Shown: one piece after another, positions 1 through 40,741 of the stretch | How the letters are laid out: every line of letters starts with the position of its first letter | Position numbering within the stretch: position 1 is the first letter of the stretch | Source: Candidatus Micrarchaeota archaeon CG1_02_55_22 | Lineage (GTDB): Archaea; Micrarchaeota; Micrarchaeia; Norongarragalinales; UBA97 | Length of the DNA: 40,741 nucleotides | Assembly: GCA_001871595.1 (NCBI GenBank) | Contig: MNVH01000038.1 | Span: 1-40,741, forward strand | Reading direction: 5' to 3' | The notes under the pieces: model-generated | The model's database searches: none | What the model saw: only the letters and a program-made list of their open reading frames with translations | What the model was told of the DNA's origin: nothing | Position numbers and translations under genes: made by a program

Positions 1-2
1 CG

Positions 3-275
3 TTCGCATTAATCGCCGGCCTCGCCGTGCACGACAAGCAAGCGCACGACGAAAAATTCCTCGCATTCTTACCAATAATCGAGCGCGAAGCTTGGGACGA
101 CCGCAACTTCGTTAAAAAAGCGGTCAACTGGGCGTTACGCAACATCGGCAAACGCAACAAGGCGTTAAACAAGGCGGCGATTGCGTGCGCCAAACGCATC
201 CAAAAACAGGGCACGCGTTCGGCGAAGTGGATTGCGGCCGACGCCTTGCGCGAACTGGAAAAGAAAGCGTTCTAG
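3..275 (+). CDS. DNA alkylation repair protein (AlkD-like), C-terminal part; 5' end outside window
   Basis: Frame is open to the window edge (FALIAGLAVHDKQAHDEKFL...). The segment DDRNFVKKAVNWALRNIGKRN...WIAADALREL is typical of AlkD-like HEAT repeat proteins. Confidence 0.75.
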   Translation, partial: FALIAGLAVHDKQAHDEKFLAFLPIIEREAWDDRNFVKKAVNWALRNIGKRNKALNKAAIACAKRIQKQGTRSAKWIAADALRELEKKAF

Positions 276-641
276 TTATTTGACGTGCTCGACGTTGCGC
301 ATTCCCTTGAACGCCGCGTCGCCAGTGAGGAACGTCAGGCCGTGCTTTCCGGCCAGCGAGTGGCCTAGGCAGTCAACGTAACTTAGGCGTTTGTCGCGGT
401 TTTCGTACTTGAACTGCGCCGCCGCTTCCCAATCCGCTAGTGACGGCTGCAGGAATTCCGGTTTCAGGCGCATAACCATCGCGCGGTAGCTGCTTACTTG
501 AGCGGCTCTCAGCGAGTAATAGTAAACCTCGGCGAGGTTCGCGATTGTAGTATAAACACGCTCTTTACGGAAGCGTTCGTAGGCCGGGTTGGCCTTCATC
601 ATCTCGACAATGGCGTAGCTGTCGAAGAAGTAATTGCTCAT
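276..641 (-). CDS. PIN-domain toxin (VapC-like)
   Basis: MSNYFFDSYAIVEMM (first Asp), NLAEVYY (Glu), SYVDCLGHSLA (Asp), FLTGDAAF. Overlaps the upstream AbrB-like gene by 4 nt. Confidence 0.85.
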   Translation of the reverse strand: MSNYFFDSYAIVEMMKANPAYERFRKERVYTTIANLAEVYYYSLRAAQVSSYRAMVMRLKPEFLQPSLADWEAAAQFKYENRDKRLSYVDCLGHSLAGKHGLTFLTGDAAFKGMRNVEHVK

Positions 642-853
642 TCTTCGTTCAGCTCGTCCAGCACCTTTTGGGTGTCAAGCTTGGCTCCCTTGAACGCGCC
701 CCACAGCGCTTCGGCCGTGCCATTCTTAGTGTGGCGGCTGACGTTGACCGCTATTTCCTCGTATGGCTTTAGTTTTAGGTGTTTTGGCAGGATGATGCCC
801 AGCGAGTTGCCCCAAGGTTTCGTCTTAACGATTATAGTCTCCATCCGCATCAC
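638..853 (-). CDS. AbrB/SpoVT-type antitoxin (VapB-like)
   Basis: IIVKTKPWGNSLGIILPKHLKLKPYEEIAV is an AbrB swapped-hairpin signature. Directly upstream of the PIN gene. Confidence 0.8.
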   Translation of the reverse strand: MMRMETIIVKTKPWGNSLGIILPKHLKLKPYEEIAVNVSRHTKNGTAEALWGAFKGAKLDTQKVLDELNEE

Positions 854-938
854 CTAGTTATACTTAGTTATACGGCGTTTATTAGCCTTGCGGGGGTGTG
901 GCTTTCCGGTGGCCGCGAGAGCTGGAAGAGAGGGCGTT

Positions 939-1724
939 CTAGCGGCGCGGGCGCAGCGCATCTTGAATGCGTTGGGACGCGCGCTTCTTTGCGGCCAAGA
1001 CTTCCCTCAAGCCGGCCCTTGCGTTCTCACGGCTTTCCTTCGGGCTCATCGAGTGCACTACCGCGGTTACCGCCCCGCCGTCGTCGTAGAATTCCAGCCC
1101 GTGCGTCCCGGCGAGCGTTCGCAAGGCCGGGCTCTTTTCCAGTAACGCGGCCCTTATCGCGGCCTCGTGGGCATTGAACGCATCCGACATGATTCCGTTG
1201 ATGCGCGCCAAGAGCAGGTGGCCTGTGGGAGTCCGAGGGTTCCCCGTTAATTCCCCTGAAGGATACCTACTCCCCAGCGTGTGCAATAGCTCCGGCGACA
1301 CGTGCCCGATGCCAAGCTCGCGAATCAGGTTATTGTCGTCTAATCCTCGTTTAAAACGATTCTTGTCGCTCAAGATCCTTATCGCAGGATAAACCCTGCC
1401 AACCGACTCGCCGGCTTTCACGCGGTGGATGAATTCGCCCCAGCCGTGGCTGCGCGCGCCAATCTCGGCCGCAGCGGCAGCGACTTCTAACCGCAACGGT
1501 TCACCGGGTTCGTGCGCTGCAACCGGCGCCGGTTCTTCAACCGGTTTCGCACGCCCAAAAAGGCCCCTGCGCTGCGCGGGCTTGGCGCTGGGTGCGGGAC
1601 GTCTCGGGGCCGACGGTGGAACGATATCAAAGCGGGCGCCGTGAAGCTCTTGTCTCGCGCGCGCAAACAGTTCTTCGCGGGACTCTCCCGACGCGGGTAG
1701 TCTACTTGGCGTTCTAATGGGCAC
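939..1724 (-). CDS. Hypothetical protein, 261 aa, low-complexity Pro/Ala N-terminal half
   Basis: Long ORF with coherent composition; no family recognised. Confidence 0.65.
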   Translation of the reverse strand: MPIRTPSRLPASGESREELFARARQELHGARFDIVPPSAPRRPAPSAKPAQRRGLFGRAKPVEEPAPVAAHEPGEPLRLEVAAAAAEIGARSHGWGEFIHRVKAGESVGRVYPAIRILSDKNRFKRGLDDNNLIRELGIGHVSPELLHTLGSRYPSGELTGNPRTPTGHLLLARINGIMSDAFNAHEAAIRAALLEKSPALRTLAGTHGLEFYDDGGAVTAVVHSMSPKESRENARAGLREVLAAKKRASQRIQDALRPRR

Positions 1725-1807
1725 TAGGCATTACCTCAAATCTTGTTGATTGACCAGTGCTTATTCTTGAGGGAATAAAAATGTTTCCCCATCGCGGGCT
1801 TTCGTGC

Positions 1808-2458
1808 TCAAGCCGCCTCGGCTTCTGCCGTCTTCTGCAAACGTTTCTTCGTGACCTTTAACGCGAAGAATCGTTCGCTCTCTAAGCGGTTCAAATGGTC
1901 CTGGATGTGCTTTATCGTTTCCTTGAAGCGGGGCTGGATGTTGAACTCGAGCGCGTTGACTCGACGGTTCGTCTTCTCAATCTCTTTCAACAATTTCTTG
2001 AGCGCGGTCTCGGTTTCGGCGAGTTGCACCACTAGATTCAACGCGTCTTCGAAGGCTTGCACGGCGTCGTCGAACTGCGCGCTGCTGCCGTACACGCTGT
2101 AACCCCTATCCAACAACGTACGCTCGATTTTTACTGATTCGATTTCCGGGATTTGCACGCCCATAATGTTCTTCGTTCGCACGGTGACGTTGGGCGCGTT
2201 GCGCGAAGAAAGCGCGTTGGCTTCAACGAACAAATCGCCGTGAACGCTTCGCGCCAAGGCGAGTAGCTTGTGCGCCTCGACCACGCGTTCGTTGACTTGC
2301 TGGCGCAAGTTCTTCGCCTTCTTCACTTCGTTGAAGAAAGCGAGCACGAGCGCGTCACGCTTCTGCTTGAGGAGCTTGTGGCCTTTTTGAGCCATCACTA
2401 GGCGAGACTTGGTGTTCAGCAGCTCCATGCGCGTCGGTTTAACGTTGTCGTCAGCCAT
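1808..2458 (-). CDS. atpD: A-type ATP synthase subunit D
   Basis: MELLNTKSRLVMAQKGHKLLKQKRDALVLAFF plus the coiled-coil C-terminus typical of subunit D. Confidence 0.95.
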   Translation of the reverse strand: MADDNVKPTRMELLNTKSRLVMAQKGHKLLKQKRDALVLAFFNEVKKAKNLRQQVNERVVEAHKLLALARSVHGDLFVEANALSSRNAPNVTVRTKNIMGVQIPEIESVKIERTLLDRGYSVYGSSAQFDDAVQAFEDALNLVVQLAETETALKKLLKEIEKTNRRVNALEFNIQPRFKETIKHIQDHLNRLESERFFALKVTKKRLQKTAEAEAA

Positions 2459-2873
2459 TCTTTTTTACCTTTAATGCTTTGAACGCCGCCGGCAGCGCCG
2501 AGCGCACCGATTGGCTTACTTCTTTGAGCTTCAACGCTTTTTTCCAAGGAATCCACAGAGCCTCGTTGAGCTCGCTTGCCTGCAAGCGAAGCTTGGGAGA
2601 CTTGAGCCGACAAGCGTAGTCGAGGAAGACGAAGTGCCGCTCCTTGCCGTTGATTTTTTTCTTCAAGGCTTCTCCCACGCCGAAAAACACGGGCTTGGCG
2701 CGCACACCGACTTCCTCTAAGAGCTCGCGTTCGACTGCGCGCTGTAGCGTTTCGCCGTGCTCAACGTGGCCGCCGGGTATGACCCACTCGACGAACTTTG
2801 GCCCCTTGACCAGTAAGACTTCGTCGCGTTCGTTGAACGCGAAGACTCCGTTGACGACTTCCACGCTTTTCAA
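2451..2873 (-). CDS. NUDIX hydrolase inside the ATP synthase operon
   Basis: Nudix box [24 protein letters not shown]. Start overlaps the atpB end by 4 nt and end overlaps the atpD start by 8 nt. Confidence 0.92.
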
Positions 2874-4288
2874 GCTTTTGCCTCCTTTCGGTGCTTGCGC
2901 CCGTACTTCTCGAGGTGTTCGGGCTTGACGCGCTTGAGCTCCGTTTCAGGCACGCTTGCGAGCAACTCCCAGCCCAAGTCGAGCGATTGCTCGATAGTGC
3001 GGTTCTCGTACTTGCCTTGCTGTACAAAGCGCGACTCGAACTCGTTGGCGAACGCAAGGAACTTCTTGTCCTTGTCCGAAAGCGCCTCTTCGCCGACGAC
3101 TGCAACGAGGTTTCGCAAGTCGCGGCCTTCAGCGTACGAAGCGTACAACTGCGACGAGACGCCCGAGTGGTCTTCCCGCGTTCTGCCGTCCCCGATGCCC
3201 AAGTTCATCAAACGCGATAGCGAGGGGAGAACGTCGATTGGCGGGTAGATGTTCTTGCGGTGCAGCTCGCGCGAGAGAACGATTTGTCCCTCGGTGATGT
3301 ATCCGGTCAAGTCGGGTATGGGGTGGGTGATGTCGTCGTCCGGCATAGAAAGAATGGGCAACTGCGTAACTGTTCCTTTCTTTCCGTGGATGCGTCCGGC
3401 GCGCTCGTAAATGTTCGCCAAGTCCGTATACATGTAACCCGGGTAACCACGGCGTCCGGGCACTTCCTGCCTCGCCGCGGCGACCTCGCGCAGAGAGTCC
3501 GCGTAGTTCGTCATGTCCGTTAGAATAACGAGTACCTGCATGTCCTTCTCATAGGCCAAATACTCCGCGGCGGTCAGCGCAAGGCGCGGGGTGACGAGCC
3601 GTTCGATTGAAGGGTCGTTGGCGAGATTCAAGAACAACACTGCGCGTTCAAGCGCGCCGGTCCTCTCAAAGTCTTGCATGAAGAACGATGCTTCCGCGTG
3701 AGTGATACCCATTGCGGCGAAGACGACGACGAAGTCCTCCTTGCCAGAGTGTTTGCCGCCCGTGCTTCCGCCGCCCACCACTGCTGCTTGGCGCGCAATC
3801 TGTACGGCGAGCTCGTTGTGAGGCAAACCACTGCCCGAAAAGATGGGGAGTTTTTGTCCGCGAACAAGCGTGTTAGTGACGTCAATTGTTGATATCCCTG
3901 TTTGGATGAAGTCGTGGGGCTCGGCGCGCGCCACCGGGTTAATAGCGCTACCGTTGACGTCAAGCTTGTCCTCGGCGATAATCGCAGTACCCTTGTCTAT
4001 GGGGTCTCCAGCGCCGTTGAACACGCGTCCGAGCATGTCTTCACTCACCGGCAGTTTCAGCGTCTCGCCGGTGAAGCGCACGCTCGTCTTCTTAGTGTCA
4101 AGGCCGCTCGTGTCGCCGAACACTTGTATTGCGGCGAGGCCGCGGCTCGACTCGAGGACTTGGCCTTTCTTCTTCTCGCCGCTGGGCATCACGATCTCGA
4201 CGAGCTCGTTGTAGGCCGCGTTTGGCACGTCTTCAACAAAGACTATTGGGCCGAATATTTCGCGGACGGTCTGGAATTCCTTCATCAT
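2870..4288 (-). CDS. atpB: A-type ATP synthase subunit B
   Basis: Full-length homology by eye: [58 protein letters not shown]. Confidence 0.97.
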
Positions 4289-4313
4289 TTTATTGGTTCA
4301 ACCCCGTAAAGTG

Positions 4314-6038
4314 TTATTTCGCCATGTGGCGGTCGATGCCCTCGCGGATCGCCTTGGCCTTCTTCGCCATCTCTTCAGGCGGCACGCGCTTCATCTTCGC
4401 AATCTCGTCGATTTCCTTGGCTTCAAGAATCTTTGAGAGCGGAACGTCGAGCGATAACGCGTCAGCCGCCTTGTAGTAGAAATGCATTATTGTCTTGAGC
4501 ATCTCGTACTGTTTCTTCGGCGGAGTGAACGCGTCGGCTTCGTCGTAACTGTTCTGCTGCAGGAAGTCCTCACGAATCATCTTCGTCGCCTCGAGCACCA
4601 GACGCTCCTTGTCGGGCAAAGCGTCGGGCCCGATTAATTGGACGATGTTCTGCAACTCGGCTTCTTTCTGCAGCAAGACCATTGCACGGCCGCGCAGGTC
4701 GAGAAAATCTTCAGCAACGTTCTTGCCGTACCATTCCTTGAGCTCGTTCAAGTACAACGAGTAGCTTCGCAGCCAGTTGATTGCAGGATAATGCCTTCTC
4801 CGCGCAAGGTTGGCGTCAAGCGCCCAGAACACCTTGGTAACGCGCAGCGTGGCTTGCGAAACGGGTTCGGACAAGTCCCCGCCGGGTGGGGAGACGGCGC
4901 CGATGACGCTGATCGAGCCGTCCTTCTTGTCGCTCCCAAGGCAATTCACTCGCCCACTCCGTTCATAGAACTCGGCGAGCTTCTTGCCCAAATAAGCGGG
5001 GTAGCCTTCTTCTCCAGGCATTTCTTCCATGCGTCCGGAGATTTCGCGCATTGCCTCTGCCCACCTGCTTGTCGAGTCGGCCATTAGTGCGACGTCGTAA
5101 CCCATATCACGATAGTACTCGGCAATCGTGATTCCAGTATAGATGCTTGCCTCGCGAGCGGCGACGGGCATGTTTGAAGTGTTGGCGATCATAACCGTCC
5201 TATTCATCAGCGGTAATCCCGTGCGGGGGTCTTTCAGCTTTGGGAATTCTTGGAGAACTTCAGAGAGCTCATTTCCTCTTTCCCCGCAGCCTATGTAAAT
5301 TATTATGTCCGCGTCGGCATATTTTGCCAAGTCCGTTTGAGTTACAGTTTTCCCGCTCCCAAAAGGTCCCGGGATTGCCGCGGTGCCGCCCTTGGCGATT
5401 GGGAAGAAAGAGTCAACGATGCGTTTGCCCGTGACGAGCGGGGGTTCGAAGTGCTTCTTGTCCTTGTACTGCCGCGGCGAGCGCACTGGCCACTTTTGCA
5501 TCATTTGAACTTTTTTTCCGCCTATTACCGCAATGTCTTCCGTAACGGTAAATTTGCCTTTCTTTATCTCGGTGATTTTGCCTTTCACGCCAACCGGAAC
5601 GAGGATTCTGTGTATTATGTCGTACTCTTTTACTTCGCCGAGCACGTCGCCGGGCTCAACAGTGTCGCCCTTCTTTACCGTTGGGTTGAAGTCCCACTCC
5701 TTCTTGCGGTCGAGCGAGGGTACGGAGATTCCGCGTGCGATGAAATTTCCAGACTTCTCCTTGATTTTGTCGAGGGGGCGTTGGATTCCGTCGAAGACCC
5801 CGCCGAGCAATCCTGGCCCTAGTTCAACGCTCAACGCGGAACCAGTGCCGACGACTTTCTCGCCGGGCCTTAAACCAGAGGTTTCCTCATAGACTTGAAT
5901 CGAGGCGCGGCTCTGCTTGAGCGCGATAATTTCGCCTGTTAGCTCCATGTCGCCGACTTTTACCAGCTCATTGATTTGGCTTCCGCGCATTTCTTCGGCT
6001 TGGATGACCGGACCAGAAATTTTTGAGAGTACGCCCAT
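4314..6038 (-). CDS. atpA: A-type ATP synthase catalytic subunit A
   Basis: P-loop [42 protein letters not shown]. Confidence 0.98.
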
Positions 6039-6050
6039 TATGCATCACCG

Positions 6051-6368
6051 CTATTTTAATTCAATGCCAATCGCGCGCTTGACGAGCTCTTGAATCGAGC
6101 CCTCGCCTTGCGCGGCGGCCTTCTTTGAGGGGACCGTGATGATAACAGGCTTGGCCGAATCAGCCAAGAGCTTTTTCGTCTTGTAGCCTAAGCCCGCCAT
6201 CGTCTCCTCGTCTATTATTATGATGCCGATGTCGTGCCTTTCCATCAGCCCTGTAATTGCAGCGTCCGCGTCGCCGTCGGCAACGATGCGTTCGGCCACC
6301 CCGGCCAGCGAGAACCCGGTAACCGTATCCTCGCTTCCAACAACCGCAATCCTGTCGTTCGCTTCCAT
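6051..6368 (-). CDS. atpF: A-type ATP synthase subunit F
   Basis: 105 aa; RIAVVGSEDTVTGFSLAGV...IGIIIIDEE; position in operon. Confidence 0.93.
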   Translation of the reverse strand: MEANDRIAVVGSEDTVTGFSLAGVAERIVADGDADAAITGLMERHDIGIIIIDEETMAGLGYKTKKLLADSAKPVIITVPSKKAAAQGEGSIQELVKRAIGIELK

Positions 6369-6371
6369 TTC

Positions 6372-7397
6372 TTAGAGCCTCGCCAAAACTTTTTGCCGTA
6401 TGTCCTGCTTGACGTCGAACATCGTCGCGTAAGCAATCTTGCGCAGCGCGTGGACCTCTTCCTGCTTTAGGTAAGCGTAGCCAAGCAGCGCGCCCGGGCT
6501 CAGAATGCTTCGCGCCAGCGTTTTACGCGCCGTAGCAACGAGCTCGCGTTCAAGCTCTTCCTCGATGTCCGCCAATTGTCCACGTTCCTTGAACGCTTTC
6601 ACTGCCTCGTCGCTCACGCGGGCGTGCAACCGGTTGCGCAGCAAGGCGATTACCCCGTCCGCGTCGGCCTCAATCATTTTCTTTATTATATTCAAGTTTC
6701 CCGCATCGACAACGTATTCGTTGAGCCTTTCCTTTGCAACGTTCGTCTTTTTGAGGCGGAGAATGGTCATGGCATTAAGGAAATCTATCCTGCGCGTGAG
6801 AAAAGAGCGTACGAGAGGGTCTTTCTCTTCGCGGCTCGCCCTGCCCAACAGCTCGTTATAGTAAGCATCCAAGGCCGCTTGAAGCAGCCTGAAGTCGCCT
6901 GACACCTCATACTCGGGGAGGGCTTTAGCGAGCGCGTTTGCGTACTCCGAATCCTTTAGGAACTTCACTAGAGCGTCCAAGCCCGGTTGGATAATCGCTT
7001 TTGCCAAGAACTTTTCGCTTTCATCGCTGGCCGGCAGCAAGTCGCTCACGGTAACGGGCTTGTCCAACGCTTTTAGCGCGATGATTTTCTTCAAGTTGTT
7101 TATCTCCCACTGCTTGAGCAGCTTGCTCAGCAAGGGCTTTGCCTTGTCAGGCGAGATTTCAAGGAGTTTCCGCATCGTCCACGCCAAGTTGTCGTCGAGA
7201 GCTTTTTTGAATAATTCAAAGCCCTCGTACTTGGTTGAACAGTATACGAACGACCTTTTATACGGGCTCTCTTCGAGCAGTTCGATGACCTCGGTCAAGG
7301 ACTTCACGTCGACGATGTCGCGCATGCGGTCCTTGTCGAAGAGCTTGCTGTGCATAGCCTTTACGCGTGCGTTAGCATAAGCGTAGGCTAGGTCCAT
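6372..7397 (-). CDS. atpC: A-type ATP synthase subunit C
   Basis: AYANARVKAMHSKLF..., position in operon, size 341 aa. Confidence 0.92.
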   Translation of the reverse strand: MDLAYAYANARVKAMHSKLFDKDRMRDIVDVKSLTEVIELLEESPYKRSFVYCSTKYEGFELFKKALDDNLAWTMRKLLEISPDKAKPLLSKLLKQWEINNLKKIIALKALDKPVTVSDLLPASDESEKFLAKAIIQPGLDALVKFLKDSEYANALAKALPEYEVSGDFRLLQAALDAYYNELLGRASREEKDPLVRSFLTRRIDFLNAMTILRLKKTNVAKERLNEYVVDAGNLNIIKKMIEADADGVIALLRNRLHARVSDEAVKAFKERGQLADIEEELERELVATARKTLARSILSPGALLGYAYLKQEEVHALRKIAYATMFDVKQDIRQKVLARL

Positions 7398-7961
7398 CTA
7401 TTTTCCTCCGAACAATAACTCGTGCGCCTCCTGCTTGAGCGCGTCGCGCCTCTCCTCGATGAGCGACTCGAAAGTGTTGTCGATGCGGATGCGGCCGTCC
7501 GTTGACTCTGCCAATAGCCCGCCCGCAGTCTCGATTGGTTCGCCCAACTTGCCGAATTTCTTCGCCAACGCGGCGTCGCGCTTGGCGCAGCGAATCTTGG
7601 CGCCGGGCATTTCTGTGAGCGCCTGCTTGGCAAGCAAACCGAATGCTTTAGCGTATTCCGTTTTGTGAGTCGAGTGCATCTTGCCCAATCGAGCCAAGAG
7701 CCCGCTAAGGGTTCGCTCTATCACTGCCTCTTCAGCTTCGGCCACGATGCGTCGCGCGCGAAGGTTTGCCGAAGAAATCTTCCTTGCCTCATCCTTCTTT
7801 GCGGCCTCAGCTTCCACCCGGGCTTTCACTACGAGCTCTTCGGCTTGTTGTTTGGCCTCTTCGATTATGCGGCTTGCTTCGGCCTTGCCGTCTGCTAGCA
7901 CGGCCGTTTCGTCCTTTTCAGCCTGGTCCTCAATGGCCTTCCTAAGTTCTTCTAATCCCAT
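7398..7961 (-). CDS. atpE: A-type ATP synthase subunit E
   Basis: Coiled-coil peripheral stalk protein with IRIDNTFESLIEERRDALKQEAHELLFGGK C-terminus. Confidence 0.92.
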   Translation of the reverse strand: MGLEELRKAIEDQAEKDETAVLADGKAEASRIIEEAKQQAEELVVKARVEAEAAKKDEARKISSANLRARRIVAEAEEAVIERTLSGLLARLGKMHSTHKTEYAKAFGLLAKQALTEMPGAKIRCAKRDAALAKKFGKLGEPIETAGGLLAESTDGRIRIDNTFESLIEERRDALKQEAHELLFGGK

Positions 7962-7982
7962 GCGAGTATGCCTCCCAAAGGT

Positions 7983-8225
7983 TTATTTTGCTCCTGCGCC
8001 GCCGAGGCTCGAGATTATAAGGAACGCCACGACGAAGCCGAGGATGACCATCGTTTCAGGGAGCGCCAAGTAAAGGAGCACCTGTCCTTCCTTGCCGTCC
8101 TTTTCAGCCATCATTCCCATTGCTGCTGCGCCAATCGTCGACTGCGCCCACGCGGTTGCGAGTGCGCCTGCTGCTAGAGCGCCTGCCGCACCCAATGCAA
8201 CGCCTGCTGTCGAAATGTCTACCAT
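7983..8225 (-). CDS. atpK: A-type ATP synthase proteolipid subunit K
   Basis: 80 aa, two TM helices, ion-binding Glu in LALPETMVILGFVVAFLI. Confidence 0.95.
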   Translation of the reverse strand: MVDISTAGVALGAAGALAAGALATAWAQSTIGAAAMGMMAEKDGKEGQVLLYLALPETMVILGFVVAFLIISSLGGAGAK

Positions 8226-8264
8226 TCCTACTTCACCCCTAATTTCATTTTTCTTTATTCTAGA

Positions 8265-10166
8265 TTATTTTTCCCTCAACGGGACGAACGGGATTCCACC
8301 ACCGTGGTAGAACTTTGAGAAGAACTCTACGTAATGCAACCTGAGCGATTGAATTCCGGCCTCGAAGAGCCCCAAGCCCAACGCAACCGCGTGACCCAAG
8401 ATAAGCACGACACCAAAGAATATCGCTGGTAGGATTCCGATTGCCACGCCCGTAAGATCGCCTGCGGTTGCAGAGGTAATAATCGATTCAAGCGAGCTTT
8501 TAAACGGAATCTGGTTGACGATTTGCGCGAGAATCACTCCACTGAGGCCGAGCGCCATGATACGCAAATAGGACAAGAGGTTGGACAAGAGTCCGGGAAT
8601 CTCGACCACTGCCGGAACGCCCTCGAATTTGTACAACGCGACAACGCTGGCGATAACGAGCGCGATTATAATCGCGGGGGAGTTGAATATGTAGGGTGCG
8701 AACAAGTTTATTCCCGCCAAGAGGAACGCGGCTTCGAGCACAATCCAGCTCATCTTTGCGTAAGCGTGGCTCTTGTGGCCGTGCCTCCAATTAGTGTAAG
8801 CGCCAACAGCCAGACCGAAGCCCAGATGGATTACGCCAACGAGCAGCGCGGCAACCATTAGAATCGGCACGCCGTGGCCGGTGCGGTGGATGATTGCGTG
8901 CAACTCGTACCCGAAGATGTCTTCAACGCCCATGAACTCGCCGAAAACAAAGCCCCACACCGTTGTGAAGAAGCCGGATAGCAGCATCATTCCTGCCAAG
9001 TGGCGCCAGAACCCCTTCTGCGCCTTGAGGTAAAGGAACGAGGCAAGCGCCATAGTAAGCAGCCCGTAACCTATATCCCCAAAGATCATTCCGAAGATTA
9101 TTGGGAAAGTAATCGAGATGAAGAGCGTGGGGTCGTACTCTGCCTGATTCGGGAGCGAAAAGAAGCGCACCATGAACTCGAAACGCCGCACGAGGGGAGG
9201 GTTCTTCAGCACGGTTGGCGCATTCTTCTTCGTGGCGTGTGCCTCGACCGTCGCCTTGTTCTTCGTCACCTCAAGGATTTTGCGTTCGAGTTCCTTGAAC
9301 TTTCTTGACGTAACCCAGCCCTCGATGATTTCGAGAGCCTGCGTGCGGCCGAAACGGTTCGGCAACTCTGCCTTTTTGCCATATTCTTCAAGCTGGCACC
9401 GTAGCCGCGCAATGCGCGAGGCGTTCTTCACCGAGTACGCCGCCTGCCGTCCCGCGAGCTTGGCCGCATCGCGCTCAACCCGTTCCAACTCGCCCGTCGA
9501 GCCCGCCAACGCACTTGCGAACGACTCGCGCTCGGTAAGCGTGGGAATGGCGAGCTCTACCGCGTGCTTAGCCGTTTTCTCCAAGAGCAATGCCTTTTTC
9601 GCTGTGCCCACCGCGACGAGTGCGTACTCGGGTCGGTCGCTAGTGACGAAAAGCGTTTTTATCGGCAGCTTGGCAAGGTCTTTCTCGAACTCCTTGCGGT
9701 TGGATTTGAGCTCGAAGTAATGTAAAGACAATGTTTTAGCCTGCGAAAACGTTGTCGGGCGGACGGAGAGGTTCTCGAACGGCTTGAGCTCAGCGATGCG
9801 CGCCTTGAGCTGTGCCATCAGCGCTCGATATTCCGCTAGTTGTGCTTCGTTGCGTTTGAGTTCCTCGATTTCTTCACGAACCTTCTTTGATTCAGTGACG
9901 AGCCTTTCTCTCGGCTCGAGGTTTCCAGCTTCAGGAGTCAGGCGTATTCCGAGCGCCTTTTCGGTAGCGCGCAGGAAAATGAGTTCTTCGCTGATTTCCC
10001 TGAACTCTTGCAGGGGCGTTCCCGGCGTGCCTTGCCGGCTCCGCGTTAAGTGAATGGTACCAAAATCGTAGAGCGCGTCAACCACGCGGGCAGTGTCGGC
10101 TTGCATGCATATCACTCGCGCCTTCGTCATCGGTTCGAGTTTGAGCACCATGTTACCGCGCATCAC
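8265..10166 (-). CDS. atpI: A-type ATP synthase subunit I (a subunit)
   Basis: 633 aa, soluble N-terminus then multi-TM C-terminus; FPIIFGMIFGDIGYGL, LSYLRIMALGLSGVILA. Confidence 0.96.
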   Translation of the reverse strand: MMRGNMVLKLEPMTKARVICMQADTARVVDALYDFGTIHLTRSRQGTPGTPLQEFREISEELIFLRATEKALGIRLTPEAGNLEPRERLVTESKKVREEIEELKRNEAQLAEYRALMAQLKARIAELKPFENLSVRPTTFSQAKTLSLHYFELKSNRKEFEKDLAKLPIKTLFVTSDRPEYALVAVGTAKKALLLEKTAKHAVELAIPTLTERESFASALAGSTGELERVERDAAKLAGRQAAYSVKNASRIARLRCQLEEYGKKAELPNRFGRTQALEIIEGWVTSRKFKELERKILEVTKNKATVEAHATKKNAPTVLKNPPLVRRFEFMVRFFSLPNQAEYDPTLFISITFPIIFGMIFGDIGYGLLTMALASFLYLKAQKGFWRHLAGMMLLSGFFTTVWGFVFGEFMGVEDIFGYELHAIIHRTGHGVPILMVAALLVGVIHLGFGLAVGAYTNWRHGHKSHAYAKMSWIVLEAAFLLAGINLFAPYIFNSPAIIIALVIASVVALYKFEGVPAVVEIPGLLSNLLSYLRIMALGLSGVILAQIVNQIPFKSSLESIITSATAGDLTGVAIGILPAIFFGVVLILGHAVALGLGLFEAGIQSLRLHYVEFFSKFYHGGGIPFVPLREK

Positions 10167-10175
10167 TTGATTGGT

Positions 10176-10541
10176 CTAATAAGCCTTCTTGCGCTTGGTT
10201 GCAAAGAATTCAGCGTAAATCTTAGTTGCCGCTCGTTCTACCTTTATCTTGGAGCTGGATTCAATGTCTTTGGCATCGGCCTTCGCCTTGTCAACTATCT
10301 TAGTGCACTCGGCCTGCGTCTTTTCCTCGGCCTTGCGCAACAATTCGGCCCGTTCAGCCGCGGCCTTCTTGTGGCCTTCTTCAACCAAAAGCACTGCTTT
10401 CTCTCGCGCATCGGCGACAATATCCGCTGCCTTGCCGCGCGCCTTTTCAGCGCGTTGCGCCGCCGCCGCTTCGGCCGACGCCATGTCCGCCACGCTCTTG
10501 GAAAATTCTTGCGTTTCGTCTTCCTGCTTGTGAGAGTCCAT
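10176..10541 (-). CDS. ahaH: A-type ATP synthase subunit H (peripheral stalk)
   Basis: Ala/Lys/Glu-rich coiled coil at the 5' end of the operon. Confidence 0.85.
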   Translation of the reverse strand: MDSHKQEDETQEFSKSVADMASAEAAAAQRAEKARGKAADIVADAREKAVLLVEEGHKKAAAERAELLRKAEEKTQAECTKIVDKAKADAKDIESSSKIKVERAATKIYAEFFATKRKKAY

Positions 10542-10609
10542 TAATTACACACTTTCAACGTATAAAGCGAAAGAAAGCCGTTAGCTCTCTTTTCCCCTTA
10601 CTCCCGTTA

Positions 10610-11629
10610 TTGCCCCAAACTAATATTTATTGGCTTCGGGCAAAACACGCGAAAAAAAGCCCCGGAATGGCACAATCCAGCCCGCAAACTCGGGGCCTCA
10701 ACAACCCAAAACACCCTTTCCGCGCCCGTCTTTACCGCGTTTCATTGAGCGAAGAATTAAAGGTTTTCCCCCCAAAACGCTTTGCAATGAACCATTCCGG
10801 AGTTGATGTTAACATGCACGAAGTACACAACCTGGCAGGAAATAGTACGATTGCCTCTACGAGCAAGGCCCTGCGGGTCTACGTCGTCCACCACTCGCGC
10901 GCCGGAATAGCAAGCGGCTGTGGCGCACTCGGCCACCTCAACCCCCTTGAAGCAGAACACGCCCTGCACGGACTCGCCGCTGGCCTTGAAGCGCATGGAC
11001 TAGACGCAGAAAATTTCTTCGGCATGCCACTCGAACGCGCAACCAACCTAGTCCAATCTATGCAACTACCAAACGACGCCGGACTGCGCGCCAAACAATT
11101 GCTCAACGAGCACCCCGAAGGCTCGCCCGCTGTCTTTGTAACTTACGGCCACGAGGATGGCTCAGTACGCGTCGTCGGCGTCAAAGGCATCGCCCACTAC
11201 CGGCCCGGCGCGGGATACGTCGTCTCGCAATGCAGTGACGCCCGCGTGCCAACAGAGGCGAGCCAAGCAATAGCTGAAGAAGGTATCGCCGCGCTTGGAC
11301 GGGGCGCGAGCCCACTCAACCTGCAATTCTCGCTCCCTCATCTCGTCGTACCCAACGCAGACACGCAAGCCCCAGCATCAATGGTAATCCACACGCCAAG
11401 CGAACACCCGCCGAAAAGAAATGGCAAGTCGTTCCACGTCACCGCCGTCAAAGACGAGCCCTCGCTGCACGAACTCGTCTCTGCTGCCTACGCGATAGCA
11501 AGCTTCGGTCCGCACGCTAAAGGCAGCACTGACACGCTCAAGACCATCCGCCTGCAAGGCCTAGGCTCGGCAGCGCAAGCCGCGTGGAAAGCCAAGCTCT
11601 ACGGAATCAAGGGAGTACGCGTCGAGTGA
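10610..11629 (+). CDS. Hypothetical protein (up to 339 aa; an internal ATG near 10790 may be the true start)
   Basis: Long ORF divergent from the ATP synthase operon. Contains GCGALG and QCSDARVP motifs. Confidence 0.75.
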   Translation: MPQTNIYWLRAKHAKKSPGMAQSSPQTRGLNNPKHPFRARLYRVSLSEELKVFPPKRFAMNHSGVDVNMHEVHNLAGNSTIASTSKALRVYVVHHSRAGIASGCGALGHLNPLEAEHALHGLAAGLEAHGLDAENFFGMPLERATNLVQSMQLPNDAGLRAKQLLNEHPEGSPAVFVTYGHEDGSVRVVGVKGIAHYRPGAGYVVSQCSDARVPTEASQAIAEEGIAALGRGASPLNLQFSLPHLVVPNADTQAPASMVIHTPSEHPPKRNGKSFHVTAVKDEPSLHELVSAAYAIASFGPHAKGSTDTLKTIRLQGLGSAAQAAWKAKLYGIKGVRVE

Positions 11630-11741
11630 CGCGTTCGCAAAAAACCTTTTTAACCAGTTCCGGCTAACCTTTTCAGTAAAACGCCTAACCGCTTTCTTTT
11701 TTTCGAGTGGGCGAAACAACTTCAAGACGGAGTGTGGGATA

Positions 11742-13742
11742 ATGTTACAGTTTGCAGCCGTGCTGGCCATAGTCGTCGGTATACTGACGCTTGGTTACGC
11801 TGGAGTCATCGTCTACTCGATAATGAAGCTCGACGCGGGCAACAAGAAAGCCGAGGAAGTCGCCTTGGCAATAAGGCAGGGCGCTGAAGCATACCTGAAG
11901 CGCCAGTACATGACGCTCGCACCCTTCGTCGTCGTCATCGCGCTCGCCATTGGCCTCGCGATAAATTGGACGATAGCATTGACTTTCGTAGCCGGCGTAA
12001 TCGCCAGCGCGTTGGCAGGGTTCATCGGCATGAATGTGAGCGTTAGAGCCAACTCGCGCGCTGCCAAAGCCGCTGAAACCGGCTTGCAAGCAGCAATGAA
12101 CGTTTCAGTGCGCGGTGGAGCAGTCACCGGCCTCGCCCTTGTAGGCCTCGGATTGCTCGGCGTGGGCGGATTATACTACTTGCTCGGTGACTTAGGCGCA
12201 CTAATCGGATTCGGTTTCGGAGCCTCGTTGATATCGCTCTTCGCCCGAGTCGGAGGCGGAATCTTCACCAAGGCGGCCGACGTCGGCGCCGATTTGGTCG
12301 GGAAAATCGAGAAGGGCATTCCCGAGGACGACGCACGCAACCCCGCAGTCATCGCCGACAACGTGGGAGACAATGTTGGTGATTGCGCAGGAATGGCCGC
12401 AGACTTGTTCGAATCCTACGTGGTGACGATGATCGCCGCAATGCTTCTCGGCGCAGCAGCAGGACCGCAATTCGTTGCCCTCCCGCTGTTGTTCGGAGTA
12501 GTAGGCGCCGTGGCAACAGTCATCGGCCTCTCATTCATCAAACTCGGCAAGAGCGGCAACATCATGAACGCGCTCTACAAGGGCGTAATCGCCACGGCAT
12601 TGCTCGCCCTCGTCGGCTTCTTTGCCGTAACCTACGGGCCCGGCTGGCAAACAGTCTTCGTCCCAGCAGTCATCGGAATCGCCGTGACGCTCCTCATGTT
12701 CCGCATCACCGAGTACTACACTGCCAAAGAATATTCACCGGTAAAGGAAATAGCGGAGGCGTCAAAGACCGGCGCAGGAACCAACCTAATCGCCGGACTC
12801 GCAATCGGGCTGCAATCAACCGCCATGCCCGCCCTAGTAGTGGTCTCTGCAGTGTTCGCATCCTATTACTTTGCAGGAATGTATGGAATCGCCCTTGCAG
12901 CAGCCTCAATGCTTTCCCTCACCGGAATAGTCATCACCCTCGACGCCTACGGCCCGATAACAGACAACGCGGGCGGAATCGCCGAGATGAGTGGTGCGCC
13001 CGAAAAAGTTCGCAAGGTAACGGACGAACTCGACTCGGTAGGCAACACGACGAAAGCAACGACGAAAGGCTTTGCAATCGCCGGAGCCGCACTCGGCGCT
13101 CTGGCGCTCTTCGTTGCCTTCGTCCAAGAAAGCGCCGTGCTCCGTGCCACGCAAGTGGTCAACATCCTCGACCCCAACGTCACAATCGGCCTCTTCATCG
13201 GAGCCGCACTGCCCTTCTTGTTCGCAAGCTTCCTCATGAAGGCAGTCGGGCGCGCAGCATTCAAGATTGTCGAAGAAGTACGCCGCCAGTTCCGCGAAAT
13301 CAAGGGAATCATGGCACGCAAGGCAAAACCCGACTACGCCAAGGCAGTCGACATCTGCACCGCCGCAGCGTTGGGTGAATTGCTCGTGCCCGGCCTCCTC
13401 GCCGTGGCCACTCCGCTCCTCGTCGGATTCCTCCTCGGTCCCGCGGCGCTCGCAGCGCTCCTCGCCGGAGCAATCGCAAGCGGATTCCTCTTGGCACTAA
13501 TGATGTCCACCGGTGGAGCCGCGTGGGACAACGCCAAGAAATACGTCGAGGACGGCAACTACGGCGGTAAGGGCAGCGACGCCCACAAAGCCGCAATAGT
13601 GGGCGACACCGTCGGCGACCCGTTCAAGGACACGGCAGGACCAAGCCTCAACTCCCTAATCAAAGTGTTGAACACGGTCTCAATCGTCTTCGCTGCGGCG
13701 TTAGGCACGGGCCTCATCACGCTCGTCGTGGTAGGCGGCTAG
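11742..13742 (+). CDS. hppA: Membrane-bound ion-pumping pyrophosphatase
   Basis: GGGIFTKAADVGADLVGKIEKGIPEDDARNPAVIADNVGDNVGDCAGMAADLFESY; C-terminal DTVGDPFKDTAGPSLNSLIK. Confidence 0.98.
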   Translation: MLQFAAVLAIVVGILTLGYAGVIVYSIMKLDAGNKKAEEVALAIRQGAEAYLKRQYMTLAPFVVVIALAIGLAINWTIALTFVAGVIASALAGFIGMNVSVRANSRAAKAAETGLQAAMNVSVRGGAVTGLALVGLGLLGVGGLYYLLGDLGALIGFGFGASLISLFARVGGGIFTKAADVGADLVGKIEKGIPEDDARNPAVIADNVGDNVGDCAGMAADLFESYVVTMIAAMLLGAAAGPQFVALPLLFGVVGAVATVIGLSFIKLGKSGNIMNALYKGVIATALLALVGFFAVTYGPGWQTVFVPAVIGIAVTLLMFRITEYYTAKEYSPVKEIAEASKTGAGTNLIAGLAIGLQSTAMPALVVVSAVFASYYFAGMYGIALAAASMLSLTGIVITLDAYGPITDNAGGIAEMSGAPEKVRKVTDELDSVGNTTKATTKGFAIAGAALGALALFVAFVQESAVLRATQVVNILDPNVTIGLFIGAALPFLFASFLMKAVGRAAFKIVEEVRRQFREIKGIMARKAKPDYAKAVDICTAAALGELLVPGLLAVATPLLVGFLLGPAALAALLAGAIASGFLLALMMSTGGAAWDNAKKYVEDGNYGGKGSDAHKAAIVGDTVGDPFKDTAGPSLNSLIKVLNTVSIVFAAALGTGLITLVVVGG

Positions 13743-13752
13743 AAAACAAGAC

Positions 13753-13782
13753 GGGCCGAAAGGCCTCCTCTTTTCTTTTTTT
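13753..13782 (+). terminator. Stem-loop plus T-tract terminator after hppA
   Basis: GGCC-GAAA-GGCC hairpin (13754-13765) followed by CTCCTCTTTTCTTTTTTTT. Confidence 0.7.
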
Positions 13783-13835
13783 TCCAGTATAAAACGTAGA
13801 GGGGTATATTCTGTCAATGAGCACCTCTTCGGAGC

Positions 13836-13897
13836 GGATTGACCTTTAAAGGGCTTATTCTTTTTATTCAAGGCCGCTAAGTCCGAAAGGCTAATCC
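13836..13897. other. Long imperfect hairpin (possible structured RNA or bidirectional terminator)
   Basis: GGATT-ga-CCTTT-aaa-GGGCTTA ...20 nt... TAAGTCC-g-AAAGG-ct-AATCC; 17 bp with small internal loops, one G:U. Confidence 0.5.
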
Positions 13898-13931
13898 AAC
13901 AATTGAACGCGGGCGGGTGCGGCGGGGGGCT

Positions 13932-14435
13932 TTATTTGCCGGGCGTTGCTTCTATCGCGTTTCTTATCTCCGAGTACGCTTTCGTGCCGCAATGCCACCC
14001 GCCGGCGACCATCGCGTCGAGGATGCCCACTGCCTGCTTTTTGCCCAAGCGTTTGCGCCTCACTGCGTCGATTACCAGCGCGGTGGAGTGGATTGTCCTG
14101 ACGTTTACGGCCCGCGCGTAAGCCACTGCAAGGTGGTCGTCAATCACGGCGACGGCGCCGCGTTCCCGCGCGAGGCAGACGACGCTTGCGTCGGCAACGC
14201 TTATGCCGGGAATGTTCGGAACCGCGGCCTTCGGTTCGATTTCCGAGAGCTTCTTGGAGGAGAACAACTGCCGCAAGGCGTGGGCCTCCGGCCTCCGCTC
14301 GTTGTCAAGCCCGAGTTCGGCGGCGACTTGCGGCGTGGTAACCAGCGTGAACCCCACGCCGAGGTAACGCCAGAATCCCGCGCGCGTCAGGTGTATGAGC
14401 GGCGTGGCGTCGAGAACGAGTTCCACGCGCTTCAC
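13932..14435 (-). CDS. PIN-domain protein (DUF3368-like), toxin
   Basis: LVLDATPLIHLTRAG, ISVADASVVCLARERGAVAVIDDHLAV; overlaps the upstream UPF0175-like gene by 4 nt. Confidence 0.85.
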   Translation of the reverse strand: MKRVELVLDATPLIHLTRAGFWRYLGVGFTLVTTPQVAAELGLDNERRPEAHALRQLFSSKKLSEIEPKAAVPNIPGISVADASVVCLARERGAVAVIDDHLAVAYARAVNVRTIHSTALVIDAVRRKRLGKKQAVGILDAMVAGGWHCGTKAYSEIRNAIEATPGK

Positions 14436-14743
14436 TCCCCGGCAAGCAACGAAAGCTCCTCGTCAAGCTCGGCCTTGGAGAGCTTCACGTAATCCACCCG
14501 TTTCTCCTTGGCCAATTCGAGCATCTCCCAAATCGTCAGGCCCGCTAGACGCGCCGCCTCCCCTACTGAAGCCTTGCCGTCGCGCAGCTGCTTCAACGCG
14601 TTCTCCTTCCTCCATTCCGCCAGGCCGAGTTCGATGGCCTTGCGCGCGGCGGAAGACTTGTCCAGCCGCTCTCCCTCCATCAATTCCCGAAGCCGCTTCT
14701 CGGCCTCCTTGGGAAGCCTTGTCGCGACAGTGACGAACGCCAT
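14432..14743 (-). CDS. UPF0175-like antitoxin; ORF-track start at 14842 looks too far upstream
   Basis: GKASVGEAARLAGLTIWEMLELAKEKRVDYVKLSKAELDEEL; likely start MAFVTVATRLP at 14743. Confidence 0.8.
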   Translation of the reverse strand: MAFVTVATRLPKEAEKRLRELMEGERLDKSSAARKAIELGLAEWRKENALKQLRDGKASVGEAARLAGLTIWEMLELAKEKRVDYVKLSKAELDEELSLLAGE

Positions 14744-14754
14744 CCAAACACCCC

Positions 14755-14780
14755 GTTTACGAAACGATATAATCGTAAAC
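14755..14780. promoter_or_regulatory. Perfect inverted repeat upstream of the UPF0175/PIN operon, operator candidate
   Basis: GTTTACGA-aacgatataa-TCGTAAAC, next to a minus-strand TTTATACGA TATA-like box. Confidence 0.5.
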
Positions 14781-14887
14781 GTCCTCGTATAAATAGGTTT
14801 CCCGGACGACTTTCGCCCCGGCCGAGCGCCCGCCGTTTGCACAACATCTTATTAAGTTCTTCAAACGATACGCCTAAAGAATAATTA

Positions 14888-16015
14888 GTGAATTCAATGC
14901 AAGGCTTCCCACACCAATTACCATTAGAAACCGTAGATTCCTACCGGCAAATCGCAGGCAGTCGGCAGCTCGGGCAACTCGAGCGCAGCGGGCAATTCGC
15001 GCCCGTCGAACGCTTCAACCTCTTCACCGAACGCGACCGGCTCAAACAGGCCATGCGTAAAAACAACTTTTCCAGTGAGAGCCAGCAGACCGTGTTCGCA
15101 GCATTCAATTTCGCCGCCCACCACCACTTGGAGAACTACCGTGAAAGCGGCGAACACATGATGACGCACCTCCTCGCGCTCGCCCACCGCCTCATCGAAC
15201 GGCAAGGCGACGCACGACACGTCGCAGGCGCGTTGCTGCACGACGTAGTAGAGGAAGCCCACGCACCATTCGAAGAAATCGAGGGCCTGACCCGGGGCGC
15301 GGCAGAACGCAAGCACGAAGCGGTCCGCGAACGCCGCCTCGACGAAGTCTACGAGCACTTCGGCACCGACATCGGTTCCACCGTAGAAAACCTCACCCAG
15401 CTCCCTGGAGAAGACTTCGGCAGCTACGCCCACCGAATACTCTATTCGGGCGACTACCACGCAATAGCAATCAAGATTCAAGACGTGCTCCATAACATCG
15501 AGACAATACGCGGGTTGCGTGAAAGCAAGCGCGAATCAATGCTGGCCAACTACGCCAAGTTCTACGAAGTCGCGGCCAGGCTTGACACGCGGACCGCCGA
15601 ACAAATCCGTTTGGCGCTCAAGACTGCTGGTTCGCCAATCGAGATACAGCACGTAGGCGGCCACGTTGCAATAGTTCCCTCGCGTTTAATGCCGGGCTGG
15701 CTCATCCACGTCCCCGTCGGCGAGCGACCCCTCGCAATAGTGCACGCACCCGTTACAAGGCCGCACCTAATAGAAGTTGGAATGCCTTTCGACGAAGCGA
15801 AAGGGTGGGACCGTGCGTACTGGCGCCCTCGCCTCAAAGCAATCGGCCTCGACAGCGAGGGTAAGGGTATAGTGGACGCGAGAAAGCCAGACGCACGTTA
15901 CTGGCCAAGAAAGTTCGGCGACCGCGTGTACTATACCGTCGAACTCGCCGGCCGCGACCACGAATGGCTCGCCGGGCAAGTCGAACAACTCTACCGCGAA
16001 GCGCTCGGCGAATGA
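14888..16015 (+). CDS. HD-domain protein resembling RelA/SpoT (Mesh1-like) hydrolase domain
   Basis: HMMTHLLALAHRLIERQGDARHVAGALLHDVVEEAHAPFEEI and AIAIKIQDVLHNIETIRGL match the HD/ED patterns of ppGpp hydrolase domains. Confidence 0.75.
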   Translation: MNSMQGFPHQLPLETVDSYRQIAGSRQLGQLERSGQFAPVERFNLFTERDRLKQAMRKNNFSSESQQTVFAAFNFAAHHHLENYRESGEHMMTHLLALAHRLIERQGDARHVAGALLHDVVEEAHAPFEEIEGLTRGAAERKHEAVRERRLDEVYEHFGTDIGSTVENLTQLPGEDFGSYAHRILYSGDYHAIAIKIQDVLHNIETIRGLRESKRESMLANYAKFYEVAARLDTRTAEQIRLALKTAGSPIEIQHVGGHVAIVPSRLMPGWLIHVPVGERPLAIVHAPVTRPHLIEVGMPFDEAKGWDRAYWRPRLKAIGLDSEGKGIVDARKPDARYWPRKFGDRVYYTVELAGRDHEWLAGQVEQLYREALGE

Positions 16016-16074
16016 ATCGCGCCGGTTTTTATTCCTTTGTGACCACAAACAATTCTAGTAACCAACTAGGGTTT

Positions 16075-16146
16075 GGGCTCGGAGTCGGCCGGTAAGACGC
16101 TCGCTCCGCAAGCGAGAGACAGCGGGTTCAATTCCCGCCGAGTCCA
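16075..16146 (+). tRNA. tRNA-Ala, anticodon CGC (16107-16109)
   Basis: Acceptor GGGCTCG/CGAGTCC with G3:U70; anticodon arm CTCGC-TCCGCAA-GCGAG; T arm GCGGG-TTCAATT-CCCGC; CCA not encoded; position 8 is G. Confidence 0.85.
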
Positions 16147-16178
16147 CTCCAACCTTTTCCTCGTCGCGCTCGCCCCTA

Positions 16179-16355
16179 ACAAAAGCCGTTGCTTTTGTGG
16201 GTGTCACAAACTCGCGGGTTTGTTACACGGCTCGGCTGCGGCCTGCGCCTCTCGCGCTCCTCGATGTCTGTTGGCGTTCGCCGCCATGCAGGTTGGCTGC
16301 TGCCAACCGCACCATGCTTGGCGCATGGACGATGCCTGCAAACCTTTTGGTTTGC
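16179..16355. repeat. Cluster of short hairpins with unrelated arm sequences, downstream of tRNA-Ala
   Basis: ACAAAAGC/GCTTTTGT (16179-16198), GTGT-c-ACAAAC/GTTTGT-t-ACAC (16201-16228, one mismatch), GGCG/CGCC (16273-16282), GGTTGGC/GCCAACC (16291-16308), CCATGC/GCATGG (16312-16328), GCAAACC/GGTTTGC (16338-16355). Confidence 0.75.
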
Positions 16356-16440
16356 TTGGGAAAGCTCTCTCGACCAAAACGTTTACGCTTCTCTTTGCTT
16401 CGGCCTTTTTCGTCATACCTTTATTTCGTCGAGAGGCATT

Positions 16441-16481
16441 GTAGTCACATCGACAGGAACGAATAAATACTTGTAGTCACC
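16441..16481. promoter_or_regulatory. Two GTAGTCAC direct repeats around the fic promoter
   Basis: GTAGTCAC at 16441-16448 and 16473-16480 (32-nt spacing). TATA-like AATAAATA lies between them; second copy is just upstream of ATG 16492. Confidence 0.5.
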
Positions 16482-16491
16482 TAACGCGCGT

Positions 16492-17430
16492 ATGCACGTT
16501 GAAGCCCGCAAGGCAGGGAAGAGCACCAAGTATTACTTGGCGCATTCCTACCGCAAGGGCCCGAAGGTTGTCAAGCTCAGGGTTTACCTCGGCGCCAATC
16601 TTTCTCCGGATGCGGTCGCTGGAAAGAGGCTCTTGGCTGAAGGCGAGCTGCGGCGTCGGTTTGAAGCCAGCGTTGCAATGAACGACCCGTTCGAGAAAAT
16701 CCTTTCAAAAGAAGAGCTGGACGAGCTCAAGACGCTGGAAGCCAAGGGCGATATGGCGATAAGGCACTTGTCGGAGGAGGACTGGCGCAATTTCACTAAA
16801 GCTTTCGTCTACGACACGAACGCAATCGAAGGATCGACAATACTGCCCGGCGAAGTCGAAGGCATCTTCAAGCGGGGAGAATGGCCGGACAAGCCCAGGG
16901 AAGAGATATCCGAGACCTACGGCGTGGCGAAAGCCATTGAATACATCCGGGAGACCCGGGAACACGTTTCCATTCCATTGCTTCTCGAACTGCATCGCAT
17001 AGTATTCCTGAACTCCAAGCCCTATGCGGGAAAATTCAGGGCGAAGGGCGTCGAGGTCATCGTCGCAGACGCCTACGGCAACGTCATACACCGAGGCGCT
17101 CCGTCAACTAACGTGCGCAAGCTCCTCAAACGCCTCGTTGACTGGTATGAAGAAAACAAGAAGCGCTATCCGCCCCTAGTACTCGCCGCCGTAGTCCACA
17201 ACCAGTTCGAGAACATCCATCCATTCCAGGACGGCAACGGCCGCGTCGGACGCCTGCTCTTGAACAACGTCCTGCTCAAGCACAAGCTGCCGCCACTGAA
17301 CATCGAACTGCGCAACCGCAAGGAATACTACGCCGCCCTGCAGGCGTACGAACACAAACACGACATCCGGCCGACGATAGAACTCATGCTCAAGGAATAC
17401 CGCGCGCTCAGGAGACTCCTCAAAAGGTGA
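16492..17430 (+). CDS. Fic/DOC-family protein (putative AMPylase)
   Basis: Fic motif IHPFQDGNGRVGRLL; inhibitory-helix-like TNAIEG upstream of the catalytic motif. Confidence 0.95.
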   Translation: MHVEARKAGKSTKYYLAHSYRKGPKVVKLRVYLGANLSPDAVAGKRLLAEGELRRRFEASVAMNDPFEKILSKEELDELKTLEAKGDMAIRHLSEEDWRNFTKAFVYDTNAIEGSTILPGEVEGIFKRGEWPDKPREEISETYGVAKAIEYIRETREHVSIPLLLELHRIVFLNSKPYAGKFRAKGVEVIVADAYGNVIHRGAPSTNVRKLLKRLVDWYEENKKRYPPLVLAAVVHNQFENIHPFQDGNGRVGRLLLNNVLLKHKLPPLNIELRNRKEYYAALQAYEHKHDIRPTIELMLKEYRALRRLLKR

Positions 17431-17456
17431 CTACGCAAAGCGAAGTTGTAGTCACC
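17426..17456. repeat. Inverted repeat GGTGACTAC-13 nt-GTAGTCACC overlapping the fic stop codon
   Basis: Perfect 9-bp arms using the same 8-mer found upstream of fic. Confidence 0.65.
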
Positions 17457-17638
17457 CACACGCATCGAGTGCTCCAAATCGCCTTGGAGTCCTGACCAGT
17501 ACTTAGAGAACTATTTATAGTCTGCTCTAAAGAGACATGCAACGAGGGCGGGTTAGGCGATTGATTAAACTAAATAGAAACAAGAATTTCGAAGCGATAG
17601 GAATAACAATTATTAACCGCCGAAAACACTAAGCCACT

Positions 17639-18592
17639 ATGGGCGCATTAGACCAAGCAATTGATTCCGTGTCAAAGACTATCGACTCATTCTTCGAGAA
17701 ATTTGAATCCGGAAGAAACTGTCTAGACTTAGCAAAGAAGACTAATAACCGCGCTGAATCTTTTTCTAGGAAAGACCCCGCATATCATTTCGTTCTCGCA
17801 TACGCCCGCAAACATTGCATCGTTAGAATTGAGAATGATGAAGAACGTGAAAATGTAATAAAGATGCAAGTAAACCACTCCGCACAAAAGATAGCATTGT
17901 TACGAGGCCTGCTTGAAAAAGAGGCACGACCCATATTTAGAGCTATGGATGACAATGAGTTTAACGCGATATTAAACTTAGCAATAGTGGAAACAGAAGA
18001 AACAAAATTTAAAGAAAAGATGAACAAAATCGATTCTTCAAATAAAGATCTGAAAAAGATTTACGCAAATTTCTTGCAATATTATTCTGCTAACTCAATA
18101 TGGCACATTCAACAACTAAGAGAATGGCTCAAATCAAGAGGAATTAAAAAAGGAAAAGATGACGATATAGACACAAAAATCCGGGAAGAACTTGCAGAGG
18201 CGATTCACGATATAGAGATACAAGAATTCAAAGACAAGCTAGGAAAAGAAGCAATTGATATCGATGCGCTTAATGGCCATGAATTCGAAGACTACATCGC
18301 AAGTTTGCTAAAGGAACAAGGCTACGACATAATTAGCATAAACCGCGGCCACGACCACGGCGGAGACATAATAATTCAAAGATTTGGCAATAAGATCGCG
18401 GTTCAAACGAAAAGAATGAACAAACCCGTTGGAAATGCTGCGGTCAAAGATGCCATATCCGCCAGAATGCATTACTCTTGCGATGATGCCTGGGTAATAA
18501 CAAACGCACAGTTTACTACCGAAGCTATTAAGCTAGCAAAATCTGGCAAAATAAGACTTATCTCCGGTTCCGAACTGAAAGAAATGGCGTAG
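17639..18592 (+). CDS. Restriction endonuclease-like protein (Mrr-type catalytic domain at C-terminus)
   Basis: LNGHEFEDYIASLLKEQGYDIISINRGHDHGGDIIIQRFGNKIAVQTKRM...AWVITNAQFTTEAIKLAKSGKIRLISGSEL. Confidence 0.85.
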   Translation: MGALDQAIDSVSKTIDSFFEKFESGRNCLDLAKKTNNRAESFSRKDPAYHFVLAYARKHCIVRIENDEERENVIKMQVNHSAQKIALLRGLLEKEARPIFRAMDDNEFNAILNLAIVETEETKFKEKMNKIDSSNKDLKKIYANFLQYYSANSIWHIQQLREWLKSRGIKKGKDDDIDTKIREELAEAIHDIEIQEFKDKLGKEAIDIDALNGHEFEDYIASLLKEQGYDIISINRGHDHGGDIIIQRFGNKIAVQTKRMNKPVGNAAVKDAISARMHYSCDDAWVITNAQFTTEAIKLAKSGKIRLISGSELKEMA

Positions 18593-18619
18593 CTCAGAGA
18601 AGCAGCATAGTCCACCGAA

Positions 18620-19075
18620 CTATACAAAACCAGAAAAAGCTGTGCCTGACGTAAACGTAGTGCCTGAAAACTTCCATGGAATAATTGTTGTAGCCTTATC
18701 AAAAGCCATAGAAACGCACTCGGATATTGACGGCGTACCACTCAACGGCAAGTGTTCATCCATTGTCCTGGTTCCACTGGCGAAGTGTTCGTGTAGATAC
18801 GTGTCAGTTGGGTTCTTATCAAAATCCAACCGATAATACGCCTCTGAATCTTTCCAGAAGTTAATTCCAAACTGCAGCCCGCCGGCGTATACGCGTTTCT
18901 GATTGTCCAGCGGCCCGGTAAAGTCTCTAATATCAGCCTGAACATTGTGCCCGTCGCCCAAGTCAAAACGCTTCTTGAAGGCAGATTCACCTCTAGCACC
19001 AGCAGCGTCAATTTCGGCGTAAATCCTGCTTTCACAATTCCATAAGTCACAGCCATACTTCTCGCCTAGGCGCAC
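18620..19075 (-). CDS. Hypothetical protein, 151 aa
   Basis: Protein-like composition (DLGDGHNVQADIRDFTGPLDNQ...YRLDFDKNPTDTYLHEHF); no family recognised. Confidence 0.5.
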   Translation of the reverse strand: MRLGEKYGCDLWNCESRIYAEIDAAGARGESAFKKRFDLGDGHNVQADIRDFTGPLDNQKRVYAGGLQFGINFWKDSEAYYRLDFDKNPTDTYLHEHFASGTRTMDEHLPLSGTPSISECVSMAFDKATTIIPWKFSGTTFTSGTAFSGFV

Positions 19076-19094
19076 AATGACTGGATAAGCTCTT

Positions 19095-19178
19095 AACCAC
19101 TCCGGAGCGCTGGTAAGACTCTAGCAAGAAGCTAGGTGCAGGGGGAGTAAGCCTAGACCCAGTCTAGGCGCAGTGGTT
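19095..19178. repeat. Structured intergenic element A with core GTGCAGGGGGAGTAA
   Basis: Outer arms AACCACT-(CCGGA bulge)-GCGC / GCGC-AGTGGTT; inner hairpins CTAGC-aagaa-GCTAG and CCTAGA-cccag-TCTAGG; core at 19136-19150 between them. Confidence 0.6.
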
Positions 19179-19224
19179 CTTGAGACCAAATGATGCTCCA
19201 TGATTAGTTAAATCTCAAGGGCGG

Positions 19225-19590
19225 CTATCTTCGTTTGTATCCGAATAGCTTGTCGTAGTTCGGGTGGTCAATTACATAGAGGACGAATGCGACTATCTCG
19301 ATTTTGTTTCCGTCCAGCGTGTAGAGCATGCGCCAGCGTCCCGATATTTCTACTCGGAATAGGTTGGAGACTTGCAAATTAGCTGGAATTAGCTTCTTGG
19401 GAATGTTGTCGCCGAACATGGGGTTGAGCTTGATTAATTCCACTTTCTGCTGAATTGACTTGAGCAACTGCATTTCTTCGGAGTTGACGATTCCTTTGAC
19501 TCGTTACTCGCCAGCTAAACGGTTGAGCGCCTCAAACTCCGCCTTGGCCTGACCTTTGAGGATGACTCGCACAATTCGATTGTCGCTCAT
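19225..19590 (-). pseudogene. RelE-like toxin interrupted by an in-frame TAA
   Basis: MSDNRIVRVILKGQAKAEFEALNRLAGE*RVKGIVNSEEMQLLKSIQQKVELIKLNPMFGDNIPKKLIPANLQVSNLFRVEISGRWRMLYTL...DHPNYDKLFGYKRR; stop codon at 19506-19504, same frame on both sides. Confidence 0.85.
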
Positions 19591-19859
19591 AGCTCCAGCC
19601 CGCCCGCCTTCAGTCGCTCCAGTTCCGCTGGGGCGCGGTAAATCCAGAGCACGCCCTTGGTGGTGATGAGAATCTTGCCGCTCTCCTGCAAGTAATCGAG
19701 AATCTGGATTAGCGTAGAGTGCATCACCTGCTTGGGAAGCCTGCGCTTGAGCTCTGCCACCTTGAGTACTTCGCCCGCGTCCTTGAGGCACTCTTCCACC
19801 ATCAACACGGTAGCAAGACGAGGAGAATGCGCCAACTGGATCTGCCGAATACTATCCAT
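19587..19859 (-). CDS. wHTH-type putative antitoxin (partner of the RelE-like gene)
   Basis: VLKVAELKRRLPKQVMHSTLIQILDYLQESGKILITTKGVLWIY is winged-helix-like; ATGA overlap with the toxin start. Confidence 0.75.
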   Translation of the reverse strand: MDSIRQIQLAHSPRLATVLMVEECLKDAGEVLKVAELKRRLPKQVMHSTLIQILDYLQESGKILITTKGVLWIYRAPAELERLKAGGLEL

Positions 19860-19937
19860 AGCAAAATATGTGCCTTTCAGGTATATAAATATGCGGTTTA
19901 GCTATACTTTTACGCGCCCTACTTGGGCTAGGTCTAA

Positions 19938-19952
19938 GTGCAGGGGGAGTAA
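19938..19952 (+). repeat. Second copy (B) of the 15-bp core GTGCAGGGGGAGTAA
   Basis: Identical 15-mer to 19136-19150; flanked by GCCC-tactt-GGGC and AACTC/GAGTT arms. Confidence 0.65.
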
Positions 19953-19979
19953 CTCAAGGAACTTACTAGAGTTCTGAAG

Positions 19980-20252
19980 CTATTCTTTCCCCGAATACCA
20001 TTTCTCGTACTGCGGGTGGCTTCCGACGAAGTGGATTAGCTTGACGCGTTCTGAATCGTCTTGAATGAATGCAATCCGATGGCCGCCGACTTCCTAAACG
20101 CGATAGCGCGAAGCGTGAAGACCGTACGCCTGCAACGGCTGCTTCATCTGCTCGAACTTCTTCATTATGCGCTGCTGCACCACGCGGTCAAAGTCTTTAA
20201 AGTGAGTGTCCCAGCCGGGCTTAAACTCGAGGCGGTAAGGTACGAGGTCCAA
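19980..20252 (-). pseudogene. RelE/YoeB-like toxin interrupted by an in-frame TAG
   Basis: (TTG start?) LDLVPYRLEFKPGWDTHFKDFDRVVQQRIMKKFEQMKQPLQAYGLHASRYRV*EVGGHRIAFIQDDSERVKLIHFVGSHPQYEKWYSGKE; TAG at 20096-20094. Confidence 0.85.
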
Positions 20253-20258
20253 AGCCGT

Positions 20259-20507
20259 TCACCGGTACTTGGAAAGCGCAGCATCCTCACTAAGATACTT
20301 GGCACGATTCTTCTTCATTGCCCGCTCTTCCTCGGCGAGCTTGCGCGCGACTAGCTCCGCTTCAGGGTTCTCGACAAGCTTGAACTCCTTGTTCAAGGAG
20401 AATATCCCCATGCGCAAGGCGTCCGTCTTGGAGCGCGCGATGCCGTAATCAACTGCCTTCTGCAAAATCGCCTCAGGCAAGCCAACAAATTCAAGTGTAG
20501 TCCGCAT
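20259..20507 (-). CDS. Putative antitoxin (RHH-like), partner of the second RelE-like pseudogene
   Basis: MRTTLEFVGLPEAILQKAVDYGIARSKTDALRMGIFSLNKEFKL..., immediately upstream of the toxin remnant. Confidence 0.75.
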   Translation of the reverse strand: MRTTLEFVGLPEAILQKAVDYGIARSKTDALRMGIFSLNKEFKLVENPEAELVARKLAEEERAMKKNRAKYLSEDAALSKYR

Positions 20508-20594
20508 GCAATCACCATGTAAATAGGCGTTATGCCGCTATAATAGCGTTTTGGTTGCACAAACAAGGCCAGGACTAGAAAAAGAAATAAGAGT

Positions 20595-20673
20595 CTGAAA
20601 GAGGTCCGGGGAGTAACTCTGGGAGCAAGCTGGCGTCCGGCCAAACAGTCAGCGCTGCAAGCCAGTCTTTCAG
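20595..20673. repeat. Structured intergenic element C with GGGGAGTAACTC core
   Basis: Closing stem CTGAAAGA/TCTTTCAG (8 bp), adjoining inner stem CTGGC/GCCAG, core at 20608-20619 shared with copy B (12 bp). Confidence 0.55.
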
Positions 20674-20790
20674 TAGCCGCCTTTACTAACTAGTATGGCG
20701 TTCCTGACCGTTTCAAGCTTGGAAGCAAAGTACGGCGGTATTCCGCAAGCATAACCGTTTCCTGCACCCTTTTTATTCCCCGCCCGTGTA

Positions 20791-22689
20791 ATGGCTAGCG
20801 ATTCGTTCAGCGTGGCATCTTTCGACGCGTGGGGAGTGACAGCAGTAATCGCCGCAGCAATAGCACTCGGCCTAGCTGCCTCGGCAGTCGGCATCCCGTA
20901 CGCAGTAGGTTACGCGCTCGCCGGTGCAGCGCTCTACGGCAGCGGCATCGTCGGTTCCGACGTATTCTCCCTGTTGTTCCAGCTCGGCGCCGTGCTCGTC
21001 TTGTTCTACGTCGGCCTCGAAGCGAGCGTGACGCGCTTCAAGAAGTACGGCGCTCTCTCGGGCGTGCTCGCCGCAGCCCACGGTGCAATCGCCTTCGCGT
21101 TAGGCTTCCTTACCGCGTCGCTCTTCGGCTTTGGAATGCTTGAATCATTGGCAGTAGGCTTCATGCTCTCCTTCTCAAGCACGATAATCTCGACGCGGTT
21201 CATGCACGACCGAGCAATACTGCATTCGAGCGACGCGCAAACCGCTTACGGCATACTCATTGCCCAAGACTTCGTCGCAATCACCGTAATCGCGTTCTTT
21301 TCCGCGCTCTCCAACCGCCCGCCGTTCGAAGCGCTCCTAGCAGCGTTCGCATTAATACTCGCGTCTTCTTACGTCGTCACTAAAGCGGCCTTGCCTGCCT
21401 ACGAGTTCCTCCACAACGTTGGCCAGCCAAGAAAAATGTTTCTTATCGCAATCGTTCTCGGCGGCGCTGCTGCGGTTGTTGCGTGGCTTTCCGGCGTCAC
21501 GCCCTTAATAGGCGCGTTCTTCGTCGGCCTCGCCCTCTCCGAGACACCGTATGCACAAATCGTGCGGCGCGATGCAGGCTTCATGCGCGAGGCCTTTACC
21601 CTGCTATTCTTCGCCTCCGCCGGCGCGATGCTGGTAAACGGTTTCACCCCGTTCTCGCTCGCCCTCGTTGCCGCACTCGTAATCGCCAACATCGTGTTGT
21701 GGCTTGTTGCAACCTCGCTTGGTTTGCCGGCGCGCAACGCGCTCGCAACCGCAATACTAATCGCGCCACTCGGAGAACTGGCGCTGCTCGCCGCATTCTT
21801 CCTGCCTTCCGTACGTTCGCCGGAAATCTTTTCTTCAGCAGTAGCAGCATTCCTAGTTACCGCAGCCGCCCTGCCCTTCCTAGCAAAGCGAATAGACGCG
21901 CTCGCCAACGCCTTCACTTCGGGCTATCCAGAACGCGGCCGGGCCTTCATTAGGGGCGTAACGAGAAAAATCGTCTTGGACCAAAGCGTTGTCTCAAAAG
22001 CACTATTACAGCACCACGCTTCCTCCACCGCGCGCGCAACAACGCTGAATGCCTTTATAGTAGTTGTTCTAGCGTACCTCGCGGTGGTTGTCGAAGACGG
22101 TGCGCTGTCACTGGGTTTGGGTGGTTTGGCGTTTCCCGCGTTCCTTCTCTTGCTGGTATTGGCAATAATTCCCGCCTACAACGCGCTCTTAAACCTTAGG
22201 CGGCTGGCTAGTTCGGTGAGCGGACACTTACTGCACAACTCACTGCCCCACACGGCGTCGCGCCAACGCGCCCAAGAACATTCCACCAAACTATATTTCT
22301 CTGCAATCCTTTCCGCGCTCGGCCTCGTCGCGCTCACCGTCGCGCTACCTTACGGCGCGATTTATGCCGCGCCAGTAATCGTCTTCCTGCTATTCTCCCT
22401 AAGCCTCGCGGCAATCGCCTTCGACGCCTTGCTCGACCACTACGATGCCGGCGGGAGTACATTGCCGGGCGCGTCATTCCCGGTTGAAGGAAAGAGCGCT
22501 TTAGCTGCAATGATGGACCGAGAGCGCATCCGTGAGAAACTCGTCTCGGCCGTGCGTTCGCGCGACAAGCGCACCGCGAAATCGCTTTTCACGCAACTCT
22601 CACACAAGGAAGAGAAACTCTTAGCCGCAAAAGGAACGACCTCGCGCCGCAACCTCGCCAGCTACTTCCTCAAGCGCGCCCGTCGTTAG
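20791..22689 (+). CDS. Cation:proton antiporter (CPA2/KefB-like), 632 aa
   Basis: FQLGAVLVLFYVGLEASVTRFKKYG, SFSSTIISTRFMHDR, GILIAQDFVAI; about 12 hydrophobic segments. Confidence 0.9.
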   Translation: MASDSFSVASFDAWGVTAVIAAAIALGLAASAVGIPYAVGYALAGAALYGSGIVGSDVFSLLFQLGAVLVLFYVGLEASVTRFKKYGALSGVLAAAHGAIAFALGFLTASLFGFGMLESLAVGFMLSFSSTIISTRFMHDRAILHSSDAQTAYGILIAQDFVAITVIAFFSALSNRPPFEALLAAFALILASSYVVTKAALPAYEFLHNVGQPRKMFLIAIVLGGAAAVVAWLSGVTPLIGAFFVGLALSETPYAQIVRRDAGFMREAFTLLFFASAGAMLVNGFTPFSLALVAALVIANIVLWLVATSLGLPARNALATAILIAPLGELALLAAFFLPSVRSPEIFSSAVAAFLVTAAALPFLAKRIDALANAFTSGYPERGRAFIRGVTRKIVLDQSVVSKALLQHHASSTARATTLNAFIVVVLAYLAVVVEDGALSLGLGGLAFPAFLLLLVLAIIPAYNALLNLRRLASSVSGHLLHNSLPHTASRQRAQEHSTKLYFSAILSALGLVALTVALPYGAIYAAPVIVFLLFSLSLAAIAFDALLDHYDAGGSTLPGASFPVEGKSALAAMMDRERIREKLVSAVRSRDKRTAKSLFTQLSHKEEKLLAAKGTTSRRNLASYFLKRARR

Positions 22690-22728
22690 ACGCATAACGC
22701 TTAAATACATTGCAATAATCGTTATTGT

Positions 22729-23469
22729 ATGGAGCCAGGCCTTGACGCGATACAGTCCCAGTTAGACGACATAAAGAGCGCAATCTTCGTTCTCTCCGAC
22801 CGTTTCTCCATTTTGCAGTCAAAGCTCGACTCAAGCATCACTGAATTGGATGTGGCAACCAAACGCCTATCTACAACGCCCCTTGTTTCAGCCCACGGAA
22901 CACCTTTGCCGCCGCAATTCGGTGATGTTGCTAAAGACCGCATCGCGGCCATAAACGAGCTCGAACAACAACTCCTAGCGCAATCCAAGGCGACGAGCGA
23001 AATCCTTTCCCGCGTCTCGAAAGCCGAGGAGCAAGAGCTCTCCAACGAGGACGCCATACTTGCCAAGCTCTCCGAACTCTCAAAGAAGCTCGACTCTGCA
23101 CCCTCCGTCCCTTCACACTCCGAAACAAGCGTTGCGTCCGGCCTGCCAACGCCGCCCACGCCCGAGACGGTATCCGTTGCCGCGGCCCTGCGGGCAATGG
23201 CGACAAAACTCGACGAGTACGTCAAAGAGCAACGGGCCTCGCGCGAGGAAATCAAGACCGCGCTCGACGCGTTGATGACTGCGGTTGCCGAAAGCAAGCC
23301 CAACCAGCCCGTTTCGCAGATTGCCGACGAAGACATTCTCAAGAAACCCATCTCCTCCGAAGTGGACGAGCCAGTTCCATCCCCTGATATTGAAGAGCCC
23401 ACTGAAGAAAACGGGCGGCAGGCTGGCGACGGCGAGGAAATCTCTCTCGACGGGCGTCCGCCGGAGTAA
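22729..23469 (+). CDS. Coiled-coil hypothetical protein between two antiporter genes
   Basis: IQSQLDDIKSAIFVLSDRFSILQSKLDSSITELDVATKRL; start 39 nt after the first antiporter, stop 9 nt before the second. Confidence 0.8.
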   Translation: MEPGLDAIQSQLDDIKSAIFVLSDRFSILQSKLDSSITELDVATKRLSTTPLVSAHGTPLPPQFGDVAKDRIAAINELEQQLLAQSKATSEILSRVSKAEEQELSNEDAILAKLSELSKKLDSAPSVPSHSETSVASGLPTPPTPETVSVAAALRAMATKLDEYVKEQRASREEIKTALDALMTAVAESKPNQPVSQIADEDILKKPISSEVDEPVPSPDIEEPTEENGRQAGDGEEISLDGRPPE

Positions 23470-23478
23470 CGTGCCAAT

Positions 23479-24990
23479 ATGACTGAAGCCTTGCCGCTCA
23501 CCACGATTGGCGTAGTGGTCCTGCTAGCATTCGGCATCGGCGTCATACTCAAGCGTTTGGGACAGAACTCGGTGCTCGGATACATCTTCGCCGGAATCCT
23601 GCTTGGGCCGCTCGGCTTCGCCTTCCTTGAACCAGGCTCCGGCCTCGCCTACGCCTTCGGGGAAATCGGTCTCTTCGTACTCCTGTTTTACTTGGGAATC
23701 GAGCTCTCCCTCAAGAAATTCCTTTCCACGGGCGCAACCGCAACCGTGCTCGCATTCGTCGACATGCTTGCCTTGACCGGCGGCGGGACGCTGCTCATGC
23801 TCGCCCTCGGTTACAGCACGCTCTTTTCCTTGACCGTAGGCATCATGCTCTTCTGCACCAGCACCGCGGTGGTCGCCAAGTTCATCTTCGACAAGAAGCT
23901 CAACGAGAACCCGGGCGCACTCCTCGCGCTCGCCATACTCATAATGCAGGACTTCCTCGCCTTGCTGCTGCTCATCTTCCTTTCCGGGGTGTCCGCGTCC
24001 GGAAGCGCGTGGTCCATCGGATTAAGCGCGGTCGTCTTCGTCGTCGCCGCCTTCACCGTAGTCCGCCAGCTCTCGGTGCGCGTCGAGGCGTGGCTCAAGA
24101 ACAACGGCTTCGGCCACTCCGAAACCACGCTCTATGCACTAGGCATCGGCCTGTTTGCCGCCATGGTGGGCGGAATATTCGGCCTCTCCGCCGGCCTCGG
24201 CGCCTACTTCGCCGGCTTCGCGCTATCCGAGACGAGCGCGGGCAACCGCATCAAGACCGACCTCGGCTTCCTCCGCGAGTTCTTCCTGCTGTTCTTTTTC
24301 GTCGGCTTCGGCACCCTGCTGTTCTACAACCCCGCAACCGGACTTGCAGCATTGCCCGGCATTGACAGCCTCGCCATACTAGTCGGCCTCGTGGCGGTGC
24401 TCGTCGCCGTAATCTACTTGGCCAACTTCGCCGTTTTCGGGTTCATCGGGCGCAAAATGGGCTTGAGCAACGAGAACGCCTCGCTCGGCGCGCTCCTCCT
24501 GACGCCGATAGGCGAGTTCGCGGTCATCGTCGCAACCGCCGTGGCCGCCGTCCTGCCCGCCCAAGAATCACAGCTAATACTCTCCGTGGCCTTCCTACTC
24601 ATACTCGCCTCGGTGCTCTCGTTCCAGCCCGCTTACTCATTGCGCGAACACCATGAGCGCTTCATGGCCCGCCTGCCATTCAAGCGCGCCGAAACCCAGA
24701 GCGAAATCGTGCCACACTCGCCCGACTCGCTGCGCAACGCGAAAGGCCTTGCATTAAACGTATTCATTATCGTCTGCCTCATCGCCGTAGCGTTCTTCAT
24801 CTACGACCAAGGTCCCACATTCAACGTGCCCATACCGTACAGCCGTGTGGTAACCGCAGGCGTCGCCCTCATCCTCTTCTCAATCTATCCCGTCACGCGA
24901 GCCGCGAAATACTTCCGCCGCCTCGTCAACCAAAAGCAGTTCCGCGCAGCGGCAACAAGCCCGGCGCACAAACGCCGCAAACGCAAATGA
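23479..24990 (+). CDS. Cation:proton antiporter (CPA2/KefB-like), 503 aa
   Basis: IGLFVLLFYLGIELSLKKFLSTG, CTSTAVVAKFIFDKKL, AILIMQDFLALLLL. Confidence 0.93.
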   Translation: MTEALPLTTIGVVVLLAFGIGVILKRLGQNSVLGYIFAGILLGPLGFAFLEPGSGLAYAFGEIGLFVLLFYLGIELSLKKFLSTGATATVLAFVDMLALTGGGTLLMLALGYSTLFSLTVGIMLFCTSTAVVAKFIFDKKLNENPGALLALAILIMQDFLALLLLIFLSGVSASGSAWSIGLSAVVFVVAAFTVVRQLSVRVEAWLKNNGFGHSETTLYALGIGLFAAMVGGIFGLSAGLGAYFAGFALSETSAGNRIKTDLGFLREFFLLFFFVGFGTLLFYNPATGLAALPGIDSLAILVGLVAVLVAVIYLANFAVFGFIGRKMGLSNENASLGALLLTPIGEFAVIVATAVAAVLPAQESQLILSVAFLLILASVLSFQPAYSLREHHERFMARLPFKRAETQSEIVPHSPDSLRNAKGLALNVFIIVCLIAVAFFIYDQGPTFNVPIPYSRVVTAGVALILFSIYPVTRAAKYFRRLVNQKQFRAAATSPAHKRRKRK

Positions 24991-25027
24991 CGACGTTTTA
25001 TTAACCCTTTTAGACATCAATTTGATA

Positions 25028-25077
25028 GTGATGACAACGAACAACCTCTGATTAGTGATGAGGTTGATAGCGTCTGA
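25028..25077 (+). ncRNA. C/D box sRNA (putative 2'-O-methylation guide)
   Basis: Box C GTGATGA 25028-25034, guide CAACGAACAACCT, box D' CTGA 25048-25051, spacer TTA, box C' GTGATGA 25055-25061, guide GGTTGATAGCGT, box D CTGA 25074-25077. Confidence 0.88.
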
Positions 25078-25104
25078 TTTACGTTCCCAACGAGGTGGGT
25101 TGAT

Positions 25105-25692
25105 TTGAACAAATTGTTTTTTGCGGCCTTGCTTGCAGGCGTGCTTCTGTTCGGGTGCATCGGTTCTGCAACGGATGCAAACACGACAAACGATTCAGGT
25201 GAACTAATGAACAAAATCAACGTAAGCGAGATAGACAAGAAAGTAGCTACCGGCAGCACCGTTAGAGTCGACTACGTCGGCACACTCGAGAACGGCACCG
25301 TGTTTGACACTTCAATCGAAGCCGAAGCCAAGAAAGCCGGATTGCCACAGCGGCCCGCCTATGAGCCGCTCGAGTTCAAGGTCGGCGCAGGACAAATGAT
25401 TCCGGGCTTTGAAAAGGGCGTGATGGGAATGAAAGTCAACCAGACCAAGACGATAACCCTATTGCCGGAAGACGGCTACGGTGAGCCCTCTGACGAAATG
25501 GTGATAAGCGTCCCAAAAGTGACGCTCGAGGAATCAAACATCACTCTAGAAGTCGGCACGTCCGTATATACCTCGACTGGCGCGGCAGGCGTGATAAGGG
25601 AAGTCGGTGCGGAGAACGTGACGATAGACTTCAACCACCCCCTCGCCGGAAAGACACTCGTCTTCCGCGTCACAGTGCGCGACATCCAGTAA
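25105..25692 (+). CDS. FKBP-type peptidyl-prolyl isomerase, predicted lipoprotein (TTG start)
   Basis: Signal/lipobox LLAGVLLFGC; VRVDYVGTLENGTVFDTS, GAGQMIPGFEKGVMGMKVNQTKTITLLPEDGYG. Confidence 0.93.
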   Translation: MNKLFFAALLAGVLLFGCIGSATDANTTNDSGELMNKINVSEIDKKVATGSTVRVDYVGTLENGTVFDTSIEAEAKKAGLPQRPAYEPLEFKVGAGQMIPGFEKGVMGMKVNQTKTITLLPEDGYGEPSDEMVISVPKVTLEESNITLEVGTSVYTSTGAAGVIREVGAENVTIDFNHPLAGKTLVFRVTVRDIQ

Positions 25693-25701
25693 AAACAGAG
25701 G

Positions 25702-25733
25702 GGGCCGAAAACGGCCCAGATTCTTTTTTTTTC
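25702..25733 (+). terminator. Stem-loop plus T-tract terminator after the FKBP gene
   Basis: GGGCCG-AAAA-CGGCCC followed by AGATTCTTTTTTTTTCT. Confidence 0.8.
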
Positions 25734-25742
25734 TAACCGTTT

Positions 25743-26405
25743 TTAGCGCATGCTTGCTTCGGTAAGCCTGCGTGTGTCCTCTTGAGCCTGTAGGACCGCA
25801 TCGCGGAAATCAAGGCCCGTGCTTGCGTGGTCCTTGCCCGTGTACAGCTCTTGGCCCGCCCTGTTGCGCTCGACGAGGCCGCGCCTCACGCGTTTCTCTT
25901 CGTTGACAAGCAAGGGCTGCAGCCGGTACTGCCGGCCATTGAGTTCTAGTTCGATAATGCTGGTAGTGCCGGGAATGCCTTTGTGCGTTGTAATGTTGAC
26001 TGCTCGGCAAGGCACGCCGTGATGGCGCAGCACCGCTAGTATTACCGTGTTCAAGTCGATGCAGCCGTACTGTTTGTCAGCATGCCCATCAACAAGAATC
26101 TGGTGCGCCGTGCGGATTCCGCACGTCGCCGCGCGAGCCAAGCAGAGCTTGCGGTATTTCTCTGCCGCACCTTCAATCAGCTCTCTTTCCGCCATTTCGT
26201 GGTCAAGCCTCTCGTTTACAAGCGGGTTGACTGAGCGCAGCTGGAACGTGTTCTTACGGTAGTAGAGCTCGCTACGCACGCCCCTGACGACCAGCCGTAA
26301 ATCGCCTGCGTGCCGTATTCCTTTTGGTGCGACGCGTTCAGCGAAGACCTGCACAGCTTTCGTGCGACGGGTTTGCTGCGAGGCGGAATAGAATCGTTCA
26401 GGCAT
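25743..26405 (-). CDS. Transglutaminase-like cysteine protease fold protein
   Basis: KQYGCIDLNTVILAVLRHHGVPCRAVNITTHK resembles the TGase Cys motif; likely start MPERFYS at 26405. Confidence 0.6.
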   Translation of the reverse strand: MPERFYSASQQTRRTKAVQVFAERVAPKGIRHAGDLRLVVRGVRSELYYRKNTFQLRSVNPLVNERLDHEMAERELIEGAAEKYRKLCLARAATCGIRTAHQILVDGHADKQYGCIDLNTVILAVLRHHGVPCRAVNITTHKGIPGTTSIIELELNGRQYRLQPLLVNEEKRVRRGLVERNRAGQELYTGKDHASTGLDFRDAVLQAQEDTRRLTEASMR

Positions 26406-26460
26406 ACGTTTGCAGTTTAGTATTGCGCGAATATTAACGGTTTCGTTCGAGATGGCGTTT

Positions 26461-26496
26461 TGAAAAAAAGAGAATTTGGGGCGCAAACGCGCCCCC
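26461..26496 (-). terminator. Stem-loop plus T-tract terminator after the DsbA-like gene
   Basis: Minus strand GGGGCGC-GTTT-GCGCCCC followed by AAATTCTCTTTTTTT. Confidence 0.8.
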
Positions 26497-26510
26497 TAAG
26501 AAAGTTCGTT

Positions 26511-27284
26511 CTATGCAGCCAGGTACGCATCGATTGCGCTCTTGAACACCGCGTATGGTTGGGCTCCGCTGATGAGCTTGCGCTCGCCATTGGGCCCAAT
26601 CAAGAGGAATCCGGGCGTGCCCGTGATGCCGTTCGCAATGCCTTGCTGCAAGTCGGACTGAATCTGGTCGTCCGGCGTCGCATTGTTTGCGCACGTTTCA
26701 AGCGCGGCCTTGTCGATTCCTGCAATTGTTCCGACCCACTCGATTGCGTCGGCTTGCGTGAAGCTCACCGTGTTGCCAGATGGTTCGAGCGTATTTTGCT
26801 CGTCAAAAATCTTTTCGTGGGCCTCCCAGAACTTGCCTTGTTCTCCAGCACACATCGCCACGTACGCGGCTGGCCTTGCCGCCGGGTGAATCGAGTCGAG
26901 CGGGAAGTTCATCCACGCATGGTTGATCTTGCCGGTGTCAACGTAGTCCTGCTTGATGTTCTGGTACGCGTCGTTGTAGAAGCGCCTGCAGAACGGGCAC
27001 TGGAAGTCGCTGAACTCGACGAGAGTAACTTTCGCGTCAACACTGCCCTGCAAGGGTGCAGCACTCAAGTCTAATTCTGCGGTCGGCGTCGCGGTTGCGC
27101 GCGGCGTCGCGGTAGCGAGGTTGCCTGACGGTGTTGCGGTTGCAACGGGTGCGGCAACAACTGCACCAGCGAGGCTGGTGCTAACAGTATTAGCAGAGCT
27201 AACTAGTGCAACGGAAACGATTATTGATGCGAGTACCACGGCCAATGCAAGGTACTGGAGTCCCTTCTGGATGTGTTCAGTCAC
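26511..27284 (-). CDS. DsbA-family thioredoxin-fold protein with N-terminal TM anchor
   Basis: FSDFQCPFCRRFY (CPFC active site), GITGTPGFLLIGPNGERKLISGAQPY cis-Pro loop. Confidence 0.93.
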   Translation of the reverse strand: MTEHIQKGLQYLALAVVLASIIVSVALVSSANTVSTSLAGAVVAAPVATATPSGNLATATPRATATPTAELDLSAAPLQGSVDAKVTLVEFSDFQCPFCRRFYNDAYQNIKQDYVDTGKINHAWMNFPLDSIHPAARPAAYVAMCAGEQGKFWEAHEKIFDEQNTLEPSGNTVSFTQADAIEWVGTIAGIDKAALETCANNATPDDQIQSDLQQGIANGITGTPGFLLIGPNGERKLISGAQPYAVFKSAIDAYLAA

Positions 27285-27472
27285 TTAAAACCACCTTTAC
27301 TTGTTGTGCTGAAATTTAGTAATGAATCAGCGCAATCTTTAGCTCGCGAGGTATTTATATTCCTTTTTGCGTGCTCAGGTGCCCGCCGGTTACTCTTTTA
27401 GGCGTAATGAAAACGTTTTTCTACCCCGGCGTCAATAGATTATAATCAAGTTTCAAAGAAGGCCTATTTTGG

Positions 27473-27529
27473 CAGCTCATTTTTCGGACTCGTTCACCGA
27501 ATCCGGACCAAAGCAAGTTGATGGAGCTG
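27473..27529 (+). promoter_or_regulatory. Structured 5' leader of the DEAD-box helicase gene
   Basis: Outer stem CAGCTC/GAGCTG encloses hairpin CGGACTCG-ttcac-CGAATCCG (one C:A mismatch). TATA-like GATTATAATC lies about 35 nt upstream of the leader. Confidence 0.45.
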
Positions 27530-27566
27530 TCCGGGGCTTTTTCTTGGAAAGGAGTTAGATGTAAGA

Positions 27567-28937
27567 ATGGATTTCACAGAGTTTAGCCTATCGCCAGCCA
27601 TAATGCGCGGCATAACGAAGCTCGGTTTCACCGAGGCAACCCCGATACAGGAACGTGTAATACCAATAGTCCTGCAAGGCGTCGACGTGATTGGCCAAGC
27701 AAAGACAGGCACGGGAAAGACCGCGGCGTTCGGCATCTCGACGCTCGAGTTGCTCGAAAAGTTCTTTCCGCAAAAGAAGGGTATTGTAGCACTAGTCCTA
27801 GTGCCGACGCGCGAACTCGCCGTGCAAGTAACGAACGAGATAAACGCCCTAGGAGAGTTCACCAACGACCGCGCAACCGCGGTCTACGGCGGCGTTGACA
27901 TAGCAAGGCAATTCTCCGCGCTGCGCTCGGGCCACCGCATCGTCGTGGGAACGCCGGGACGCATCATCGACCATTTGCAACGCCGCACGATGTCGCTCTC
28001 GGATATCGAGCTCGTCGTAATCGACGAAGCCGACCGCATGCTTGACATGGGCTTCATCGACGACATGAAACTCATTCTCTCACACGTTCCTAAAGGCAAG
28101 CAAATCGCGCTATTCAGCGCAACCATGCCGCAAGAAGTCGTCGACCTCGCAAAACGCTTCATGGGCGCATTCGAGTTCGTGAAAGCATCCGGCGACGAGC
28201 TTTCAGTGGAGGGAATAACCCAAAAGTTCGTCACCGTTGAAGGCCGAAGCAAGCTCAACGCGCTCTACCACCTGCTCTCTCCGCGCCGCCCCTGCAGGGC
28301 AATAGTGTTCTGCCGGACCAAGCACGGCGCACAACGCCTCTCCGGCTTCCTCTACCAACTAGGTCTCGAGACGCTCTCGTTGCACGGCAACCTAACGCAA
28401 AACGCGCGTGACAAGGCCGTCACCGCATTCAAGGCAAGCAAGGACGTCGTGCTAGTTGCAACCGACCTCGCTGCACGCGGCATCCACGTAGACGACGTCA
28501 ACGTCGTAATCAACTACGACTTGCCGGAAGACGAGAAAATGTACCTGCACCGCATCGGACGCACTGGCCGAATCGGAACCAAGGGCGAAGCGATAACCTT
28601 CGCTTCAAACCTTGAAGAGGCAAAAGCAATCAAAGGCTTCTCTCACCGAATCGGCTCGCAAATACTGCCCATCGAAGTTTCGATTGAAAAAGTGCCGTTC
28701 GTTCGCGACGCACCAGCTGCCCCGCGTGAAAACAGGGGCGGTGGCAGGGGCGGCGAAAGACGCGGCTTTACCCGCGGACCCCGTTCGGACGGACGCGGCC
28801 CGCGAGGCGGATCCCGCGGTGGCCCCGGTTCACGCGACGGTCCGCGAGGCGGATCCCGCAACGGCCCCGGCTTCAGCAGGGGCGGCCGCCGGCCCTCCCG
28901 GCCCGCCGTGTACTCGGAACGCCGTTCGTTCGGCTGA
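27567..28937 (+). CDS. DEAD-box RNA helicase with RGG-rich C-terminal tail
   Basis: AKTGTGKT, VIDEADRMLDMGF, SAT, HRIGRTGRIG; tail RGGGRGGERRG...RGGSRGGPGSRDGPRGGSRNGPG. Confidence 0.97.
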   Translation: MDFTEFSLSPAIMRGITKLGFTEATPIQERVIPIVLQGVDVIGQAKTGTGKTAAFGISTLELLEKFFPQKKGIVALVLVPTRELAVQVTNEINALGEFTNDRATAVYGGVDIARQFSALRSGHRIVVGTPGRIIDHLQRRTMSLSDIELVVIDEADRMLDMGFIDDMKLILSHVPKGKQIALFSATMPQEVVDLAKRFMGAFEFVKASGDELSVEGITQKFVTVEGRSKLNALYHLLSPRRPCRAIVFCRTKHGAQRLSGFLYQLGLETLSLHGNLTQNARDKAVTAFKASKDVVLVATDLAARGIHVDDVNVVINYDLPEDEKMYLHRIGRTGRIGTKGEAITFASNLEEAKAIKGFSHRIGSQILPIEVSIEKVPFVRDAPAAPRENRGGGRGGERRGFTRGPRSDGRGPRGGSRGGPGSRDGPRGGSRNGPGFSRGGRRPSRPAVYSERRSFG

Positions 28938-28979
28938 AACGAAAGTGTTTTAGAGCTGGCGGGCATCTTCTTTAACGCA

Positions 28980-30500
28980 ATGCCTGCGCTCACCGACTCA
29001 GCAACAGTCACTCCGCGCCACAAGCGCGTGCTAGTCCTCGCTAGCCAAGGCGAAATCGTCAACGGTGCCCTGCACAACCGCTTCGAGCTATTGGCTAAAC
29101 AACACGGAAAAGGCCACACGGCAATAGACTATTCGATAATAACCCCGTTCACCGACGCTGCGGCATCCTCGGGTGTAAGGGAGAACGAACTCGCCTCGGC
29201 CGCGGCAGGCGTACCCGTTTATTCCGGCGAGAGCGGCTACAAATTCTTCTTGACCAGTGGTTTCCATTCGCACGTCGAGGACGTGGCGCGTTTTTGCGCG
29301 CGAAACGAGGAACTATTCGGAATAGACTCTTCAGAGTGGGCGGCCGGAGAGCAAGGCCGCCGAGCTGCGTCGGACGCGTACGCTTTGTACGCCGCAGGCA
29401 CGGCCTTACTTGAAGCGGCACAATACAACGGAGTAATCGCAGTAGGCTGGCCTGCCTTCCCCGCCGCACTCCGCCTCTCGCAAGAACACGGGGTACGCGC
29501 CGCGTGCGAGTTCACTTCAACACCTACTGTAAGGCAGGCAGAAAGCCTCACCCGCCAGAGCCACGAGGACGCTGCCCTAGCAAGGGCTCACGCCGTAATT
29601 GCCGGCGATCCCGCTCGATTGAGTGGAATAATCTCGGCGGCGTCAGGCCGAGTCGTCAACCTCGATAAAAACCCGGACGTTTTCGCCTCGCTTGTGGCCG
29701 CACACCGCACCGTTGCTTTGGTACGACAAAAACGAGGCCTCGAACACCTCGTTCGGCACTCTTCCGCGTCAACCGAGGAACGCCGCGCCGCAGTAAACCA
29801 CGTAAAACAAATTTCACTAGAACTATCCGGTGCCAACGAGTTCCGAGTTGATGCAGGTAAGGCAATGGGGCTAGGCAGCGGGCTAGCACGCGTTAACTAT
29901 TCAATTCCAGAACGCTTTTCCCAACTTGCCGCAAAACGCGCCGCGACATTCAAAGCATTGTCCGGCAAACCACTAGGCCGGCACGCGAACACGCTGTACG
30001 CTTCGTGCCGAAGCGCTAAAACGGTTTCAACCCTCCTTTCGTCTTTGTCGTTCACCCCCGAAAGCACGGCTTTACTACTAGAGGCGGGCGAAGCCGCGCA
30101 ACTAGCAACACAAAAGGCTTCGTTGTTGAGCGTGTCAAGCCGCGTCGTGCTCCTTCCCGCACCGGATGCCGGGGCAATGACTGCAAGCCAAGCCCTGTTT
30201 TTCGGCAGCCACGCTAGCGGACTAGAAAATTATAGCACCGCAATAGGCATCTCCGCGGCATCCGAATCCGATAAAGGACCAATCATATTGTGCACCGGCA
30301 ATGCACCGCTGGCGTTGCACGGGCACGAAATACTTCTTTCCAGCCCGCCTTCAATCGCCAACTCGCTTGAAAAAGCATTTCACGACAGTGGCTACCGCGA
30401 GCGATTGAAACAATCAGCACAACGCGTGGCAAGCGCCGGATGGGATTGGGAGAGCCACGCAACCGCTTACGACTCATTCGTCTCAAACGCGTTCGACTAA
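28980..30500 (+). CDS. Divergent GT-B-like glycosyltransferase (putative)
   Basis: C-terminal SGYRERLKQSAQRVASAGWDWESHATAYDSFVSNAF resembles GT1/GT4/GT5 C-termini; N-terminal HNRFELLAKQHG. Confidence 0.5.
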   Translation: MPALTDSATVTPRHKRVLVLASQGEIVNGALHNRFELLAKQHGKGHTAIDYSIITPFTDAAASSGVRENELASAAAGVPVYSGESGYKFFLTSGFHSHVEDVARFCARNEELFGIDSSEWAAGEQGRRAASDAYALYAAGTALLEAAQYNGVIAVGWPAFPAALRLSQEHGVRAACEFTSTPTVRQAESLTRQSHEDAALARAHAVIAGDPARLSGIISAASGRVVNLDKNPDVFASLVAAHRTVALVRQKRGLEHLVRHSSASTEERRAAVNHVKQISLELSGANEFRVDAGKAMGLGSGLARVNYSIPERFSQLAAKRAATFKALSGKPLGRHANTLYASCRSAKTVSTLLSSLSFTPESTALLLEAGEAAQLATQKASLLSVSSRVVLLPAPDAGAMTASQALFFGSHASGLENYSTAIGISAASESDKGPIILCTGNAPLALHGHEILLSSPPSIANSLEKAFHDSGYRERLKQSAQRVASAGWDWESHATAYDSFVSNAFD

Positions 30501-31802
30501 ACGCGCTAACTTGCCGTCGCCGCCCTTTGCAATTACCGCGCCGTCTTCAAAAGCGAGTTTGCCGCGCAAAAACACTTTAGCAGGCCGCGCCTTGACCGTC
30601 ATTCCTTCGTACGGCGTCCAGCCGCACCGACTCTCCATCTCCACGCCCTTGAGATTGAACTCGCCTTCTTCAAAGATTGCGAAGTCCGCATCGCTGCCGG
30701 GAGAGAAAAGCTTGTCTCGCAAGCCAAAAATCTTGGCGGGATTGGCGCACGCAAAGCGCACGACTCGGTCAATCGTTGTCCTGCCGTCCAGCGCTGCGCT
30801 TAAGAGCAAGGGCATCATTGTTTGCACGCCCGGCACCCCGCTCGGCGCCGAGAAGAATCCGGCGTCTTTTTCTTCGCGAGTATGCGGCGCGTGGTCCGTA
30901 GCAATCGTGTCAACCACGCCCTCGTTCAAAGCATTCCACAACGCGGCCACGTCGCGCGAATCGCGCAGTGGCGGGTTCATTTTGCCGTACGCACCCAAAC
31001 GCGCCTGGTCTTTCTCGCCCAAGAACAAGTGGTGCGGGCACACTTCCATTGACACTTCGAGGCCGCGCCGCTTCGCCACCCTGACGAGTTCAACTTCGCC
31101 TTCGGTAGATGCGTGAACAACATGCAAGCGGCGTCCGGATTCTTGTGCCATCGCCAAAGCGCGCGCTGCCGACGAGGGCGCGGCAAACGCTGGCCGTGCT
31201 CGGTTGTGGTTTTTGTCGCCCTCATCGCGGCAGTGCTTGGAGCAGAGTTGGATGAGTTGCTCGTCCTCGGCGTGCACCGCAATGGGCTTTCCTTTGAAGC
31301 CGGTGAAGTGGTTGTACGCGGCTTCAACCGTGTCAGCCAGTAGGTCGCCCGTACTCGAGCCCATGTAAATCTTGAGGCCGGCCACAGCTTCGTTTGCCGC
31401 AGCTTTCGCCGATTCTTCCGAATTGCTTTTTCCGCCCCCGAAATAGAAAGAGTAATCGCACTTCGCCTTCGGGGCAACTGCAGCGCGCTTCGATTCGAGC
31501 CTTTCAAGAGAGTCGATTGAAGGCGCGGTGTTCGGCATGTCGATTACGGTAGTAACCCCGCCCGCAATGGCACCTGAAGAGCCCGAACCGAAATCCTCTT
31601 TCTGCGGTTGTCCGGGGTCGCGGAAGTGAACGTGGCCATCTATGGCGCCAGGCAGCAGTAGCGCGCCGTTGCAATCAATATCGTCTTCCTTAGGCGTGAT
31701 GCTCTTATGGAACGCAACAATCTTTCCTGTTTCTTCGTCGAACTCTATTGCGCCAGAGAAAAGCCCGCCAAAGCCAGCGATTCTTGCATTGTAAGCATGC
31801 AT
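30483..31802 (-). CDS. pyrC: Dihydroorotase
   Basis: GAIDGHVHFRDPGQPQKEDF, DIDCNGALLLPG, TDHAPHTREEKD. Confidence 0.95.
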   Translation of the reverse strand: MHAYNARIAGFGGLFSGAIEFDEETGKIVAFHKSITPKEDDIDCNGALLLPGAIDGHVHFRDPGQPQKEDFGSGSSGAIAGGVTTVIDMPNTAPSIDSLERLESKRAAVAPKAKCDYSFYFGGGKSNSEESAKAAANEAVAGLKIYMGSSTGDLLADTVEAAYNHFTGFKGKPIAVHAEDEQLIQLCSKHCRDEGDKNHNRARPAFAAPSSAARALAMAQESGRRLHVVHASTEGEVELVRVAKRRGLEVSMEVCPHHLFLGEKDQARLGAYGKMNPPLRDSRDVAALWNALNEGVVDTIATDHAPHTREEKDAGFFSAPSGVPGVQTMMPLLLSAALDGRTTIDRVVRFACANPAKIFGLRDKLFSPGSDADFAIFEEGEFNLKGVEMESRCGWTPYEGMTVKARPAKVFLRGKLAFEDGAVIAKGGDGKLARLVERV

Positions 31803-31806
31803 GCAT

Positions 31807-32433
31807 TCAGCCCCTCAAGGATTCAAGCGCCTTGCGCCCGTCGCCGGCGTTGAAGAAAAAGCTTCCCGTGACAAGAGTCGACGCGCCGGCACCGCGACAC
31901 AATTTCGCGGTTTCGGGGTTGATTCCACCGTCCGCCTCGACTTCCTTGTTCGTTTTCGCGAGCACGCGAATCTTGTCTAGCGCTGACGCGTTGAATGACT
32001 GGCCAGCTCGGCCAACGGGCACGGCCATGACAACAAAAAAGCTTGCTTCATCAAGCAACTCGCTCGGAACGTCTTCTAGGTTGGTTTCAAGCTTTATCGC
32101 AAGGCCGGCTTCGCAGCCTCGCTTTTTTGCCTCGCGCAACGCTTCCAAGGGCGCGCTTGACTCGGCGTGTACGATGATACGCTTGACACCCGCGTCAGCG
32201 TAATCGCTTACGAATTCCATGGGCCGCGCCACCATTAAGTGCGCTTCAACCGGAATATCCGCCGAACTCGCGACAAGACTAGCTTTCTTTGCGTCAAAAA
32301 CCTTTGTCGGAATAAACTCTCCATCGCCGACATCTAATTGCAACAATTCGGCGCCCGCGTCCTGCGCTTTGCGCGCTTCTCCGATGAGGTCGTCCTGGTT
32401 GGCAGCAAGCATTGACGGTGCGATTCGAATCAT
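31807..32433 (-). CDS. rpe: Ribulose-phosphate 3-epimerase
   Basis: MIRIAPSMLAAN, QLDVGDGEFIPT, EAHLMVARP, EVEADGGINPETA. Start at 32433 fits better than 32448. Confidence 0.9.
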   Translation of the reverse strand: MIRIAPSMLAANQDDLIGEARKAQDAGAELLQLDVGDGEFIPTKVFDAKKASLVASSADIPVEAHLMVARPMEFVSDYADAGVKRIIVHAESSAPLEALREAKKRGCEAGLAIKLETNLEDVPSELLDEASFFVVMAVPVGRAGQSFNASALDKIRVLAKTNKEVEADGGINPETAKLCRGAGASTLVTGSFFFNAGDGRKALESLRG

Positions 32434-33194
32434 TCCTTTGCCACCCACGCGTCCTCGCGGTGCGCTCGTGCAGCCGCCGCGGGGTTGCTTGCCTTATAGA
32501 TTCCGCCGCCGACTATCACCACATCAGCGCCCGCAGCGATTGCGTCCTTGGGCGAGGCGTACTGTTGGCCCAAACTGCCTATAGCGGCGTTGAGTTGGAC
32601 GCCTGGCGCCATTATTGTAAAGTCCGGTCCGGCAAGACGGCGCAACTCCAGTAATTCTTCGGGTTTCGCACCGTTGCCGATGAAGCCCGCGGTAAATTCG
32701 GGGTGTCGTTTAGCCATCTCGACGGCCGCGGCAGTGTAATCGCCCGTCGCGAAAGTTCCCTTGCTGCTCATCTGCGCCAACAAAAGCAAACCGCGCAGTT
32801 TTCCATCGCTTGCAGTCTTGGCATCGGCTACTTGCTGTAGTCCTTCAATGATGCCGTCACCGGGAACGGCGTGGCAATTAACGTAATGGGCCCAATCAGC
32901 AATCTTGTAAACACCTTTCTCGTACTGTAATCTTACCGTGTTGCCGATGTCGGCGAACTTTCTGTCCTCGAAGAGCAGAAACGAGTGGTCGCGGGCCAAG
33001 TCAACCAACTCGCCCGTCAATTGCGGCGTGAAGTCCTCAACCACGTCGATGTGCGTCTTGAGCACGCAAATCTCGCCCGCCACCGCCTTCGTTAACGCGA
33101 CGAGCTTGTCAGAGGCAGTCACGTCGCACGAGAATGCCAGGCGCGACTCTTTCGAGGTTATTAGTTCGTGCAAGCGTTCGTTGAGCTTGTTCAA
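32430..33194 (-). CDS. pyrF: Orotidine 5'-phosphate decarboxylase, eukaryote-like subgroup
   Basis: LLFEDRKFADIGNTVRLQYEKGVYKIADWA, RGLLLLAQMSSKGTFATGDYT, APGVQL...LGQQYASP. Confidence 0.92.
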   Translation of the reverse strand: MNKLNERLHELITSKESRLAFSCDVTASDKLVALTKAVAGEICVLKTHIDVVEDFTPQLTGELVDLARDHSFLLFEDRKFADIGNTVRLQYEKGVYKIADWAHYVNCHAVPGDGIIEGLQQVADAKTASDGKLRGLLLLAQMSSKGTFATGDYTAAAVEMAKRHPEFTAGFIGNGAKPEELLELRRLAGPDFTIMAPGVQLNAAIGSLGQQYASPKDAIAAGADVVIVGGGIYKASNPAAAARAHREDAWVAKE

Positions 33195-33916
33195 CCCAGT
33201 TTCACCGCACCGTATTTTTCAAAGTACGTTCTCCACGCCGAGCCGACTTCTGGCGAGAACGAGTCTTTCCTTAACGAATATATTTCGCTTGCGGTCAGGA
33301 TGCTTGAAGTCTTGATTCCGAGTTTCTCGTTGATTTCTTCAACCGCGCTCTTGGCTCCGACTTCTTCAGCAGTGCCGAGGCGTTCCTGCCTGTCGACAAC
33401 AAGCACCATTCCTGCCAGCTTGAGGCCGGGCAATAGTTTAAGTCGTTCCAAGGATTCGTACTTGGCCTTGCCGGTGGTGATGACGTCGTCAATCAGTAAG
33501 ACGCGCTGTCCTTCAGTCCAGCCGTCGGCTCCGACAAGCCACTGGCCTGCCGACGCAGCGCCTGTCGCGTCGCCGTAATCCTTCGCTTCCTTGCGGTCGT
33601 AGAGAACCTTTTTGTTGAGTCCGTATTCCTCGAAAAGGCCCTCGCAGGCAAGCACGGCGAGGGGAATGCCCTTGTATGCAGGGCCGAACACGTAGTCGAA
33701 TTCTTCGAGCGTTCCGTTGTCAAGCCCTTTCTTTATCGTTTCAGCAAACGCTTTCTTGAGTACGCTCTGGCTTTCGCCATCGCTCAAAGCGCCAGTGCTG
33801 ACAAAGTACGGGCTGGCCCTGCCGCTCTTTAGTCTGAAGAAATCTGTTGGTGATGGAGCGAGCTTGAGCGCCTTTTTTACAGTCAGCAAGTCGAGTACGC
33901 GCGTCTTGATATCCAA
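33191..33916 (-). CDS. pyrE: Orotate phosphoribosyltransferase
   Basis: FGPAYKGIPLA, YDRKEAKDYGD, VLLIDDVITTGKA, VVDRQER. Confidence 0.95.
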   Translation of the reverse strand: MDIKTRVLDLLTVKKALKLAPSPTDFFRLKSGRASPYFVSTGALSDGESQSVLKKAFAETIKKGLDNGTLEEFDYVFGPAYKGIPLAVLACEGLFEEYGLNKKVLYDRKEAKDYGDATGAASAGQWLVGADGWTEGQRVLLIDDVITTGKAKYESLERLKLLPGLKLAGMVLVVDRQERLGTAEEVGAKSAVEEINEKLGIKTSSILTASEIYSLRKDSFSPEVGSAWRTYFEKYGAVKLG

Positions 33917-33930
33917 TTAAACCACCATTC

Positions 33931-34872
33931 TCATTTCTGGAGGACCTCGCTAATGCTTTGTCCGTCGTAAATCGTCTTTATCGCCTGCGCGAGCACGGGC
34001 GCTAGGGAGAGCTGCTTGATTTTCGGCGAGCTCCCGTTGCGCAGCGGGATCGAGTCGCTCACCGCGAGCTCTTCTATCTCGCTCTCGGCAATCTTTTTCA
34101 ACGCGTCGCCGGAGAGCACGGCGTGAGTGCATGCTGCATAGACCGCCTTGGCACCTTTTGCCTTGAGTAGCTTTGCGGCATTACACAGGCTCCCTCCCGT
34201 ATCTACGATGTCATCCACCATGATGCACGTCTTACCGGAAACATCACCGACAACGTTTACAACCTCGCTTTCGTTCGGCCGCGGGCGTTGTTTGTCGATT
34301 ATTGCTATTGGTGCGTCGAGCCGGCTGGCGAAGCGTCTCGCGCGCTTGACTCCGCCCACGTCGGGCGACACTACGACGATGTTATTGAGCTTCTTTTCCT
34401 TGAAGTAGTCCGAGAAGATTGGCAGCGCGGAGAGGTTGTCTACCGGGATGTCGAAGAATCCGACTATCGACTCGCTGTGCAAGTCCGCGGCAATGAAGTA
34501 GTCCGCGCCGGCTTTCTGTATAAGGTTGGCAATGGTCTTGGCCGATATCGGGCTGCGGCCCACCAGGCGGTCTTGACGGCAGTAGGCGTAGTATGGCGCG
34601 ACTACATAGACGGCCTTGGCGCTGCCGCGACGGAAAGCGTCCACGAGCAACAACAGTTCAATAATGTCTTCGTTGGGCTTTGTCCCGGTTGGCTGTATAA
34701 GAAATACGTCCTGTCCACGCACGCTCTCATCGAGCAGGATGCTGCACTCGCCGTCCGAGAACTTGCCGGCGGAAATCTTACCCAGCGGCATCTTGAGCTC
34801 GTCCGCAATCTTCTGCGCGAGCGGCTTGTTTGCGTTGCCAGAAAAAACTTTTAGCGTTGACCGTGGTTCCAT
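33931..34872 (-). CDS. prs: Ribose-phosphate pyrophosphokinase (bacterial-like class I)
   Basis: KFSDGECSILLDESVRGQDVFLIQPT, VVAPYYAYCRQDR, MVDDIVDTGGSL. Confidence 0.95.
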   Translation of the reverse strand: MEPRSTLKVFSGNANKPLAQKIADELKMPLGKISAGKFSDGECSILLDESVRGQDVFLIQPTGTKPNEDIIELLLLVDAFRRGSAKAVYVVAPYYAYCRQDRLVGRSPISAKTIANLIQKAGADYFIAADLHSESIVGFFDIPVDNLSALPIFSDYFKEKKLNNIVVVSPDVGGVKRARRFASRLDAPIAIIDKQRPRPNESEVVNVVGDVSGKTCIMVDDIVDTGGSLCNAAKLLKAKGAKAVYAACTHAVLSGDALKKIAESEIEELAVSDSIPLRNGSSPKIKQLSLAPVLAQAIKTIYDGQSISEVLQK

Positions 34873-34942
34873 TTGTCTAGCCTCCCTACATACTCGATTC
34901 AGGGAAAAAGGCTTTTAAAATGTACTACTGGCATCCGGGAGG

Positions 34943-37900
34943 CTACCGGACCGTCACGGCTTTGGCTAAGTTTCGAGGCTGATCCGGGTTGTTTCCGAGC
35001 GCCACCGCGGCCGAGTAGGCAACGAGCTGGAGCGGGATGCTTGCCAATACGGGGTACTGTTCTTCGGGCGCGTCCGGCAATCTAAGCAGCTCGTCGTAGA
35101 CTCCGCTCTCGCACGGCGAGACGCCCACGACAAAGGCGCCGCGCGCTTTCACTTCTTGGCAGTTCGATTCCACCTCGCGCTCCGTCGCCGGCCAGCAGTT
35201 CACACCGAAGACGGGCGTGCCCTTGCTGATGAGCGCAATCGGGCCGTGCTTTAACTCTCCGGCCGGCATGCCCTCGGCGTGGATGTACGAGATTTCCTTC
35301 AACTTGAGCGCGCCCTCGAGCGCCACCGGGACGCCAAGGCCGCGGCCGATGAAGTAAGCGTCGCGCTGGCCCTGGCTTGCGAGCTCGCGGCCCAGCGTCA
35401 TTGCCGCGTCCTTCGTCATTACAAGGACTTTTTCGACGTTCTCTGGCAGGGATGCCATCTTTTTGCGCGCTTCGGTTGCGTCGTTGGAGGCGGCGCCGGC
35501 GAGCAGCATCGACAACGCGGCTTGGCAGCTGAACGTTTTGGTCGCCGCAACGCCGATTTCGGGGCCGGCGTTGAAGTTGAAGGCTAAATCCGCGGTGCGG
35601 TCGATTGACGAGCCGACGGAGTTCGTCAGCGCCACGATTTTGAAGCCGCGGTCGCGGCATTTCTTGAGGCTTGCTATGACGTCGGCGGTCTCGCCGCTCT
35701 GCGAGAGCGCGACGACTAGCGTGCCTTCGGGTTCGCGTTCTATTTCGTAGGCGTACTCGCTTGACAGCACGGCGCGCGTCTGCACGCCCGCGTTGCGCAA
35801 CGCGTTTGCGAGGATGAGGCCGGCGTGGAACGACGTGCCGCACGCCGTGATTGTTACCTGCCTGGCGTTTCGCACGAGCGCGCCGAATTTCTGGAGTTTG
35901 GCGTCCTCCTGCCGCAAGGCGTTGGCCACGGCAGTTTTCTGTTCCATTATTTCCTTGAGCATGTAGTGCTCGAAGCCGCCTTTCCCCGTCGCCGCCTCGT
36001 CGAAAGTTATCTTTACTCTAGCGGGCTCCACCGGCGACGCGTCGCTGATTCTTTTTACCTCGACGCCTTGCAGCCGGGCTATTGCCATCTCCCCGTCGTT
36101 CAGCACGATTGCCTCGGAGAATTTGCCCGCCAGCGGGGTGAGGTCGCTTGCCGCCATGACGCGTTCGGGCGAATAACCGATGACCAGCGGGCTCTCGTTC
36201 TTCAGGCATACTATGCCGTCAAACCCTTTTCCGATGCAGAGCAGCGCGTACGAGCCGTGCAGCTGTGGCATTGCCTTGCGGCACGCCTCCGGAAAGTCGC
36301 TGTCGCCGATTTCCTTGAGTTTTTCGGCGATGACGTGCGCGACGAGCTCGGAGTCCGTTTGGGAAACAATCTTGACGCCCTTTGCCTTGAGTCGCTCGCG
36401 CAATTCCTCGTGGTTCTCGATGATGCCGTTGTGGACTATTGCTATGGTGCCGCTTTCATCGGTGTGCGGGTGACTGTTCTCGCGCGTGACGCCGCCGTGG
36501 GTCGCCCAGCGCGAGTTGTGCGAGACCAGTCCGTTTGCTATGAAGTTTTCTGTTCCGTCGACCTGCAGGTCGTAAACGCATTCGGCGTCCGACGCTGTTT
36601 CTTCTGCGCTCAGCACCCTTTGGAAGAATACGTCGCTTTGAACGTACTTTTGCAGGAGCAGCTGGGTGTGCCCGTCAACATTTTCCATCACTTCCGTTAT
36701 CGAAGGGTTATCTATCATCGCTCGCGTATTGAAATTGCTCTTTCTCAAGGCCGCGGGCTTTAGTTGCATACGTAGGAACGGCAGCTTGTAGCAAGTGCAC
36801 GAGTGGTCGCTCATTTCCTTCAGAACCCGGTCAAGTTTCGACGCCTTAAGGTAATTGTTGCTTCCTATGAATTCGGCGAAGCGCTCCAGTCCGTCGCGGT
36901 TGTTTACCGAAAGCCGGTAAGTCTTGCCCCACTTGTTCGTGCTTTCCCCGTAAGACGAGATTATTCCGTCTCTTAGGAGGAGCAGCTGGATGACGCGCAG
37001 CGTTTCTTCGCTTGTCATGGCCATTGTTGCTTGTCTAGAGCTGGTGTTTACGCATCCCTCTGCGTCGAAGAGCCCGCGAATGAACGCGTTTATTTCATTG
37101 CGCGTAGTCTTGCCTACGAGTTGAGGGACGTGCTTAGCGCGGCGTCTGGCAGTCAATTCCGGGAAGTTCCGTCTAATCCATCCGCACACTTCCAGAGAAT
37201 TTATCTCCAGCATGGATGCTTTTGTTCCGGGCAGCCGCGTAACCCGTCCGCTGGTGTTGAACAGCTTTACGCTCAGCTGGTTGTAGTGCGCGAGCACGCC
37301 TATGTCGCAGTCCTTGAAGCGCATACCGCGCTCGTTCACGATACCGTCACCGAGCAGGTACCCGAGGAACTCCATTAGTTCGGGCGTGGTTTGTTTTGGC
37401 AGGGTGACGAATTTGCCGTGGATTGAGTCTATGGGCACGAAGAGGTTGCGGTCGAGTTCGAGTTCAAGCGCGATCTTCTCAAGGAAGTCCTCGCGCAGGT
37501 TTCGGTCTGTGCATGCGGTGTGCTCGATGACGCTCTGGGAAAGCCCGGTAATCGTTCCCAGCTTCGCGGCAGTCAGGCCGCGTTTTCGCATCCGTTCCTG
37601 AATTTGCCGCTTTGCTTCCGGTGTAATCCGATAGTATCTCTTGACGGGGTTGCATGCGAGCGCCTGCGGGCTGCCTTTTACTTTGTATTTGTTGGCGCAG
37701 AGAATTATATCGTTCTTTCTAAGTTTGCCTGCTTCGCGTTCGGTTATCTCGCCGTCGAATATGAACATGCGATGGTTAGGCGTGCATTTAAGTGAGAACG
37801 ATGGCGTTCGTATTTCGACTAGTCTTGCCGGGGCCGCGTGGACGCCGCAGGAGGAGTCCTTTTCCTTGAATTGCAGCGTTTCCGGCGACAGCGACAGTAC

Positions 37901-38194
37901 CTGTTCTTTTCCGATGTCCCGTATTTTCCTTATCTCGCCGTTGGCCAGCTGAACCATAGTGTCCGGGTGCAGGCAGTGCCCAAGCCCGGTTCTGCCGGTA
38001 AGTTTGTCGGCGCCCGTCTTGGCAACTACTTCCGAGATTTTGCCCACATCCTTGCGCACGGTGATGCCCTCGGGCGTGACAACCGCAACGCCGCACGAGT
38101 CGTAGCCGCGGTACTCCAGCTTGCGCAGGCCGGCGACAATCTGTTCGCCCGCGTTTCTTTCCTTGCTAAGAATGATTCCGATTATTCCACACAT
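34943..38194 (-). CDS. glmS: Glutamine-fructose-6-phosphate aminotransferase (isomerizing), interrupted by an intein; start at MCGIIG 38194
   Basis: MCGIIGI Ntn glutaminase start, LEYRGYDSCGVAV, (H/S)RWATHGGVTRENSHPH, two SIS domains, LAKAVTVR C-terminus. Confidence 0.97.
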   Translation of the reverse strand: MCGIIGIILSKERNAGEQIVAGLRKLEYRGYDSCGVAVVTPEGITVRKDVGKISEVVAKTGADKLTGRTGLGHCLHPDTMVQLANGEIRKIRDIGKEQVLSLSPETLQFKEKDSSCGVHAAPARLVEIRTPSFSLKCTPNHRMFIFDGEITEREAGKLRKNDIILCANKYKVKGSPQALACNPVKRYYRITPEAKRQIQERMRKRGLTAAKLGTITGLSQSVIEHTACTDRNLREDFLEKIALELELDRNLFVPIDSIHGKFVTLPKQTTPELMEFLGYLLGDGIVNERGMRFKDCDIGVLAHYNQLSVKLFNTSGRVTRLPGTKASMLEINSLEVCGWIRRNFPELTARRRAKHVPQLVGKTTRNEINAFIRGLFDAEGCVNTSSRQATMAMTSEETLRVIQLLLLRDGIISSYGESTNKWGKTYRLSVNNRDGLERFAEFIGSNNYLKASKLDRVLKEMSDHSCTCYKLPFLRMQLKPAALRKSNFNTRAMIDNPSITEVMENVDGHTQLLLQKYVQSDVFFQRVLSAEETASDAECVYDLQVDGTENFIANGLVSHNSRWATHGGVTRENSHPHTDESGTIAIVHNGIIENHEELRERLKAKGVKIVSQTDSELVAHVIAEKLKEIGDSDFPEACRKAMPQLHGSYALLCIGKGFDGIVCLKNESPLVIGYSPERVMAASDLTPLAGKFSEAIVLNDGEMAIARLQGVEVKRISDASPVEPARVKITFDEAATGKGGFEHYMLKEIMEQKTAVANALRQEDAKLQKFGALVRNARQVTITACGTSFHAGLILANALRNAGVQTRAVLSSEYAYEIEREPEGTLVVALSQSGETADVIASLKKCRDRGFKIVALTNSVGSSIDRTADLAFNFNAGPEIGVAATKTFSCQAALSMLLAGAASNDATEARKKMASLPENVEKVLVMTKDAAMTLGRELASQGQRDAYFIGRGLGVPVALEGALKLKEISYIHAEGMPAGELKHGPIALISKGTPVFGVNCWPATEREVESNCQEVKARGAFVVGVSPCESGVYDELLRLPDAPEEQYPVLASIPLQLVAYSAAVALGNNPDQPRNLAKAVTVR
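36515..37975 (-). mobile_element. Intein (487 aa) with LAGLIDADG homing endonuclease, inserted in glmS
   Basis: Starts CLHPDTMVQLANGEI, block B TPNHRMF, LAGLIDADG-type blocks LMEFLGYLLGDGIV and AFIRGLFDAEGCVN, ends VDGTENFIANGLVSHN followed by Ser +1. Confidence 0.96.
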
Positions 38195-38232
38195 GAAAAA
38201 CACCGAAAACGTTTTGTGGCATCGAGCTTTTA

Positions 38233-38290
38233 TTAACCGCTGGCAAAATCGCCATAGTGCCGCAATAGGAAAAGGTTATCTAGCGGTTAA
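38233..38290. promoter_or_regulatory. Inverted repeat TTAACCGCT...AGCGGTTAA in the divergent glmS/HTH-regulator promoter
   Basis: Perfect 9-bp arms at 38233-38241 and 38282-38290, 40 nt apart, between divergent genes. Confidence 0.5.
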
Positions 38291-38330
38291 GGTGTACTAG
38301 TTTAAACAAATTCATAAACGCGTTAACACG

Positions 38331-39239
38331 GTGGTTATAGTGGATGGGAAACTCGTCGTTGATTCGAAAGCGTACAATTCTGCCGTGCTCGGCGAGGACG
38401 CGCTCGGAGTTCTCAGCGTCGACCGTTTGAAGATTTTGCGGCAGCTTGGCGATGAACCAAAGTACCCCGCACAAGTCGCACGCGAGCTCAAAATGCAGGT
38501 ACAAACCGCATACTACCATATTCGCATACTAAACGAGGCGGGTTTGATCAAGCTCGTTGCAACGGAAGAGCGCGGCGGCGCAACAGCGAAAAAGTTTTCT
38601 GCATCGTCAGACGCGCTCTCTTTTCTGATAAACGATTCCGCTGGAAGGCCTTTCGCCCTCGCCAAATCACCGAAACCCCCCACTTATCTAGAGCCTTTCT
38701 TCGACGGCGGCTTCCTCGACGCACGAATGGTGCTTGGCTCGCCCGACCCGCACGGCAAGTACCGCGCTCGAGGCACCGAGTTGTGCGCCGTTGAGCTTGC
38801 GGCATACCTGGGCCGTTTCGGCTCTTTTGAATATCCCTTGTATTTCCTCGACACCGAACTCCGCGACCACGCACGCAAAGGCAATATCATTGCAGTCGGC
38901 GGCGCGAAAGTCAATTCGTTCGTGGCAGAACTCAACCCCTCGCTTCCAATCGCGTTCACGGACAACTTCACGGTCAAAAGCAAAATCTCGGGCAAGACCT
39001 ACGAGGAGAACGTGGGCGTTGTAGAAGTTGTGAAGAACCCGCTCAACTCTTCAAAACGCATCCTCGTCGTCGCTGGAGTCAACCAAGCTTCGACAAGGCT
39101 TGCCGTTCTAGCCGTGCTAAAGGCGCGAAAGAAGCTAGAGGAAGGCAACCGGTTCGATTCGACTAAACAGGCGAACGTGGTTGCCGGTTTCGACGAGGAC
39201 GGCGACGGAATCGTCGACGAAGTCGAGATTCTAGAATGA
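38331..39239 (+). CDS. ArsR-like HTH protein with a large C-terminal domain and terminal EF-hand-like motif
   Basis: SVDRLKILRQLGDEPKYPAQVARELKMQVQTAYYHIRILNEAGLIKLV; IIAVGGAKVNSFVAEL...VVEVVKNPLNSSKRILVVAGVNQASTRLAVLAVL; DEDGDGIVDEVE at the C-terminus. Confidence 0.85.
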   Translation: MVIVDGKLVVDSKAYNSAVLGEDALGVLSVDRLKILRQLGDEPKYPAQVARELKMQVQTAYYHIRILNEAGLIKLVATEERGGATAKKFSASSDALSFLINDSAGRPFALAKSPKPPTYLEPFFDGGFLDARMVLGSPDPHGKYRARGTELCAVELAAYLGRFGSFEYPLYFLDTELRDHARKGNIIAVGGAKVNSFVAELNPSLPIAFTDNFTVKSKISGKTYEENVGVVEVVKNPLNSSKRILVVAGVNQASTRLAVLAVLKARKKLEEGNRFDSTKQANVVAGFDEDGDGIVDEVEILE

Positions 39240-39245
39240 AAAGGT

Positions 39246-39950
39246 TCAAGTCGTTAGCGTGAAGTACAGCCGCTTGTTCTTCGCGCCCTTGTTCTCCAGC
39301 TTCTCTATCGTGATTTGGCCGCACTCTTTAGTGTTGTGCACGTGCGTTCCACCGTCCGCTTGGTAATCGACGTCTCCGATGCGCACCGTGCGCAACACCA
39401 CGATGTCGGGCGGTAGCGCGCCTGCCAGTTTAATCATTCCCTCCGTAGCGAGCGCCTCCTCGCGCGGCATTTCGCCGATTGAGACCTCGAGGCCACGCGC
39501 CAGCGCCTCGTTCGCGTCTTTCACAGTCTTTTCGTAGGCCTTGCGGTCGAACGATTCCATCGTGAAGTCGATTCGCGTGCGCTCCACGCCCAGTTGGTTG
39601 CCTGAAATATAGCAGCCTTGCTTGTGCATCAACGCCGAGAGCACGTGCGTTGCAGTGTGCATGCGCATCAGCGCGTAACGTTTATCCCAATCTATTTCCA
39701 CGGTAACTTCTCTGCCTGCAGCGGGTTTCTCGCCCTCGATTAGGTGGATTGTTTCGTCGTCGCGTTTGATGCAGCCCGTAACCAGGTATTGCTTGTCGTC
39801 GGTCTTAAGCAGTCCCGTATCGCCGGGCTGGCCGCCGCCGGAGGCGTAAAAGATGGTTTTGTCGAGGATTACGCCGTCCGGCGTCTGGTTTGTCACGCGT
39901 GCAACGCATTCCTTGAGGTACGCATCAGATAAGTATAGTTTTTCAGTCAT
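39246..39950 (-). CDS. alaX: Alanyl-tRNA editing protein AlaX
   Basis: FYASGGGQPGDTG, MHTATHVLSALM (HxxxH), ADGGTHVHNTKECG (CxxxH region). Confidence 0.93.
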   Translation of the reverse strand: MTEKLYLSDAYLKECVARVTNQTPDGVILDKTIFYASGGGQPGDTGLLKTDDKQYLVTGCIKRDDETIHLIEGEKPAAGREVTVEIDWDKRYALMRMHTATHVLSALMHKQGCYISGNQLGVERTRIDFTMESFDRKAYEKTVKDANEALARGLEVSIGEMPREEALATEGMIKLAGALPPDIVVLRTVRIGDVDYQADGGTHVHNTKECGQITIEKLENKGAKNKRLYFTLTT

Positions 39951-40043
39951 TCAAACCACGGCCATGGAAGCTGCGGCGACAACGAATATTACCATTAGTA
40001 TCCAGAAGAGTTCGTCCGACGGCGGGTTATTGAGTTTGAACAT
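39951..40043 (-). CDS. 30-aa single-TM microprotein upstream of alaX
   Basis: MFKLNNPPSDELFWILMVIFVVAAASMAVV*; stop TGA abuts the alaX ATG; GGTGG SD-like and CTATTTAA TATA-like upstream. Confidence 0.65.
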   Translation of the reverse strand: MFKLNNPPSDELFWILMVIFVVAAASMAVV

Positions 40044-40156
40044 GTCTAGAGCACCACCTTAAATAGTATGAAAAAGTATGAACTAATCGTATTTAATGTT
40101 TTCGGGTGACACTAGAAAGTAGGTCGCCCGTGTTTAAATTAGTTGTTGGTGTCTGC

Positions 40157-40741
40157 ATGGGAAACATTGAACGCGTGACAGTGACTGTCGATAGGGAGTT
40201 GCTCTCTCAAGTTGACGGGCTTGTTGCGGCTGGCGAGGCAAAGAGCCGTTCCCATGCCTTTGAAACTCTTTTGCAGCGCGGTCTGGCAACCCACCGGCTC
40301 CGAAAAGCGCTCGTTCTGGCCGGGGGCACGCGCAAGAGCCTCTATTCAGGCAGTACAATGAAACCCCTTCTCGATGTCGGTGGATTGACCGTAATCGAGC
40401 GGATAATCCTGCAGCTCAAGCGGGCGGGGGTTGAGGAAATATTCGTGGGTTTGGGCGAAGATGGCGAAAAGATAGTCTCCCTCTTGAAGAACGGCGAGAG
40501 CTACGGCGTGAATATCGGGTATTTATGGGAGCCGGCGGGCAGCCCGCTTGGCGGTGCGGGCGGAATGCGCTTGGCGCAGCCGCACTTGGCCGAGCCCTTC
40601 CTCTTGAGTTATTCTGATGTGTTGTATCCCGATCTTGATCTAGGGGATTTGTACCGTTTCCATAAGTCCGTGGGCGCGGCTTGCACGCTGGCATTGACGA
40701 ACGAGGAAAAACCGGTTTCTTTCGGCGTCGCGCGCCTGTCG
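40157..40741 (+). CDS. RHH DNA-binding domain fused to a nucleotidyltransferase; 3' end outside window
   Basis: MGNIERVTVTVDRELLSQVDGLVAAGEAKSRSHAFETLLQRGL (RHH) then KALVLAGGTRKSLYSGSTMKPLLDVGGLTVIERIILQLKRAGVEEIFVGLG...SYSDVLYPDLDL. Open to window end and absent from the ORF track. Confidence 0.85.
   Translation, partial: MGNIERVTVTVDRELLSQVDGLVAAGEAKSRSHAFETLLQRGLATHRLRKALVLAGGTRKSLYSGSTMKPLLDVGGLTVIERIILQLKRAGVEEIFVGLGEDGEKIVSLLKNGESYGVNIGYLWEPAGSPLGGAGGMRLAQPHLAEPFLLSYSDVLYPDLDLGDLYRFHKSVGAACTLALTNEEKPVSFGVARLS

Follow-up and report, generated by a model that had tools for sequence, protein, structure and literature searches.

Archaeal box C/D sRNAs are recognised by a C box (RUGAUGA), a D box (CUGA), internal C' and D' boxes, and two guides, each about 10-13 nt long. 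The double-guide sRNA sR10 of Nanoarchaeum equitans offers the closest comparison for the RNA described here. Its D' guide is predicted to target U2552 of the 23S rRNA, a site assigned by prediction to C/D guides in five archaea, N. equitans among them, and its partner site is the C2606 equivalent (PMC4644070). In Pyrobaculum, most rRNA guides are dual and hit sites less than 100 nt from each other (PMC7994747). The same nucleotide, U2552, is served by the protein-only Um2552 methyltransferases RlmE and RlmR (PMC12123411), whereas its predicted modification here would be RNA-guided. Little has been documented on C/D guide RNAs of Micrarchaeota, and our literature search returned no paper joining Micrarchaeota with a box sRNA. 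The present locus is a conserved example from this group, with two predicted targets in the active centre of the ribosome.

Within the window (the whole 40,741-nt stretch of micrarchaeal DNA that was analysed), positions 25028-25077 of the plus strand read GTGATGA-CAACGAACAACCT-CTGA-TTA-GTGATGA-GGTTGATAGCGT-CTGA. The C box (25028-25034) is followed by a D' guide of 13 nt, CAACGAACAACCT (25035-25047), the D' box (25048-25051), a D'-C' linker or K-loop of 3 nt (25052-25054), the C' box (25055-25061), a D guide of 12 nt, GGTTGATAGCGT (25062-25073), and the D box (25074-25077). All four boxes are perfect, and both guide lengths lie within the range of the class. Re-reading the window sequence reproduced the series of boxes, their spacings and the 3-nt D'/C' spacer exactly as the first-pass annotation had given them. 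No Rfam family attained its gathering score at 25028-25077. The boxes, the 12-13 nt guides, the 3-nt linker and the N+5 rule are shared with sR10 and other archaeal double-guide C/D sRNAs, and we consider with high confidence that 25028-25077 encodes a putative RNA of this kind.

Homologous sRNAs were found in 15 genomes including its own, 14 of them in one order and the last (G127) in the same class; within the order, only 14 of 30 members have a detectable copy. Conservation in relatives, one of the checks proposed at first reading, was borne out: both guide cores are kept in the 14 other micrarchaeal genomes, and the C box agrees with at least six of seven consensus positions in all 15 homologues. 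The D' guide is identical at N2-N8 in 15 of 15 homologues and at N9 in 14 of 15, the D guide is identical at N2-N9 in all 15, and N1 varies in both. A free N1 beside a fixed N2 to N8 or N9 is the pattern expected if selection acts on the paired stretch alone. We would like to note that this invariance was partly imposed by the search patterns that retrieved the homologues, so that its weight rests on the parts that no pattern forced. A search of the 30 order members for boxes only, with no guide required, returned 17 loci in 13 genomes, and five of these loci (in its own genome, G005, G010, G020 and G025) share the D' core GAACAACC and the D core TGATAGCG. When the D guide, C' box and D box were searched for in 303 genomes, ten genomes matched, and all ten carry AACAACC upstream, which the pattern did not require. 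With D-guide positions N1, N4 and N6 left free, 12 genomes matched, all with G4 and T6. In a collection of 85,462 species, 11 of 18 pattern matches were archaeal (ten titled Micrarchaeota, one 'uncultured archaeon'), and the other seven were bacterial and lacked C and D' boxes.

The description of the motif as canonical holds for the window copy and does not extend to all the relatives, in which the D'-C' linker ranges from 3 to 81 nt, a point of difference from double-guide sRNAs such as sR10, and several C' boxes are degenerate. The homologue of genome G006 (contig C63, locus L110, about 4154-4249) lies inside an insertion of about 96 nt in a 23S gene, with long complementary arms on both flanks, and is thus a guide embedded in the gene of its own predicted target RNA. 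Similar to C/D guides borne in introns (the tRNA-Trp intron, sR50), it sits within an RNA gene; unlike them, its host is a 23S insertion rather than a tRNA intron, and the window copy is intergenic. The assignment of the G006 sRNA is less certain because LSU matches in that genome fall on several contigs (C77, C63, C29 and C66; loci L091, L110, L113 and L115), possibly through contamination or several LSU copies. Separately, a second C/D sRNA family with a common D' guide core, GTCCCAGT, was seen in the order (L080, L081, L082, L087), as were more C/D sRNAs that have in common a D guide resembling TGACGGACGGA or TGACAGGCGG (L076, L078, L083, L085, L088).

To place the predicted targets, LSU positions were fixed by conserved motifs, and E. 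coli rrlB served to verify the numbering. The D' guide pairs with its own LSU at GGGUUGUUC in the A-loop (2548-2556), which puts N5 at U2552 by the N+5 rule in E. coli numbering. The D guide pairs with CGCUAUCGGCU on the strand of the peptidyl transferase centre (PTC; 2501-2511), with N5 at U2504, 48 nt upstream of U2552. The search of the rRNA for guide complements proposed in the first-pass annotation thus gave each guide a consistent 23S target, and the predicted methylated base is a U for both, as had been anticipated. The further suggestion that the targets might be complementary rRNA strands does not hold, as the A-loop and PTC spans are not complementary. A scan of the 16S rRNA gave no better match, and matches to the antisense strand of the LSU were dropped because that strand is not rRNA. 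Taken in a single genome, the guide-LSU scores are modest: in 14-18% of trials a shuffled guide scored as high at some point of the LSU. The observed score was attained at the A-loop by 250 of 20,000 D' shuffles and within 100 nt of U2552 by 47 of 4000 D shuffles, or about 1% in either case. In all the relatives that were compared, the guides match the rRNA at these same positions, and GGGUUGUUC (A-loop) and CGCUAUCGG (PTC) co-occur in 18 LSU loci of the order.

The assignment is based on the boxes, their spacing, the guide conservation, the base-pairing potential, and the genes for fibrillarin (PF01269, E=7e-82) and a Nop-domain protein (PF01798, E=2.5e-58) encoded in the genome. On these grounds, and with homologues carrying both cores in 14 other genomes, the C/D box sRNA reading of the first pass is upheld. 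We regard it as highly probable that this micrarchaeal locus encodes a box C/D sRNA of the archaeal double-guide type, its D' guide directing 2'-O-methylation to U2552 and its D guide to U2504. The following course is inferred, from transcription through formation of the particle to both methylations and any part in folding. L7Ae, Nop5 and fibrillarin would assemble on the transcribed sRNA at its C/D and C'/D' kink motifs. Pairing of the D' guide with the 23S A-loop would then direct methylation of U2552, and pairing of the D guide with PTC strand 2501-2511 that of U2504. As the two sites are 48 nt apart, a single particle could serve both. During assembly it could in this way modify the A-site side of the catalytic centre and perhaps also assist its folding. 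While the kind of sRNA is already known, and like sR10 this RNA has U2552 among two predicted domain V targets, its second target, U2504, provisionally appears unusual. We found no literature precedent for archaeal U2504 methylation; since the supplementary target tables of earlier surveys, along with one Pyrobaculum survey, fell outside this search, the novelty of this site is provisional. Both predictions, Um2552 and Um2504, are directly testable in any carrier.

The second guide is the part of this assignment most open to another reading, namely that the particle is real and its D' guide addresses U2552, with the D guide acting elsewhere (on a tRNA or another RNA) or only aiding rRNA folding. 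The duplex of the D guide with the LSU contains three G-U pairs, leaves N1 unpaired and continues beyond N8 only via G-U pairs, and orphan guides are common in archaea, making up 28% of those in Pyrobaculum (PMC7994747). A tRNA scan, also proposed at first reading, yielded no match for the D' guide; the D guide matched one pre-tRNA stretch with a score of 9.2, equal to its LSU score, and this match reaches into a probable intron or trailer, which speaks against it as the true target. Also against a target elsewhere, N2-N8 of the D guide are fully complementary to the PTC strand in all order members with a recovered LSU, at a site only 48 nt from that of the D' guide. The D guide varies at N10, with T or C facing G2509, and at N12, with G or A facing U2511, and these changes leave the pairing mostly intact. 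We therefore consider a separate role for the D guide unlikely, and U2504 the probable target.

The motif lies in a 114-nt gap between a gene for a Na+/H+ exchanger-family antiporter (23479-24990, plus strand; Pfam PF00999) and a TTG-started gene for an FKBP-type peptidyl-prolyl isomerase, a probable lipoprotein (25105-25692, plus strand; Pfam PF00254). A TATA-like TTTTATTAA at 24996-25004 (plus strand), read from the sequence some 27 nt ahead of the 5' end of the RNA, suggests that the sRNA may have its own promoter. The only open reading frame of at least 60 aa across the motif is an antisense one of 80 aa (25017-25259, minus strand). The coordinates agree with the earlier placement of the RNA 3' end 27 nt before the FKBP start, so the RNA does not overlap the FKBP coding sequence, whose TTG at 25105 is preceded by a Shine-Dalgarno-like GAGGTGG at 25092-25098. 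Given this proximity, the motif could be imagined as an L7Ae-bound kink-turn element in the FKBP 5' leader that regulates FKBP translation, in keeping with the translational regulation by L7Ae proposed for archaea (PMC5539422). The mutual complementarity of the guides noted in the first-pass annotation would also suit such an element: in its own genome they can form a hairpin of 7 bp (CAACCTC/GAGGTTG). This complementarity is real, and its full 7-bp extent is peculiar to that genome. A conserved guide hairpin was accordingly rejected as a candidate, all seven pairs being present there only and one to six of the seven elsewhere.

Neighbouring genes likewise argue against regulation of FKBP. The genomic contexts of the 15 sRNAs are varied, no FKBP match was found near any of the 14 other homologues tested, and no C/D motifs were found upstream of FKBP homologues in relatives. 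Antiporter homologues lie directly upstream of the sRNA on the same strand in G010, G012, G018 and G025, with a weaker antiporter match so placed in G007. The link to FKBP drawn at first reading thus falls away: the FKBP gene is an incidental neighbour, and the recurrent one, where there is any, is the upstream antiporter. As the adjacency is not conserved, a cis-regulatory role is unlikely; furthermore, conservation covers the guide cores and not the boxes alone, and one homologue (G006) is located inside a 23S gene. Altogether, we hold a leader element of FKBP to be very improbable in comparison with a guide RNA.

The window contains a single instance of the strict double C/D pattern, and a looser C-D'-C' pattern with the D box optional occurs once in the whole 1,192,637-base genome. 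When 60 first-order Markov shuffles of the window were scanned with a score, none produced a match at the reporting threshold, and the reversed-pattern control gave zero occurrences in the whole genome. Words as short as TGATGA and CTGA are bound to be met now and then in a scan of many windows. That they fell into this arrangement by chance is hardly credible given these controls, and is in practice refuted by homologues that keep both guides in 14 other genomes.

Returning to the double-guide sRNA, the PTC strand that its D guide is predicted to pair with is itself altered. The PTC bases 2503 and 2505 are usually treated as near-invariant. A PTC pattern matched 80 of 303 genomes, and our statements on substitutions cover these 80. 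All matched order members have AUCGCUAUCGG on this strand; of the remaining matched micrarchaeal genomes nearly all have AUCGCUGUCGG, and E. coli has CUCGAUGUCGG. Relative to E. coli, nearly all matched micrarchaeal genomes have A to C at 2503 (G288 is one matched genome that keeps A2503), and this order has, in addition, G to A at 2505. In each of the 15 sRNAs the D guide places a G against 2503; against 2505 it places a U. LSU and sRNA were both recovered from 12 order members, all of which have C2503 and A2505, and from G127, which has C2503 but G2505 and would form a wobble with the D guide; in G016 and G021 the LSU stretch was not recovered, and their pairings assume the sequence of the order. 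The predicted pairing of the D guide thus fits the altered PTC sequence, and the data are compatible with the proposal that U2504 is methylated within a PTC altered by nature.

A broader proposal would be that an order whose PTC is altered at the near-invariant C2503 and A2505, together with G2448, uses a C/D sRNA to methylate U2504 between the two substitutions, along with U2552, and that guided methylation co-evolved with, and may compensate for, the changed PTC. We offer this tentatively, as a plausible idea to which we would give slightly less than an even chance. In vitro, at least one substitution is tolerated at each of positions 2503 and 2505 of E. coli (PMC7049736). Our literature search found no report of these PTC substitutions, whose novelty is provisional. 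The order-wide change is a natural experiment on the variability of the active site and on whether ribose methylation accompanies it. Order-wide LSU changes relative to E. coli were also observed to include A2499 and G2448 (own genome, G000:C56, L001/L090; loci L092-L111).

The 23S gene of the genome itself (contig C56, minus strand; L090) was found to carry two insertions. One, of about 500 nt near E. coli position 1923-1930, contains an ORF whose translation resembles a LAGLIDADG endonuclease (KYYLLGVADSEGCF), and the second, of about 390 nt, follows GAACGTC near 2584. Rfam reported no intron family for these insertions; LSU genes of Micrarchaeota are known to contain group I introns (PMC6125680).
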